Shown here piece after piece: positions 1 through 64,000 of a DNA stretch of 64,000 nt. The notes below the pieces were generated by a model that saw only the letters and a program-made list of their open reading frames with translations, was not told the origin of the DNA and did not search any database. Made by a program: the position numbers and the translations under genes. This stretch comes from Geminocystis sp. NIES-3708. Lineage in GTDB: Bacteria > Cyanobacteriota > Cyanobacteriia > Cyanobacteriales > Cyanobacteriaceae. Numbering within the stretch: the first letter of the stretch is position 1; each line of letters starts with the position of its first letter. Location of the stretch: contig NZ_AP014815.1 in assembly GCF_001548095.1 (NCBI RefSeq), forward strand, positions 3,657,656 through 3,721,655. Reading direction: 5' to 3'.

Positions 1-160
1 AAGGATTTTCATAACTATTATTATTATATTTTTCGGGTAATAAACTATGATATTCTAAACCATGAAAATGAGGTAAAATATTTTGTATATAGTTAGTTAT
101 TCCCGTCGGTTTTTCAACCAGCATTGATAGATTAATTATTAATTCTTGCTCCATTTTCAT
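1..160 (-). CDS. Glycosyltransferase (GT4-like), N-terminal fragment cut by window edge
   Basis: Reading leftwards from an ATG at 160, the frame stays open to the window edge (53 codons). The peptide begins with a short charged stretch and then LIINLSML, VEKPTGITNYIQNILP and HFHGLEY. This 'inls...kptGi..Y..nllp.l' opening is typical of group 1 (GT4) glycosyltransferases, where it holds the start of the first Rossmann fold. A second in-frame ATG at 154 is better spaced from an AGAGG ribosome-binding-like stretch at about 161-165, so the true start may be there. The acceptor and sugar donor cannot be told from so short a piece. The family call rests on pattern recognition alone. Confidence 0.5.
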   Translation of the reverse strand, partial: MKMEQELIINLSMLVEKPTGITNYIQNILPHFHGLEYHSLLPEKYNNNSYENP

Positions 161-365
161 CCTCTAAATCTCAAAGAAGAATTTTTATAATATAAATTTT
201 ATAGTAATTTTTCAATCATTTGTAAACAATTAAGGATTAAAAAATAAATCTGTAAATTTTAATATACCTGAAAGCCGATAACTAAAAGCTGATGAGCTAA
301 AACGCTTTTAACTTATATCTTTTAAAATTAGTAAAAAATAGCTTATTTTAATAAACAGATTATAT

Positions 366-401
366 AAAAAAATTAGTCCATAAAAAATTTATAGACTAAT
401 T
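366..401 (-). terminator. Rho-independent terminator of sodB
   Basis: Bases 371-384 and 388-401 form an inverted repeat with 13 of 14 positions paired around a three-base loop. Read on the minus strand, the stem is followed by a run of seven T. It lies about 34 bases past the sodB stop codon, so it fits as that gene's terminator. Confidence 0.7.
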
Positions 402-434
402 ATTAATTATTCATTTCTAATTTTTAAGAATTAA

Positions 435-1040
435 TTAAGCCGTTGCCTTAGCAAAATTTTCCGCAACAAAATCCCAATTAACTAATTTGCTTAGAAAATC
501 ACTGATGTAATCAGGGCGTTTATTTTGATAATCTAAATAGTAAGCGTGTTCCCATACATCCATTGTTAATAAAGGAATTTGCCCAGCGGTTAAGGGATTA
601 TCGGCATTACCAGTTTTAGTGACTTTTAAAGTACCATTATCTAATACTAACCATGCCCAACCACTACCAAACTGAGTAGCACCAGCCGTTTTGAAAGCCT
701 CTACAAACTTGTCAAAACTACCGAAATCAGCATCAATTTTATCAGCTAATGCACCACTAGGAGTACCACCACCATTAGGTTTAATAGACTGCCAATAAAA
801 ACTGTGATTCCATGCTTGAGCAGCATTATTAAAAATACCAGCCTGACTGGGGTTAGTAGCCGTGATTTTAATGACTTCTTCAAGGGATTTAGAGTCTAAA
901 TCTGTACCTGCGACTGCATTATTGAAGTTATTTACATAGGCAGCGTGATGTTTGTCATGATGAAATTCTAAGGTACTTTTAGAGATACAAGGCTCTAATG
1001 CGGTGTAATCGAAAGGAAGAGTTGGTAATTGATAAGCCAT
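435..1040 (-). CDS. sodB: Iron superoxide dismutase
   Basis: This 201-residue protein has the normal length of an Fe-type superoxide dismutase, which converts superoxide to oxygen and hydrogen peroxide in the cytosol. The four metal ligands are visible: His27 (in FHHDKHH), His79 (in AWNHSFYW), Asp161 and His165 (in DVWEHAYYLDYQN). The AQAWNHSFYW segment and the lack of a signal peptide favour the iron form over the membrane-anchored manganese form of cyanobacteria. The gene is transcribed alone and is followed by a strong hairpin terminator. No regulatory site such as a Fur box was recognised upstream. Confidence 0.95.
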   Translation of the reverse strand: MAYQLPTLPFDYTALEPCISKSTLEFHHDKHHAAYVNNFNNAVAGTDLDSKSLEEVIKITATNPSQAGIFNNAAQAWNHSFYWQSIKPNGGGTPSGALADKIDADFGSFDKFVEAFKTAGATQFGSGWAWLVLDNGTLKVTKTGNADNPLTAGQIPLLTMDVWEHAYYLDYQNKRPDYISDFLSKLVNWDFVAENFAKATA

Positions 1041-1197
1041 ATTATTTAATCATATTATCGGTTACTTTGTTTATCCTATCTGAATCATGTCTCAACTGTC
1101 AATGGAATCAGTTATAAGCAATAAAATTCGGCTTTTATTTAATAATTGATACTATGATTATTAATAATTTTAGATAGTGATTCTTTCCTTAATATTT

Positions 1198-2322
1198 ATG
1201 AAGCCAATTTGTGAATTAATTAATCTTCAAACTTTAGCTAGTGGCGATATTCTACAATTAAAAACGTATCAATTTAAAGGCAAAACTAAAGATAAAAAAG
1301 TTTATATACAAGCTAATTTACATGGTGCAGAAATCGTAGGAAATAAAGTTATTTATGAATTAATTCAATTTTTAAGTCAGTTAAATGATGATAATATTAA
1401 AGGAGAAATTTTATTAGTACCGATGTGCAATCCTACGGGAGTTAATCAACGAAGTTTGTTTTTCTCTACGGGAAGATTTAGCCCTTATGATGGACTTAAT
1501 TGGAATCGAATTTTTTGGGACTATACTCATGAAAATGTTGATATTAATAAATTTGTACAAGCAAATCTTAATTTAAACAAAGAAAAAATACAACACAATT
1601 TTTTAGATCAAATATTGACTAAATTTGCTGATAAACTTAAATCTATTGATGAAAATCGAGGAATATCTTTTTCTGAACATTATCGTAATCTGTTACATTC
1701 TTTATCTTTAGATGCTAATTATATCATTGATATTCATAGTTCTAGTGTTAAAGCCATCGACTATTTATATTGCTTTGACTATCGTCAAAAAAGTGCAGAT
1801 TATTTTCTTTTTGAATATGCTATTTTAATGAACAAATATGATGGTAATGCCTTTGATGAAGCCTTTTTAAACCCTTGGTTAGTTTTAGAAAAAAAGTTAA
1901 TTCAAGCAGGAAGAAATATTACTTTTGATATAGAATCATGGACATTAGAATTAGGCTCAGGAATGATCATTAATCAAGAATCTGTCAGCAAAGGTGTTAA
2001 AGGTATTATTAATTATTTATCGGCAAAAAATATTCTCAATTTAGAAGTAAAATTACCGAAAAATCCTACTAAATTTATCTCAAAAAATAATCTCAAAAGT
2101 TATTATGCACCTGAAGGGGGAATTATTCAAAAAAGATTACCTGAAGGAACAAAAGTTATTCATGGTGATCTTCTTTATGAAATTTTATCCTTTAATAAAC
2201 AAGGGGATATGCCTACTATAATAGAAATAAAATCCGCAGATAAAGGCATTATCTATGATGTCTCTACTAACGATACTGTTAATCAAGGCGAGTATATTTT
2301 AGGTATTTTTCCCCATGTCTAA
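1198..2322 (+). CDS. Succinylglutamate desuccinylase/aspartoacylase (AstE/AspA) family zinc hydrolase
   Basis: The protein (374 residues from the ATG at 1198) has the zinc site of the M14-like AstE/AspA family: His42 and Glu45 in the NLHGAEIVGNK motif and a later His in YIIDIHSSS. The C-terminal segment (YYAPEGGIIQKRLPEG...) matches the beta-rich tail domain of this family. Members remove acyl groups from acylated amino acids; the substrate cannot be read from sequence. An in-frame GTG at 1177 would add seven residues (MILSLIF); I prefer the ATG because homologous starts usually lie just before this region, but neither start has a clear ribosome-binding site. The end overlaps the start of era by 8 bases, suggesting translational coupling. 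Confidence 0.75.
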   Translation: MKPICELINLQTLASGDILQLKTYQFKGKTKDKKVYIQANLHGAEIVGNKVIYELIQFLSQLNDDNIKGEILLVPMCNPTGVNQRSLFFSTGRFSPYDGLNWNRIFWDYTHENVDINKFVQANLNLNKEKIQHNFLDQILTKFADKLKSIDENRGISFSEHYRNLLHSLSLDANYIIDIHSSSVKAIDYLYCFDYRQKSADYFLFEYAILMNKYDGNAFDEAFLNPWLVLEKKLIQAGRNITFDIESWTLELGSGMIINQESVSKGVKGIINYLSAKNILNLEVKLPKNPTKFISKNNLKSYYAPEGGIIQKRLPEGTKVIHGDLLYEILSFNKQGDMPTIIEIKSADKGIIYDVSTNDTVNQGEYILGIFPHV

Positions 2323-3253
2323 CCCCGTTGAATCTTTTTTGCCTGTTATTCCCGTTGCTTCTCCTGAATTTAAGTCGGGTTTCATCGCTATTATTGGGCG
2401 CCCAAATGTGGGTAAATCTACTCTTATGAATCGATTAGTTGGCGAAAAAATTGCCATAACTTCTCCTGTACCCCAAACTACTCGCAACCGTTTGCAAGGC
2501 ATTTTAACCACCTCAGAAGCACAAATTATTTTTGTTGATACTCCGGGTATTCATAAACCCCATCATGAATTAGGCAAAGTTTTAGTACAAAATGCAGTTT
2601 CTGCCATTAATAATGTTGATGTCGTGTTATTTGTCGTTGATGCTTCTTCACCAGCAGGAGGAGGAGATCGTTATATTACAGACTTATTGCAACATAGTAA
2701 AACGCCTATCATTTTAGGGTTAAATAAAATAGATTTACAAGAAGACAAAAGGGATAAATTAAGAGAAAGTTATCAAGAAATTTGTCAAGAAAATTGGGAA
2801 ATGGTAGATTTCTCTGCCGTAACTGGAGATGGCTTAGATAACTTACAAGAAAAATTGATCACTAAATTAGATTTTGGTCCTTATTATTATCCCCCTGATT
2901 TAATTACAGATCAACCAGAAAGATTTATTGTCGGCGAATTAATTAGAGAGCAAATTTTACTGTTAACGAAAGAAGAAATACCTCATTCTGTCGCTGTAAC
3001 GGTGGAAAAAATGGAAGAAAGTGCTAAACTCACTAAAATTTATGCAGCGATAAGTGTCGAACGAACTTCTCAAAAATCGATTATTATTGGTCATAAAGGC
3101 AGTATGTTAAAAGAAATTGGTACAGTTTCTCGTCAACAAATGCAAAAATTATTAAGTGGCAAAGTTTACTTAGAATTATTCGTTAAAGTTGAGCCAAAAT
3201 GGCGACAATCTCGCTTAAGATTAGCTGAATTTGGTTATGATGTAATATCTTAA
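2315..3253 (+). CDS. era: Ribosome-assembly GTPase Era
   Basis: Era binds 16S rRNA and helps 30S subunit maturation. The 312-residue protein shows the GTPase motifs in order: G1 GRPNVGKST near residue 27, G3 VDTPGIHKPHHELGK near residue 75 and G4 NKID near residue 137. A C-terminal KH domain contains IIIGHKGSMLKEIG. The length and domain order are standard; the first ~20 residues before the G domain are somewhat longer than in E. coli. The start codon overlaps the end of the upstream hydrolase gene. A transposon end begins within about ten bases after the stop codon, so any native terminator has been displaced or lost. Confidence 0.96.
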   Translation: MSNPVESFLPVIPVASPEFKSGFIAIIGRPNVGKSTLMNRLVGEKIAITSPVPQTTRNRLQGILTTSEAQIIFVDTPGIHKPHHELGKVLVQNAVSAINNVDVVLFVVDASSPAGGGDRYITDLLQHSKTPIILGLNKIDLQEDKRDKLRESYQEICQENWEMVDFSAVTGDGLDNLQEKLITKLDFGPYYYPPDLITDQPERFIVGELIREQILLLTKEEIPHSVAVTVEKMEESAKLTKIYAAISVERTSQKSIIIGHKGSMLKEIGTVSRQQMQKLLSGKVYLELFVKVEPKWRQSRLRLAEFGYDVIS

Positions 3254-3280
3254 ATCCTATTACAAGAATTTTATCATATT

Positions 3281-3497
3281 TGTCGAGTAACATTTTATCT
3301 GTCGCTTTAACATTTTATTTGTCATGGGGATAATTCCTCCTCAAATCCCCTTCCCTAAACAATCATAACCATCTTTGATCCCTCCTCATCATCGAAGATA
3401 GGTTTAACAAATTACTTGTCATTATTCTGAACATTAACAAATTGATTGTCATTTCCTCTGATTTGACTTTTCAAAATTTATAACATAATAGTTGTCA
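3281..3497 (+). repeat. TnsB-binding-type repeats at the left end of the first V-K element
   Basis: At least five direct copies of a motif TAACA...TGTC(A/G) are visible, at about 3288-3304, 3307-3323, 3405-3421, 3435-3451 and 3481-3497. The same motif recurs at both ends of the element at 45448-51119. In V-K and other Tn7-like transposons such arrays are bound by the transposase TnsB. The stretch from the era stop to the tnsB start holds nothing else recognisable. Confidence 0.7.
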
Positions 3498-3547
3498 TTT
3501 TTTAATAACGCTGTTGAAATAATATTATGTTTTTATAAATGGTATTT

Positions 3548-5227
3548 ATGAGCAAAGAAAAAAATATAATCCCTGTTGATATTCCTGAAGATGTCCAGAG
3601 GAGGATTGAACTCATCAATTATTTAATGGAACCGTGCGATCGCATCTCTTATGGGAAAAAGTTAGATGAAGTGAGTCAGAAGTTAAACTGCTCTCGTTGA
3701 ACAGTGCAACGCATGGTAAAAAAAAATGGTAAAAAAAAATGGGAAGAGGAGGGAATTAACGGTCTATTTTCAACCCAAAGAACGGATAAAGGTCAACATC
3801 GTATCGACCAAGTTTTAGTTGATTTCATTAAAAAACAGTATATAGAAGGGAATCGGGGAGGCACTAAAGTTAATCGTTCTCAGATTGCGGTTAAAGCACA
3901 AGTTAAAGCCAAACAAGAAGGGTTGAAAGTACCCAGCCACATGACTGTTTATCGCATTCTTCAAACAATTATCGATGAACAAGCCGTGAAGAAAAATATT
4001 CGTAACCCCGGATGGAAGGGCACTAAATTAAGTTTGAGAACAAAGGATGGCACAATTTTAGAGCCAGAATACAGTAATCACGTCTGGCAATGTGACCATA
4101 CAGAGGCAGATATTTTATTGGTTGATAGCTCTGGTAAGATATTTAAACGTCCTTGGTTGACCACCGTAATCGATACTTATTCCCGTTGTATTGTAGGTAT
4201 AAACTTAGGTTTTGATGCTCCCAGTTCAATGGTAGTAGGTTTAGCCCTTCGTCATGCTATTTTGCCCAAAGACTACCCTTCGGACTATCAATTACATGAA
4301 CAGTGGGGAACTTATGGTAAACCAGAGTATATTTTTACTGATAGCGGTACAGATTTTAAGTCTCATCATGTTCAGCAAATAGCTTCTCAGCTAGGTATAA
4401 CCTGGAAGTTTCGTTCTCGTCCTTCTGAAGGTGGTATCGTGGAAAGACCCTTTGGCACTATTAATACACAATTGCTATCTACCTTGCCTGGATATACTGG
4501 GTCAAATATCAAAGAACGACCAAAAGAAGCCGAAAAAGGTGCCTGTCTCACTCTTAATAATTTTCATAAGCTCGTAGTTCGTTATATAGTTAATAATTAC
4601 AATCAGAGTTTGGATAAGCGTACGGGACAAACTCGTTATCAGAGGTGGGAAGCAGGTTTAGCGGTAACACCTTCCTTGCCAACGGAACGAGAATTGGATC
4701 TATGTTTAATGAAACAAACTCGCCGTACGGTTTATCAAGGGGTTTACATTAGTTTCAATAATTTATCCTATAAAGGAGAGTATTTGTCGGGTTATGGGGG
4801 AGAGCAAGTCATCCTCAGATATGAGCCTAGTGACATAACCACTATTTATGTATATAAAAACGAGGGCGATAAAGAGGTGTTTCTTTGTCGTGCTTTTGCT
4901 CAAGATTTAGAGTCGGAATCTCTCTCGTTTTATGAAGCAAAGGAAATAACCCGTCAAATCAGAGAAAAAGGCAAATCAATAACGAATAACTCTATTCTTG
5001 CTGAAGTTCAGGCTCGTGAGTTAATCATCAAAGAGAAAAAAAGTAAAAAACAGATACAGAAAGAAGAGCATAATTTGCTCAAAGAACAATTATCACCTCT
5101 AAAGGTTGAGCCGATAGAAGATGAGGAAAATTTACAGGAGAATGAGCCAGATTTAGTTGTGGAAACTGAAGGTGAGTCTGTCAATGTTTATGACTATAAC
5201 GAAATGATTGAAGAGTATGGATGGTAA
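3548..5227 (+). pseudogene. tnsB: TnsB-type DDE transposase of a V-K CAST, interrupted by a TGA
   Basis: Starting from the ATG at 3548, the frame reads MSKEKNIIPVDIPEDV... and meets a TGA at 3698-3700, then continues in the same frame to 5227. In total it has 559 codons, close to known V-K TnsB proteins. The stop falls in the helix-turn-helix (…CSR*TVQRMVKK…), where relatives have Arg, so a CGA-to-TGA change is likely. The catalytic DDE residues are still present: Asp in WQCDHTEADILL, Asp in IFTDSGTDF and Glu in GGIVERPFGT. A 12-base tandem duplication after the stop adds four residues (NGKK). A restart at GTG 3704 would give a 507-residue protein lacking the first DNA-binding domain, so activity is doubtful. 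Confidence 0.85.
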
Positions 5228-5233
5228 ATAATT

Positions 5234-6067
5234 ATGACTAAAGCAGAAATTATCGCAAATAACTTAGGCTCTATTAACTCACAACTAGATGACGATAATC
5301 TTAAAACTGAGATAGAAAGGTTAAGAAAACCCAGTTTTGTAGAATTGGAAGCGGTTAAATTACTACATGATTGGCTGGAGAATAAGCGTCATTCTCGCCA
5401 GTGCTGTCGTGTAGTAGGGGAGTCAAGAAATAGTAAAACTCTTGCCTGTAATGCTTTTAGATTAAGACACAAACCAGAGCAACAACCAGGAAAAGCTCCA
5501 AAAGTTCCAGTGGTATATGTTCAACGACCTTAAGAGTGTAGCTCTCGGGATTTATTTCAAACAATTATTGAACATCTTAAATATCAAATTACGAAGGGTA
5601 CTGTTAGCGACATTCGAGATCGCACTTACAATGTGCTGAAAACTTGTCAAGTAGAAATGTTAATTATTGATGAGGCAGATCGTTTAAAACCGAAAACATT
5701 TGCTGATGTTAGAGATATATACGATCTAGGTATCGCAGTGGTTTTAGTGGGAACAGAGCGACTGGATACGGTAATTAAAAAGGATGAACAAGTTTACAAC
5801 CGCTTTCGTGCTTGTTATAGTTTTGGGACTTTGACGGGAAACTCATTAATCAAAGTCGTAGAGATATGGGAGAAACAAGTTCTATGCCTTCCTCTTCCAT
5901 CTAATTTAGCCCAGAAAAGTATGATGCAAGTTATTGCCCAATCAACTCGTGGTTACATTGGCTTAATTGATATGATTCTCAAAGAAGCAGCTATTAGAAC
6001 TCTACAGAAAGGTAATAAAAAAATAGATTTGAACACCCTTAAAGAAGTTGCACAGGAGTATAAATAA
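5234..6067 (+). pseudogene. tnsC: TnsC AAA+ ATPase of a V-K CAST, interrupted by a TAA
   Basis: The frame covers 278 codons, matching the roughly 276-residue TnsC of V-K transposons, which forms ATP-dependent filaments that link target selection by Cas12k and TniQ to TnsB. A single TAA at 5531-5533 interrupts it after ...VPVVYVQRP. The same frame continues (ECSSRDLFQTII...), so the lesion is a point mutation, probably CAA to TAA. The Walker A motif reads GESRNSKT where the family has GxxxxGK(S/T), so the glycine before the lysine is changed to serine. Walker B (MLIIDEADRL) is intact. An internal start near 5633 could only give a fragment without Walker A. Confidence 0.85.
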
Positions 6068-6570
6068 TGCTGGTAAATGAGCTCGAATATTGGTATTTAA
6101 CACCTACACCTATGGCTAATGAGAGTATCAGTCATTTTATGGGTAGATTTAGGCGAGAGAATCAATTAAGTGTTTCTATGTTGGCTACCATAACAGGTTT
6201 AGGAGGTGCGATCGCACGTTGGGAGAAGTTTAGACTCAATCCTCCTCCCACACAAAAAGAGTTAGATAAACTAGCTGAGTTAGTTCGCTTGGATACTAAA
6301 GATTTACAGTTAATGTTACCGCTACAAGGAACGGGGATGAAACTAGAACCGATTAGGCTTTATCCTAGTTGTTATATTGAATCACCCTGTCACCAAATAC
6401 AATGGCAGTTTAAGACAAGCGATCGCTGCTTTGCCCATAATCTAACTTTATTATCCGAATGTCCTTTTTGTGGGGCTAGATTTAGGATATCTAGCCAATG
6501 GGAACAAGGATGTTGTCATCGGTGCTTTAGTAGTTTTGAGAGTATGATTAACTATCAAAAGCCTCTTTGA
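6067..6570 (+). CDS. tniQ: TniQ target-selection protein of a V-K CAST
   Basis: The 167-residue length equals that of the short TniQ proteins of V-K transposons, much shorter than TniQ/TnsD of other Tn7-like elements. In order it has a small helix-turn-helix-like part (SVSMLATITGLGGAIARWE) and a C-terminal zinc-binding part with CPFCGARF followed by CCHRC. In the transposition complex TniQ bridges Cas12k at the target to the TnsC filament. The start codon overlaps the tnsC stop by one base, showing tight coupling. The reading frame is intact, unlike its two partners. Confidence 0.85.
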   Translation: MLVNELEYWYLTPTPMANESISHFMGRFRRENQLSVSMLATITGLGGAIARWEKFRLNPPPTQKELDKLAELVRLDTKDLQLMLPLQGTGMKLEPIRLYPSCYIESPCHQIQWQFKTSDRCFAHNLTLLSECPFCGARFRISSQWEQGCCHRCFSSFESMINYQKPL

Positions 6571-6594
6571 GGTTAACACCGATAATTCTTCATA

Positions 6595-7173
6595 TTAGAA
6601 GCATAAATTGAAGTAGAATAGTTGCCTGTTAGCTTTTAGTTCTTGATCAAATAGTTGGTGTGCAACCTTAAAATCAATTTGTATTCCCGCATAAACACAG
6701 GCAATTCTATCTCCTTTCGTACCAATCAAGTTGATATATTCAACGAGATGAGTCTCTGGATCTCTTTGGTAAGATACCATATTGCTATTCGAATTGCGTT
6801 CTTCAAAGATCATATCTTCCATTACCCGAGTACGAGACTGAATAGGTGGTTTGTAAGCAACTGACAAACAAGACCAACAATTAATCATCTCCATATGGGG
6901 AATTAGGATTTTTCTCGGACGTGTTAGATGACAAAGAGTTTGTACATTCAGTCCACTGCGATCTAGAGTTCTGATTACATCAGGTATCTGATAGGGTGGA
7001 CTAATCACTAAAAAGTAATCTCCTGGCTTTGCTAGTTCGGCAACATTCATCATGGGAATATAATGGTCTGTTGTACATTCTCGATGCAATGGCATTTGGT
7101 AAATGATTAAATCAGGCTCAACTTTCTTAATTGCGGAGATAACACTGTAGATATTTCCTTGGGATATATTCAT
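6595..7173 (-). CDS. Divergent DNA-methyltransferase-like protein (SPPY motif)
   Basis: I do not firmly recognise this 192-residue protein. It contains SPPY (residues ~57-60), which resembles the DPPY/NPPY catalytic motif of amino-methyltransferases. A late segment, HLVEYINLIGTKGDRIACVYAG, has the rhythm of the SAM-binding motif that follows the catalytic motif in permuted enzymes (…li..tkpGD.VlDpFaGsG), but the Asp-Pro-Phe core is replaced. It could be a worn or highly diverged N6-adenine methyltransferase, or something unrelated. It is convergent with tniQ and is the last gene of the minus-strand block that contains the type I R-M genes. Confidence 0.4.
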   Translation of the reverse strand: MNISQGNIYSVISAIKKVEPDLIIYQMPLHRECTTDHYIPMMNVAELAKPGDYFLVISPPYQIPDVIRTLDRSGLNVQTLCHLTRPRKILIPHMEMINCWSCLSVAYKPPIQSRTRVMEDMIFEERNSNSNMVSYQRDPETHLVEYINLIGTKGDRIACVYAGIQIDFKVAHQLFDQELKANRQLFYFNLCF

Positions 7174-7237
7174 GGACTAAACATTCAATCATAATGGTAA
7201 TGTATATAGCGTTATAAAAATTATGTGTAAATTAAGT

Positions 7238-7753
7238 CTAAATCTCTATTTTGTAAGGTTTATGAACTAAGCCTTGCTCAATAAAGTCTTTAAAGGATTG
7301 ATGGGGTGAGGGCATGGAAATCTCTATTTCTTTGCATACTCTGAAGTTGTATAAAATTTTGTAATTAGTGACAATAATATGGCGTTCAACCTGTCGAAGA
7401 ATATAATCTTCGTTTGTTTTGCTCCAATTAAAGCCATACTTATAGGCTTCCTCGAAACGGAAAGTAGGGGTTAAGTGGAATTTATTCAACAGTTGTGGGG
7501 TTAAAGTCCATATCAGTCCATATATCAGTTGGGGATGTGGGTGACGATAGCATCGTTGATTGAGAATATTAAAGTCTCTCTGTAGATACTTAGTCGGGTG
7601 TTTATTATTCTTGAGTTGGTACACATGATTTGATAGTCTCCTGCGTATATTGAAAGTAGAGCCAATATAATAAACTGGATAGGGAGTATCATAAAGCCAA
7701 TCGTATTCATGAGCTATAACTGGATATAAAAAATACACGCAAGGATAAATCAT
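7238..7753 (-). CDS. GIY-YIG domain protein, putative nuclease
   Basis: The N-terminal part of this 171-residue protein carries a GIY-YIG signature: CVYFL at residues 5-9 stands for the GIY strand and YYIGSTFNIRRRL at 28-40 holds YIG and the conserved downstream Arg. GIY-YIG domains cut DNA in homing endonucleases, restriction enzymes and UvrC. The C-terminal ~90 residues match nothing I recognise. The gene ends a minus-strand series just downstream of hsdM, with 8 bases between them. A cargo or phage-derived nuclease is likely; its target is unknown. Confidence 0.6.
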   Translation of the reverse strand: MIYPCVYFLYPVIAHEYDWLYDTPYPVYYIGSTFNIRRRLSNHVYQLKNNKHPTKYLQRDFNILNQRCYRHPHPQLIYGLIWTLTPQLLNKFHLTPTFRFEEAYKYGFNWSKTNEDYILRQVERHIIVTNYKILYNFRVCKEIEISMPSPHQSFKDFIEQGLVHKPYKIEI

Positions 7754-7761
7754 TGACTCAA

Positions 7762-9185
7762 TTATTTAAGTAGGGCTAATACTTTCATTACTTCTTCTCC
7801 CTTATCTTCAATTAATTGTATCAGTTCTTCAGGGGTTTGATCGTCCTCCTCTACTTTTATATTTGGATTAACGGCTTTAAGATCATAGTTTTTTGCCTCT
7901 ATTTCCTCACGGGTAACAGTCCAACTTCTCTCACTGTCTTGTCTGTCGGGGAGTAACTCTAAAAATAGAATATTGGCTTTAACTCCCCCTCCCGCCGCAG
8001 CAAATGTCCCCGCAGGAAGGCTGACAATACACCATAAATCAAAATCATTGAGTAGTTTCTTCTTGGTTTGTAAAAAGGCGGTTTCATTTGTACGAAATAA
8101 TACCCCTTCATCTAAGACAACTCCGCATCTACCGTTATGATTGAGGCTATCGATGAGATGTTGTAAAAAGAGAACTTGAGTGGCACTGGTTTTATAACTA
8201 AACTTGGCTTGTACTTCTTTATGTTCTTTGGCACCAAAAGGAGGATTAGTGAGGATAACATCAAATAGTTGAGGGGCATTTTTAAACAAGTCGCCATAGA
8301 CAGCACTACCTGTTAAGGTGTTACCATGCCATAGGTTAGGTTGATCGATACCGTGTAACATAAGGTTAGCTAAGGCGATCGGATAGATAAGGTTTTCTTT
8401 CTCCCTACCGTAAAAGGTTTGATGTTTGAGGGTGTCTAATTGTTCGGCAGTGATGTCATCTCCTAATTGATTGCTAATATGTTCGTAAGTTTGAGCAAGG
8501 AAGCCTCCTGTACCACTGGCTGGATCATAGACAGTTTCTCTGATTTGGGGATCAATAGCCGTGATGATCGCCCTTATGACTTCTCTAGGGGTAAAGAATT
8601 GCCCACCATCATTATTTTTCTCCCCCATTTTCAACAGTCATCCATTACTTGGGATATGGGAAAAATATGGGTATCGTCAACGTTGCGAATTTCTTGAACT
8701 TTATCTAACACATCGAGAAGGTTACGCTCACTATCAATTCTTACTTTATCAGTAGCCGAGAGAACTTCACTGACAATCTTTTGTCTAGGAGTAGCGTTGG
8801 GTTGATCTTTTAAGGCTTTGAGGGTGGGCAATAAACCAAAGGGTTTACCGTCATTGTCGTAACCGCCGTTAACGAAGTTCATAAAATCTCCTAAGTTGCC
8901 ACTCATGGTTAACTCTAGCCGTTTTGTACCGTTAGGAGATGCCCAATCTTGCCAACGGTAAGGGTATTCAAGGGAGTAATGAAAGTCTAAGCCTAATGCT
9001 TCCATGCCTTCGGCTTCTTGTCGTTCGATGTCGTCAAGAATACGCAAAAATAACAACCATGTTAATTCGGGAACGTATTGTAAGGCACTGGTACAGTTCG
9101 ATCTCCTCATGATGTCACAGATACCTTTAATATAGCTGTTGAGGCTTTGTTGGGTGTTAAATTGTTTGATGTTGTTTTTGGTCAT
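7762..9185 (-). pseudogene. hsdM: Type I restriction-modification M subunit, frameshifted
   Basis: Two overlapping frames together make an HsdM of about 474 residues, near the family norm. The first (9185 down to 8631, 184 residues) is the N-terminal helical domain and ends ...THIFPISQVMDDC. The second (from about 8634) continues LLKMGEKNNDGGQFFTPREV and holds the SAM motif DPASGTGGFL and the catalytic NPPF. Family members read straight through this junction, so a one-base indel near 8635-8645 has split the gene. Without a functional M subunit, the type I system should neither modify nor restrict. A sequencing error is the main alternative. Confidence 0.85.
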
Positions 9186-9187
9186 AA

Positions 9188-10312
9188 TTAAAATAATGCT
9201 AAATAGGGATCATAACGATAACGGCGATTACGCTGATAACCTGTAATTTCTTTAAATAATCCCAATTGAATGAAATGATCTACTGTTTTTTTAGCGGTGT
9301 TATAGCTAGAATTGAGATGAGTTTGTACAAGATTAATATTGACAATAGGTTGTGTAAATAATAAATCTAATAGCATATAGACTATTGTTACTACCCCCAG
9401 ATTGTTAACTAATTAACTGACGATGTTTTTGTTGTAATTTCAAAATATTTTGAGCGGTATTTGTGCTGTTTGACTTACTTCATAAACTCCTTGTAAAAAG
9501 AATTTTAACCATCCTTCCCAGTCTCCATTTGTCCGTATGTTCATTAATACATCATAATATTCTTGTCTGTGGGCTTTTAAGTAATAACTCAAATACAATA
9601 AGGGTCTTTGTAATATACCTTTCTGACAAAGTAGAAATGTAATTAATAGTCGCCCAACTCTACCGTTACCATCTAAAAAAGGGTGTATTGTCTCAAATTG
9701 ATCGTGTATGAGTCCACATTGAATCAACACTGGTAAATTCTTATTGTAGTGTATAAATTTTTCTAAATTATCTAGGGCTTGTTGCATCTGTGCCACTGGA
9801 GGTGGTATAAATGAAGCAGTTTTAAGATTACAACCTTCATGACCAATCCAATTTTGACTTTTTCTAAATTCCCCTAGACTGCGATCGCTTCCTCTAACTC
9901 CATCAAGTAATTTTTGATGAATTTCTCTAATTAGACGTAAGCATAAAGGTAATTCATTAAGACGCTGTAAACCATAATTCATCGCATTTATATAGTTAAC
10001 AACTTCCTGAACATCTTTAGGGTGTTCATTACCTTGCTCGTCTATTTCAAACTCCAATACATCTTCTAAGGTGCTTTGTGTGCCTTCTATTTGAGAACTC
10101 AAAACGGCTTCCTGTCTTACATACATCGCTACAAATAAATCAGGATTGGGTAATACTGACGTTGCACCATCTAATCTGCCCAAAGAACGATCGGCAGAAG
10201 ATAATAAATTTACTAACTCATTATCCATTTCAATAGGAGGATTCGGAGGTAAATTGGCGGGAATAAAAGCCTTATAGCCTTCTAGTTGTTCTTGATAATA
10301 ACCTGCACGCAT
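9188..10312 (-). pseudogene. fic: Fic/DOC family AMP-transferase with broken C-terminus
   Basis: The first 290 residues contain the Fic core HPFLDGNGRVGR and an upstream SSQIEGT segment that fits the inhibitory (S/T)xxxE(G/N) motif of class II Fic proteins. Such proteins transfer AMP to target proteins. The frame stops early at 9440. In a neighbouring frame the expected sequence continues (NTAQNILKLQQKHRQLI), with an internal TAA, and then the winged-helix tail (LLDLLFTQPIVNINLVQTHL to 9188) resumes in a third frame. So at least two indels and a stop have detached the wHTH tail from an intact catalytic domain. The gene lies between hsdS and hsdM, a common place for Fic genes in type I loci. 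Confidence 0.8.
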
Positions 10313-10336
10313 TTAAGTCAAATATAAAGTTTATTG

Positions 10337-10412
10337 TTTTATTTCATGAAATTGAAATAAGGATTGATTTTATTTTTCTTATTTCAGTAAAAGGTCATTT
10401 TATGAAATAAGG
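10337..10412. promoter_or_regulatory. Inverted-repeat cluster upstream of fic
   Basis: Four related half-sites lie in the gap between hsdS and fic: TTATTTCATGAA (10339-10350), TTGAAATAAGG (10352-10362), CTTATTTCAG (10378-10387) and TGAAATAAGG (10403-10412). They pair as two nested inverted repeats of CTTATTTCA/TGAAATAAG. The place, just before the fic start codon, suggests operators for a regulator, perhaps the wHTH tail of Fic itself. A transcript hairpin is the alternative. Confidence 0.4.
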
Positions 10413-10443
10413 CTTTTTGTTAATATAACAAACTATTGTTCTA

Positions 10444-11055
10444 TTACAGTTCTCCATTAAAGGCACGTCTTAACAAAGCAGAAGGTAGTTGATTTATTGC
10501 TTCTAATTGAGCTTCTGCTGTTTTCCTTGCGTTTTCTACTGTTGACATTTGCTCATTCAAAATCGATGCAATGCGTTTTTGTTCATCTATTGGCGGTAAA
10601 GGGATTTCTAATTTTAGTAAATCAGAAATACTTGCTCTAGGCATCCTAGAACCTGTTTTACCCTGCATCGCTCTTTCTACAGTCTCTTTTCTCCTGAAAA
10701 TCCACCCCAAAAATACTCTATCTATACCATCTTTGGGAATAAAAGGGATTAACTCAGTGGTATATCTACCAGAAAAATTAGGTATAGCGACTTTATTTAG
10801 ATAAGGACGTAATTTGCCATATAGAACGTGAGATGTATTAAAAGCATAAGTTGAGCTAATTCCTTTATCTTCTGAGGATTCGGAAGGTGTTTTAAGTATC
10901 TTACCTGTTTGACTCTCAATGTGTTCTAAACTGATATAAGTTAAAGATGCCCATAAGTTTGTTTTAGGCTCAATAATTTGTTTATCTTCTTGGCAAATAT
11001 CGCCTAATTTAACCCATTGCCAACCATCAGGTAAATGGTGCTTATTTTTAGTCAT
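10444..11055 (-). CDS. hsdS: Type I restriction specificity subunit with a single target-recognition domain
   Basis: HsdS chooses the DNA site for type I methylation and cleavage. This protein has 203 residues, about half of a normal HsdS. It has one target-recognition domain, beginning LPDGWQWVKLGDIC, and one conserved helical spacer (IPLPPIDEQKRIASIL... LPSALLRRAFNGEL). It ends in the phrase that usually closes a full-length subunit, so it looks like a half-subunit and not a random truncation. Half-S proteins can work as dimers that read palindromic sites, but the second half may equally have been deleted. The ATG overlaps the stop of the PIN toxin gene as ATGA. Confidence 0.85.
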   Translation of the reverse strand: MTKNKHHLPDGWQWVKLGDICQEDKQIIEPKTNLWASLTYISLEHIESQTGKILKTPSESSEDKGISSTYAFNTSHVLYGKLRPYLNKVAIPNFSGRYTTELIPFIPKDGIDRVFLGWIFRRKETVERAMQGKTGSRMPRASISDLLKLEIPLPPIDEQKRIASILNEQMSTVENARKTAEAQLEAINQLPSALLRRAFNGEL

Positions 11056-11498
11056 TTATTCAGTAAATCTTCCAAAATAATAACGTTAATATCAGGTAAC
11101 AAATTTAACTGTTTATCATTAGTTAAAAAATCGGAACAATTATTTAAAATTGCGGTAGCCCCATGAATAGAATCAGGTAACTTAATTTTCGTTTTGCTTC
11201 TTATCTTTGCTGACTCTATTAGGATTTTTCTATCAATGTTTATTACCTCTAAACTAGAAGAATTTTGAATCATATCTTGATAAATATTTTGTAGATTAAT
11301 ATTTTTATCTATCATTGGTTTAACCAAAACTTCTGACAGGCTCAACTCACTGGTAATAGCTTGTAAAAGACCATATTCTAAATAATTAAATAACAAGTCT
11401 AAATGTTCTAAATATTCTTCATAGCCTTCAACAGCATAAATAAAAATATTAGTATCTAAATAAATTTTTTTACCTTTAATAACTTCTAATAATCCCAC
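11052..11498 (-). CDS. PIN-domain toxin (VapC-like)
   Basis: The 148-residue protein has the acidic residues of a PIN ribonuclease in order: Asp15 in YLDTNIFIY, Glu in SELSLSEVL, Asp in LPDSIHGATA and Asp in FLTNDKQLN. PIN toxins of VapBC pairs cut tRNA or other RNA and are held in check by the partner made from the gene just upstream, whose frame overlaps this one by 13 bases. The pair sits between hsdR and hsdS, a place where toxin-antitoxin modules often stabilise R-M loci. The RNA target cannot be inferred. Confidence 0.8.
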   Translation of the reverse strand: MGLLEVIKGKKIYLDTNIFIYAVEGYEEYLEHLDLLFNYLEYGLLQAITSELSLSEVLVKPMIDKNINLQNIYQDMIQNSSSLEVINIDRKILIESAKIRSKTKIKLPDSIHGATAILNNCSDFLTNDKQLNLLPDINVIILEDLLNK

Positions 11499-11722
11499 TT
11501 ATCACGCTCCTGACGAATAAAATTATCAGCATCTTTAGGAGTTAGATAACAACCTTTACCAATACCAATAAATCTACTTAAAGAACCTTTTTTTTCAGAA
11601 AAATCTATCATTTTTTGTTGATTATTTTTAATTGAATTAGCTAAAAAGACCATCAATTCTAGCTTTTCATTAACATTCATTTCTTGAATTTGATCAAGTA
11701 AAGTAGGTGAAATGTTACTCAT
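11486..11722 (-). CDS. Antitoxin partner of the PIN toxin
   Basis: The ATG at 11722 is preceded at good distance by AAGGAGT, giving MSNISPTLLDQIQEMN and a 78-residue protein. A longer version starting at a TTG about eight codons earlier would overlap hsdR and lacks such a site, so I reject it. The sequence is short and charged, with a helical N-terminal part and a C-terminal tail rich in Lys and Asp, as expected for an antitoxin. I do not recognise a specific antitoxin family. The role rests on its 13-base overlap with the PIN gene. Confidence 0.6.
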   Translation of the reverse strand: MSNISPTLLDQIQEMNVNEKLELMVFLANSIKNNQQKMIDFSEKKGSLSRFIGIGKGCYLTPKDADNFIRQERDKWDY

Positions 11723-11735
11723 CGTTTTTAACTCC

Positions 11736-14108
11736 TTATGCAGCAAATAACTTCATTTTAGTATCTAATAATATCTGTTTAGGATCGCCAAACTCTTTTA
11801 ACGCATTGATTCCCCCTGCCTTTTTCACCATTGGTAACTGAAATAATTTAGGGTTTTCTAGCTCCTCCGTTCCATTTTGAGCAAATTGAGCCGTAATGGC
11901 TTTTATAGTCTTTCCTGTGGCTTTTGGCATCATTTCTAACCATTTTTCTTGCTTATACTCAAAGGCTTCTGCCCGTTGTTTTCGGGTGCGTAACTGAATA
12001 CCATAACCCAATTCCCCTAAAATATCAAATAAATCATAGTCTTCCAACTCCGACACCGCTCTTAATACTAGAGGCGATCGCCCCCCATCGGGTAAAATAC
12101 TCATTAACTGATTACGGGTATTAGGCTTAATCCAAATCTCCCGAAATAGAGTAATATTCGACACCTCCTCCATTAACCGTTTCCCTAACCTTTCTCGGTA
12201 TTCCTCCACACTCACAGGAATCGTCTCACCATTTACCATCGTTAAAATAGACTTTTGCCCTGCACTAATGCGTACATCAAAACCTTCCACCGTAATAATT
12301 TTCTGAGATTCCACATTATAACTACCGCCCTTCTCCTTAACTTTATTGCCTGTCTTGTCATCCTTACGGGGAGATAACTTAGTCAAAAACTCCACCCCAA
12401 ATAAACGAGTAGCATTGGTATAGTCATAAACCCGAAACATCAACTTACCCGAAGGAGGATGTAACCTTGTACCCCTACCAATCATCTGATAAAAAGTGAG
12501 GGGCGATCGCATATAACGGAAAAAAGCAATATTTTCCAACGGAGGCACATCCACCCCAGTAGTCAACAAATCCACCGTAGTAGCGATAAAATGACTTCTC
12601 GAAGACTCCTTCAAATCTGGTAAATAATCATTACCCGAACCCTTTGCTGTGCATTTAAAAGCATAATCAGGCAAAGGCTGACGGTTATTTTGACCACACC
12701 AATCCACATAAATATTATTCATGGTAATAGCCACCTCATCAGCGTGTTTATCACTGACACAGAAGATCACAGTTTTTTGCTCAGGTTTGCCCCTTTGTAC
12801 TAAAGCCGAGAATAAGTCTTGACACATGACTAAAACCCTGTCAGGAAGCTCAATGCGACGCTCATAGCTAGTACACTCATAACGCTCTCGAATCTCCTCC
12901 TCCGTGACGGGTTGCCCTGTAATACTATCTACTGGATTCCGTGCCAAAATCTCCTCAATAGTGATACCCGTATGATCTAAATTGATATTACGAGGGTGAA
13001 TAGAACAAACCGCTAAATAACCATCCTCAATACCTTGCCCAATATCATACTCATAAACAGGCTCACCAAAATAACGTAAATTATCCGCCGTAATCTGTAA
13101 ATCTTCCCTCACTTCGGGAGTGTCTTCGGTAGTCTCTAACTTGCGAGGAGTGGCAGTTAAACCAATTTGCACCGCATCAGGATTACGAGTTAAAACTAAT
13201 GACCATTTACCCCACGCCGATCGATGACACTCATCTATGATGATATGACTGAAGTAGTTTTCAGGATAGTTATTAACTAAGAAATTACCTGTATCCTCAT
13301 TACTATCCACATCTAAGGTTTGATAGGTAGTCACTAAAATCCGTGCATTTTTCTGAGGATTCTTACCCGAAACCACCGCCACATCATCCCCAAAAATACC
13401 CTTTAACGCCCCACTAGCTTGATCTCTTAATTCAGTGCGATCGCAAATAAATAAAGCCCGTCTTAACAACCCAGCATCGGCTATACGACAGAGAATTTGA
13501 GTCGCAATATAGGTTTTTCCAGCACCAGTAGCCAAACTCAATAAAGCCCTTAAAGCCTCATTACCCTCATAACAAGAAGCAATCTTCTCAAATACCGCTC
13601 GAATCGCCGCATCCTGATAATATCGCCTTGACGCTTCCCCTCCACGATAGGGAGTTAATAACGGTTTCGCTATTTCCGCATCTAACTTAAAACCCTTGTG
13701 TTGTTCATACCTAGCCTGTAAATCTTGAGGAGTGGGAAACTGACTCAACGGTTTAGGCTTACTGGTTTTCCCTGTAAAAGCATCATACTCCACAAATAAA
13801 TGACCATTAGAACTATAAACAAAAGGCACATTCGACAACTTGCCATAACGTTTCACCTGTTCTAAACCTTGATTGGGTGGTGCATATTCCGCTTTAGCTT
13901 CGATAATTGCCACTGCTACGGGTTGAGTTGTTTCTGATAATCTTAACCTTAAAATATAGTCCACCCTACCCTTACCCAATTTACGGGGCTGATCATCAAT
14001 AAGAACGATACTCCCCGCCGTTTCTTCCCTACGAATATGATCTTCCGTCCACCCCCTTCGATGTAAACTCGGATCAATTAATTTCGCTCTAGTTTCTGCT
14101 TCATTCAT
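11736..14108 (-). CDS. hsdR: Type I restriction enzyme R subunit (translocase/endonuclease)
   Basis: HsdR is the ATP-driven DNA translocase and nuclease of type I R-M enzymes. The 790-residue frame is intact. An N-terminal nuclease part has VDYILRL followed by AIIEAKAE, fitting the D...ExK core. The SF2 helicase part has a Walker A variant SLATGAGKT near residue 195, a DECH box (IIIDECHRSAWGKW), TGLTATPR-like motif III (IGLTATPRK) and motif VI QMIGRGTR. The C-terminal region ends with the helical domain that binds the methylase. It starts within the stop of a small upstream gene (ATGA overlap). The subunit looks functional although hsdM is broken. Confidence 0.93.
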   Translation of the reverse strand: MNEAETRAKLIDPSLHRRGWTEDHIRREETAGSIVLIDDQPRKLGKGRVDYILRLRLSETTQPVAVAIIEAKAEYAPPNQGLEQVKRYGKLSNVPFVYSSNGHLFVEYDAFTGKTSKPKPLSQFPTPQDLQARYEQHKGFKLDAEIAKPLLTPYRGGEASRRYYQDAAIRAVFEKIASCYEGNEALRALLSLATGAGKTYIATQILCRIADAGLLRRALFICDRTELRDQASGALKGIFGDDVAVVSGKNPQKNARILVTTYQTLDVDSNEDTGNFLVNNYPENYFSHIIIDECHRSAWGKWSLVLTRNPDAVQIGLTATPRKLETTEDTPEVREDLQITADNLRYFGEPVYEYDIGQGIEDGYLAVCSIHPRNINLDHTGITIEEILARNPVDSITGQPVTEEEIRERYECTSYERRIELPDRVLVMCQDLFSALVQRGKPEQKTVIFCVSDKHADEVAITMNNIYVDWCGQNNRQPLPDYAFKCTAKGSGNDYLPDLKESSRSHFIATTVDLLTTGVDVPPLENIAFFRYMRSPLTFYQMIGRGTRLHPPSGKLMFRVYDYTNATRLFGVEFLTKLSPRKDDKTGNKVKEKGGSYNVESQKIITVEGFDVRISAGQKSILTMVNGETIPVSVEEYRERLGKRLMEEVSNITLFREIWIKPNTRNQLMSILPDGGRSPLVLRAVSELEDYDLFDILGELGYGIQLRTRKQRAEAFEYKQEKWLEMMPKATGKTIKAITAQFAQNGTEELENPKLFQLPMVKKAGGINALKEFGDPKQILLDTKMKLFAA

Positions 14109-14458
14109 TTCCTTGTCAACAAAGGTTTTTTTTTAGGAGTTAAAACGAGGGATAAACCTTCAATCAGTCTTTGATTAACATTCTCCGTCCATAACAGAAG
14201 AACACTCTCACCCCTTGATAAAGCCTGAGTAATTTCAATGGGAGAAAGATGTTTGAGAGTAAAACCCTTTTCGGGATCTGGACACAGAGTATATTTGAGA
14301 GGGGAAAAATCCAGAGGATCTTTCATAAATTCTTCATGACGCTCTTTAAATTCACTTAATATCTGACAACAAATTTGAAAGTCCAATCCCAAAAATCCTA
14401 TAAATGCGTTAAAATTTGACTGTGAACAAACTGTGAACAAAACCAGCCAACTGTACAT
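14105..14458 (-). CDS. Unrecognised 117-residue protein upstream of hsdR
   Basis: I do not recognise this protein. Its frame overlaps the hsdR start by four bases (ATGA), so it is probably the first gene of the restriction operon. The N-terminal ~30 residues are hydrophobic and Cys-containing and may not be translated; a Met at about residue 45 (MKDPLDFSPLKYTL) is an alternative start. The rest is soluble, with ITQALSRGESVLLLWTENVN as its best-defined segment. The first codon ATG overlaps the hexamer TGTACA at 14453-14458. Confidence 0.4.
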   Translation of the reverse strand: MYSWLVLFTVCSQSNFNAFIGFLGLDFQICCQILSEFKERHEEFMKDPLDFSPLKYTLCPDPEKGFTLKHLSPIEITQALSRGESVLLLWTENVNQRLIEGLSLVLTPKKKPLLTRK

Positions 14459-14473
14459 TATGTAAAGATTTTA

Positions 14474-14491
14474 AGGGTTTTCTTAAACCCT
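14474..14491 (-). terminator. Weak hairpin downstream of the CAU tRNA
   Basis: AGGGTTT and AAACCCT form a perfect 7-bp stem with a TCTT loop, about 30 bases past the 3' end of the tRNA on its strand. The following bases are only moderately T-rich, so a terminator is possible but not certain. Confidence 0.3.
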
Positions 14492-14519
14492 GAGAGTGGG
14501 ATTTAATGACCCCTGAAAA

Positions 14520-14593
14520 TGGCTCGAGGCAGATTTGAACTGCCGACCTTGGGCTTATGAGTCCCCTGCTCTAACCTACTGAGCTACCGAGCC
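14520..14593 (-). tRNA. tRNA with CAU anticodon, probably tRNA-Met (elongator)
   Basis: Read on the minus strand, the gene starts GGCTCGG and ends with a matching acceptor strand and discriminator A. It has a normal D arm (TAGCTCAGTAGGTTAGAGC), an anticodon loop CTCATAA and a good T arm (GGCAG-TTCAAAT-CTGCC). The anticodon is CAT. The top and bottom pairs of the anticodon stem look imperfect (A-G and G-A). CAU is shared by elongator Met, initiator Met and lysidine-modified Ile2; the acceptor stem pairs fully, which speaks against initiator. Met is preferred on overall resemblance to cyanobacterial genes. Confidence 0.85.
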
Positions 14594-14744
14594 TTCTTTA
14601 TACACAATCAACCATTATAAACTATTACTGTTAATTTTTCAAGTTTTTTTAATCTTCAGTGTTAAAATAATCTATAGTTGCAATTTAGTTAAGCTAGATA
14701 ATAAAGTTTATAATTTGCTTTCGTGTTTTTATCAATGCTAATTC

Positions 14745-17700
14745 ATGCTCAACTCTGTAATTCGCTCGATCGCTAAATCTCCTCTAACAACAGAATTAAT
14801 TCATAAACTCAATACCAGTAAAACTCTTCAGTTAGAAGGAGTCACGAGATTACCTAAAGGTTTAGTTACTTCTGCCATTATTCAAGAAGAAAAGAAGAAT
14901 TTACTTGTAATCTGTGCGACCATTGAAGAAGCATCTCGTTGGATGGCAAATATTGAAGTTATGGGTTGGAAACAAGTTTTTTTCTATCCAACTTCTGAAG
15001 CAACTCCTTATGAGTCTTTAAACAGTGAATCAGAGATGATTTGGGGACAGATGCAGACTCTTTCAAACCTAATCAATCAAGATGTTACACATTTACCTTT
15101 AGCGGTTGTCACCACAGAAAAAGCCTTACAACCTCATTTACCTCCTCCATCTGTTTTTGCGGACTATTGCTTAAATTTATGCAAGGGCATGACTTTGAGT
15201 AATAGAAACGAGACAAAAGACTTAAGCCCATTGTTGCCAAAAATTGATCTAACTTTAGCCAGGATGGGTTATGAGCGGGTTAATCTCGTAGAAATCGAAG
15301 GACAATGGAGCAAACGAGGGGATTTAATCGATATTTTCCCTGTTTCGGCAGAATTACCCGTGAGATTAGAGTTTTTTGGAGATGAATTAGAATCTATCAG
15401 AGAATTTGATCCCGTTTCTCAACGAAGTTTAGATAAAATTGATCAGTTAAGTTTAACTCCCACAAATTGGCAACACATAATTAGTCATAATCTATCCAGC
15501 ATAGAAATTATCAAACCATATATTTCGACTTTAGAGCTAGAGAATTTGGAAAATGGCATTTATCCTGAAGCCATGACTCGCTTTTTAGGATTAGCTTTTA
15601 ATGGTGAAAATAGTCAAGTTGCCTCGATTTTAGACTATTTCCCTGAAAATACGATAGTTGCCATCGATGAAATAGAGCAATGTCAAGCTCATAGTCGTAT
15701 CTGGGTAGAACAAGCGGAGGAAAAATGGCAATTAATAAATGAATTAATGATTTCTAAACCCCCTTATCAAGAGGGTAGTAAAGAAGTTTTCAATGTTGAG
15801 GATATGGAAACTATTCCGAAAATTCATCGAGATTTTAGTAAGTCTTTAAAGTTGATTAAATATCCTCAAATTCGTCTTTCAGAAATAGCATTAGAAATTC
15901 ACGATAACGAAATACCTACTATTAATTTATCTTCTCGCCCTTTACCTATTTCTCCTCATCAATTTGCAAAATTAGCTAAAATTTTAAGAGGGAAAAAAGA
16001 AGCATATAATTCTATTGATTTGAGTAAGTATAATAAATGGTTAATTTCTGCTCAACCTTCTCGTAGTGTTGCCCTTTTACAGGAGCATGATTGCCCCGCT
16101 CAATTTATCGCTAATCCTATTGATTTTGGTATTATTGAAAAACTCCATCGTCAAAATATTTCTACCGCTTTAAAATATTCAGGACAAGCAGAATTAGAAG
16201 GATTTATTTTACCTACTTTTCGCATCGCTATTGTTACAGATAGAGAGTTTTTTGGACAACATAATTTAGCCAGTCCTACCTATATTAGAAAACGTCGTCA
16301 GGCGGCATCAAAACAAGTAGATGTAAATAAACTTAGACCCAAAGATTTTATTGTTCATAAATATCATGGAGTAGGACAGTTTTTAGAGTTAGAGATTTAT
16401 GAAAATAGAGAATATTTAGTAATTAAATATAGTGATGGTTTATTAAGAGTTCCCGCTGACAGTTTAGAGTTAGTTTCTCGCTATAGACATACAGGAGAAG
16501 CCCCCCCCAAGTTAAATAAAATGTCTGGAAGAGAGTGGGAAAATGTCAAAAATAAAGTTAAGAAATCTATTAAAAAATTAGCGGTTGATTTAGTTAAATT
16601 ATATGCAACTAGAGCAGAATTAAAAGGCAATTGTTGCCCTGAAGATACTCCCTGGCAATTAGAATTAGAAGATTCTTTTCCTTATCAACCAACTCCCGAT
16701 CAATTAAAGGCAATTCAAGATGTAAAAAGGGATTTAGAAAGTGATCGTCCTATGGATAGATTAGTCTGTGGTGACGTGGGCTTTGGTAAAACTGAAGTAG
16801 CAATTAGGGCAATTTTCAAAGCTGTTACTGCGGCTAATAAACAAGTAGTTTTTATTGCTCCTACAACTATTTTATCTCAACAACATTATCATACTCTAGT
16901 CGAGAGATTCTCCCCTTATCCCATTAATATTGGCTTATTAAATCGCTTTCGCACTGAGTCTGAAAGAAGAGAAATTATCCAAAAATTAGCAACGGGAGAA
17001 TTAGATATTGTTGTTGGCACTCAGTTAGTTTTAAGTAATAAAATTAAATATAAAAATTTGGGTTTATTAGTAGTGGACGAAGAACAAAGATTTGGGGTTA
17101 ACCAAAAAGAAAAAATCAAAGCCATGAAAGCATCTATTGACGTTTTAACCCTTAGTGCAACTCCTATTCCTCGTACTCTTTATATGTCCATTTCTGGAGT
17201 AAGAGAAATGAGTTTAATTACTACTCCTCCTCCTAGTCGTCGCCCTATCAAAACTCATATTTTGCCTTTTAATGGGGAGGTAATTCGTACGGCAATTCGG
17301 AATGAACTTGATCGAGGTGGACAGATTTTCTATGTTTTACCACGTATTGAGGGTATGGAAAAAGTAATTGAGATGCTTCAGTCTATGATACCTAGTTTAA
17401 GAATAGCCATTGCCCATGGACAAATGCAACAAGGTGAATTAGAGGCGACAATGTTAGGATTTAATAACGGTGATGCAGATTTACTAGTATGCACAACTAT
17501 TATTGAGTCAGGATTAGATATTCCGAGGGTTAACACAATAATTGTCGAAGATTCCCAAAAATTCGGGTTAGCTCAACTTTATCAGCTTAGAGGAAGAGTA
17601 GGACGTTCGGGCATACAGGCTCATGCTTGGTTATTGTATCCTAATAACGAAACTTTATCAGATGTGGCTCGAAAAAGATTACGGGCATTGCAGGAATTTT

Positions 17701-18317
17701 CGCAACTGGGATCAGGTTATCATTTAGCTATGCGTGATATGGAAATTCGGGGGGTTGGTAGCTTATTAGGTGCAGAGCAATCAGGACAAATGGAAGCTAT
17801 CGGCTTTGAAATGTACACTGAAATGTTGAAAGAGGCAATCAATGAAATTCAAGGGCAAGAAATTCCCCAAGTAGAAGATACTCAAATTGATTTACCTCTG
17901 ACGGCGTTAATTCCTAATCGTTATATTTCTGATTTAGAACAAAAAATGGATGCTTACCGTGCGATCGCAACTGTATCTAGTCATAAAGAAATCAAGCAAA
18001 TTGAGGCAGATTGGCGAGATAGATATGGAGATATTCCCGAACCAACACAACAATTATTACAAGTAGCAGAGTTAAAACAGAAAGCGAAATCTATCGGCTT
18101 TTCACGGATAAAACCAGAAGGTAAACAAAATATTATTCTTGAAACACCCATGCAAGAACCAGCATGGTTATTATTAAATGAAAAATTACCCTCTCATTTG
18201 CGTAGTCGTTTTGTCTATGGCAAAAATAAGGTGATTGTTAGGGGTTTAGGTGCAATGAAAGCCAGTCAACAATTAGATAGTTTAAATAGTTGGTTTACTT
18301 ATTTAGTCAGTGAGTAA
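14745..18317 (+). CDS. mfd: Transcription-repair coupling factor Mfd
   Basis: Mfd removes RNA polymerase stalled at DNA damage and recruits the UvrABC excision machinery. The 1190-residue length is normal. In order there are a UvrB-like N-terminal part (residues ~20-350), the CarD-like polymerase-binding domain ([18 protein letters not shown] near 530), the translocase with Walker [10 protein letters not shown] near 675 and DEEQRFG near 777, the QLRGRVGRS motif, and a C-terminal TRCF domain. The gene is read alone, divergent from the CAU tRNA, with TATAAT at about 14709-14714 as a possible -10 element. It is followed closely by a type II R-M operon on the same strand. Confidence 0.96.
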
Positions 18318-18391
18318 TGACGCAGTACCTTGAAATTAAAACCCTTTATCTTTAAAGTGAAATAACAGTTTAATTCTCCTCAGTATAATTA

Positions 18392-19630
18392 ATGAAAAGA
18401 CCGATCGCGATCGACTTATTTTCTGGATGTGGTGGAATGTCTTTAGGTTTAGAAGCCTCTGGATTTGATGTAGCCGTAGCCGTAGAATTTGATGCAATTC
18501 ATGCTTTAATTCATCATCTTAATTTTCCCTACACCACTACTATTTGTCAAGATATAAACAATTTAAAAACTAATTATTTAAAGGATATTCTTAAACAAAA
18601 AGGAATTGATAATGATATTGATTTAATTGCAGGTGGACCACCCTGTCAAGGTTTTTCTTTAATGGGAAAAAGACAACTAGATGATCCTCGTAATTCTCTA
18701 GTTTTTGAATATTTTAGAGTCATAAAAGACTTAAAACCGAAATATTTTATCTTTGAAAATGTACCTGGTATTGCTGTTGGTAGTCATAAACAATTTTTAG
18801 CAGAATTAATTACAGAATTTGAGAATATCGGTTATCACATCGCTAAACCTGTTAAAATTCTCGATGCTAGTCTTTTTGGTGCGCCTCAAAAACGAAAACG
18901 TTTAATTCTCATGGGTAGTCGTCATGATGTCAAACCTGTTAGTTATCCCTTAGAAACTCAAGAATTTAATAATGTAGAAAGTGCGATCGCTGATTTAAGC
19001 TCAATTCCAGCATTTATCGGTGAAAATAAAGGTATAAATTCAAAAAAACTCGATTATTCAGGATTTAAGCGTAGTTTTGCCTTAAATTCTCAAGGCATCT
19101 ATCAATTATGTCATCATCGACAGCGAGATAATTTTATCTACAATCATGTAGGTTCAAATCACACAGAAAAATCCATCGAGCGTTTTCAAGCAACACCTCA
19201 AGGGGAGGTAGAAAAAACCAGTCGCTTTTTGAAACTTTCACCCACAGGATTATGTAATACGTTAAGGGCTGGAACTGCTAGAGATAAAGGTGCATATACT
19301 GCCGCCCGTCCTATTCACTACAATCAACCAAGATGTATTACAGTAAGAGAAGCCGCTCGATTGCATACATTTCCTGATTGGTTTTTATTTCATGAGACAA
19401 TTTGGCATGGTTTTCGAGAAATTGGTAACGCTGTAATTCCTATATTAGCTAAAGCCATTGGAGACGAAATAATTAAAGTTTTAGAAGTAGATATTAGCGA
19501 ATTAGAAATAAAAAAATTAGAAAAAATAGATTTAGAATTTATGGCATATAATATGGATAAAGCATCAAATTACTGGAATATTACTAATGATATAATTCCG
19601 AAAAGAAAACTTAATATTTTAAATAAATAA
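18392..19630 (+). CDS. C5-cytosine DNA methyltransferase, first of the mfd-linked R-M system
   Basis: The 412-residue protein has the standard order of C5-MTase motifs: motif I DLFSGCGGMSLGLEASGF at the N-terminus, the catalytic GGPPCQGFS (motif IV), ENVPG (motif VI), PQKRKRLILMGS (motif VIII) and a closing IGNAVIP (motif X). It would methylate cytosine at the recognition site of the linked nuclease. It lies 75 bases after mfd and 12 bases before the nuclease gene. A long region before motif IX and a ~50-residue tail make it bigger than Dcm-type enzymes. Confidence 0.92.
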   Translation: MKRPIAIDLFSGCGGMSLGLEASGFDVAVAVEFDAIHALIHHLNFPYTTTICQDINNLKTNYLKDILKQKGIDNDIDLIAGGPPCQGFSLMGKRQLDDPRNSLVFEYFRVIKDLKPKYFIFENVPGIAVGSHKQFLAELITEFENIGYHIAKPVKILDASLFGAPQKRKRLILMGSRHDVKPVSYPLETQEFNNVESAIADLSSIPAFIGENKGINSKKLDYSGFKRSFALNSQGIYQLCHHRQRDNFIYNHVGSNHTEKSIERFQATPQGEVEKTSRFLKLSPTGLCNTLRAGTARDKGAYTAARPIHYNQPRCITVREAARLHTFPDWFLFHETIWHGFREIGNAVIPILAKAIGDEIIKVLEVDISELEIKKLEKIDLEFMAYNMDKASNYWNITNDIIPKRKLNILNK

Positions 19631-19642
19631 TACAAAAAATAA

Positions 19643-20752
19643 ATGAATTATAAAGAGTGGTTAATATATATTTATGATGAAGCAAGAAAAGGACATTCTT
19701 ACATCTCAAAAATAGATATAAATTTGTTAGAAAATATTAAAATTATTTCTGAAAAATGTTTTACTCAAAAAGGTGTTTATACAGTTTTCGTGACTTTATC
19801 TATTTACAAGATTTTACATCCAGAACAAGATATTAGAAATCATCAAACACAAATTGAAAATGGTTTTTCTGGTAGAACAATTGATACACAATATATAACC
19901 CCAACTTTGAAAGAATTAGGTTTACCTTCAATGGCAGAAAGTGGTTGGCTTACTCTTTCATTAGAGCAACCTTATCCTTATACTTTAAATTATGAGGGTA
20001 AAATAGGGAATAAAGAAGTTAAAAAGGCATTTTTAGAGTTAATTGATGCCATAGAAGTTCAAAAAATTCATCCCAAATATATATTGGTAGAATTGTTCAA
20101 ACAAATAATCAATATACAGAAACAAAATCAAGTTATTATTAAACCATTAAATAACCCTGAGAAATTAACTATTTCTAAAATAATAGACATATTAAATAAA
20201 CAATTCTCATTTAATTATAATGTTTTTGGAGGTTCTAAATTACCAGTATTAGCTTTTTATGCTATTTATCAAATACTTGTAGATGAAATTGCTAGATATA
20301 ATAATTGTCAATTAAAATCATTAGGAAGTCATACAGCTTCTGATCAAAGTTCAAAAAGTGCAGGAGATATTGAAATTATTAAACTCGAAAAATTATTTGA
20401 GGTTTTAGAAATTAAATTAGATAAAATAATTGATAGTAATATTCTTAGAATTGCTCAGGAAAAAATTATTAAACATAATCCAGAAAGATATTATATATTA
20501 TCTTATGCAGATGTAAAAAAAGATGAAATTGATATTATAAATGATATTATATATCAAGTAAAAAATAATCATGGTTGTCAAATTGTTGTTAACGGAGTGA
20601 TTCCTTCATTAAAATATTATTTGAGGTTAATTTCTAGTTTAGAAATATTTATAAATATTTATTCTCAATTAATAGAAAATGAACTTGAACTACAAGCAAT
20701 ACATAAAAATAAATGGAATGAACTTATGGAGGAATTAGAAAATGACTTATAA
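19643..20752 (+). CDS. Type II restriction endonuclease, possibly SacI-like
   Basis: The 369-residue protein sits between two C5-MTase genes, the usual place of the cognate nuclease. Around residues 240-260 it has SAGDIEI followed by FEVLEIKLDK, which fits the D...(D/E)xK metal-binding core (Asp ~242, Glu ~256, Lys ~258). The N-terminal part contains HQTQIENGFSGRTIDTQYI and MAESGWLTLSLEQPYPY, phrases I associate with the SacI-type family, but this is from memory and uncertain. The recognition site is unknown. Its end overlaps the second MTase gene by 11 bases. The base composition is noticeably richer in A+T than in mfd. Confidence 0.6.
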   Translation: MNYKEWLIYIYDEARKGHSYISKIDINLLENIKIISEKCFTQKGVYTVFVTLSIYKILHPEQDIRNHQTQIENGFSGRTIDTQYITPTLKELGLPSMAESGWLTLSLEQPYPYTLNYEGKIGNKEVKKAFLELIDAIEVQKIHPKYILVELFKQIINIQKQNQVIIKPLNNPEKLTISKIIDILNKQFSFNYNVFGGSKLPVLAFYAIYQILVDEIARYNNCQLKSLGSHTASDQSSKSAGDIEIIKLEKLFEVLEIKLDKIIDSNILRIAQEKIIKHNPERYYILSYADVKKDEIDIINDIIYQVKNNHGCQIVVNGVIPSLKYYLRLISSLEIFINIYSQLIENELELQAIHKNKWNELMEELENDL

Positions 20753-21794
20753 ATTTATTGATTTATTTGCAGGAATTGGAGGATTTAGATTAGGTTTTGA
20801 AAAAGTGGGTTTTCAATGTGTATTTAGTTCTGAAATTGATGCCCACGCTAGAGAAATATATTTTGATAACTTCGGAGAATTACCTTTTGGGGATATACGA
20901 GAAATAAGCATAAAAACTATTCCTAATTTTGACATTTTACTTGCTGGTTTTCCTTGTCAACCTTTTAGTATTGCAGGAGAAAAAAAGGGTTTTAATGATA
21001 TTAGAGGAACATTATTTTTTGATATTGCTAAAATACTAGAATATCATCAACCAAAAGTGGTAGTTTTAGAAAATGTTAAGCATTTTAAAAATCATGATCA
21101 TGGTAAGACTTTAAATACTATTTTAATAACATTAAATAAACTGGGTTATACAACCAATTGGGCTTTATTAAATGCCATTGATTTTGGTGTACCTCAAAAC
21201 AGAGAACGCACTATAATCATAGGTTATTTAGGAGATATTGAATTTGATTTTAATAAATTAAAGAAAGTTAATCATAAAAAATTAAAAGATGTTTTAGAAG
21301 ATAATAGTGAAGAATTTGAGTATTTAAAAGAAAATGAATATACCTTAATTGAAAATCCTAAACAACAAATGTCAGGGCTAATTTTTGCAGGTTATCGCAA
21401 TAAGAATATCAGAGTTAATGGTACTCGTCCAGATACCCAACATTTATCAAGAGTACATAAACAACCAAACAGAATTTACTCATCACAAGGCAGTCATCCC
21501 ACATTATCTTCTCAAGAATCAGCTGGGAGATATTATCTTTTACATAATGGAAAAGTAAGAAAATTAACTTTGAAAGAATGTTATCGTTTAATGGGTTTTT
21601 CGGATGATTTTAAATTAATTGGTAGTAAAGGAAAGCTTTATAATCGAGTGGGAAATTCTATTGTTATTCCAATGGTTGAAGAAATAGCTAAACAAGTAAA
21701 AGAACAATTATTTAATAAAGATTATGCTCTACAATATTCATTAAAACCAAAGCAAATGTCTTTGTTAGATTTAGCCTTATTATGTAGTTATTAA
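20742..21794 (+). CDS. C5-cytosine DNA methyltransferase, second of the mfd-linked R-M system
   Basis: The 350-residue protein has FIDLFAGIGGFRLGFEKVGF (motif I), LLAGFPCQPFSIAGEKKGF (motif IV), ENVKH (VI), PQNRERTIIIGY (VIII) and RVGNSIVIPM (X). It is closer to the Dcm/HhaI style than the first MTase of this operon. Two different C5-MTases around one nuclease usually mean that the two strands of a non-palindromic site, or two cytosines, are modified separately. The start overlaps the nuclease gene, so the three genes form one operon. Confidence 0.93.
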   Translation: MTYKFIDLFAGIGGFRLGFEKVGFQCVFSSEIDAHAREIYFDNFGELPFGDIREISIKTIPNFDILLAGFPCQPFSIAGEKKGFNDIRGTLFFDIAKILEYHQPKVVVLENVKHFKNHDHGKTLNTILITLNKLGYTTNWALLNAIDFGVPQNRERTIIIGYLGDIEFDFNKLKKVNHKKLKDVLEDNSEEFEYLKENEYTLIENPKQQMSGLIFAGYRNKNIRVNGTRPDTQHLSRVHKQPNRIYSSQGSHPTLSSQESAGRYYLLHNGKVRKLTLKECYRLMGFSDDFKLIGSKGKLYNRVGNSIVIPMVEEIAKQVKEQLFNKDYALQYSLKPKQMSLLDLALLCSY

Positions 21795-21987
21795 ACCAAT
21801 ATATTTAAATAAAAATCAATTTATTATAGTTGAGGATTCGATACCGATTTTAGATAGAATGAATGTAGATAAAATTAGTATAGTTAATTAAAATAACACT
21901 GAGACAGTTAGAAAAAATATTCAGGATGAATAATGCTCACAAATCAAGGTTTTTGAGAATTTTTAATATTATTAAACTGTTTCATTC

Positions 21988-23229
21988 TTATTCAAAATGA
22001 CTATAACTATGAAAAATAATATGATGGGCTAAAGTTAGTTTTGTACAAGGTTGAATCGCAATTTCTTTTCCCTTAGCAGTAATCACTATAGCTTCGTTAG
22101 TATCACTAGCAAAACCTGCATTATCTTTGTCTATCGGATTAGCTACGATCGCATCTAATTTTTTCCGTATTAGTTTTTCCTTAGCAGGGGTAATAATATC
22201 TCCAGTTTGGGCGGCAAATCCGATTATTTTTTGAGATGGTTGCTTAATTTCCCCTAATTTAGCCACAATATCATTGACTGGCTCTAATTCCAGCATTGAT
22301 GGTAAAGATTGCTTACTTAATTTAGTGGAAGAATATTGACGTGGTTTTACGTCTGCCACTGCTGCCGCCATAAAAATTATATCTGCCAAAGGAAAATTAC
22401 TTCTCATGGCTGATTCCATTTCTTGGGCTGTGGTAACAGTTATTATTTGAATTGGAGGTAATAAATTCAACCATTCGGGGTTAATATTTCCAGCCACAAG
22501 AGTAACAGTTGCACCTCGATAATAACAAGCGTTAGCTAAAGCTATTCCCATTTTACCAGTGGCAGGGTTGCCAATAAAGCGTACGGGATCAAGATATTCT
22601 CTGGTATTTCCTCCACTTATTAACACTTTTTTACCGATTAAATCTCGTTTACCTTCCGTATTTATAATCGATTCTATCGCCGTTAAAATTTCTTTGCCTT
22701 CTGCCATTCTACCTTTGCCGATGCGATCGCAAGCAAGTAAACCAGTGTTAGTATGTAAAAGATGGTAACGACTGTCTTGAGATAATTTTTGCCAGTTATC
22801 TTGTACGGATTTTTGTAACCACATTTCCGTATTCATAGCAGGGGCGACAATGATAGGACAGGTTGAAGCTAAAACAGTGTTAGTAAGAAGATTATCAGCT
22901 AAACCATGAACTAATTTCCCTAAAGTATTAGCTGTTAAAGGTGCAATGACCATTATATCAGCCCATTCTCCTAAAGTAATATGTAAAGGACGAGAATGAA
23001 TAGGTTGCCAAAAATTTTGATCTGTATGAGCAGGTTTTCGAGCTAAGGTAGATAAAGTTAAAGGTGTAATAAATTTTTGTGCGGATTCAGTGAGGATAAC
23101 TTCTATATTTGCACCCTCTTGAAATAGTTGGGAAATGACTTCACACACTTTATAAGCGGCAATGCCTCCCCCAATACAAATTAAGATATTTTTATCTTTA
23201 AATGGTAGGATGGGATTATGACTCGTCAT
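21988..23229 (-). CDS. coaBC: Phosphopantothenoylcysteine decarboxylase / phosphopantothenate-cysteine ligase
   Basis: This bifunctional enzyme makes 4'-phosphopantetheine in coenzyme A synthesis. The N-terminal flavoprotein half begins [14 protein letters not shown] and has the PAMNTEMW motif. The C-terminal ligase half has [20 protein letters not shown] and an ATGKMG segment. From the ATG at 23229 the protein has 413 residues, the usual length. A longer frame from 23265 exists but would start inside the preceding gene. The start codon lies within the last codons of the DUF2555 gene, so the two are probably co-transcribed and coupled. Confidence 0.93.
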
Positions 23230-23428
23230 AAGCCTCAATATCAAGTAGATAAAAGTATGGTTCAACTAAGTCTTGACGGTGAAATGCGATCGCTCTTAAT
23301 AAATGCCAGTCTTGTAAACCTTCAAAAGGCGTACTATAATCATCTAATTCTAATCGAGCCGCAATTTCCGCAACTTGTTCTGCGGTGAATGTGCTATAGT
23401 CTTCTTCTTTTAATGTTAAAGTTGTCAT
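23216..23428 (-). CDS. DUF2555 family protein (small, cyanobacterial)
   Basis: The 70-residue acidic protein ([20 protein letters not shown], then [19 protein letters not shown] and a [11 protein letters not shown] end) matches, as I remember it, the DUF2555 family found in cyanobacteria next to coaBC. Its function is unknown. The frame overlaps coaBC by 14 bases. There is no signal peptide or membrane segment. Confidence 0.7.
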
Positions 23429-23807
23429 GGCTTTACCTCCCCATTGTTGTCAGAGAAACTTAATTTTTTACCCCAGTCTTATTCTAACTCTATTGTCATC
23501 TTTAATTGTTAATAAATATAACATTGTACTTATCATTAGCTCTTAACATAAATCTTTGATAAAATCAGAAGAATACAGTTTAGGAAGTAAAATGTAAAAA
23601 TAAATTATCGAGACTAACTACTTAATTCATCACAATAAATTAGGATTTTATTTGCTTTTAGTTAAAGAATATTTAGCCTAATTTTGAAAAACTTCTACGC
23701 TGTAAATTCTATTAAAAAATAAATTATTTCAGCTATTATCAATCATCTTAAAATAAATTTCTAAGTAAAATTATTATAAAATTAGGTTTTTTGTTACAAA
23801 AATAACT
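23429..23807. other. Intergenic region between DUF2555 and the ABC ATPase gene
   Basis: This 379-base A+T-rich gap separates two divergent genes, so it should hold both promoters. I see no open frame with coding character, no RNA gene and no clear repeat. Several TAAAAT-like boxes are present but none has a convincing -35 partner. Confidence 0.5.
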
Positions 23808-24788
23808 ATGACTTCAACTCTTAATATACAATCACCGACAGATACATCAGATAAACCTGCGGTAGTAGAAACCTATCAATTAAGTAAAATTTATCGTACT
23901 GGTTTTTGGATGAATACCAAAGTACCTTCCTTAAAAGATTGTACATTAAAAGTCTATCAAGGGGAAACTTTTGGTTTATTAGGACCTAATGGTGCAGGAA
24001 AAACAACCTTATTAAAGACTTTATTAGGTATTATTCGTCCAAGTTCAGGAAAAGGTTTATTATTAGGAAAGCCATTAGGAGATAAAACTGTTAAACAAAG
24101 AGTTGGTTATTTACCAGAAAATGCTTATTATTATGACTTTTTAACCGCATGGGAATTTTTAGGTTTTATTGCGGATTTATTTCAAATTCCTAAAGCTCAA
24201 CAAAGTCAAAAAATTGTGCATTTATTAGACTTAGTTGGATTAGCAAAAAATACAGCCCAAAAAAAGCAATTAAGACAATATTCTAAAGGTATGTTGCAAA
24301 GAGTGGGAATGGCACAAGCCTTAATCAATGATCCTGAAATTGTTTTTTTTGATGAACCTATGTCTGGTTTAGATCCTATGGGACGTTATCAAGTTAGACA
24401 AATTATACTATCGTTAAAAGAACAAGGCAAAACTATTTTTTTTAATTCTCATGTGTTATCTGATGTAGAAAAAATATGCGATCGCATAGCAATTTTAGGA
24501 CGAGGAGAGTTATTAAATATCGGTTCATTAGATGATATTTTAGGTAAAAAAGAGACTTATCATATAATAATAAAAGATGGAAAAGAAGAAGATTTTGAAC
24601 AGTGGTTAACTCACATAACAAGAGAAAATGATTTTATCAGTGGAGAATTACAAGGCAATGAAAACGGATTTCTAACTTATTTACAAACTACTGATAGTAA
24701 ATTAATTAGTATGACTTTAAATCGAGATTCTTTAGAAGAATATTTTATTCGTATTTTAGAAGAAAAAGGCATTACTTTTAGTCAATAA
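23808..24788 (+). CDS. ABC transporter ATP-binding protein
   Basis: The 326-residue protein has Walker A GPNGAGKTT (~residue 64), a signature motif in the variant form YSKGMLQR, Walker B IVFFDEPMSGLDP and a switch His in NSHVLSDVEKICDR. The C-terminal ~80 residues form an accessory domain of the kind seen in the CcmA/NatA-like exporters. No permease gene lies next to it, so its membrane partner is encoded elsewhere and the substrate is unknown. An extra ~25 residues precede the ABC fold. The gene is monocistronic and followed 90 bases later by tyrS. Confidence 0.88.
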   Translation: MTSTLNIQSPTDTSDKPAVVETYQLSKIYRTGFWMNTKVPSLKDCTLKVYQGETFGLLGPNGAGKTTLLKTLLGIIRPSSGKGLLLGKPLGDKTVKQRVGYLPENAYYYDFLTAWEFLGFIADLFQIPKAQQSQKIVHLLDLVGLAKNTAQKKQLRQYSKGMLQRVGMAQALINDPEIVFFDEPMSGLDPMGRYQVRQIILSLKEQGKTIFFNSHVLSDVEKICDRIAILGRGELLNIGSLDDILGKKETYHIIIKDGKEEDFEQWLTHITRENDFISGELQGNENGFLTYLQTTDSKLISMTLNRDSLEEYFIRILEEKGITFSQ

Positions 24789-24877
24789 TAAATAACCAAT
24801 AATCAGTTTTTATAGCCCGACTAATCAACTGAATGATAATATATTATTTGCAGTTTTTGAGTAGAAAATAAATAAAA

Positions 24878-26113
24878 ATGACTAACAATAATTTTGCATG
24901 GTTACATAGGGGAATTACAGAAATTTTCCCTAATCAATTAGACTCTGAAAATATTACCGACAATTTAATGCAACTTTTGTTGAAAAGCGATGCCAAAGGC
25001 ACGCCGCGTGATCGCCCTTTAAGGATAAAATTAGGGATTGATCCTACTGGTACAGATTTACACTTAGGTCATAGTATTCCATTTCGTAAGCTAAGAGCAT
25101 TTCAAGATCAAGGACATACCGCCGTTGTAATTATAGGAGATTTTACTGCTCAAATTGGTGATCCTACAGGAAAAGATAAAGTTAGAAAACAGTTAACCGC
25201 CGAAGACGTTAAACAAAACGCCGAAACTTATCTTCAGCAATTACGCCCCATTTTAGACTTTGATACTCCCGATCGCCTTGAAATAAGATACAATTCCGAA
25301 TGGTTATCTAGTCTTAATCTTGCCAAAATTCAAGAATTATTAGCTACCATGACAGTGCAACAAATGTTAGCTAAAGAAGGTTTCAATAATCGCTACACCC
25401 AAGAAACCCCGATTTATCTTCATGAATTTCTTTATCCTTTAATGCAGGGTTATGACTCTGTGGCTGTAAATGCAGATGTAGAATTAGGTGGTACAGATCA
25501 AAAATTTAACATCGCCGTTGGTAGAGATTTACAAAAATATTTCGGACAAAAACCTCAATTTGGCGTTTTATTACCGATTTTAATTGGCACTGATGGAGAG
25601 CAAAAAATGTCGAAATCTCTTAATAATTATGTTGGCTTAAAAGAGGATGCTCTATCAATGTATTCTAAACTTGAAAAAACACCCGATTCTCTTCTTGCTA
25701 ATTACTTTGAATTATTAACAGATTTATCCTTACAAGAAATTCCTGAAAATCCCAGAGAAGCCCAAAAATTATTAGCAGTGGAAGTAGTTTCTCAATATCA
25801 TGGCAAAGAAGCGGCTTTAACTGTACAAAAAACAGCATTAGAACTTATTAGCAATCAAAATCTTGCTAATGCCGAAGCTGTACCCGAATTTTCTTTAAAT
25901 AACGTCGAATTTCCAGCCAAATTATTCTATATCCTCAATGTCAGTGGTTTAGTTAATAGTAGTGGTGACGGTAGAAGGCAAATTCAAGGCGGTAGTGTTC
26001 GTTTAGATGGCGATCGCATTAATGATCCTAATTTCACTATCGAAAACTCTTTGGAATTAGCAAATAAAATTTTACAAGTGGGCAAGAAAAAATTTATTCG
26101 TTTAATATCATAA
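24878..26113 (+). CDS. tyrS: Tyrosyl-tRNA synthetase
   Basis: TyrS charges tRNA-Tyr. The 411-residue enzyme has the class I HIGH-type motif as HLGHS, the [15 protein letters not shown] segment, the GGTDQKFN tyrosine-pocket motif and the KMSKS loop (QKMSKSLNN). A C-terminal S4-like RNA-binding domain ends the protein ([16 protein letters not shown]). Length and order match the TyrRS subgroup (TyrZ-like) with HLGH. Nothing odd was seen. Confidence 0.95.
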
Positions 26114-26354
26114 TCATTAAATGATATAGATATTTATCTGTCTATTGTAAAATATTCAATAAACATCTACAACAATTAAAAATAAAATCAATTTAAGGCA
26201 ATAAATTATCAATTTTAATTATCATTGCCTACTGTTTATTGTCCACTGCCCATTTTTTGACATTTTCAAGATAGAATAATCAAGGATAAACTTGCATAGC
26301 AGTAAATCACATTAGATAATATATTATTGTTGATTATAGATAGAGAGAAAATGA

Positions 26355-27875
26355 ATGAGTCAAGAACCAGAATTAGATATTGACTACATAGAAAAATTAC
26401 AAACAGGGATTCCGGGATTTGATTTTTTAGCAGAAGGCGGATTACCAAAAGGTAGAGCGACACTCATTTCAGGTACTGCAGGAAGTGCAAAAACGGTATT
26501 TGCTTCACAATTTTTGGTAGAAGGAATAAAAAAAGGAGAAAACGGAGTATTTGTAACCTTTGAAGAACCTCCTCTAGCTATTAGAAGAAATATGTCAGGT
26601 TTTGGCTGGAAAATACGAGAATGGGAACAAAATAGACAATGGGCTTTTGTCGATGCCTCACCTCAACCCGGAGAAAGACCGATGGTTACAGGAGAGTATG
26701 ATTTAGGTGCATTAATTGCCAGAATTGAATATGCCATCAGAAAATATTCCGCCCAAAGAGTCTCTCTTGATTCTTTAGGAGCAATCTTTAGTCATTTAGC
26801 CGATAGTGCACAAGTGAGAAATGATTTATTTCGATTAGCATCAGCCTTACGAGAATTAAAAGTAACCGCAATTATGACGGCGGAAAGGACTCAGGAGTAC
26901 GGAGATATTAGCCGTTATGGAGTTGAGGAATTTGTGGCTGATAATGTGGTAATTTTGCGTAACGTTTTAAATGACGAAAAGCGTCGTCGCACGATAGAAA
27001 TTTTAAAATATCGTGGCACAGATCACCAGAAAGGAGAATATCCCTTTACAATTATTCCTCGCCAAGGAGTCGTAGTTGTGCCTTTAAGTGCCATTGAATT
27101 AGAACAACATTCATCAAATATTCGTATAACTTCAGGTAGTGAAGAATTAGATAGAATGTGCGGGGGTGGATTTTTTCGAGACTCAATTATTTTGGTATCG
27201 GGAGCAACGGGTACGGGTAAAACCCTGATGGTAACTGAATTTATGGCAGGTGGAGTCCAAAATAATGAACGTTGTTTAGTATTTGCCTTTGAAGAAAGCA
27301 GGGAACAATTATTTAGAAATGCTACTGGTTGGGGAGTTGACTTTCAACAGATGGAAAAAGATGGCAAATTAAAAGTTGTTTGTCGTTATCCTGAAACTAC
27401 AGGATTAGAGAATCATCTCATAAATATGAAAGAAACCATCAAAGAATTTAAACCGAATCGAGTAGCGGTAGATAGCCTTTCCGCCCTAGAAAGAGTCTCT
27501 AATCTTAAAGGTTTTCGTGAATTTATTATCGGCTTAACTTCCTTCATTAAACAACAAGAAATTGGAGGATTATTTACTTCTACCACTCCTACTTTATTAG
27601 GAGGCTCATCTATTACTGAAGCTCATATTTCTACCATTACTGATTCAATTATTTTATTACGTTATGTGGAAATGTATGGGGAAATGCGTAGAGGCATAAC
27701 AGTATTAAAAATGAGAGGTTCAATGCACGACAAAGATATTAGGGAGTTTACCATTGATCATGGTGGTATGCACATTGGACATCCTTTCCGTAATGTTACT
27801 GGTATTTTAGCTGGTACACCTATGTACACAACGCAAACAGAAGTTGAGCGTCTTAGTAATTTATTTGATGAATAG
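26355..27875 (+). CDS. kaiC: KaiC-family circadian ATPase, solitary (KaiC3-like)
   Basis: KaiC is the hexameric autokinase/ATPase of the cyanobacterial clock. This 506-residue protein has both RecA-like halves: CI with Walker A GTAGSAKT and the catalytic pair in FVTFEEPP, and CII with GATGTGKT and FAFEESREQ. The phosphorylation pair is kept (Ser-Thr in AHISTITDS). The C-terminal tail differs from the canonical A-loop and KaiA-binding tail (it ends TQTEVERLSNLFDE). No kaiA or kaiB gene lies nearby, and the length fits KaiC3-type paralogues, which also retain the Ser-Thr pair. That paralogue assignment is an inference. Confidence 0.85.
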   Translation: MSQEPELDIDYIEKLQTGIPGFDFLAEGGLPKGRATLISGTAGSAKTVFASQFLVEGIKKGENGVFVTFEEPPLAIRRNMSGFGWKIREWEQNRQWAFVDASPQPGERPMVTGEYDLGALIARIEYAIRKYSAQRVSLDSLGAIFSHLADSAQVRNDLFRLASALRELKVTAIMTAERTQEYGDISRYGVEEFVADNVVILRNVLNDEKRRRTIEILKYRGTDHQKGEYPFTIIPRQGVVVVPLSAIELEQHSSNIRITSGSEELDRMCGGGFFRDSIILVSGATGTGKTLMVTEFMAGGVQNNERCLVFAFEESREQLFRNATGWGVDFQQMEKDGKLKVVCRYPETTGLENHLINMKETIKEFKPNRVAVDSLSALERVSNLKGFREFIIGLTSFIKQQEIGGLFTSTTPTLLGGSSITEAHISTITDSIILLRYVEMYGEMRRGITVLKMRGSMHDKDIREFTIDHGGMHIGHPFRNVTGILAGTPMYTTQTEVERLSNLFDE

Positions 27876-28216
27876 AAAAATATTAATGATTAATTAACAA
27901 AACATAGCAATCTTACTATGTGACTTGTGAGTTTTTTAAAGGTTTACCTATCAGTGGTCAGTTTTTAAGTATAGTGAGATTTACATATTTATTTTTTAAT
28001 TTTTAAAATTGTCTATAAATGATTGAAATATTGCTTATGTAAGGATAAATATCATTGAGCTAAATAATTATAAATCTCAAAAAAAATAAATTTAAAATCA
28101 ATTGTTATTTAAAAATTATTAATGTTTATTACTATCATTCATTGCCTATTACCTGACTTCTAAAAGAAGTTTATTAGAAATTAACCTTGAATCAAAAATT
28201 ATTATTATCCATAACT
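27876..28216. other. Intergenic region between kaiC and the esterase gene
   Basis: About 340 A+T-rich bases with many stop codons in all frames. I see no tRNA-like fold, strong hairpin with T-run or repeat. It probably holds the promoter of the esterase gene. Confidence 0.4.
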
Positions 28217-28831
28217 ATGACTTTAGATGTAATTTCCATTGAACCCAAACAAGGACAAAAACCAGAATTTGTATTTGTATTGTTGCACGGTTGGGGATCT
28301 AATTATCATGATTTAACAGCTCTTACTTCCATGTTAAATTTGCCCTCTTGTTTATATTTATTTCCCAATGCACCTTATCCTCATTATCAAGTACCAGATG
28401 GTAGAGCATGGTATGCTTTAGAAAATGACAATGAAGGTATAGAAGCCAGTTTAAATCAACTTTATCAATGGTTACTATCCTTAGAAGATAGAACAGAAAT
28501 TCCTCTTTCTAAAACAATTATCGGTGGTTTTTCTCAAGGGGGAGCAATGAGTTTAGATGTGGGCTTACAATTACCTGTAGCTGGAGTAGTTAGTTTAAGC
28601 GGTTATTTACATTTCAAACCCACCCCTGATAGAAATCCTTTCCCCCCTACTTTTATTTCCCATGGAAGACTTGATGCCGTTGTACCCATTAATACAGCCC
28701 AAGAGGCAAAAAATAAATTAGAAGCAGTGGGGGTTAAGGTGGAATATAAAGAATTTGACATCACCCATGAAATTATCCCCGCTCAAATACACTTAGTCAG
28801 AGATTTTGTATTAAAGTCAATCAATTTATAA
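28217..28831 (+). CDS. Carboxylesterase/phospholipase-type alpha/beta hydrolase
   Basis: The protein (204 residues from the ATG at 28217) shows an alpha/beta-hydrolase fold: LLHGWGSNYHDL holds the oxyanion region, GGFSQGGAMSL contains the nucleophile serine, SHGRLDAVVPI the acid and ITHEI the catalytic histidine. This matches the YpfH/acyl-protein-thioesterase-like group of carboxylesterases. An upstream in-frame TTG at 28187 would add ten residues that look non-homologous. The substrate is unknown. The gene lies 350 bases before frmA, but it is not the S-formylglutathione hydrolase family usually paired with it. Confidence 0.85.
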   Translation: MTLDVISIEPKQGQKPEFVFVLLHGWGSNYHDLTALTSMLNLPSCLYLFPNAPYPHYQVPDGRAWYALENDNEGIEASLNQLYQWLLSLEDRTEIPLSKTIIGGFSQGGAMSLDVGLQLPVAGVVSLSGYLHFKPTPDRNPFPPTFISHGRLDAVVPINTAQEAKNKLEAVGVKVEYKEFDITHEIIPAQIHLVRDFVLKSINL

Positions 28832-30290
<1,459 letters not shown>

Positions 30291-30733
30291 CTTTAACTTC
30301 AATGTCACAAAAACTCCTACCCCTAGTTTTCGACAAAAAAATAGATTCTAAAGAGCTAAATAGGTATTCCAATTGAAATGTACCTGAGTTTGACATAAAA
30401 TTTTCGATGAAGGTGGGAGACAGGAGACAAGAGATAGTAGTAAGAATTGACTCAAACTTATTTTACATTGATTGTCTCTACAATATCTATTAAGTATTTT
30501 TGTTCTAATATTGAGTTCTCAGTCAAAGTTGACTTAAATGACTATATAGGTGACTGCTTCAATAATTCTTTTTATTGTTTCTTATTAGCTACATAATGAC
30601 GTATAAATATGAGATACAAAAGAAACTTTGAATAAATTTATCTGATAACTTGCATAAAAGACTAAATCGTTACTGATAAGTAGATAAGAAGAAAAAAGAT
30701 TTAGTACAAAATTATGCAATAAATCAATTAAGG
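30291..30733. other. Intergenic region before the Zorya-like operon
   Basis: These 443 bases contain no coding-like frame. The segment near 30408-30437 (GGTGGGAGACAGGAGACAAG) resembles short purine-rich stretches scattered in cyanobacterial intergenic DNA. The promoter of the Zorya-like operon should be in the last 150 bases, but I cannot place it. Confidence 0.4.
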
Positions 30734-31090
30734 ATGGACTTATATACTTTATTAACACCACCTTTTGAAAGTTTAGTTAAAGAAATTCATGCCGTTAATC
30801 ATTCATGGAAATTAGCATCCGATGAAATATTTAATAATGAACATTTTTTAGCTAAATCTTTAAGAGATTTAAAAGTAAGATTACAAGTAAAACTTTTAAG
30901 AAATTATGCTCCTAATTTTGTTTATTTAGTAGAGGATAAAGAAACAGAATCAGAGGAAGAACTTTATAGTTTGCAATTGATTTCTAATGTAGGTAATTAT
31001 CAAGATGCCGCCCATTTACCTGTCAGAGCGGCAAAGGAAGTTTTATCTTTAGAAGAAATCAATAAATTTTCAAAAAATAATCAATCTTAA
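30734..31090 (+). CDS. Unrecognised 118-residue protein heading the Zorya-like operon
   Basis: I do not recognise this protein. It is soluble and rather acidic, with a helical N-terminal half (VKEIHAVNHSWKLASDEIF) and EDKETESEEELYSLQLISN in the middle. There is no catalytic motif, zinc site or membrane segment. It ends 18 bases before the ZorA-like gene on the same strand, so it is probably co-transcribed with it. It may be a fourth component of the defence operon or an unrelated conserved cyanobacterial protein; the sequence does not decide. Confidence 0.55.
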   Translation: MDLYTLLTPPFESLVKEIHAVNHSWKLASDEIFNNEHFLAKSLRDLKVRLQVKLLRNYAPNFVYLVEDKETESEEELYSLQLISNVGNYQDAAHLPVRAAKEVLSLEEINKFSKNNQS

Positions 31091-31108
31091 TCAATAAAAT
31101 ATCAAATT

Positions 31109-33502
31109 ATGCTCAATTTTTTCTTAACTATATCTAATTATTTAGGATGGTTTTTAATCTTTCTTGCTGGGATTTATTTTTACATGATTGAAAATAACGA
31201 TATAAAAAAATATCAAACAAAAGATTCTCAATTAATTAGTAAAGTTATTGATTTTTTAGAAAATGAAAAAAAACAAAATACAAAAATTATTAACCTCAAA
31301 GATTGCAATAAAGATATTAAAGAATGGATATTCAAACACTTAAAAGGTAATAATGAAGGATCAATATTTACTCCAAAGCTAGAAAATAATTATTATATTC
31401 TTTCATCTTATCCTAGCTTATTAAGTAATTCTGTCCCTCGTAGCCCTGTTTATTATGCACCAACTTTATTAACAGCATTAGGTATTTTAGGCACTTTTTT
31501 AGGAATCTTTTTAGGTTTACAAGAAATAGGGATAAGTGGAATTAATAACACACAATCATTATTAGATTCTTCCACTAAATTATTAGAGGGAATGAAAACA
31601 GCTTTTTCTACTTCTTTAGCTGGAATGAGTGGTGCTATTTTTATGATGGGATATTTAGCAAAAGGAGCAAAATCAAGACAAAAAATTCGTAATGATTTAA
31701 GGCTAAAACTCAGTAAAATTGCTTTTCTTGAATCACCTCAAAAGTTACTATCAAGATTAGATAATTCTTCTATGGAAGACGTTGCACAAAATTTAGAAAT
31801 AGCTGCAAATAATCTTTCTTCTCTCGGTGATTTAACTCCTGAAAATATCGCTTTAGCAATTCAAAAAGCCATTATTTCTGATGAGAGTATTTTAATCAAA
31901 CAATTACAGTTACAAACTCAAAGTCTTGATGGTTTAAGTAACTTAACACCTGAAAATATTGCTTCAACTATCCAAAAAGTTATTGCTTTAGAAAAATCAG
32001 TTATTTTTGCAGAATTACAGAAACAAAATGATTATTTACAACATCTTACCCCTGCAAATATTCAACAAGTAGTTAGAGATGCGATCGCCATTGAAAAGGT
32101 TGCTATTGTTGAAGAATTACAAGCACAAAATCGCTATTTACAAAATCTTACACCTGTTACCATCGCCAATGTAATTCAACCTTTAGTAAAACCAATTCAG
32201 GAAGAATTAACGGCTTTAAAACAAATACAAATCGAGCAAGAATCTACCATACAATCATTAATCAAACAGTTACGCAACGAATTAATTGAGCCAGTAGTGC
32301 AAAGATTGGATCAAAGTGCTAAACTCACAGAAGAAGCATCCCTCGCCGTCAGAGAATTGAAAGACGAGTTAGGCGGTATTGCGGAAAGTTTATCAGGTGC
32401 AGTAAAAACTATCCAAGAATTTCAACGAGATACCCTCATTAAATTGCAGGAATTTGCCCAAAGTTTACAGCAGATTTTAAATCAATTTAGTGGTGACACC
32501 AAAGATGTTTTACAACAGGTAGCCGAAGAAATCAATAACGCCGTTGCTGAAAGTATAACTGGCATGGAAGCCCAGAGAAAAGCCTTTGAAGAAAGTGCTA
32601 ATTCTGCCGCCAATACTTTTAGAGGAATTCGGGAAGATTTACAGGAGGCTTTAACCACTCAGGCAACCCAACAAAAAGAAATGTTAGAAGGGGTGAAAAA
32701 TTCCACTGAAAGCATTTTAGAAAAAACAACGATTGCTTTTACTCAACAAACAGAAACTATAAAAAATGTGGGAGAAGAAGCATCTCAATTAATGAGTCAA
32801 GCCAAAGAAAATCTCCTTGAAACTCTCAAAAATATTGATACTATTTTAGATCAAACTCGCATTACTTTGCAGGAAGAATTAGAAAGATTTAGACTGGAAT
32901 ATCAAGTATCTTTAACGGAATTTTTTACCCAACAAAATAACTTATTAGAGGAAACTTTAGGCAAACAAAAAGAAGGTTTAGCAGAAGTTGTTAACAATTT
33001 ACAAACTACTTTTAAAGAAGAAGCAGAAATGAGAAAAGAGTTAAGTCATGAAGTTAATCAAAGTTTAGGAAAAATTCAAGAAACGGTGAAAATAGTTAAT
33101 AACTTAGTTAACGTTGTCGGTATGAATTCTAGTGAAAGATTTGCTCAACTTCAAGAATTAGCTTATACCATCGGTAATGAAGCTCAAAAAGTTGAAAATA
33201 GTTATCAAAAAATGAATGAAAAAGTTAATAATAATGTGGAAGTAATGACTAATAAATTTGAAGAGACTATCACGAAAATTGTAGAAGAATTTAATCAACT
33301 TTCTACTAACACTAATACTCAAATTAATAATTATTTGACTAATGCTAGTAATAGTTATAATGAGAGTTTCAATGATGCGGACAAAGCAATGGCTAATATT
33401 TGTAGTAAATTAAGTTATACTTCCCATGGTTTAATGAATGTTGCTGAATATTTAGTCGCTTCTGTTAATGATTTAAAGCAAAATAATCTGAGTAATAACT
33501 AA
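31109..33502 (+). CDS. zorA: ZorA-like MotA/ExbB-type ion-channel subunit with long coiled-coil tail
   Basis: The 797-residue protein has three membrane segments (about residues 7-26, 118-138 and 167-184). The second and third lie in the MotA/TolQ/ExbB-type signature (TLLTALGILGTFLGIFLGL and TSLAGMSGAIFMMG). After residue 190 comes a very long, mostly helical cytoplasmic tail. Its first part has four tandem units starting LTP at residues 242, 279, 313 and 347; the rest is coiled coil rich in Gln and Glu. ZorA of Zorya defence systems has this plan: a proton-driven stator with a tail that senses or transmits the signal of phage entry. A ZorB-like and a ZorC-like gene follow directly. Confidence 0.85.
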   Translation: MLNFFLTISNYLGWFLIFLAGIYFYMIENNDIKKYQTKDSQLISKVIDFLENEKKQNTKIINLKDCNKDIKEWIFKHLKGNNEGSIFTPKLENNYYILSSYPSLLSNSVPRSPVYYAPTLLTALGILGTFLGIFLGLQEIGISGINNTQSLLDSSTKLLEGMKTAFSTSLAGMSGAIFMMGYLAKGAKSRQKIRNDLRLKLSKIAFLESPQKLLSRLDNSSMEDVAQNLEIAANNLSSLGDLTPENIALAIQKAIISDESILIKQLQLQTQSLDGLSNLTPENIASTIQKVIALEKSVIFAELQKQNDYLQHLTPANIQQVVRDAIAIEKVAIVEELQAQNRYLQNLTPVTIANVIQPLVKPIQEELTALKQIQIEQESTIQSLIKQLRNELIEPVVQRLDQSAKLTEEASLAVRELKDELGGIAESLSGAVKTIQEFQRDTLIKLQEFAQSLQQILNQFSGDTKDVLQQVAEEINNAVAESITGMEAQRKAFEESANSAANTFRGIREDLQEALTTQATQQKEMLEGVKNSTESILEKTTIAFTQQTETIKNVGEEASQLMSQAKENLLETLKNIDTILDQTRITLQEELERFRLEYQVSLTEFFTQQNNLLEETLGKQKEGLAEVVNNLQTTFKEEAEMRKELSHEVNQSLGKIQETVKIVNNLVNVVGMNSSERFAQLQELAYTIGNEAQKVENSYQKMNEKVNNNVEVMTNKFEETITKIVEEFNQLSTNTNTQINNYLTNASNSYNESFNDADKAMANICSKLSYTSHGLMNVAEYLVASVNDLKQNNLSNN

Positions 33503-33576
33503 TAACATTATCAGTTGGGTTAATAAACAAACTCAACCAAAATATTGACTAACTTATCATTAATACAAGAGGGAAA

Positions 33577-34245
33577 ATGAGCGAATTTTTAGAATACGAA
33601 ACCGAAGAAGAATTACTAGAAGAGCAAGATTCTGGAGTATGGTTATCCGTAGGAGATTTAATGTCGGGATTATTGATGTTTTTTGCCCTCTTATTTATCG
33701 CTGTTTCCGCCCAATTAGTAGAATATGATAATATCATCAAAAAAATTCCATTAGCTATTATTCAAAAAACTAAAGAAATTCCGGGTATTGGAGATAGTAT
33801 AAAAGTTGATCCTAATGGTGATTTAAGTTTAGATGATAAAATTTTATTTGACGAAGGAAAAGCTATCTTAAAACCTCAAGGTAAACGTTTTTTAAAAGAT
33901 TTTATTCCCCTTTATGCTGATACTATATTTAGTGACGAAAGATTTGATAATCAAGTTTCAAGAATTATTATAGAAGGGCATACTAGCTTAAAAGGCTCAC
34001 AAAAAGATAACATGGAATTAAGTTTTCAACGAGCATTAGCAGTAACAGAATATATTGATACAATTAATTTTTCTAATCAAGATAAATTTAGAAAAAAATT
34101 GTTAGCCGCAGGAAGAGGAAATATTGATGCAAATAAAGCATTTGATGATCCAAAAGATAGAAAAGTGATGTTTCGTTTTCAATTTAAAAGAGAAGATTTA
34201 GGACAAGTATTTAAGAATAAAGTTAAGGATAAAAATAATAATTGA
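33577..34245 (+). CDS. zorB: ZorB-like MotB-type protein with OmpA peptidoglycan-binding domain
   Basis: The 222-residue protein starts with an acidic cytoplasmic segment, then one membrane helix (about residues 28-47). Just before it is Asp27 in SVGDLMSGLLMFF, the position of the proton-binding Asp of MotB. The periplasmic part is an OmpA-like domain (IIIEGHTSLKGSQKDNMELSFQRA). In Zorya systems ZorA5B2-type complexes form a peptidoglycan-anchored motor in the inner membrane. The gene lies 74 bases after zorA and overlaps zorC by four bases. Confidence 0.88.
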   Translation: MSEFLEYETEEELLEEQDSGVWLSVGDLMSGLLMFFALLFIAVSAQLVEYDNIIKKIPLAIIQKTKEIPGIGDSIKVDPNGDLSLDDKILFDEGKAILKPQGKRFLKDFIPLYADTIFSDERFDNQVSRIIIEGHTSLKGSQKDNMELSFQRALAVTEYIDTINFSNQDKFRKKLLAAGRGNIDANKAFDDPKDRKVMFRFQFKREDLGQVFKNKVKDKNNN

Positions 34246-35759
34246 TTATGGCATTTTTTACCGCTAAATTTCAACCTTTAGAATTTCAAAAACCTGAGCC
34301 TAAAGAATTATTTAAACTAGGTTATGGTATTCAAGGAGAAATAATAATACCTCCTCCATTACCTAATGGTATCGAATTTGATAAAAATAAAAAAGTTAGA
34401 AATATTGATCAAATTATTAATGAGATAGAAAATAATAATTTAGAAAATATTAGTTTATTAGAATGGGTTTATTGCTTATTTAGTAAACATAGTTGGGATA
34501 TAGAAAATCCGAATAAAAGTTTACCAACTTCTCAAAAAATTTGGAAATTTACCAAAGAATCTGATGCCCTTAAATTGCGTTTATTTTGGCGTTTAGTTTT
34601 ATATACTTTTAACCCCAATGAAAAAATTTTACCATTTTCTTTAGCGGATACTTGTCCTAGTTTTGAACCTCAAACAGAATTTGATAAGTCATTAATTAAA
34701 ATTCTTAACTTACTTATTAAAAATGCTTATAAAGAATTAGCCGAAATTTGCTTAAATAAACTTATACAACCCGATAAATTATTAACCCAATACTCTTTAC
34801 CCTATAAAATAAATATTGATGATAATTTAACTTTAGTAGAAGCGATACAATTATCTTTTCCCTTAGCCTTAAAAACTATTCAAAATATTAATGAAAAACA
34901 AATTAATTTTTTAATCGAAACCTTAAATATATTATCTCCTTATCCCCAATTAAAAACAGTAGAAAATCTATTAAATAATATTTCTGCTGATGTTGGTGGT
35001 AAATATCCAAAATTGGTGAATTGGCTTAAAAATAATTATGGTTTAACAGGTAATAACTCTCGTTGGAATCAGTTATCAATTGAAGCTAAAAAGGCTTTAA
35101 AACAATGGATTGGTGCGGTAAATTATCGTGATTTTGAAAAATTAGTTGATTTAATAATTAATCGTTTAAATTTAGAAGATTGGGAAATAAGGCAATTAAG
35201 AAATAGAAAAGTTTTTTGGTCTAATTATACTGATAGATTTGATAGAATTAGAATTTTATTACCTGCTTCTTCCATACAAATTGTAGGAAATAATATTAAT
35301 CAAGAAGATATAACTTCATTAATTTATGATGGTAGTGAAGCCACTGAAGTTTGTATTTTCGATTTTGATAAATGGTTTATTGTAGAATTTTTTAGAGGAA
35401 AAGGAAGTGAAACCAGAATTTTTCCTAAAAGTAACGAATTGGAAAATTTATTTTTTAATAGTGATGATATTTCTCTTAAACAATTAAGAAGTTTATCTAT
35501 AGCTAGAAATAATGTACATGATCATCGATATTGTTGGCAAAGTGATTGTGAAACACTTTTAAGAAGTAAAAATATTTTACCGAATCAAGGTACTAGATAT
35601 TTTAAAATTGTAGAGCGTCAGCCCGGATTTCCTTATAATTTTAATTCAGGGATGCCACCACTAAAACAAAGCCAGATTAATGATAGAAATAGACAATTAA
35701 TTGATTGGAAAAGAGACATTCAACAGTTAGAAGCAGAAGCAAAAAACAAAATATTTTGA
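34242..35759 (+). CDS. zorC: ZorC-like protein with EH-signature domain
   Basis: The 505-residue soluble protein carries features I associate with the EH_Signature domain of ZorC: a helical first half, then FWSNYTDRFDRIRILLPASS, KWFIVEFFRGKGSETRIF with its conserved Glu, and NNVHDHRYCWQSDCE with conserved His residues. ZorC is part of type I Zorya, where it binds DNA and works with the helicase-nuclease ZorD. A coding overlap of four bases with zorB (ATGA) shows co-translation; a second Met two codons later (MAFFTAKF) may be the real start. No ZorD or ZorE gene follows. Confidence 0.75.
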   Translation: MIMAFFTAKFQPLEFQKPEPKELFKLGYGIQGEIIIPPPLPNGIEFDKNKKVRNIDQIINEIENNNLENISLLEWVYCLFSKHSWDIENPNKSLPTSQKIWKFTKESDALKLRLFWRLVLYTFNPNEKILPFSLADTCPSFEPQTEFDKSLIKILNLLIKNAYKELAEICLNKLIQPDKLLTQYSLPYKINIDDNLTLVEAIQLSFPLALKTIQNINEKQINFLIETLNILSPYPQLKTVENLLNNISADVGGKYPKLVNWLKNNYGLTGNNSRWNQLSIEAKKALKQWIGAVNYRDFEKLVDLIINRLNLEDWEIRQLRNRKVFWSNYTDRFDRIRILLPASSIQIVGNNINQEDITSLIYDGSEATEVCIFDFDKWFIVEFFRGKGSETRIFPKSNELENLFFNSDDISLKQLRSLSIARNNVHDHRYCWQSDCETLLRSKNILPNQGTRYFKIVERQPGFPYNFNSGMPPLKQSQINDRNRQLIDWKRDIQQLEAEAKNKIF

Positions 35760-35814
35760 GCTTTCACCCAATGTTAACTTAGATTTTATATATTCTTAAC
35801 TTTTATCAATTATT

Positions 35815-36375
35815 TTGATTCTGAAAACCACATTATATTCAGAGGAATCAATTTTGTTGATAATTATTTTACTGATTTCTAAAATTACTTTCATAGCAAT
35901 ATTATTACTGTTGATTGGTGACTTTTTTTCAACTTTTTTATATCATGTTCCTGAACATATTTTTGGCAAATTTCACTCCTTAATTCATCATAGTAACAAT
36001 CGCAGTTTTTTACATTATGCCGTTTTAACAAAAAATCCTTTAGTATTGTTAGATGGAATATTAGGTGCTTTACCTTACTTTATTTTTGCACCTTGGCTAT
36101 GGCAAATATCGCCCATGGGAACTGTTTTAGGGTTAATATTAGGGGAATTACACGTTATTTGGCGACACGTTTGCGTTATGAAATGGAAAACTCCCGCCGT
36201 TATTTTAAAAATTTGTAATTTTCTGATGATAACAACTCCAGAGCGTCATTGGTTACACCACAAAGATGCGAAAGTTGCCTTTGGAGATATTTTCAATTTT
36301 TTTGATCCTCCTGCTCAAGTTTGGTTTAAGATTCTTTTATCTTTTAAATATAAATGGCGACACTCTTGGAAATAA
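35815..36375 (+). CDS. Fatty-acid-hydroxylase/sterol-desaturase-like membrane protein
   Basis: The protein has at most 186 residues, with two or three hydrophobic segments and histidine clusters typical of the membrane di-iron hydroxylases: HVPEH, HSLIHHS and RHWLHHKD. The open frame starts with TTG at 35815. A TTG at about 35854, seven bases after AGAGGA, is better placed for translation and would remove 13 residues. Such enzymes hydroxylate or desaturate lipids such as carotenoids or fatty acids; the substrate cannot be inferred. It is shorter than most family members. It follows zorC by 55 bases but shows no functional link with it. Confidence 0.65.
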   Translation: MILKTTLYSEESILLIIILLISKITFIAILLLLIGDFFSTFLYHVPEHIFGKFHSLIHHSNNRSFLHYAVLTKNPLVLLDGILGALPYFIFAPWLWQISPMGTVLGLILGELHVIWRHVCVMKWKTPAVILKICNFLMITTPERHWLHHKDAKVAFGDIFNFFDPPAQVWFKILLSFKYKWRHSWK

Positions 36376-36391
36376 CAACTAACAGGATTAA

Positions 36392-36508
36392 TAATTAGGG
36401 GTTGCTGAAAAGAGGAATAAAATTAGAAAAACGAATAAGTAATTCAAACCTTATTTTTTCTTTAAGAGATCTTAATTCTTTCATACTTTCATTCAGCAAT
36501 ACTAATTA
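36392..36508. mobile_element. Small inverted-repeat element, MITE candidate
   Basis: A 117-base non-coding stretch is flanked by imperfect inverted repeats of about 17-18 bases. The left end is TAATTAGGGGTTGCTGAA; the right end, read on the other strand, is TAATTAGTATTGCTGAA. No gene lies inside. This is the form of a miniature inverted-repeat element left by an insertion sequence. The alternative is a long hairpin acting as a terminator between the convergent hydroxylase and topA genes. Confidence 0.45.
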
Positions 36509-36549
36509 TTTTACCACTAATAATTTTTTATAAGCAGTAAATAAATTTT

Positions 36550-39201
36550 TTATTTAGTTGTCTTTTTAGCAGTAGTTTTTCTGGTAGTAGTCGTTTTTTT
36601 CGTAGTAGTTTTTTTTGCGGTTGTTGTCTTTTTAGTCGCAGTTTTTTTAGTGGGAGTTTTATCTTGTAAAAGTAATAAAGCCTTCTCTAAATTCATACTT
36701 TCTACGGTTTCACCTTCTGGTAATTTGACATTAGTTTTACCATGTTTAAAATATACCCCATAAGGACCTTGATAAATATTCACTGGTTCATTATCATCAG
36801 GGTGTAATCCCAATTCTTTGAGTGCTGCTTTTGTCGTTGCACCTCTTCTTCCTCTTGTGGTTTTAGGTTGTGCTAATAATTCTAATGCACGTTCAAGAGA
36901 AATAGTTAAGACATCATCTTCTTTTTTCAAGGAGCGATACTCTTTGCCCTCTGTACCTTGATCATGGACAACATATGCCCCAAAACGTCCTAAACTGGTT
37001 TTTATCGGCTTTCCTGTTTCTGGATGTTCCCCTAATGTGCGAGGTAAAGTTAAGTAACCGATCGCCATTTCTAAAGTAATATCTTCAGCATTAACACCTT
37101 TAGGGAAAGAAGCTGTTTTGGGTTTTTTAGCTTTGCCTTGGGGTGTATCTCCTAATTGTACATAAGGACCATAAGTGCCGATTAACAAATAAATAGGATC
37201 TTGTGTTTCAGGGTGAATTCCCAATATAGGTGGTCCTTCTACTTTTTGTTTCAATAATATTTCTATTTGTTTAGGATCGAGATCTGAAGGGGTAAGATCG
37301 GCGGGAATAGAAGATTTTACAACTTCATCACCGTAATTTGCTTCAAAATAAGCCCCAAACTTGCCTATTTTCACGGTAACGTCAAGATTCTCTAATTCTA
37401 TGGCTTTTGCTGTTTGAGGATCAATGTCTGTTTCTCTCACCTTCACCTGATTTTGTAAGCCATTTTCTCCTCGATAAAATTTATCTAGGTAAGGCAACCA
37501 TTTTTCATTACCTGAAGCGATGTCATCAAGACTCTGCTCCATTTTTGACGTAAACTTAGTATCAACTAACTCAGCAAAATTTTTTTCTAATAAAGAAATA
37601 ACGGCGAAGGCAGTAAAAGTTGGTATTAGTGCTTTATTGCGTAATTGAGCATAACCTCTATCAACGATCGTACCAATAATACTAGCATAAGTACTTGGTC
37701 GCCCTACCCCTTCACTTTCTAATGTTTTGACTAAAGATGCTTCCGTATAACGGGTGGGAGGTTGAGTTTCATGGTTAAGTACATCTAATTGTTTACATTT
37801 AGGCTTATCACCTTTTTGCAAGTTAGGTAAAATTACCTCTTGATTTTCTAACGCTGCTTCAGGATCATCACTACCCTCTACATAGGCTCTAAAAAACCCA
37901 GCAAAATCGATTCTTTTTCCTGAAGATCGAAAAATTGCGTCTTCTACGGCGATATTTACCACAATTTGGGTTAATTTAGCATCTGCCATTTGACAGGCTA
38001 CCGTGCGTTTCCAAATTAAGTCATATAACCCTAATTCCTTATCTCTCAATCCTGTTTCTTTCGGAATTCTAAAAGTACTACCAGCAGGGCGTATGGCTTC
38101 ATGGGCTTCTTGTGCCCCCTTAGCTTTAGTTTTATATTGTCTTGGTTGAGGACTTAAATATTCTCTACCATACATTTCCTCTACACAACTACGAGCAGCG
38201 GCGATCGCTTGATCGGACAAATGTACCGAGTCAGTTCTCATGTAGGTAATATAACCATTTTCATAAAGACTTTGAGCAATGCGCATAGTATCTTTTGCAC
38301 CTAATCCCAGTTTACGGTTAGCTTCCTGTTGTAAAGTTGAGGTAGTAAAAGGAGGGGAGGGCTTACGGATAGTAGCTTTTTCTTCGGTATCGGTTACTTC
38401 CCATGTTTTGCCTTTCAAACAAGCTTTTAATTCTGTAGCTTCTTGTTCATTTAGTACAATTACTTTCTTGTTTTTGATTAATTTTCCCGTTTTAGGATCA
38501 AAATCGCTACCATTTGCCAGTTTTTGACCTTTTAAAGTAGTTAATTTCCCTTCAAAGTCAGTTTTGTCATGGTTAAGTAATGCTTTTAAATCCCAATACT
38601 GAGCTTCCTTAAATGCTCTTCGTTCTCTTTCTCGTTGTACTAATAAACGTACGGCGACAGATTGTACTCTACCTGCTGATAATCCTGCCGCAATTTTTTT
38701 CCATAGTAGAGGCGAGAGAGTATAACCCACAAGGCGATCGAGAATACGTCGTGTTTCTTGGGCGTGTACTAAATTTTCATCAATGTCACGACAGTTATTC
38801 AAGGCTTTTTGAATGGCATCTTTAGTAATTTCGTGAAAAACCATACGCTTGATAGGCACTTTAGGCTTTAATAGCTGTAATAAATGCCAACTAATACTTT
38901 CCCCTTCTCTATCTTCATCGGTTGCTAATATTAATTCATCAGCAGATTTTAAGGCTTGTTTCAACTGTTGAACTGTTTTATTTTTACCTTTAGGAATAAC
39001 ATAGATAGGCTCAAAATTATTCTCAATATTAACTCCTAATCTTGCCCAATCAAACTGTTTGTATTCAGCTGGAATTTCTTCAGCAGAGGAAGGTAAATCT
39101 CGAATATGCCCCATAGATGCCTCTACCTGATAATCTTTGGGCAGATAGTTACGGATGGTTTTGGCTTTGGTAGGTGATTCAACGATGACTAAAGTTGACA
39201 T
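36550..39201 (-). CDS. topA: DNA topoisomerase I
   Basis: TopA relaxes negative supercoils by cutting one strand. The 883-residue protein has the Toprim domain at the N-terminus ([13 protein letters not shown] and [15 protein letters not shown]), the catalytic Tyr at about residue 319 in [10 protein letters not shown], and a series of C-terminal repeated domains of the cyanobacterial kind in place of zinc fingers. The last ~35 residues are almost only Lys, Thr and Ala ([10 protein letters not shown] repeats), a basic tail likely to bind DNA. Such tails are known for some bacterial TopA proteins. Confidence 0.95.
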
Positions 39202-39436
39202 AGAATATTATTAAGGTCTCTCTTTTGCTACTATATATACTTTAACTATTTAGCGCAATTAAGATCTAAATAATACTCTCCGAATCAATTAGAGATTAGG
39301 AAAAACATTTTCATTATTCCTAAAGTTATCCTCCCAGTAATACCTGCTAAAATATTATGATTGAAAAATTGTACATTTTCTAGTCTTTTTCAAATTCATT
39401 TACTAAACCAGAAAATGTTGATATTAGATATTTTGT

Positions 39437-41974
39437 CTAATTAGTAAAATTAGACAAAATCACACACCAAAAAAGAAAGCCTAAACTGACTGTGGAAAAA
39501 TGTTGTGGGAATAAGATTTTTATCGATTGACGAGAAATTTTTTGACTCAAAATAATAGTAATAATAACACCGAAAAGTAGGGTAATTCCTTGTAAAAATG
39601 TAATTACCGCCGGATGAGCTACAAGAATTGGTAAATTACTACCATTTAAACCAAAAGTTGCCCAAGTTACTGGTAAAATTCGTCCTGCTTCCCCTAAACC
39701 AAGATGTAAATAATAGGCTAAATTCCCACATAACGCTAAAGGTAAATAACCATAGGCTAATTCCGTAAAACCACGAAATTGCATATTTTTTCTTTGACAA
39801 ATTAACCGAATTATTACATATCCCAAAAAAGGTAATATCATAGGCACAATTAAAACGGCGATCGCGAATACCGAATGTATCCAAAATTTAGTTAAATCTA
39901 AGCCTAAACGGAGAATAAAATTGATTTCGGGCAATTTATGCAGAAAAACAGCATTTAAGAGCAAAAATAATAAAGCCACTTCAGAAGTGCGAGGTTGATG
40001 AGTTGTCCATAATTCAATAGCTGGAGGGCGCAGATTGACGGTAACAGAGCGATGTGGACAGGCTTTTAAACAAGTCATACATAACACACAATCTCGATTA
40101 TCTTGTAATTGGGCAGGATGAGAATATAAAGGGCAACCGAGGGTTTCTAATCCTTCACCTTTTTGCACTCCACCTTTATAACATTGATAAGTAGTACATT
40201 CTGCCGAACAAGTTCCCTGTTGTGCTCGTAATTCTGTCATGGAAAGTTTGGCAAACATACCATTCATGCCACCAATAGGGCAAAGATAACGACACCAAAA
40301 ACGTCTTTCAAATATAGCTGAACATATCATTGCTCCTGCTGTGATTAATAGCAATAGCCAAGCAGAAAGATAAGCAGTGTTAGGCAAATCCCACAATTCT
40401 TCCCATAATATAATAAGGGTGAAAAGTGTAAATAAAAACCATCCTCCCCATTTTTCCGCTTCTTGTCGAGGCCATGATTTCAGTTGTCGAGGAAATAGCC
40501 ACAAAGAAATTTTTTGCGTCACTTCTCCGTAAATCATAAAAGGACAGAAAGAACACCACAATCTACCGACAAAGGGAAAAGAGATTAAAATTAAAGGCCA
40601 CCACCATGCCCAAAAAAGATTAAGAGCAAAGTTTTCCTGACGATTTTGAGGGGCTAAAAACAAAATTCCGACAACTAAAGCAAAAAGTATTAAAGTAAAA
40701 CCGTAATTGATGCGATCTGGATACCAGCTACTTCGGAGAAAGCTACGCAATTTTGGATAGGCATTTAGTAAATTAAAACGAAATTGTTGCTTTTTATTTC
40801 GGGATTGCCAAATAATTTCTTCTGTTAATTCATTGCAACCTGAAAGTTGTACGATCGCTCTTTCAATGAGGTTTTCTAATTCTCGTAAATTGTTAGGAAA
40901 ATCATAACCTTGAAGACGGCGTAATGCTTCGGGTGTTATTTTGGGTTTATTAACTCTTTGGTTTCGGGAAATTAAACTTATATAATAGTTCGCTTGATCT
41001 TCTAAATCCGCTTTTCTCACTCGTAAAGGAGGCACTTTGATTAAGTGGGTGGCGGCGTTATTAATAGTAGAAATGGCTTTTTCATTGATAAATATTAAAC
41101 GGGCTTGACAAGTTTTTACTGAATTATTAGCATTTTCAGAACGATTAACAGGGGTATAAGTTTTATTTTTTAATAGTTGTAAGATGTCATCGTTTAATTC
41201 TGGGGGTAAATCTTGAATATTATTAAAAATTAGAGTACCCTTTCCTAATGCTTCAATTAAACCTAATTTTCCTCCCGCCCGTCCAAATAATTCTGCACCA
41301 CTGGCTTGTAATTTTCCACAATTAACTTTGATAATTGGCTCTCGACGATAGGGTGAACTATAATGAATTAAGGCGGCAAGATTATCTTTTTCTAATCCTT
41401 GTTCACCAAAAATAACTACAGGTTGACAATCTTCGGTAGCGTTTTTTACCTGTTGTCGTAGCCTCACGGCATAACGACTTTTACCAATAATTCCTCGTTT
41501 TGCTTTAGTAACTAAATATGGACGCAATACAGTTTGTCTTTCTTGTTCAAAACTCAGTTGAGAAGATAAATCAGCGACTTCTTGGGCTAATTTTTGAGTA
41601 AAGGCTTGATTAATTTGAGGATATTGTGCGACTAATTTTTCAACATTGACTGCGGAGAGATACCAGAATTTCGCTTCTGTAATGGTTTTAATAGTATTTT
41701 TTGCTGGTTGTTGTAATAATAATTCTTTAAGATTAATTACCGAACCTGAAAGTAAACTATAATTTCCGTTATTTCTTTGAGTTTGAATTTGACCTTCTTC
41801 TAAAATATATACCTTTTCAATGGACTGATTCTCTGAGATTATAATTTCATTTTCCTGAAAAGAAACTTTTTCTAACAAAGATACGATCGCTTTGAGAATT
41901 TCATCGGGTAAGATACCGATAGCTGTAGATTCTTTTAACCAAGTCACCAACTCAGGAAATGTTTTCATTGGCAC
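39437..41974 (-). CDS. Fusion: cNMP-binding domain + degenerate NtrC-type AAA + membrane polyferredoxin
   Basis: Three modules are joined in 845 residues. Residues ~10-130 form a cyclic-nucleotide-binding-like domain (ILEEGQIQTQRNNGNYSLLS). Residues ~160-390 resemble the AAA domain of sigma-54 activators but have lost the ATP site: the Walker A position reads GEQGLEKDNLA and the GAFTGA loop region reads AELFGRAGGKLGLIE, while VPPLRVRKADLE and the LRELENLIERA lid remain. Residues ~420-840 are a NapH/NosR-like membrane protein with CSFCPF, RYLCPIGG and a ferredoxin-type CVLCMTCLKACPH. Cyanobacteria have no sigma-54, so the middle part is probably a protein-interaction or sensing domain and the whole a redox sensor or electron carrier. 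Confidence 0.8.
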   Translation of the reverse strand: MPMKTFPELVTWLKESTAIGILPDEILKAIVSLLEKVSFQENEIIISENQSIEKVYILEEGQIQTQRNNGNYSLLSGSVINLKELLLQQPAKNTIKTITEAKFWYLSAVNVEKLVAQYPQINQAFTQKLAQEVADLSSQLSFEQERQTVLRPYLVTKAKRGIIGKSRYAVRLRQQVKNATEDCQPVVIFGEQGLEKDNLAALIHYSSPYRREPIIKVNCGKLQASGAELFGRAGGKLGLIEALGKGTLIFNNIQDLPPELNDDILQLLKNKTYTPVNRSENANNSVKTCQARLIFINEKAISTINNAATHLIKVPPLRVRKADLEDQANYYISLISRNQRVNKPKITPEALRRLQGYDFPNNLRELENLIERAIVQLSGCNELTEEIIWQSRNKKQQFRFNLLNAYPKLRSFLRSSWYPDRINYGFTLILFALVVGILFLAPQNRQENFALNLFWAWWWPLILISFPFVGRLWCSFCPFMIYGEVTQKISLWLFPRQLKSWPRQEAEKWGGWFLFTLFTLIILWEELWDLPNTAYLSAWLLLLITAGAMICSAIFERRFWCRYLCPIGGMNGMFAKLSMTELRAQQGTCSAECTTYQCYKGGVQKGEGLETLGCPLYSHPAQLQDNRDCVLCMTCLKACPHRSVTVNLRPPAIELWTTHQPRTSEVALLFLLLNAVFLHKLPEINFILRLGLDLTKFWIHSVFAIAVLIVPMILPFLGYVIIRLICQRKNMQFRGFTELAYGYLPLALCGNLAYYLHLGLGEAGRILPVTWATFGLNGSNLPILVAHPAVITFLQGITLLFGVIITIILSQKISRQSIKILFPQHFSTVSLGFLFWCVILSNFTN

Positions 41975-42021
41975 AATTACTTATTGATAATTTTATTTAT
42001 TACTTATTACTTATTAGTTAC

Positions 42022-42366
<345 letters not shown>

Positions 42367-42403
42367 TTAAATTTTTAGTGGTATTTATTCAATTAATTAA
42401 ACA

Positions 42404-42775
42404 TTATAAATTATACATTTTTCTATACCCTAATAACCAATTAGCTATAGTAGCTCGACGAGTTTGAGTCGGTCCAAATTCACCGATTTTATAACCTTTA
42501 AAACCTAATTCTTCCTTTAAAAGTTGTTTATTTTCAGGAGAAATAGAACGAGTTAACTTTACGTTAGGAGGACGATTTGTAATAAAATTTGGAGGCTCTG
42601 GATATTCTTCTCCCCAAGACTTTTCTACCTGAGAAACATCCCATTTTTCGTTAAGAGAATCATAACGATAACCTAGGTGATACCACACTAATTTATTAAC
42701 AACATCATCTTCTAATTCTCCGTTAATAATTTGCCAAATAGTATCATCATTAAGAGGTGGTAAATTATCCAACAT
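42404..42775 (-). CDS. DUF1823 family protein (cyanobacterial, function unknown)
   Basis: The 123-residue soluble protein has conserved-looking segments LVWYHLGYRYDS, EYPEPPNFITNRPP and TRRATIANWLL. I believe these belong to the cyanobacterial DUF1823 family, judged from memory. No catalytic motif is visible. It is followed by the HIT gene on the same strand. Confidence 0.6.
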   Translation of the reverse strand: MLDNLPPLNDDTIWQIINGELEDDVVNKLVWYHLGYRYDSLNEKWDVSQVEKSWGEEYPEPPNFITNRPPNVKLTRSISPENKQLLKEELGFKGYKIGEFGPTQTRRATIANWLLGYRKMYNL

Positions 42776-42908
42776 ACATTAAAAATTTGAAAAAAATAAG
42801 AACATTAAATTATTAATTAGGAGGTTATGAAAAAGTTTTTTTGGTGAAAGTAGAAGATAGGAGAAATATTTATAAATAAAAATATTCGACTCATTATTAA
42901 TTATTAAT

Positions 42909-43754
42909 TTATTTTTCTAAATCACTCAAATTAAAGAGAAAAGGCACATTGCCACCATTGCCGCCACCATTAGTAACTAATACTTTGGGCATTTGTGCAC
43001 CTCCTTCTTTCCATGCCTCAATGGCTTCTTTTTGTAATACCAGTTTTCCACCCTGATTACTAAGAGTTTCGGCTAATAATCTTTGAGCTTCGGCTCTACC
43101 TTTAGCACGGTTAATATCAGCTTGGGCTTGTTGTTCGGCTTCTTGAGCAATATAAACAGCCCGTTGTGCCCGTTGTTCAGCGATTTGTTTTTCTTCGACA
43201 GCCCTAGCAAATTCAGGAGAAAAAGCTAAATCAACTACACTGGTGTCTAAAACAATAATACCGTATTTTTCGAGACGAGTAATCAGAGCATTATCAAAAT
43301 CATCTTTTAACTCTGTACGTCTGGTAATGGCTTCTTCTACGGTACGTTTAGCGGCAGCAACCTTAAATGATTCTTGAGTTTGGGGTGCAATAATTTTAGC
43401 TACAATATTTTGTAAAGTTCCTTGTGTTCTTCTTATTTCTACCACTTTTAAAGGATCGAGACGAAAATTAATCGCAAAACTTGCGGATAAATCTTGTAAA
43501 TCTTTTGTTGAACTTTGAGCAGGTACGGCAAATTTCTGTACAGTTACATCATAAACATCCACGTTAGATACGAGGGGCGGTTTGAAGTGAATACCCTCTA
43601 ATAAGACACTATCTTGAGCTTTCCCTAAAACACTCAATACTCCAGCTTGTCCAGGATTGATAATAATAAAAGAATTAAAACCGACGAATACCAATAAAGC
43701 GGCTAAAATTCCCGCAATCAAATTAGTAATACTGGTGTTTGCTTGACGATCCAA
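42909..43754 (-). CDS. Prohibitin (SPFH/Band 7 membrane protein)
   Basis: The 281-residue protein has an N-terminal membrane anchor (residues ~9-31), a prohibitin/Band 7 domain (IIINPGQAGVLSVLGK to SVVDLAFSPEFARAVEEKQ) and a long Ala/Glu/Gln-rich coiled coil typical of SPFH proteins. Cyanobacterial prohibitins form large ring assemblies in the membrane and are linked to membrane-protein quality control. A Gly-rich segment (NGGGNGGN) precedes the C-terminus. No nfeD-like or protease partner is next to it. Confidence 0.92.
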   Translation of the reverse strand: MDRQANTSITNLIAGILAALLVFVGFNSFIIINPGQAGVLSVLGKAQDSVLLEGIHFKPPLVSNVDVYDVTVQKFAVPAQSSTKDLQDLSASFAINFRLDPLKVVEIRRTQGTLQNIVAKIIAPQTQESFKVAAAKRTVEEAITRRTELKDDFDNALITRLEKYGIIVLDTSVVDLAFSPEFARAVEEKQIAEQRAQRAVYIAQEAEQQAQADINRAKGRAEAQRLLAETLSNQGGKLVLQKEAIEAWKEGGAQMPKVLVTNGGGNGGNVPFLFNLSDLEK

Positions 43755-43921
43755 TTGTTTAAACTCCTAAAAGTTCGATAAATACAGATTAATTCTAACA
43801 TTACCTGAGTTTCGTTTTTTATTAGGAGAGATGGAGAAAAGGAGAAGAGGAAAAAATATGTATTATTATCTTCTACCTTTATTAATTATTAATTATTGAT
43901 TGTTAATTGTTAATTAATTGT

Positions 43922-45127
43922 TTATGATCTGTTTTTTTCAGCCCACACTCTAGTGGATAATCCCCAAATATAAATAAAACCTTCCGCCGCTTTATGATCA
44001 AATTTATCATCACCACCATAGGTAGATAAATCGGGACTATATAACGAATAATCTGATCTTCTACCAACAATAGTAGCGTTACCTTTAAAAAATTTAATTC
44101 TAACAGTACCACTTACTCGTTTTTGGGTTTCATTGATGAAAGCATCTAAAGCATCTTTGAGGGGGTTATACCACAAACCTTCATAGATTAAACGACTATA
44201 CATTTCATCCACATGACCTCGTTTATAGTGAGTGACATCACTGGTTAATGTAAGGCTTTCTAAATCTTCATGGGCTTTAACCAAAACTAATAACGCAGGA
44301 GCTTCATAAATTTCTCTGGATTTAATTCCTACTACTCTATTTTCAATCATGTCAATTCTACCAAAACCATGATTACCAGCAATTTCGTTAACTTTGGTAA
44401 CAAGAGCAACAGGAGATAAACCTTCACCATTTATGGCTACGGGAATACCTTTTTCAAATGTAATTTCTACATATTCAGGTTCATTAGGGGCATCAGCAAC
44501 GGATTTTGTTAAAGCATAGACTTCCTCTGGAGGTTCAGTCATAGGATCTTCTAAAGGTCCTGCTTCAATACTACGCCCTAATAAGTTACGATCAATACTA
44601 AAAGGAGAAGATTTTTTAACAGGTGCTTCAATACCGAATTTTTCGCCGTAGGAAATGGCTTCTTCCCGACTCATACCCCATTCTCTAGCGGGGGCTAAAA
44701 TTTTGATATTAGGATTTAAAGCGGTAATTCCCACATCAAAACGGACTTGATCATTTCCTTTTCCTGTACAACCATGGGCTACTGCATCAGCACCATATTT
44801 TTCCGCCGCTTCTACCAACAATTTTGCAATTAAAGGACGAGCTAAAGCCGTAGAAAGGGGATAACGATTTTCATATAACGCATTGGCTTTAATAGCAGGA
44901 AACGCATAGTTAACCACAAACTCTTCTGTCGCATCAGCGACTAAAGACTCTACAGCACCACATTTTAAGGCTTTTTCTTGAATAGGACCTAATTCTTCCC
45001 CTTGTCCTAAATCTGCCGCTAGGGTGATAACTTCTTTAACCCCCCATTCCTTCATTAGATAAGGAATACAGACGGAGGTGTCAACCCCTCCAGAATAAGC
45101 TAAAACGACTTTATTAGCACGACTCAT
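43922..45127 (-). CDS. argG: Argininosuccinate synthase
   Basis: ArgG joins citrulline and aspartate with ATP in arginine synthesis. The 401-residue enzyme has the N-type ATP pyrophosphatase P-loop [13 protein letters not shown] at the N-terminus, the [14 protein letters not shown] motif and [17 protein letters not shown]. Length and motifs are normal. The gene is divergent from the tRNA-Asp gene, and their shared promoter region lies between 45128 and 45331. Confidence 0.96.
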
Positions 45128-45279
45128 AAAATTTACTCTATTATCGATAGAACTAAGTGGTTATTGTAACAATAAGAGTATTTTTAACCAATTAAAAGTC
45201 AAGATTTGCATACTTTTTTTTGATAACCCTGATATTATCTACTATTTACCGTTTGTTTAAGAAAATTTTAAAATTTATA

Positions 45280-45308
45280 TTGACAATTGTTTTTAAGTTC
45301 GTTAACAT
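45280..45308 (+). promoter_or_regulatory. Sigma-70-type promoter of the tRNA-Asp gene
   Basis: A perfect -35 box TTGACA (45280-45285) is separated by 17 bases from a good -10 box TAACAT (45303-45308). Transcription would start near 45315, about 17 bases before the tRNA. Confidence 0.7.
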
Positions 45309-45331
45309 AGAACACGTGAGTCAAATCAAAT

Positions 45332-45405
45332 GGGATTGTAGCTCAGCTGGTTAGAGCGTCCGCCTGTCACGCGGAAGGTCGCGGGTTCGAGTCCCGTCAG
45401 TCCCG
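45332..45405 (+). tRNA. tRNA-Asp (GUC anticodon), attachment site of the adjacent transposon
   Basis: The 74-base gene folds into a complete cloverleaf: acceptor GGGATTG/CAGTCCC with discriminator G, D arm GCTCAGCTGGTTAGAGC, anticodon arm CCGCC-TGTCACG-CGG with anticodon GTC, and T arm CGGG-TTCGAGT-CCCG. CCA is not encoded. The T-loop GTT (45385-45387) and the following 17 bases (45388-45404) serve as PAM and protospacer for the guide at 45539-45555, and the transposon end begins 60 bases after the PAM. The tRNA itself is intact. Confidence 0.96.
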
Positions 45406-45447
45406 TCTAATAAATCAATATGTTTATAGTTTATAAAATAATAGTGT

Positions 45448-45531
45448 TGTACAATAACAGATTATTTGTCATTGGTAACAGATTAGTGTCGTCTTAACAA
45501 ATTAAATGACGTGATAACCAGTTAATTTCAT
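45448..45531 (+). repeat. tRNA-proximal transposon end with TnsB-binding-type repeats
   Basis: After TGTACAA there are four spaced copies of the motif TAAC(A/C)-N-TTA-N-TGTC-like: 45455-45470, 45476-45490, 45495-45510 and 45515-45531. They are spaced about 20 bases apart. They resemble the repeats at 3281-3497 and at the far end (50937-51119). The guide spacer begins only about eight bases after the last copy. Confidence 0.75.
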
Positions 45532-45538
45532 CTAATTA

Positions 45539-45760
45539 GGAACTGACGGGACTCGCTTTCAATTCTCAAATAGAATTCTTCCTTGCTCGGAAGTTATTTG
45601 CTAACCGCTATAGCAGTACACTTAGATCTTTGTTGCTGGGAGTGCGTCTAGTTTCTATCCCCGTAGATAGTTAGCATCAGGGCAAGTAATTAGCAGGAGC
45701 AGAAAGCAAACTTCTAGGAAAAAGTAAACTACTCCTCATTTTCCATAGAACAGAGGTTAT
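45539..45760 (-). ncRNA. Cas12k tracrRNA-like RNA fused to a truncated repeat and homing spacer
   Basis: Read on the minus strand, the segment has landmarks I recall from the ShCAST tracrRNA in the same order: GCTTTCTG, then CCCTGATGCT, a short GATAG hairpin region, CACTCCCAGCAA, and TGTACTGCTATAGCGGTTA. Next come a CTTCC/GGAAG hairpin (45578-45593) and an AATTCT-ATTTG-AGAATT hairpin (45561-45577), which joins anti-repeat and repeat. The truncated repeat ends TTGAAAG (45556-45567 is repeat), and the next 17 bases (45539-45555) match the tRNA-Asp gene at 16 positions. The 5' end of the RNA is only estimated. No further repeats follow, so this is a single, naturally joined guide. Confidence 0.75.
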
Positions 45761-45945
45761 GAAAACTGGATCTACGGCACTGTTAATACTATAAACCCTA
45801 AAGAAGGTATTTTCTTATTTCAACATACCGTATTCGTTGAGTATCTAAGGATTAAACAACATTGAATAGTTACCTGAGCCATTGCTTACGTCATTGTTTA
45901 ATAAAATGTAATTGTATAATAGCAAATCATTTTATAATTCTGCTT

Positions 45946-46368
45946 ATGAAACAGGAATTATTTTTTAGTATTAAAGATATATCATTAATTACGGGTTGTT
46001 CCCTCCGGCAATTCCAGTATTGGAAGGAGAAGGAGATTATTGTGCCTTTTATTATGGGGACAGGTACGGGAAAGACAATCTACTATTCTTTTGTGGAGTT
46101 GGTAGAGGTGTCGGTAATGGTATATATGCTTTCTGTTGGTTTGAATTTAGAGATGGCACAAAAAATCCTCAATGATTTGAGGGAAAAAGAGCCATCATTT
46201 ACCGATGCGGACTTTAAGAAGCGTTTTATGGTAATTGCTCATGATGGTAGTGTTGAGTTATTGCCTTATCAACGGGAAGATGCGATCGCACTTTTAGAAG
46301 AGGGGAAGGCGATCGTGCCTTTGTGGATTGATCAAATTCATCAAAAATTAACAGAGAAGGTGGGTTGA
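45946..46368 (+). CDS. cvkR: MerR-type regulator resembling CvkR, the Cas V-K repressor
   Basis: The protein has 140 residues from the ATG at 45946; an upstream TTG start at 45862 gives a Cys-rich extension that I do not believe. The N-terminus is a MerR-type winged helix (SIKDISLITGCSLRQFQYWKEK with the GTGTGKTIYYSF wing). The rest (LNLEMAQKILNDL, LPYQREDAIALLEEGKAIVP) resembles CvkR proteins, which repress cas12k and sit beside the tracrRNA in V-K transposons. Here the divergent tracr-like RNA is still present on its left but cas12k is gone. It may now control the guide RNA or the R-M genes, or be a relic. Confidence 0.7.
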   Translation: MKQELFFSIKDISLITGCSLRQFQYWKEKEIIVPFIMGTGTGKTIYYSFVELVEVSVMVYMLSVGLNLEMAQKILNDLREKEPSFTDADFKKRFMVIAHDGSVELLPYQREDAIALLEEGKAIVPLWIDQIHQKLTEKVG

Positions 46369-46388
46369 AGTGAGCAAAAATGAATCTC

Positions 46389-46469
46389 GGTAGTCCTGTA
46401 GATGTAGTGATTTGAAAATGATTGGATAATAGTTTCAGAGCAGAAAATCACTACTTGTACACCACTACC
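46389..46469. repeat. 25-bp imperfect inverted repeat between cvkR and the first MTase
   Basis: Arms at 46389-46413 and 46445-46469 both start GGTAGT and end GTAGTGATTT when read inwards, with four mismatches in 25 positions. The loop is about 31 bases. The two adjoining genes converge here. There is no T-run on either side, so it is not a classical terminator; a regulator site or a trace of an inserted element is possible. Confidence 0.55.
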
Positions 46470-46511
46470 ATTTGATTTATTATCAATTGATTGCGCTTAA
46501 TAAATTCCATT

Positions 46512-47510
46512 TTAAGCACACTCAAGAGAGTATTTTTGTTTTTCTTCTTCTACTATTAAGTTAATTATTTGTTGTGAAATATGCCACATTAAAACAGGCG
46601 GAACAGCATTGCCAATCGCTTTATATTGACGATTTTCGGAAACCACATCTAATCTAAAATTATCAGGGAAAGACTGTATTCTAGCTGTTTCTCTTGGTGT
46701 GAAACGCCTATATAATTGACCTTCTTTTAAAACAGGATCTGTGCTATTTAAACTAACTTTGGCTAAATGAGCACTAATAGTATTACAAGGCTCATCAATA
46801 TTTTGTACCCTTCCTTTATTCATCGTTTCTTTTGCCTTTAGCATTCCATCAACTGCTTTCTGAGAAAAGAAATATTTATCTTCTATTTGCTCATCTAAAA
46901 CTAATTTAAGAGGTATTTTATTTCTGGTGGTTATTGGTTGAGGAAATTGAAATTTAAAACAATCTTCAAAATGTTTAAATCCGATAATAAAAACTCTTTC
47001 TCTTTTTTGAGGTATACCATAATCAGAGGCATTAAATACTTGATAAGAAATGTTATAACCGACTTTTTGAAATTCTTGAATAATCAAAGGAAAAGCCCTT
47101 TTTTGATTAGCGGATAAAATTCCTTTTACATTTTCAGCGATAAAAAATCTCGGCTGTTTTTCTTTTAAAATTCGACATATTTCAAAGAATAATTGACCTT
47201 TTTCATCTTTTATACCTAATCTAGGGGGATTCTGCGCAACAATAGAAAATGATTGACAAGGAAATCCGCCCATTAAAATATCGTGATTAGGTAGCTCTTT
47301 TTCATTAATGGTTTTTATATCCCCCAACAAACAATTATGTTGAAAATTTGCGTTATAAATTTCAACGGCAGAAGGATCATTATCGATAGCATAAACAATT
47401 TCTGTCGGCAATTTATGATAATTTTGGTTCAAGTATTTAAAATTACCTAGTATGCCCAAGTCCATGCCACCACAACCGCTAAAAAGTGATAATACTTTTA
47501 GTCTATCCAT
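46512..47510 (-). CDS. C5-cytosine DNA methyltransferase, cargo R-M system (third gene)
   Basis: The 332-residue enzyme shows VLSLFSGCGGMDLGI (motif I), GGFPCQSFSIV (catalytic motif IV), ENVKGIL (VI), PQKRERVFIIGF (VIII) and IGNAVPPVL (X). It is a compact C5-MTase with a short target-recognition region. It overlaps the end of the upstream nuclease gene by 13 bases and is the last gene of the three-gene operon in the transposon. Confidence 0.93.
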   Translation of the reverse strand: MDRLKVLSLFSGCGGMDLGILGNFKYLNQNYHKLPTEIVYAIDNDPSAVEIYNANFQHNCLLGDIKTINEKELPNHDILMGGFPCQSFSIVAQNPPRLGIKDEKGQLFFEICRILKEKQPRFFIAENVKGILSANQKRAFPLIIQEFQKVGYNISYQVFNASDYGIPQKRERVFIIGFKHFEDCFKFQFPQPITTRNKIPLKLVLDEQIEDKYFFSQKAVDGMLKAKETMNKGRVQNIDEPCNTISAHLAKVSLNSTDPVLKEGQLYRRFTPRETARIQSFPDNFRLDVVSENRQYKAIGNAVPPVLMWHISQQIINLIVEEEKQKYSLECA

Positions 47511-48916
47511 AATAATAATTGCTCTTTTTGAGAAGATTCCTCCGTAAATGTTATGTCAGCACCGTCTTTAGGTGACATTGTTATTTTATTAGACTTATAT
47601 AATCCAACTGGATCTTGAATTAAATGTAATTCTCTATTTATTTTTGATATTGCAAGTCGATAAACATAATATCTGTCTTTTAATGATTCTGCAGTATTCC
47701 ATTCATTCGGCGTTAAGTGAAAACTAAAAAAATTAATTTTTTTATTACTAATGGTTGTTTTTACTTCTATATATCTTTTTCTTTCATCAAGTTCTACAGA
47801 TTGAATATCATAACCAACAGCAAATTGTGTCGGAATTTTTTGAATTAGATGGAGTAAATCTTCTCTTTTTCCTAGTTTTATCCTCATTTTTTCATGTCCT
47901 AAAACTAATCCTTCTCCGAAATCACCAATTTCCTTTGTTTTTATTTGTACCCCTTGTTCAAGTTTGCTTTCAAATTCATTAATAGAGTCTAAAACCAAAT
48001 CTTGGTAAGTAGTTGAATCAACACCTAAATACTTATATAAATCTGTCTTGAAAATTTCTTGATCTAATTTAGAATTAACGAAATAAAACCAAGCATCATT
48101 TAATGATTTAATATCACTAATATTTAAGTTTAATTTTTTATAAAGAGGAATATAATCTAAAAATATTACTTCATTTTCAATAAAAGAGACAATCACCTCT
48201 TGATTCTTATTGTTTAGATAAAATTTATTGCCGTGACAAACTAATAAATCGGCAATAACCATGTAATCTAAAATATCACCTGCATATCTAATTACATCAC
48301 CTGTCCAATTATAATTAATATTATTTTTTCGATTATGAATGACTAAATATGCCGTATTTTTTGGTTTTCTGGGGTTATTTTGACGAGTTACCCGTAAATC
48401 GTTAAATATACAATGAGTGGCTTCTGCTTTATCTATGTAAAATCTACCTTCAGTTATTTTTTCGCCTTCTTGTAAGACTTTTATTAGGTAACTAACTGGT
48501 TTAAAAAGTATTCCTTGATTTATATAATCTAATATTTCATGAGGCTTTAAATAACCACCAGGATACTGAAAATAAAATAAAAAGTATTTAAAAAATTCTA
48601 CTAAATCCTGATTTTCGCTAAGTCTAAAAGCTAAGTTAGAAGGCTTACTTTTTTGATTTATAGAGTTGGTTTCAATTAATCCAAATAGAGCAGAAATTTC
48701 TGTCCTCCAATTATTAATAGTTTTATCTTTTTTGTTAGCATTTCCAGGGAATAATTTAATAGCATTATTCATAGCTTTCGCAAATTTATCAATTGGCATT
48801 TCTGACAAGTTACTTAAACAAGTTGCCATGTAAATTAAGACATTTTCAACATCATTTTTAAATCGAGGTCTAATTTGATGAAGTCTATAATAATATTTAT
48901 TAGGTATATGATACAT
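47498..48916 (-). CDS. Putative type II restriction endonuclease with DUF3883-like C-terminal domain
   Basis: The 472-residue protein lies between two C5-MTases, so it is probably their nuclease. Its C-terminal part (from about residue 330) resembles DUF3883: VGYDIQSVELDERKRYIEVKTT holds the D...ExK metal site (Asp ~371, Glu and Lys ~385-390), followed by FFSFHLTPNEWNTAE. The N-terminal ~300 residues contain no motif I know and may carry DNA recognition. The recognition site is unknown. It is separated from the upstream MTase by 18 bases. Confidence 0.65.
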   Translation of the reverse strand: MYHIPNKYYYRLHQIRPRFKNDVENVLIYMATCLSNLSEMPIDKFAKAMNNAIKLFPGNANKKDKTINNWRTEISALFGLIETNSINQKSKPSNLAFRLSENQDLVEFFKYFLFYFQYPGGYLKPHEILDYINQGILFKPVSYLIKVLQEGEKITEGRFYIDKAEATHCIFNDLRVTRQNNPRKPKNTAYLVIHNRKNNINYNWTGDVIRYAGDILDYMVIADLLVCHGNKFYLNNKNQEVIVSFIENEVIFLDYIPLYKKLNLNISDIKSLNDAWFYFVNSKLDQEIFKTDLYKYLGVDSTTYQDLVLDSINEFESKLEQGVQIKTKEIGDFGEGLVLGHEKMRIKLGKREDLLHLIQKIPTQFAVGYDIQSVELDERKRYIEVKTTISNKKINFFSFHLTPNEWNTAESLKDRYYVYRLAISKINRELHLIQDPVGLYKSNKITMSPKDGADITFTEESSQKEQLLLWID

Positions 48917-48934
48917 AATTATTTTTTTGTTTTC

Positions 48935-50011
48935 TTACAAAAAATTATAAATAGATTCTGCTAGGGCTTTCGCTAATAAAGGAGGTACTGCATTACCCAC
49001 TTGTCTATTTTGATTTGTTTTGTTGCCCATAAAGCGAAAAGAATCAGGGAAAGACTGTAATCTTGCGTGTTCTCTAACTGTAGGAACTCGATTATATTTA
49101 TAGTGAAAATAATGACGATGTCCTGTATCAATTGTATTAGAAGGTTTTTTGCTGTGATACCTTGTCCATGCAATATTAAAATTTCGTGTTTTTTGTAATT
49201 CTAGTGGTAAATTTTTATAATTACCACCTTCGGGAACAAGTTTAATAGTTTCAATTATCTTAGGACTGTGTTTTGTTGCAATGTGATTGTAGATTAACTC
49301 TGAATTATGTCGCATTAGTTTTTGATATTCCGATTCTGGATTAGTAGGATAATTCATCCCTTCATAACCTACTTCATTAATTAAAGAAGGTAAATCAGAT
49401 ATAGCCATCTCACAAGTAATATAATCTTTTTCCTTTAATTTGACTTCGGGATAAATAAAATTTTTTCCATATATATTTCCTATAAAAAAAACTCTTTTTC
49501 GTATTTGAGGAACGCCATAATCTGAAGCTAGTAAAATTTTATCTTGAACGTGATAGCCCAAAATATTCATTTTTTCTTTGAATAATTCTTTAGCTTTACC
49601 TTTGTATAAATTAGTAAAACCAGTAACGTTTTCCAGCACAAACATTTTAGGTCTTAAATACTTTACAAATCGAATAAACTCTAAAAATAAATTATTTCTA
49701 TCATCTTTAAATTCTCTTTTTCCCGCGATAGAAAAACCTTGACACGGTGGTCCACCTATCACTAAATCTATCGAACCATATTTTTCAATTATTGATTCAG
49801 GATTAATATTTCTTATATCTTCATGGAAAATACTAATACTAGGCTTGTTAAATTTCAGTGTTTCTAATGCTTTTTTATCATGATCAATTGCTAATTTTAT
49901 TTCAAATTTATTAGTTAATTCAAAACCATAGCTAAGACCTCCACAGCCAGAGAATAAATCTACAACAGTGTATTTTTTATGTTTTATTTGTTTTTGAATA
50001 TTTATTTGCAC
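48935..50011 (-). CDS. C5-cytosine DNA methyltransferase, cargo R-M system (first gene)
   Basis: The 358-residue enzyme has TVVDLFSGCGGLSYGFE (motif I), IGGPPCQGFSIAGKRE (IV), ENVTGF (VI), PQIRKRVFFIGN (VIII) and VGNAVPPLLA (X). A GYEGMNYPTNPESEYQ segment and RHYFHYKYNR belong to its variable region. It is the first of the operon MTase-REase-MTase and starts about 75 bases from the tniQ remnant. It is more like the 412-residue MTase at 18392 than like its own operon partner in the GGPPCQGFS motif. Confidence 0.93.
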   Translation of the reverse strand: MQINIQKQIKHKKYTVVDLFSGCGGLSYGFELTNKFEIKLAIDHDKKALETLKFNKPSISIFHEDIRNINPESIIEKYGSIDLVIGGPPCQGFSIAGKREFKDDRNNLFLEFIRFVKYLRPKMFVLENVTGFTNLYKGKAKELFKEKMNILGYHVQDKILLASDYGVPQIRKRVFFIGNIYGKNFIYPEVKLKEKDYITCEMAISDLPSLINEVGYEGMNYPTNPESEYQKLMRHNSELIYNHIATKHSPKIIETIKLVPEGGNYKNLPLELQKTRNFNIAWTRYHSKKPSNTIDTGHRHYFHYKYNRVPTVREHARLQSFPDSFRFMGNKTNQNRQVGNAVPPLLAKALAESIYNFL

Positions 50012-50086
50012 AGATCTTGATTGATTGGGGCAATATCATTGTATGTTAATTTTTGGTTAATATTAACTATCTTTCTTCATCTCGAT

Positions 50087-50385
50087 CTAGGCAAAAGGAA
50101 TAAAACTAGGAAACTTGAATCTTGCCCCACAATTGGGACATTCCGATAACAGTTTCATTTGATGTCGATCATGCCATGCACTGATCCGCTTTGCTGCACG
50201 CACCTATAAATCTCCTTATACTGCCATTCCATTTTATGATATGGTTTGTTTTTCCCCATAACAAACAGAACAAAGACGAATGAGAGTCATTTTCATAGGG
50301 GCAGAAGGAAACATTGTTTGTAAGGTTGCCATTTTTACTTGTAGAATCTCACTTAACTTCTGTAACTCTTCAGGGGAAGTAGACT
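50087..50385 (-). pseudogene. tniQ: C-terminal half of a V-K tniQ gene, frameshifted
   Basis: In two frames of the minus strand the translated pieces match the second half of the intact tniQ at 6067-6570: PEELQKLSEILQVKMATLQ with MKMTLIRL and VCYGE, then KMEWQYKEIYRC, and finally MKLLSECPNCGARFKFP. At least two frameshifts separate them. The 5' half is missing and the fragment is fused to the tnsB remnant, so it cannot give a working protein. Confidence 0.8.
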
Positions 50386-50389
50386 GAGA

Positions 50390-50885
50390 ACCTCTCCAAC
50401 CAGAACTTCTAATTCTTTTTTATTTTCTTTCTCCTCAATAATATGATTCAAAATTCGATAAATAATCATGTGAGAGGGTTGTTTAATATCCTAATTTTTG
50501 GGTTGGGCAACTGCGCGTAAATAAACTTGTTTAGGAGTCATTGATTTACTACCTTTGTTTCCTTCACGATAGGTTTTAACAATGAAATCCTGTAAGCGTC
50601 GATCAATAGGATAAAAACCTTTATCGGTTCGATTATTTTGAGCAATACCGACTAAACCATTTTCTTGCCATTGCTTAACGTATCTTTGGATAGTTCTAAC
50701 TGACTTATTCAATTGAGTTGATGCTTGTTTCAACTTTTCTCCGTAGGTTTTTCGTACAGCTACGCTGTGCTTTCGGTGGCTCAAGGTTGAAGTAAATCTT
50801 CAATGAAATGAGCGATTTTTTGTTCTTCAGGAGAAAGTTGGGAGATCAACTCTGGAGAATCAGAAAATTGATCATCGATGGTCAT
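50390..50885 (-). pseudogene. tnsB: N-terminal remnant of a V-K tnsB gene
   Basis: From an ATG at 50885 the pieces read MTIDDQFSDSPELISQLSPE, EDLLQP, then after a short insertion TYGEKLKQASTQLNKSVRTIQRYVKQW and DFIVKTYREGNKGS, a TAG stop, and PSHMIIYRILNHIIEEKE. These match the first ~165 residues of the TnsB at 3548. The catalytic domain is absent. The insertion near 50750-50785 contains GCTACGCTGTGC, a type of short repeat seen in many cyanobacteria. One deletion seems to have removed the rest of tnsB, all of tnsC and the start of tniQ. Confidence 0.8.
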
Positions 50886-50936
50886 AACGTTTCCAATAAT
50901 ATTCAATAAAATTACAATAGTTTTATACTAATTTTA

Positions 50937-51119
50937 AGACATTTAATTTGTTATTTCTAGGGAAAATGACACTTAATTTGTTAATCTAGTTTAAGGTGCG
51001 ATCAAGATCATCTTTTGTGGAGTTCTGGGGTATAATTATTATTGCCATATAAAGATTTGAAGAGTCTTATTATTGGACGACACTAATTCATTATAACGTC
51101 ATATATTTGTTATTGTACA
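50937..51119 (-). repeat. tnsB-proximal transposon end with TnsB-binding-type repeats
   Basis: Read inwards on the minus strand, the end is TGTACAATAACA followed by motifs AACAAATATATGACG, GAATTAGTGTCG and, further in, two copies of AACAAATTAA(G/A)TGTC near 50937-50985. The arrangement, with close copies at the tip and a second pair after a gap of about 100 bases, fits the more extended left end of V-K transposons. Confidence 0.7.
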
Positions 51120-51205
51120 ATAATAATGTGATAATTTTATATTAATTATTTAGTTGACATTATCAAAGATAATATTTAACTAACTATAAAAAATCGATTC
51201 AAAAA

Positions 51206-51562
51206 ATGACACTTTTAGTTTTTGGGATTCCTAACTGTAGTACTTGCAAAAAAGCCTTACAATGGTTAGACGAAAATAATGTTGAATATCAATTTATTAA
51301 TACTAAAGAAAATCCACCAGATATAAATACTATTGCTAGTTGGGTTAAGTCTCTTGGGGTTAAATCTATGCGTAACACTTCTGGATTGTCTTATCGTGCC
51401 TTGGGAGAAGAAAAAAATTCTTGGACGCCAGAGGAATGGGTGATTGCTTTTTCTCAAGATGCAATGTTACTAAAAAGACCTTTATTTGTTAAGGAAAATG
51501 AAGCAGTTTTAGTCGGATTCAGAGCCAATGAGACGGTAAAAAAAAATATATTGTGTAGTTAA
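51206..51562 (+). CDS. ArsC/Spx/MgsR-family thioredoxin-fold protein
   Basis: The 118-residue protein has a thioredoxin fold with CSTCKKALQWL (CxxC at residues ~11-14), the N-terminal signature of the ArsC/Spx superfamily, and LLKRPLFVKENEAVLVGF near the end. The family includes glutaredoxin-linked arsenate reductases and the transcription regulator Spx. The CxxC points to the Spx/MgsR side; the function in cyanobacteria is not certain. The gene begins 87 bases outside the transposon end. Confidence 0.85.
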   Translation: MTLLVFGIPNCSTCKKALQWLDENNVEYQFINTKENPPDINTIASWVKSLGVKSMRNTSGLSYRALGEEKNSWTPEEWVIAFSQDAMLLKRPLFVKENEAVLVGFRANETVKKNILCS

Positions 51563-51611
51563 AATTGATGATATATTTTGAATAAAGATTAGTCGCAATA
51601 TCCTTGAAAAA

Positions 51612-52892
51612 ATGGATAATTTAACCCTTGAAGAATGTTATAAAATACTGAATCTTTCTTCAGAAGCAACATTAGAAGATATTGAAGCAAGTTATTATAA
51701 ACTTATTGGGGACAAATTAAAAACCAATAATAAACAAGATTTGGTTGATTTAAAACAAGCTCATTCTCAATTAATAGAATATTATCAAAATAACGAAGAA
51801 AAAAAAGCTAAAAAAGAAAAAAACCGTTATCAATCTTTTTTAGAGAAGACGATTAATAAACAATTAAAAGATTTAGGAATCAAAGTAAAAGTAGAATCTA
51901 ATCCTAATGATTTACAAATTATTTTTAATAATATTAAACCAACTAAAAAAGTAGTTATAACTAAATTAATTTATGATATTCTTCATCAAACTCTAAAGGA
52001 TTCAGAAATTTCTGTTGTTATTTCTAGTATGGATTATAACAATAACTTAATTTGGCAAGAAAAAATCATAATTTGTACAGGAATTTATGCCTATAAAGCC
52101 TATAAATATAACACAAATATTCTCTTAAAAGAAGCGGAAATAAATACTAATACTTACGGTTTACCTTTTGCTTTTTTGATTGCCTTTGTCGTTAATTTTA
52201 TTGATCCGTTGGCGTGGTTTATCAGTATGTGGATTCATGAATTTGGTCATGGAACTGTAGCATGGCTTTCTGGTTATCGTGCAATGGTAACGTTTGCTGG
52301 AACAATTATCTCTCCTAATCGTTCATTTTTTGTTTATTTAGGTCTTTTAATTCTGATTAGTTTAACCTTTTATCATGGTTGGAAAGAACAGAAAAAAAAT
52401 ACTATGATTGGTTGTGTTATTTTAGGTATTGTTCAATTTATTTTAACATGGAAAATCTCTTATTCTACTTATGAAATGTTATTATATTTTGGAGGAATTG
52501 GTGGCGAATTTTATTTAAGTACTTTATTAATTATTGCTTTTTATTGGCGTTTACCTAAGAAATTTTATTGGGAATTTTGGCGTTTTTTTGCTTTAATAAT
52601 TGGTGCAGTTACTTTTTGGGGAAGTTTTACAAAGTGGCATAGAATTGCTAGAGGTAAAGATCAAATTCCTTGGGGCACTTTTTGGGGAGGAAGAGGAGAT
52701 TCTGGAGGGGATTTGAACGTTTTAAATGATATTGGTTGGAGTATTAATAAAATTATTAATATTTATAATACTTTAGGTTTTATTTGTTTATTAATTATTG
52801 TTAGTACTTATCTTTATTATTTATGGAAAAGTAATCCTGTTTTTCGTTTAAAAATTAATCACTATTTTTTCACAAATAACATAAATAAATAG
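51612..52892 (+). CDS. Membrane protein with J-like N-terminus and HEFGH metalloprotease motif
   Basis: Residues ~1-65 (LTLEECYKILNLSSEATLEDIEASYYKLIGD) resemble the first helices of a DnaJ domain but lack a clear HPD tripeptide. Residues ~70-170 form a charged linker and small soluble domain. From ~180 on there are five or six membrane segments with HEFGHGTVAWLSG, a zinc-protease HExxH motif in the style of M50 site-2 proteases. A second ligand motif (NxxPxxxLDG) was not seen; NDIGWS may be in its place. The 426-residue protein could be a divergent intramembrane protease or an inactive relative. Confidence 0.6.
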   Translation: MDNLTLEECYKILNLSSEATLEDIEASYYKLIGDKLKTNNKQDLVDLKQAHSQLIEYYQNNEEKKAKKEKNRYQSFLEKTINKQLKDLGIKVKVESNPNDLQIIFNNIKPTKKVVITKLIYDILHQTLKDSEISVVISSMDYNNNLIWQEKIIICTGIYAYKAYKYNTNILLKEAEINTNTYGLPFAFLIAFVVNFIDPLAWFISMWIHEFGHGTVAWLSGYRAMVTFAGTIISPNRSFFVYLGLLILISLTFYHGWKEQKKNTMIGCVILGIVQFILTWKISYSTYEMLLYFGGIGGEFYLSTLLIIAFYWRLPKKFYWEFWRFFALIIGAVTFWGSFTKWHRIARGKDQIPWGTFWGGRGDSGGDLNVLNDIGWSINKIINIYNTLGFICLLIIVSTYLYYLWKSNPVFRLKINHYFFTNNINK

Positions 52893-52904
52893 GGCTTACG
52901 GAAA

Positions 52905-52931
52905 AAGCCTTCCTCTATTAGAGAAAGGCTT
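52905..52931. terminator. Bidirectional terminator between the ATP synthase operon and the HEFGH protein gene
   Basis: AAGCCTT...AAGGCTT with inner CTC/GAG forms an 11-position stem with one mismatch and a TATTA loop. On the minus strand it is followed by TTTTT, which suits the end of the atp operon; on the plus strand by AATTTTGTTTT. The two genes converge here. Confidence 0.8.
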
Positions 52932-52955
52932 AATTTTGTTTTAATTCTTGATAAG

Positions 52956-53903
52956 TTAACCTAAAGCATTTGCACCAGATACCACTTCAAGAATTTGTTG
53001 AGTAATAGATGCTTGACGAGCTTTGTTATAAGAAAGAGTCAAGGTTTTCATTAATTCTTTAGCATTTTCACTAGCATTACTCATAGCAGTCATTCTTGCC
53101 GCTAATTCACTGGCAGCAGACTCTTGTAATGCTCTCAATAATTGATTATTGATGTATAAGGGTAAAAGAGAGTCAAGAATTTGAACTGGATCTTGTTCAA
53201 AAATCATCTCTCTAGGAAAGTTATCCACCGTGTTAGCAATGGTTTCTCTTTCAACTTTAAACGCACCACCACGCACTGTTAAACGGAAAATTTCATCGTC
53301 TTTAACTTCTAAACCTTGGGGAGTTAAAGGTAATAGAGTTTGAATAACTGGTTCTGAACTAATTAAAGATACAAAACGAGTATAGATTAATTCTACCCGA
53401 TCAACATTATTAGAAAAAAAGAAAGATAACAATTCGTCAGCCATTGCACCGGATTCTTTTGCCGTGGGAATTTGTTCTAAACCAAAATATTTTTGAATGA
53501 TTGGTTCATTTCTACGTTTAAAATATTGATTCGATTTTCTTCCTACCGTTACATAAGTGTAGTTGATGCCTTGAGCTTTTAATTCTGCAGCCCTTTGTTC
53601 TGCTTTTTTGATTACGTTAGTATTGTAACCACCACATAAGCCACGATCACCTGTTACAACAAATAAAGCAACAGTTTTAACTTCTCTTTCCTTCAGCAAA
53701 GGCAAGTCAACATCTTCAAAGCGGAGACGATTTTGTAAGCCGTAAAGAACTTGTGCTAAAGTGTCCGCAAAAGGGCGGGTAGCTGTAACTTGCTCTTGTG
53801 CTCTTCTAACTTTCGCCGCCGCTACTAGACGCATCGCTTCAGTAATTTTTTTTGTATTTTTTACTGAATCAATGCGATCGCGTATCGCTTTTAAATTAGA
53901 CAT
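52956..53903 (-). CDS. atpG: ATP synthase gamma subunit
   Basis: The gamma subunit is the central rotating shaft of F1. The 315-residue length is that of cyanobacteria and includes the extra ~35-residue segment (around [21 protein letters not shown] and the following stretch) that E. coli lacks. The plant-type regulatory cysteines are absent. The conserved ends [23 protein letters not shown] and [23 protein letters not shown] are present. It is the last gene of the operon (called atpC in cyanobacterial naming). Beta and epsilon are not in this window, as usual for cyanobacteria. Confidence 0.96.
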
Positions 53904-53996
53904 AATATTAATTGATAATGGAAAAGATCGAATTGAAAATGTTACTCAAATCAGGTGGGCAATGCCCACCAAAAAATCAAAGAGTAATCAATTAAA

Positions 53997-55508
<1,512 letters not shown>

Positions 55509-55659
55509 TTATTTTTAGCGACTTATATTTAAAAGTTTGCTTGTTAATACAATTGATCTTTTTACTAAACTTTTTACAGTTTATTTTTATGTGTAAAGTT
55601 TGTAGTAAATCTTTTCGGATTGTTATGAAAATAACAACTGAAGTTGTCACTACTGAACT

Positions 55660-56211
55660 TTAGTTTCCACCTAGAACACTAAGACTAATACGACGCAATT
55701 GCCCTTTCAGACTAGCATCATACACTTGAGAACCGACTTTGATGATTACACCACCAATAATATCAGGATCAATTTTAGTCTGAATCTCCACACCAGTAGC
55801 ACCGGTAAGATTTTTAATCTTCTCTACTAATTTTTCTGCATCGCCTTCATAGAGTCTCACTGCAGACGTAACTTCAGCTAAGACAACGTTATTCAACTTA
55901 CGCAGAATTTCGAGATATTTAGCTAAAACACCTTCAATAAAACCTATACGTTTTTTATCTACCAATAACAACAAAAAGTTGAGCAAATAAGGATTAATTT
56001 GCCCCGTTATTTGTTTGATAATAACTTTTTTGTCCTCACCTTTCACCAATGGACTAGCAAAAAATGTTTTTAAATCTGCTGATTCTCGGATTAATGTCAA
56101 TAAATTACGGACATCTTCACCAATTGCCTCAGTAACATTTTTTTGTTCTGCTAGGGACATTAGGGCTTCAGCATAAGGCTCTACTACTTCGGCGGTAATA
56201 GCACTTTGCAT
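55660..56211 (-). CDS. atpH: ATP synthase delta subunit
   Basis: This 183-residue protein (OSCP family) links F1 to the peripheral stalk. It has the N-terminal helical domain with YAEALMSLAEQ and the C-terminal signature DPDIIGGVIIKVGSQVYDASLKGQLRRIS. It starts four bases after the b subunit stop. It is named atpD in some cyanobacterial genomes. Confidence 0.95.
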   Translation of the reverse strand: MQSAITAEVVEPYAEALMSLAEQKNVTEAIGEDVRNLLTLIRESADLKTFFASPLVKGEDKKVIIKQITGQINPYLLNFLLLLVDKKRIGFIEGVLAKYLEILRKLNNVVLAEVTSAVRLYEGDAEKLVEKIKNLTGATGVEIQTKIDPDIIGGVIIKVGSQVYDASLKGQLRRISLSVLGGN

Positions 56212-56215
56212 AAAT

Positions 56216-56740
56216 TTAACCTCCTAATTGGTCAACCGCACGACTAATGAGCTTACCTTGAACTTCATCAGTCAAAGTTTCTCTTAACTGCTGTTCAGCC
56301 TTTTCGAGAGCTAATACAGCAATTCTTTTTTTCAAACCTGCTACTACTTTCGCCCTTTCGGAGTCTAACTCTTGTACGGCAGTAGCTCTCATTCTTTCAA
56401 TGTCTTTTTGTCCTTGTGCCAAAATTTCCGCCCGTAGTTTTTCGGCGGTGGACTCTGCATCAGATTTGATTTTTTGAGCCTTAACTTGAGCTTGGTTTAA
56501 GTTTTCTTTTCCTTCAGCTAAAGCCTTAGCAGCAACGGAAGCACGATTTTCCGCTTCTTGAATTTCTTCAGCGATTCTATTGCTTCTTTCTGTGAGAATA
56601 TTACCCACAATTTTTCCACCATAGACTACTAACAACCCAATTACGATGATTAAGTTGATTAAGTTAGAGCCGAGAATATCTGAACTTATACCAAATCCGC
56701 CGGCAGTTTCTTCCGTGGCTAGATAAAATAAAGTCACCAT
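56216..56740 (-). CDS. atpF: ATP synthase subunit b
   Basis: Subunit b is half of the peripheral stalk. The 174-residue protein has one membrane segment (about residues 24-44, LINLIIVIGLLVVYGGKIVG) and a long charged helix rich in Ala, Glu and Lys (RIAEEIQEAENRASVAAKAL). It follows the b' gene by 160 bases, forming with it the heterodimeric stalk of photosynthetic bacteria. Confidence 0.95.
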   Translation of the reverse strand: MVTLFYLATEETAGGFGISSDILGSNLINLIIVIGLLVVYGGKIVGNILTERSNRIAEEIQEAENRASVAAKALAEGKENLNQAQVKAQKIKSDAESTAEKLRAEILAQGQKDIERMRATAVQELDSERAKVVAGLKKRIAVLALEKAEQQLRETLTDEVQGKLISRAVDQLGG

Positions 56741-56901
56741 AAATTAATATTTAGTGGAATTAGGCTTATATATGGGATAGAGTCTTCAGTCATCAGTATT
56801 AAGTAACGAGTATGATCATAAGCTAGAAAATTAATGATCTTCTTGTCTTTGATTTTCTTTAATCTTTCCTAATCCTGATATCTGACTCTTTTTTCCCTTG
56901 A

Positions 56902-57381
56902 TTATTTTACAAATTCAAGTCCGACGACTTTCTCAAGAATCTGTCTAGTTAAGGTAGTGACTTCTTGTTCTAGGGAACTTAAAGCCGCTACTCTTTCTGC
57001 TTCAATTTGATCTGAGGCTTTTTGACGCTCAACAATTACTTCTTGCTGTGCTTGTTGTACCTGATCTGATACAATTTTTTGAGCTTCAGATTGTGCAGTA
57101 GCTATAATTCCTTGAGATTGTTTACGGACTTCTTTTAATTCTTGTTCGTATTTTTGAGCAAGGGCGATCGCCTCTTGTTTCTGTTTTTTGGCTTGATCTA
57201 ACTGACCTTGAACATAATTTGCTCGGTCATCAATAGCCTTACCTAAAGGTTTATAAAAGAGGATATTGAGTATTGTTGCTAACAGTAAAAACTGAATTGC
57301 CATTAAAGGCAAAGTCGCATTAATATCAAATAATCCACCTTCTGCGGTTTCAGCCGCCAATAATATGCATTGTGTCATCAT
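56902..57381 (-). CDS. atpF': ATP synthase subunit b' (second stalk subunit)
   Basis: The 159-residue protein has one membrane segment (about residues 21-44, TLPLMAIQFLLLATILNILFY) and then KPLGKAIDDRANYVQGQLDQ and a long helix. This is the b' type found in cyanobacteria and plastids, encoded next to b; it is called atpG in cyanobacterial naming. Met-1 and Met-2 are alternative starts. Confidence 0.93.
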   Translation of the reverse strand: MMTQCILLAAETAEGGLFDINATLPLMAIQFLLLATILNILFYKPLGKAIDDRANYVQGQLDQAKKQKQEAIALAQKYEQELKEVRKQSQGIIATAQSEAQKIVSDQVQQAQQEVIVERQKASDQIEAERVAALSSLEQEVTTLTRQILEKVVGLEFVK

Positions 57382-57574
57382 AATTTGACTTAGGGGCAGA
57401 ATTTATTTGTTCCGTTTTTTTAATCTGCAATTATGCTTAGAAATATTACTGCAATTGTATATTTTGTTCAGTACTTAGGCTTTAGGCTAGGTTTCCTTGA
57501 AGAAAATACCTTAAATACCTAAAACCTAATAACTGAATTCTTTGCTTTGGGTTATCCTAGATCTAATTAAATTA

Positions 57575-57838
<264 letters not shown>

Positions 57839-58071
57839 TTAATTAATTTAGTACAACAAAAAATTTAGTTTTTGGTTTAAATAAGAGAATTGATTGAGCA
57901 ATCTTTCTCTTATGTTAGTTAATCACACAATGGTCATTAATTTTATCCCAAAAAGTATTTAACTATATTTTGGGTTTTTATGATAGTCAGTTGGATAAAA
58001 TTCCGACTTATTTTTATTAACACCAAGTTAAATAGAGGTTGGTAGAGTTTTACTCATGAATCCAACCTACT

Positions 58072-58827
58072 CTAATCGTGGTGTTCTCCCCCATGAGTTT
58101 CCATAGCTTCTCCAATATAGGATGCGGCTAGGGTAGCAAAGATTAAGGCTTGGATAGCACTGGTAAATAATCCTAATACCATTAAAGGTAAAGGAACGAT
58201 TAAAGGTACTAATAAAACCAATACCCCTACAGCTAATTCATCCGCTAAGATATTACCGAATAAACGGAAACTTAGGGAAAGAGGACGAGTAAAGTCTTCA
58301 ATAGCACGGAAGGGAACCATTATAGGAGAAGGCTGTGCATAATCAGCAAAGTAACCTAAACCTTTTTTACTAATCCCCGCATAGAAATAAGCTAAGGATG
58401 TTAATAAAGCAAATGCGACGGTAGTGTTGATGTCAACAGTAGGAGCGGACAACTCTCCTTCGGGGATTTCGATCAACTTCCAAGGAATTAAAGCCCCAGC
58501 CCAGTTAGACACAAATATAAATAAAAATAATGTGCCGATAAAAGGTACCCAAGGGCGATATTCTTTTTCACCAATTTGCTCTTTCGCTAAACCACGTAAG
58601 AAATCAAGGACGTATTCCATAAAATTTTGGAAACCCGTCGGGATTCTTTGGACATTTCTAGTAGCAACAAATGAAGCAATAAGAAGAACACCAATGACGA
58701 ACCAAGAGGATAGAAATACTTGTCCGTGTATTTTGTATTTACCGATCTCCCAGTAAAAGTGTTCCCCAACTTCGATAGCTGCTAAGTTAACAGAGTTGAA
58801 TAAATTTATTGTGTTTGCAAGTTCCAT
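58072..58827 (-). CDS. atpB: ATP synthase subunit a
   Basis: Subunit a forms the proton half-channels beside the c ring. The 251-residue protein has five or more membrane segments and the conserved region [25 protein letters not shown] with the essential Arg, and [10 protein letters not shown] at the end. It is called atpI in cyanobacterial naming. The 250-base gap before the c gene contains no recognisable gene. Confidence 0.95.
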
Positions 58828-58877
58828 TGAACAAGATTTTTCCTGATTTTAGGAATCTTTGACAATTTATCATAAAA

Positions 58878-59354
58878 TTAGCCATTTTGTTCTGATTTAT
58901 TTAGATTACCCCATAAACTCATGGGTAAAATATAAAAAAGAATAGCGGCTTTGTAAGTCATGAAACCGAGAAAAATCGGAATCACTTGTAATTGTTGCCT
59001 TTGAGTAGCAACGATCATCAAACCAGCGAAAATAGCTAATCGTGTTGCACCAATACTTCTTTTTGATGTTCCAACTCGTTCTACTTCCCGTGACAACATA
59101 TTGACGTAAACCAAACTGAAGCAACTTCCTAATAAATAATTTAGGCTCGTATTGAAGTTATAAAAACATCCAACTAAAATAAAGCTAATTACAGCGATTG
59201 TAATAGTTCCGATTAAAAGATTATTCCGAAGTTCATAGAACTCTTTCATAGAATCTTTCATTTTTTCGGGTGCATTATTCTCAACTTCAATGGTTTGAGA
59301 TATAATTGTCGTTTGGGAGGATTCAGAGTTGATCACTTTGACTGCCAGATTCAC
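58878..59354 (-). CDS. atp1: ATP synthase subunit I (atp1)
   Basis: The 158-residue protein has four hydrophobic segments (about residues 48-66, 70-88, 104-120 and 124-146) after an acidic N-terminus. Its place as first gene of the atp operon and the topology fit the Atp1/UncI family, which helps assemble the c ring. Sequence conservation in this family is low, so position carries most of the weight. Confidence 0.82.
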   Translation of the reverse strand: MNLAVKVINSESSQTTIISQTIEVENNAPEKMKDSMKEFYELRNNLLIGTITIAVISFILVGCFYNFNTSLNYLLGSCFSLVYVNMLSREVERVGTSKRSIGATRLAIFAGLMIVATQRQQLQVIPIFLGFMTYKAAILFYILPMSLWGNLNKSEQNG

Positions 59355-59449
59355 TGGGAATTACTGGTAGAAATTTTACCATGATAGCGATCAATGATGT
59401 TAATTTTTATTAATTTCTTTATTTTTTACTTTCTGATTGAGTTTTTCTA

Positions 59450-61945
59450 TTAGAAAGAAAATTTTTCTTGGTACATCGATTCAATAAAATTAGTGGCATC
59501 TTCTACGGCTAAAGGATGGCTAAAATAGTATCCTTGCATCATCTCACACTGTAATTCTTTTAATAACGTTAATTGTTCTAAGGTTTCAATACCTTCCGCT
59601 ACTACTTGTAAGTTAAATCCTTTCCCAAGAGTAAGAACAGCAGAAATAATGGCTAAATCTTCAGGTTCATTTGTTAATTCTTTTACAAAACTTTGATCTA
59701 TTTTTATTTTATTGAAAGGAAATTTTTTTAGATACCCCAAAGAAGAATAACCTGAGCCAAAATCATCCATAGAAATAGAAATTCCTAAGTTTATTAGTTG
59801 ATTTAATATATGTTGAGTTAGATCTGGATGTTCTATGATACTGCTTTCTGTTATTTCTAGTTCTAAATATTTTGGATCTAATCCTGTTTGTTTTAATATA
59901 TCGTTGAAACGATTAACTAAATTTTGTTGTTGAAATTGTCTAGGGGATAAATTAACAGCTATTTTTAATGGTGGTAAACCTAAATTTTGCCATTTTTTAT
60001 TCTGTGTACAAGCGGTAAATAAAACCCATTCTCCAATAGATTTTATTAAGCCTGTTTGTTCGGCTATGGGGATAAACTGGGCTGGTGAAACTTTGCCTAA
60101 GATGGGATGATGCCAACGAATTAAGGCTTCCATACCAATAATTTTTCCCGTTTTTATGTTAATTTGTGGTTGGTAATATAGTTCAAGTTGTTTTTGTTTA
60201 ATCGCTTCATATAAATATCCTTCCATACGTAGTAATTCATTCTTTTTATGGTTCATTGAGGGGTTATAGTATTGATAATTATTCCCTCCTTGATCTTTCA
60301 TTCTATATAAAGCTATATCGGCATTTTTCAATAATGTTTCTGATGTGTCGCCGTCTTGAGGATAAATAGCAATACCAATACTTAGATGACCATATAATTT
60401 ATATTCCATTACTTGAAAGGGTTTTTTCAAGGATTCAAAAATTCTTTCAGAAACAATAGAGGCATCTTCAGATTGCTTGATTTCTGATAATAAAATAGTA
60501 AATTCATCTCCTCCCCATCGTGCGATTAAGTCGGAACTACGTAAACATTTTTTGAGTCTATATGCTACTGCTTGTAAAAATTTATCTCCAATATCATGAC
60601 CTAATGTATCATTAATGTTCTTAAACCGATCTAAATCGATAAACATTACACCAAATTGATATTGATACCGTTCTGCACGAGCGATCGCCTTGTATAATTG
60701 TTCGTTGAAGAGATTACGATTGCCTAACTCTGTCAATAAATCGTGACAGGCTTGATAACGTAACATTTCTTCCGCCAATTTTCTTTCTGTAATATCACGA
60801 ACTGCGTAGCAAATAAATTCTTTGGCACTATAATAAATTGTACTAATATTAACTTCTACATTAATTAAAGAACCGTCACTATTACGATGAATTGATTCTT
60901 GAGTCAAATTGAGACGATTCTTTTGTACTTTGCGAATAATACTATCAATAATATCAGCATCGGCTGCCATCAAATCATATAATTTTAGGGTAAGAATTTC
61001 TTGATTGGAATAGCCGATTAAACTACAATAAGCCTGGTTAGCTTCAATAATTTGTTTAGTAACAGGATCAACTAAAATAATACCTTCAGAAATTTGTCGA
61101 ACAACTGCTCGATATTTTTCTTCATTTTCGATTAAGGCTTTTTCGATTTTATCTCGCTGATTAAAGGAAAAAATATAACTTTTTATCTGATTTTGATTTT
61201 CAATAAAGTGAGAGTATTGGGTAAAATAATTGTCCTTATATTTTATCTCTCGTAAACAAAAGTTTTTATTAGTATTTTTTAAATCTTCTTGTAAATTTTT
61301 AAGAAAAAGATTACTTTTAAAATCATTCCTAAAATCAGGAAATTTATCCCTAAAATAACTATTGGTATAAGTTATTTCTCCTCTTAAATTAATAGTAAAA
61401 ATAGGACAATTTAATCTCGTATCTTGACTGTGTAAAAGAAAAAGTATTTCTTGTATAAAAAAGTTTTCATGTTCTTCTTTATTAGTTATAGTAATACTTG
61501 ATTGTGATTCAGGAAAAATCCTCTCATCAATATTCTCATTTTCAAAATCTGTACTAATATATGGTATAGGAATCGTGATTTCTTCATCACTGTTAGAGTA
61601 GCAAGTTAAATAAATAACTTCTACTTCATTGCCACCGATGGTAATTTTATCTCCTGATTTTAATTCATGAGATAAAGATTTATTTCCATTAATAAATAGA
61701 CCATTTGCACTACGATTTCCTTTTAAATCACCATCGATAATCCAAAATAATTCTTGTTGATTTTTATCTTTATATTTTACTGGTAGTATTGAACAATGAT
61801 AACGAGAAACGGTAGGATGATGAATAACTATATTATTGCTTGAATGACGACCAATAGAATAGACTTCATTTTTTAAAATAATATTTTGTTGAATATCAGC
61901 ATATTTAATTTTAATGACGTGTTGAATTTCTAATTCATCATTCAT
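59450..61945 (-). CDS. FHA-PAS-GGDEF-EAL cyclic-di-GMP turnover protein
   Basis: The 831-residue protein has an N-terminal FHA domain (YSIGRHSSNNIVIHHPTVSRYHC, with NGLFING) at ~20-110, a weak PAS-like part (~160-265), a clear PAS domain (~275-395, YRAVVRQISEGIILVDP), a GGDEF domain (ARWGGDEFTILL with an RSSD inhibitory site five residues before) and an EAL domain (EALIRW, AVNLSPRQF, LEITES, DDFGSGYSSL, KIDQSF, VVAEGIET). Both catalytic sites look intact, so it could make and degrade cyclic di-GMP. The FHA domain suggests control by a phosphorylated partner. It follows the direction of the atp operon but lies upstream of it by about 95 bases. Confidence 0.92.
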   Translation of the reverse strand: MNDELEIQHVIKIKYADIQQNIILKNEVYSIGRHSSNNIVIHHPTVSRYHCSILPVKYKDKNQQELFWIIDGDLKGNRSANGLFINGNKSLSHELKSGDKITIGGNEVEVIYLTCYSNSDEEITIPIPYISTDFENENIDERIFPESQSSITITNKEEHENFFIQEILFLLHSQDTRLNCPIFTINLRGEITYTNSYFRDKFPDFRNDFKSNLFLKNLQEDLKNTNKNFCLREIKYKDNYFTQYSHFIENQNQIKSYIFSFNQRDKIEKALIENEEKYRAVVRQISEGIILVDPVTKQIIEANQAYCSLIGYSNQEILTLKLYDLMAADADIIDSIIRKVQKNRLNLTQESIHRNSDGSLINVEVNISTIYYSAKEFICYAVRDITERKLAEEMLRYQACHDLLTELGNRNLFNEQLYKAIARAERYQYQFGVMFIDLDRFKNINDTLGHDIGDKFLQAVAYRLKKCLRSSDLIARWGGDEFTILLSEIKQSEDASIVSERIFESLKKPFQVMEYKLYGHLSIGIAIYPQDGDTSETLLKNADIALYRMKDQGGNNYQYYNPSMNHKKNELLRMEGYLYEAIKQKQLELYYQPQINIKTGKIIGMEALIRWHHPILGKVSPAQFIPIAEQTGLIKSIGEWVLFTACTQNKKWQNLGLPPLKIAVNLSPRQFQQQNLVNRFNDILKQTGLDPKYLELEITESSIIEHPDLTQHILNQLINLGISISMDDFGSGYSSLGYLKKFPFNKIKIDQSFVKELTNEPEDLAIISAVLTLGKGFNLQVVAEGIETLEQLTLLKELQCEMMQGYYFSHPLAVEDATNFIESMYQEKFSF

Positions 61946-62048
61946 TGTTTATCCTCTCTATAATTCATTTTCAATGCCATATCTCATTCAAAAAAATTAC
62001 TATTTTTATTTTACTCATACTATTTATTTTAAGAACAAAAATTATTGA

Positions 62049-63227
62049 TTATTTATAGCTAAATCCTTTCAAAGTAGATTGATTTTGCAATAATGAGAGA
62101 TTTTTACTTTGTAATAAAACACAAAAATTACCTAAACCTTCAGGATTAATTAAACTATGCAATTGTTGTCTTCTTTGCAATATTTCTGTTAAAGACATTT
62201 TACCATTGGATAATTCATTTAAACGATCGCCTAATCCTAAACTCATTAAAAATAATGCTTGTTTTGTGTATCCTAGATTACTTAAACCAAATAATTTTCC
62301 ATATTCTTCTAAGACTGTAAAATTAGCATGACAAGTAATATCTTGATTACCAATATTGACATAAGGGTTATCATGATGACGATGTTGATAATAACATTTT
62401 AACGTGCCTTGACTACGTTGAGGATGATAATATTTTTGGGCGGAATAACCATAGTCAATAGTCAATAAATAACCTTGTTTTAATTTAGTAAATACTTGGT
62501 AAAGCCAGTCAATAGCTTGTAAATTTACTTCTGTTTGATAATTATCAGGATAAATATCTTTAGAAAAATGAATATCGATTATTTGAAAATAATTAGATAT
62601 GTTTTCATGAGAAAGAGAATCGGTAATCGTAAATAATTTATTATTATTTTCAGTAATATATATTTCTTGTAATTTTTCTTGAGAATATCTTATTAAATGA
62701 ACAGGCATGGCATCAATTAATTCATTACTAACAAAACAACCAGTAACTGAATTATCACCAAGAGAATTCCAATCTTTCCACTTGATTGAAATATCATCAT
62801 TAAAATGCTCTAATAATAACTTTTCTTGTTGAAGTTTTAAAGTTTGAGATTTTTCAATAATAATATATTCAACATGAGAAGCAAAATCAGGATAATAATG
62901 AAGAATATAATTAATAATGGCAAAAGCTAAATTACCATTTCCTGCACCCATTTCTACTAATTTAAAGTTAGGTGGTTTACCTAAAACTTGCCAAAATTCT
63001 TCTAGTTGAATTGCTAATAATTCTCCAAAATCTGAAGATAAAGAGGAGGAAGTAAAAAAGTCTCCTTGGTTGCCGATAATAATTTTGTCTGAGTTATAAT
63101 AACCATATTCTGAATCGTATAAACATAAATTCATATATTCAGCAAAGGTTATTTTTTTATGGGGAGAATTATTAATAATCTCAAAAATTTTTTCTAAAAA
63201 TGGATTATTTTTACTAACAATATTCAT
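62049..63227 (-). CDS. SAM-dependent methyltransferase, MidA/NDUFAF7 family
   Basis: The 392-residue protein begins with ITFAEYMNLCLYDSEYGYY and GDFFTSSSLSSDFGELLA, followed by the SAM motif LVEMGAGNGNLAFAI and IEKSQTLKLQQEKLL, the hallmarks of the MidA/NDUFAF7 family (COG1565). The mitochondrial relative methylates an Arg of complex I. Cyanobacteria have the related NDH-1, but a target here is not known. Length is normal. Confidence 0.85.
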   Translation of the reverse strand: MNIVSKNNPFLEKIFEIINNSPHKKITFAEYMNLCLYDSEYGYYNSDKIIIGNQGDFFTSSSLSSDFGELLAIQLEEFWQVLGKPPNFKLVEMGAGNGNLAFAIINYILHYYPDFASHVEYIIIEKSQTLKLQQEKLLLEHFNDDISIKWKDWNSLGDNSVTGCFVSNELIDAMPVHLIRYSQEKLQEIYITENNNKLFTITDSLSHENISNYFQIIDIHFSKDIYPDNYQTEVNLQAIDWLYQVFTKLKQGYLLTIDYGYSAQKYYHPQRSQGTLKCYYQHRHHDNPYVNIGNQDITCHANFTVLEEYGKLFGLSNLGYTKQALFLMSLGLGDRLNELSNGKMSLTEILQRRQQLHSLINPEGLGNFCVLLQSKNLSLLQNQSTLKGFSYK

Positions 63228-63308
63228 CTAACTTATAATTAAAGTGAATGACTAATTTGGGCGAATACCATTCACCTCTGAGATAACAATTATTAATTAC
63301 TAATTATT

Positions 63309-63893
63309 TTAAACTTCATGAGCAAAACTTTGTACTCTAGTAAAATGAAATGGTCCTGCAACTGAACCCCATAATAATTCATCAGTAATCAAGTCTCTTC
63401 CTCTATCAAAACTGATTAATTTTTCTTCATTGATTTCAAAGCTATTATCAAGATAAGATTCTTTTCCTTTTCTAACAACAATACAGGCTTTACCCGGTTT
63501 AACATAACCTTTAAAATGATCAATATTCCAATGGGCAATCATATCGCAACCATTCATTTTTTCAATATCATCAAGAGTTAATTCTTTTAATTTTTGTAAA
63601 TTTCTCGAAGCACCATAAAATTTAGTTTCTTCTTTTAATTTATAATGTTCTAATTCTAAATGATCATCTACTGCTTGAATCTTGAATACTCTTAAGCGGT
63701 AAGGTTGACTAGGTAAAAAATCGTAGGCTTGTTCTAAAAATAAACTTATACCATCTAATAAAGACTCAGGTAATGGGCGCATACAAACTCTAATATGTGC
63801 AAAAAAAGGTGGATTATCTAATGCTTGTTGTTGGTTGCTAAAATCTGCTGCCATCAACCTCGCTAAGGCTTTAATATTAGTGGAATGACTCAT
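63309..63893 (-). CDS. cpcT: Phycobiliprotein chromophore lyase CpcT
   Basis: The 194-residue protein belongs to the CpeT/CpcT family, which attaches phycocyanobilin to the second Cys of beta-phycocyanin. Visible features are ALARLMAADFSNQQQA, HIRVCMRPLP, YRLRVFKI, CDMIAHW and the basic-acidic GRDLITDELLWGSVAGPFHF near the end. It is a good marker of a phycobilisome-containing cyanobacterium. A HEAT-repeat gene lies directly upstream on the same strand. Confidence 0.92.
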   Translation of the reverse strand: MSHSTNIKALARLMAADFSNQQQALDNPPFFAHIRVCMRPLPESLLDGISLFLEQAYDFLPSQPYRLRVFKIQAVDDHLELEHYKLKEETKFYGASRNLQKLKELTLDDIEKMNGCDMIAHWNIDHFKGYVKPGKACIVVRKGKESYLDNSFEINEEKLISFDRGRDLITDELLWGSVAGPFHFTRVQSFAHEV

Positions 63894-63901
63894 TTAAAAT
63901 G

Positions 63902-64000
63902 TTATTTATTATCTATTTTTTTCAATGCTAGTTTAGCACGGCTTTGAATGGTAATTTCGACATCTTCATTCATTATTCGCATCAAATTTTCTTTAATTTT
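63902..64000 (-). CDS. C-terminal end of a HEAT-repeat protein, cut by window edge
   Basis: The last 32 codons before a TAA at 63902-63904 read ...IMNEDVEITIQSRAKLALKKIDNK. This is the pattern of a final HEAT-like repeat helix pair. Its position directly upstream of cpcT suggests a bilin lyase-type (CpcE/NblB-like) or other HEAT protein; the fragment is too short to decide. Confidence 0.5.
   Translation of the reverse strand, partial: KIKENLMRIMNEDVEITIQSRAKLALKKIDNK

Follow-up and report, generated by a model that had tools for sequence, protein, structure and literature searches.

Does a type V-K (Cas12k) transposon need two RNAs to home to a tRNA gene, or can one gene carry both the scaffold and the guide? 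These elements are described as having a homing repeat (R*), one truncated repeat that in most cases stands well apart from the CRISPR array, with a 17-nt anchor spacer and a GTN PAM; the target is usually a tRNA outside the left end, with 46-82 nt from PAM to element end (both from section 6 of PMC9938897). The question is raised by a minus-strand locus next to tRNA-Asp in a 64,000-nt stretch of the Geminocystis sp. NIES-3708 genome (hereafter the window), where a tracrRNA-like sequence is continuous with a truncated repeat and a spacer. We consider here whether this fused unit is a natural single-guide RNA.

A tracrRNA copy continuous with a homing spacer

The features of the locus are collected in Table 1. 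Read from the sequence and re-measured, the fused guide runs on the minus strand from 45780 to 45539 as one contiguous 242-nt unit of tracrRNA, hairpin, GAAAG and 17-nt spacer: GTGCCG...CTTCC-GAGCAA-GGAAG-AATTCT-ATTTG-AGAATT-GAAAG-CGAGTCCCGTCAGTTCC. It has the truncated repeat (AGAATTGAAAG) followed by 17 nt that is typical of V-K homing spacers; R*, usually but not invariably a single unit apart from the array, is here continuous with a copy of the tracrRNA. Judged from the DNA and from predicted pairing, a single unbroken gene thus encodes scaffold and guide, and the duplex closes in cis. An earlier, sequence-only reading of this DNA had described an unbroken run through an AATTCT/AGAATT hairpin to a short repeat and a 17-nt spacer, and this description is correct to the base. 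It had also likened the locus to a V-K tracrRNA. Indeed, most of the fused locus can be aligned with the canonical tracrRNA beside cas12k in the same genome, and the covariance model described below picks up tracrRNAs beside Cas12k genes.

Table 1. Features of the locus and of the surrounding element, in window positions.
Feature	Position	Strand	Basis or remark
tRNA-Asp (GTC), attachment gene	45331..45407	+	ARAGORN, Rfam tRNA
GTT PAM (45385-45387) and 17-nt protospacer (45388-45404)	45385..45404	+	sequence, genome-wide pattern search
Left end: TGTACA terminus and V-K end repeats (inner limit approximate)	45448..45537		similar ends in relatives
17-nt homing spacer	45539..45555	-	16/17 to tRNA-Asp
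Truncated repeat AGAATT-GAAAG, 5-nt loop and anti-repeat arm AATTCT (predicted natural single-guide hairpin)	45556..45577	-	sequence
tracrRNA 3' hairpin CTTCC-GAGCAA-GGAAG	45578..45593	-	sequence
tracrRNA body of fused guide	45594..45780	-	alignments, tree
Possible -10 box TATAGT	45788..45793	-	by eye, inference
CRISPR repeat remnant, 29 of 37 nt	45796..45824	-	just upstream of guide
cas12k start remnant MAQVTIQCCLI, about 11 codons	45850..45882	-	upstream of repeat remnant
CvkR-like MerR regulator, open frame, homology from 45916	45862..46368	+	71% identity over 150 residues to CvkR of the 2554-kb element
Cargo: cytosine-5 DNA methyltransferase	46512..47510	-	homology
Cargo: restriction endonuclease, BpuJI_N and NOV_C domains	47498..48916	-	domains
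Cargo: second cytosine-5 DNA methyltransferase	48935..50011	-	homology
tniQ C-terminal remnant, 54% identity	50072..50377	-	tblastn
tnsB N-terminal remnant, broken, three pieces, 58-71% identity	50384..50885	-	tblastn
Right end, closing with TGTACA (inner limit approximate)	51040..51119		DNA search and end comparison

The reported match of the spacer to tRNA-Asp positions 45388-45404 (16/17, beside a GTT PAM) was upheld on re-measurement, the single mismatch being at position 15 (guide T, gene C). The protospacer thus lies in a tRNA gene just outside the left end of the element. That end had been placed 60 bp after the target, which also held: TGTACA starts at 45448, 60 nt from the protospacer start and 63 nt from the first PAM base, within the range reported for V-K homing. 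When the genome was searched for PAM plus spacer with up to three mismatches, the matches were the tRNA-Asp target, the guide and a single further site, which has three mismatches.

A TATAAT box stands at the place corresponding to the putative TATAGT -10 box in L010, L065, L067 and L077. A promoter scan of 45400-46100 called no site just upstream of the guide; it called two minus-strand sites, at 45957 and beyond, a count not above that in shuffled sequences. Upstream of the guide, no exact copy of the CvkR operator motif, as given in the published text available to us, was seen by eye. Rfam at the gathering score found two tRNAs and nothing else in the window; a lax threshold added a weak CRISPR-DR25 match on the opposite strand (45556-45581, E 0.13) and three implausible others. 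Plasmid and phage records searched in 'distant' mode contained no match to 45430-45800, and one strict 27-letter pattern had no exact match in IMG/VR.

The window element as an apparent deletion derivative

The guide lies within a 5.7-kb derivative of a type V-K transposon (45448-51119) that adjoins tRNA-Asp and has V-K type ends on both sides. Set against a complete type V-K CAST, this element has the ends and a CvkR regulator; cas12k is reduced to its start region, tnsB and tniQ to fragments and the CRISPR array to a 29-nt repeat remnant, and tblastn over the element gave no tnsC or cas12k match at E <= 0.01. By its gene content it is a non-autonomous derivative. The sequence-only reading had stated that there is no array: no CRISPR array is left, but 29 of the 37 nt of one repeat persist at 45796-45824. 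Since the start of cas12k and then this repeat remnant stand upstream of the guide, one deletion from early cas12k to the last repeat apparently left the guide stranded behind what had been the start of cas12k.

The element also carries restriction-modification cargo (46512-50011), a BpuJI_N/NOV_C endonuclease flanked by two cytosine-5 methyltransferases, all three frames being open. No clean 5-bp target duplication was seen at the window element, where the 5-mers directly outside the ends differ by eye; they also differ at the other eight elements compared (for one of which, G056a, the second end displayed in the comparison is not its true end), and G404 has GCTTC on both flanks with a 1-nt offset. 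As regards an empty site, the right flank of the window element had no match in the stretch beyond tRNA-Asp in four other genomes of the genus. Downstream of tRNA-Asp at locus L214 (G392), we noticed a CAST-like end sequence that by eye resembles the right end of the window element and is likely what remains of a previous insertion there.

Two other V-K elements were found in the same genome. A DNA search located an 87% identical stretch, holding a fused unit, at 2554 kb. It belongs to a V-K element beside tRNA-Arg(ACG) with tnsB (interrupted), tnsC, tniQ, cargo, CvkR and cas12k (two in-frame stops), after which come a canonical tracrRNA, an array and, last, the fused unit, whose spacer matches tRNA-Arg(ACG) at 16/17. 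The element at 870 kb encodes an open Cas12k of a different branch and has a split tniQ and a separated R* (15/17 to tRNA-Val). No complete transposition gene set was seen in this genome.

The window unit might therefore be a dead relic, with a guide that has merely not yet eroded, given that cas12k, tnsC and most of tnsB and tniQ are gone from its element, that no complete gene set was seen in the genome and that its -10-like box reads TATAGT, not TATAAT. Yet the hairpin is intact, the spacer still matches at 16/17, the CvkR and the three restriction-modification frames are open and the element ends are present. We consider the odds on this reading about even; it applies to this one copy and does not conflict with the explanation favoured for fused units in general.

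Recurrence of fused units in the order

The Cas12k profile NF038191 matched in 45 of 386 genomes taken from the phylum at E <= 0.001, over its cut-off in 37. Among 42 loci compared (40 downstream regions, L010 and the window), 9 were fused, 25 had a separated R* and 8 had no R* by the search rule. Fused loci scored 161-275, while three separated loci (L043, L071 and L078, at 40, 38 and 43) exceeded their shuffles slightly and stayed well short of that range. Because MAFFT, run on the nine units found first, misplaced the long-loop hairpins, a covariance model of the 90-nt 3' module was built from seven short-loop fused units. Its matches, ordinary tracrRNAs among them, occur in 6 of 15 genomes of the family and 68 of 388 genomes of the order.

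The sequence-only reading had proposed to look for the fused form in related genomes and to compare the locus with tracrRNAs by covariance model. Both came out in its favour: the model of the fused 3' part also finds tracrRNAs next to Cas12k genes, and a regular-expression script applied to the flanks of the model matches, which may miss some units, classified 26 distinct fused units in 21 of the 388 order genomes, own genome included. These come from 27 classified rows, with L137 dropped as a false parse and the identical L133 and L134 counted once, and they fall in families f1, f8, f11, f53, f47 and f5. Because the model leans to f1-like units and the script can miss units, 26 is probably a lower bound. 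Geminocystis sp. GBBB08 has the same hairpin, and its Cas12k piece is 86% identical to that of the 2554-kb element. Seven f1 units show a mean column identity of 90%, the distal spacer differing according to the tRNA. At L050 (G245), a V-K element with repeats and R*, we saw by eye hardly any tracrRNA sequence after cas12k.

Most spacers of fused units match the adjacent tRNA

For 21 of the 26 fused units, the flank immediately downstream contains a match to the spacer at 15-17 of 17 positions beside a GTN PAM, which the search rule itself required. ARAGORN called a tRNA at the target in 20 of these 21 (the exception being L086), and 13 isoacceptors are represented: Asp, Arg-ACG, Arg-TCT, Leu-GAG, Leu-TAG, Leu-TAA, Thr, Phe, Ser, Val-TAC, Val-GAC, Tyr and Asn. 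Matches are weak at L079 (13/17) and L110 (12/17), and no adjacent target was found for L067, L133 and L135 (3/26). L133 has no site in its genome at up to two mismatches; the best other site for L067, with two mismatches in the 20-letter pattern, is a tRNA-Leu(TAG) occupied by the fused-unit element L088. The V-K element at L067/L198 (G056:C1, about 1.52 Mb) has no tRNA called beside it. At the off-site copy G056b, the only intact array spacer fails to match the flank (best 10/17).

Nearly all fused spacers of f1, f11 and f53 begin with CGARTC or CAARTC after a GTT PAM, which corresponds to the conserved tRNA T-arm; as read from these spacers, target specificity sits in their distal half. Since this motif is common to many tRNAs, it could be argued that chance or a shared tRNA-derived fragment explains the 17-nt match, with no guide function. 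However, whole 17-mers match the adjacent tRNA, beyond the T-arm; shuffled spacers under the same rule reached at least 13/17 in only 1 of 5400 trials over 27 loci; and the own genome, the guide itself aside, has no other site at up to two mismatches. A chance match is rejected by the shuffled-spacer control. This control and the own-genome search also contradict, at the level of sequence, a case that the sequence-only reading had named as a refutation, a 17-nt match shared by unrelated copies of a tRNA-derived fragment, and we regard such an explanation as next to impossible.

Nor is the fused RNA at all likely to be mainly regulatory, holding Cas12k on the tRNA gene or a promoter. The precedent would be tracr-L of Streptococcus pyogenes, a natural single guide in type II-A that, in the available text of PMC11417352, represses a cas promoter. 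The 17-nt match here, however, adjoins the element end at the insertion spacing reported in the literature, and the target is the site beside the element in 21 of 26 units.

Guide and gene differ at 18 positions over 22 fused units, with guide T against gene C in 11 and guide G against gene A in 3 (related copies, not independent). Among 25 separated R* units, the same wobble-compatible mismatches make up 4 of 14. A guide U or G could cover two tRNA alleles.

Gene-complete elements and probable loss of the array

Five examined elements have open tnsB, tnsC, tniQ, cvkR and cas12k (G145, G404, G056b, G056a and G368). In G145, a canonical tracrRNA and five repeats accompany a fused unit with a 17/17 target; G404 and G056b also have a canonical tracrRNA besides the fused unit, and in G056b an insertion interrupts the array. 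In G056a and G368 the fused unit is the sole guide. G187 (split cas12k), G109 (broken genes) and G054 (no tns gene found within the 39.8 kb examined) are incomplete. That tracrRNA and truncated repeat form one sequence, as the sequence-only reading had it, is confirmed, with one refinement: because a canonical tracrRNA lies upstream in 12 of the 26 fused units and in three of the five gene-complete elements, the fused unit is often an addition and not a replacement.

No second tracr-like sequence was found in L066 (G056a), L079 (G109) and L053 (G368) over 5.2-5.3 kb from the cas12k end on. In L066, the aligned stretch begins with 88 nt that agree at every base with the canonical tracrRNA of a sister element in that genome, and the remainder follows the fused copy. 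L079 shows the same mosaic relative to G187, with two differences in the first part and the switch at a similar place. The simplest reading of these sequences is that the array was lost twice, in G056a and G109, by recombination between two tracr copies.

Predicted pairing of the joining stem favours cis

With the joining stem taken at its fixed place, 75 of 84 cells are paired over 14 distinct arm pairs; re-dealing the arms in 2000 trials gave a mean of 59.2 and a maximum of 70, so none reached 75. The stem sequence varies among fused units and its pairing is kept. Pairing in cis and in trans could be compared in 8 of the 12 elements with an upstream canonical tracrRNA, those that were parsable, using the better of two offsets. 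The fused R* pairs at 4-6 of 6 positions with its own arm versus 2-4 of 6 with the canonical tracrRNA of the element, the own arm being better in 8/8; thus, by predicted pairing, the fused guide has shifted towards pairing in cis. In the same eight elements, array repeat ends pair at 5-6 of 6 positions with the canonical tracrRNA and at 4-6 of 6 with the fused arm (one stray motif match set aside). Because array repeat ends can still pair with the fused arm, the predicted separation of dual-RNA and fused guide systems is not strict. Of the 26 units, 15 have a joining loop of 3-7 nt, and the loops of others reach about 60 nt; these lengths depend on how the stem is drawn.

These comparisons bear on the proposal that the truncated repeat and spacer act as an ordinary short crRNA, pairing in trans with the canonical tracrRNA, and that the preceding tracr-like sequence is a relic. 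A separated R* is the usual V-K arrangement, both in section 6 of PMC9938897 and in 25 of our 42 loci. Nevertheless, R* pairs better in cis in all eight parsed elements, three loci (L066, L079 and L053) have no other tracr-like sequence in the stretch examined, and the tracr body is conserved at the column identity given above; we find the proposal improbable.

Origins of the fused form

In a Cas12k tree of 54 rows, 14 are labelled fused, ten of them in one clade (97/91) and separate cases elsewhere. The fused label requires 4 changes on this tree, 3 of them forced by well-supported branches, versus a mean of 12.6 for shuffled labels (0/500 as low); several of the 40 rows labelled separate (among them L174-L178, L188 and L190) are merely not known to be linked to a fused unit, and the tree omits eight short or duplicate rows, rows below 250 residues and the fused-linked Cas12k of G187, G574 and G398. 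In the tree of tracr bodies, which has several weak nodes and retains one spurious parse on a very long branch (L126_tracr_504), the f1 fused units, nine in all, cluster together (100/99) and away from the canonical tracrRNAs of their own elements, whereas f8 fused units join an f8 canonical tracrRNA (100/93). With the caveat of the weak nodes, these contrasting groupings point to a single older fused lineage and one or more independent origins.

A proposed homing mechanism

All together, we favour, with a probability of roughly 0.8, the reading that Cas12k has in the fused unit a natural single-guide RNA reserved for homing. Fusion, target match, PAM, spacing, stem pairing, recurrence, coexistence with a canonical tracrRNA and mosaic array-less forms are all seen in the DNA; from them we infer transcription of the unit, its loading on Cas12k and transposition directed by it. 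Fusion in the DNA is compatible with cleavage of the RNA, which may occur between the tracr and repeat-spacer halves.

In the proposed scheme, a second copy of the tracrRNA gene would have become continuous with the truncated homing repeat, and the anti-repeat:repeat duplex, normally formed between two RNAs, would be closed by a loop into a cis hairpin with the 17-nt spacer next to it. Cas12k with the fused guide would bind the 3' part of the tRNA gene beside a GTN PAM and direct TnsB, TnsC and TniQ, so that the element would insert about 60 nt downstream without breaking the tRNA gene. Elements that also have a canonical tracrRNA and an array would use different guide genes for homing and for jumps directed by the array. 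Because its element has lost cas12k and the transposase genes, the window copy would be usable solely by proteins supplied in trans.

A broader scenario may tentatively be suggested, which we hold at somewhat under even odds. A V-K clade would have split its lifestyles, with the dual RNA (tracrRNA and array) serving mobile targets and a single-guide gene with its own promoter serving homing, partly shielded by cis pairing. Recombination between tracr copies would delete the array and leave a transposon that can only home, to a site fixed by a single exchangeable 17-nt word, and deletion derivatives such as the window element would persist as guide-bearing cargo islands, movable in trans by a complete V-K system.

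Single guides for Cas12k, which came from engineering, appear to have been made by evolution more than once. The natural loop and stem solutions are candidates for direct trial in V-K genome-insertion tools. How V-K elements separate chromosomal homing from array-guided jumping becomes a testable question, and in elements with both guide kinds each RNA gene can be deleted separately.

Relation to known systems

As read from its sequence, the fused unit varies the known V-K homing (anchor) spacer by its continuity with a tracrRNA, and an earlier description is possible. Rybarski reportedly mentioned 'minimal V-K systems' in 2021. In TnpB and IscB, nuclease systems of IS200/IS605 elements, one omega RNA likewise carries scaffold and guide, and we know of no tracr:repeat ancestry for it. 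The single guide engineered for ShCAST is a tracrRNA joined to a crRNA. As presented in the available text of PMC9876797, it is used with Cas12k, the same effector type as here, but it is man-made, while the natural loops vary in length.

The available parts of PMC9938897, PMC11406308 (Annual Review) and PMC11656645 do not mention fusion with a tracrRNA, and a literature search by titles and abstract openings, with the main homing papers outside its scope, returned no report of a natural or fused V-K guide. Array-less CASTs with a delocalized crRNA alone are mentioned in a BMC Biology review (PMC11656645); they resemble the present elements in having a homing guide outside the array and differ in that the description available there lacks a tracrRNA fusion. 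Like the fused unit, tracr-L joins tracrRNA and guide in one natural RNA molecule, but, in the text cited above, it belongs to a Cas9 system and represses a cas promoter, and is not a homing guide of a transposon. With the V-K anchor spacer and its R*, as set out in section 6 of PMC9938897, the fused unit shares the 17-nt spacer, truncated repeat, GTN PAM and tRNA target, here with 63 nt to the element end; it differs in that R* here forms the 3' side of a hairpin that runs on from a copy of the tracrRNA.
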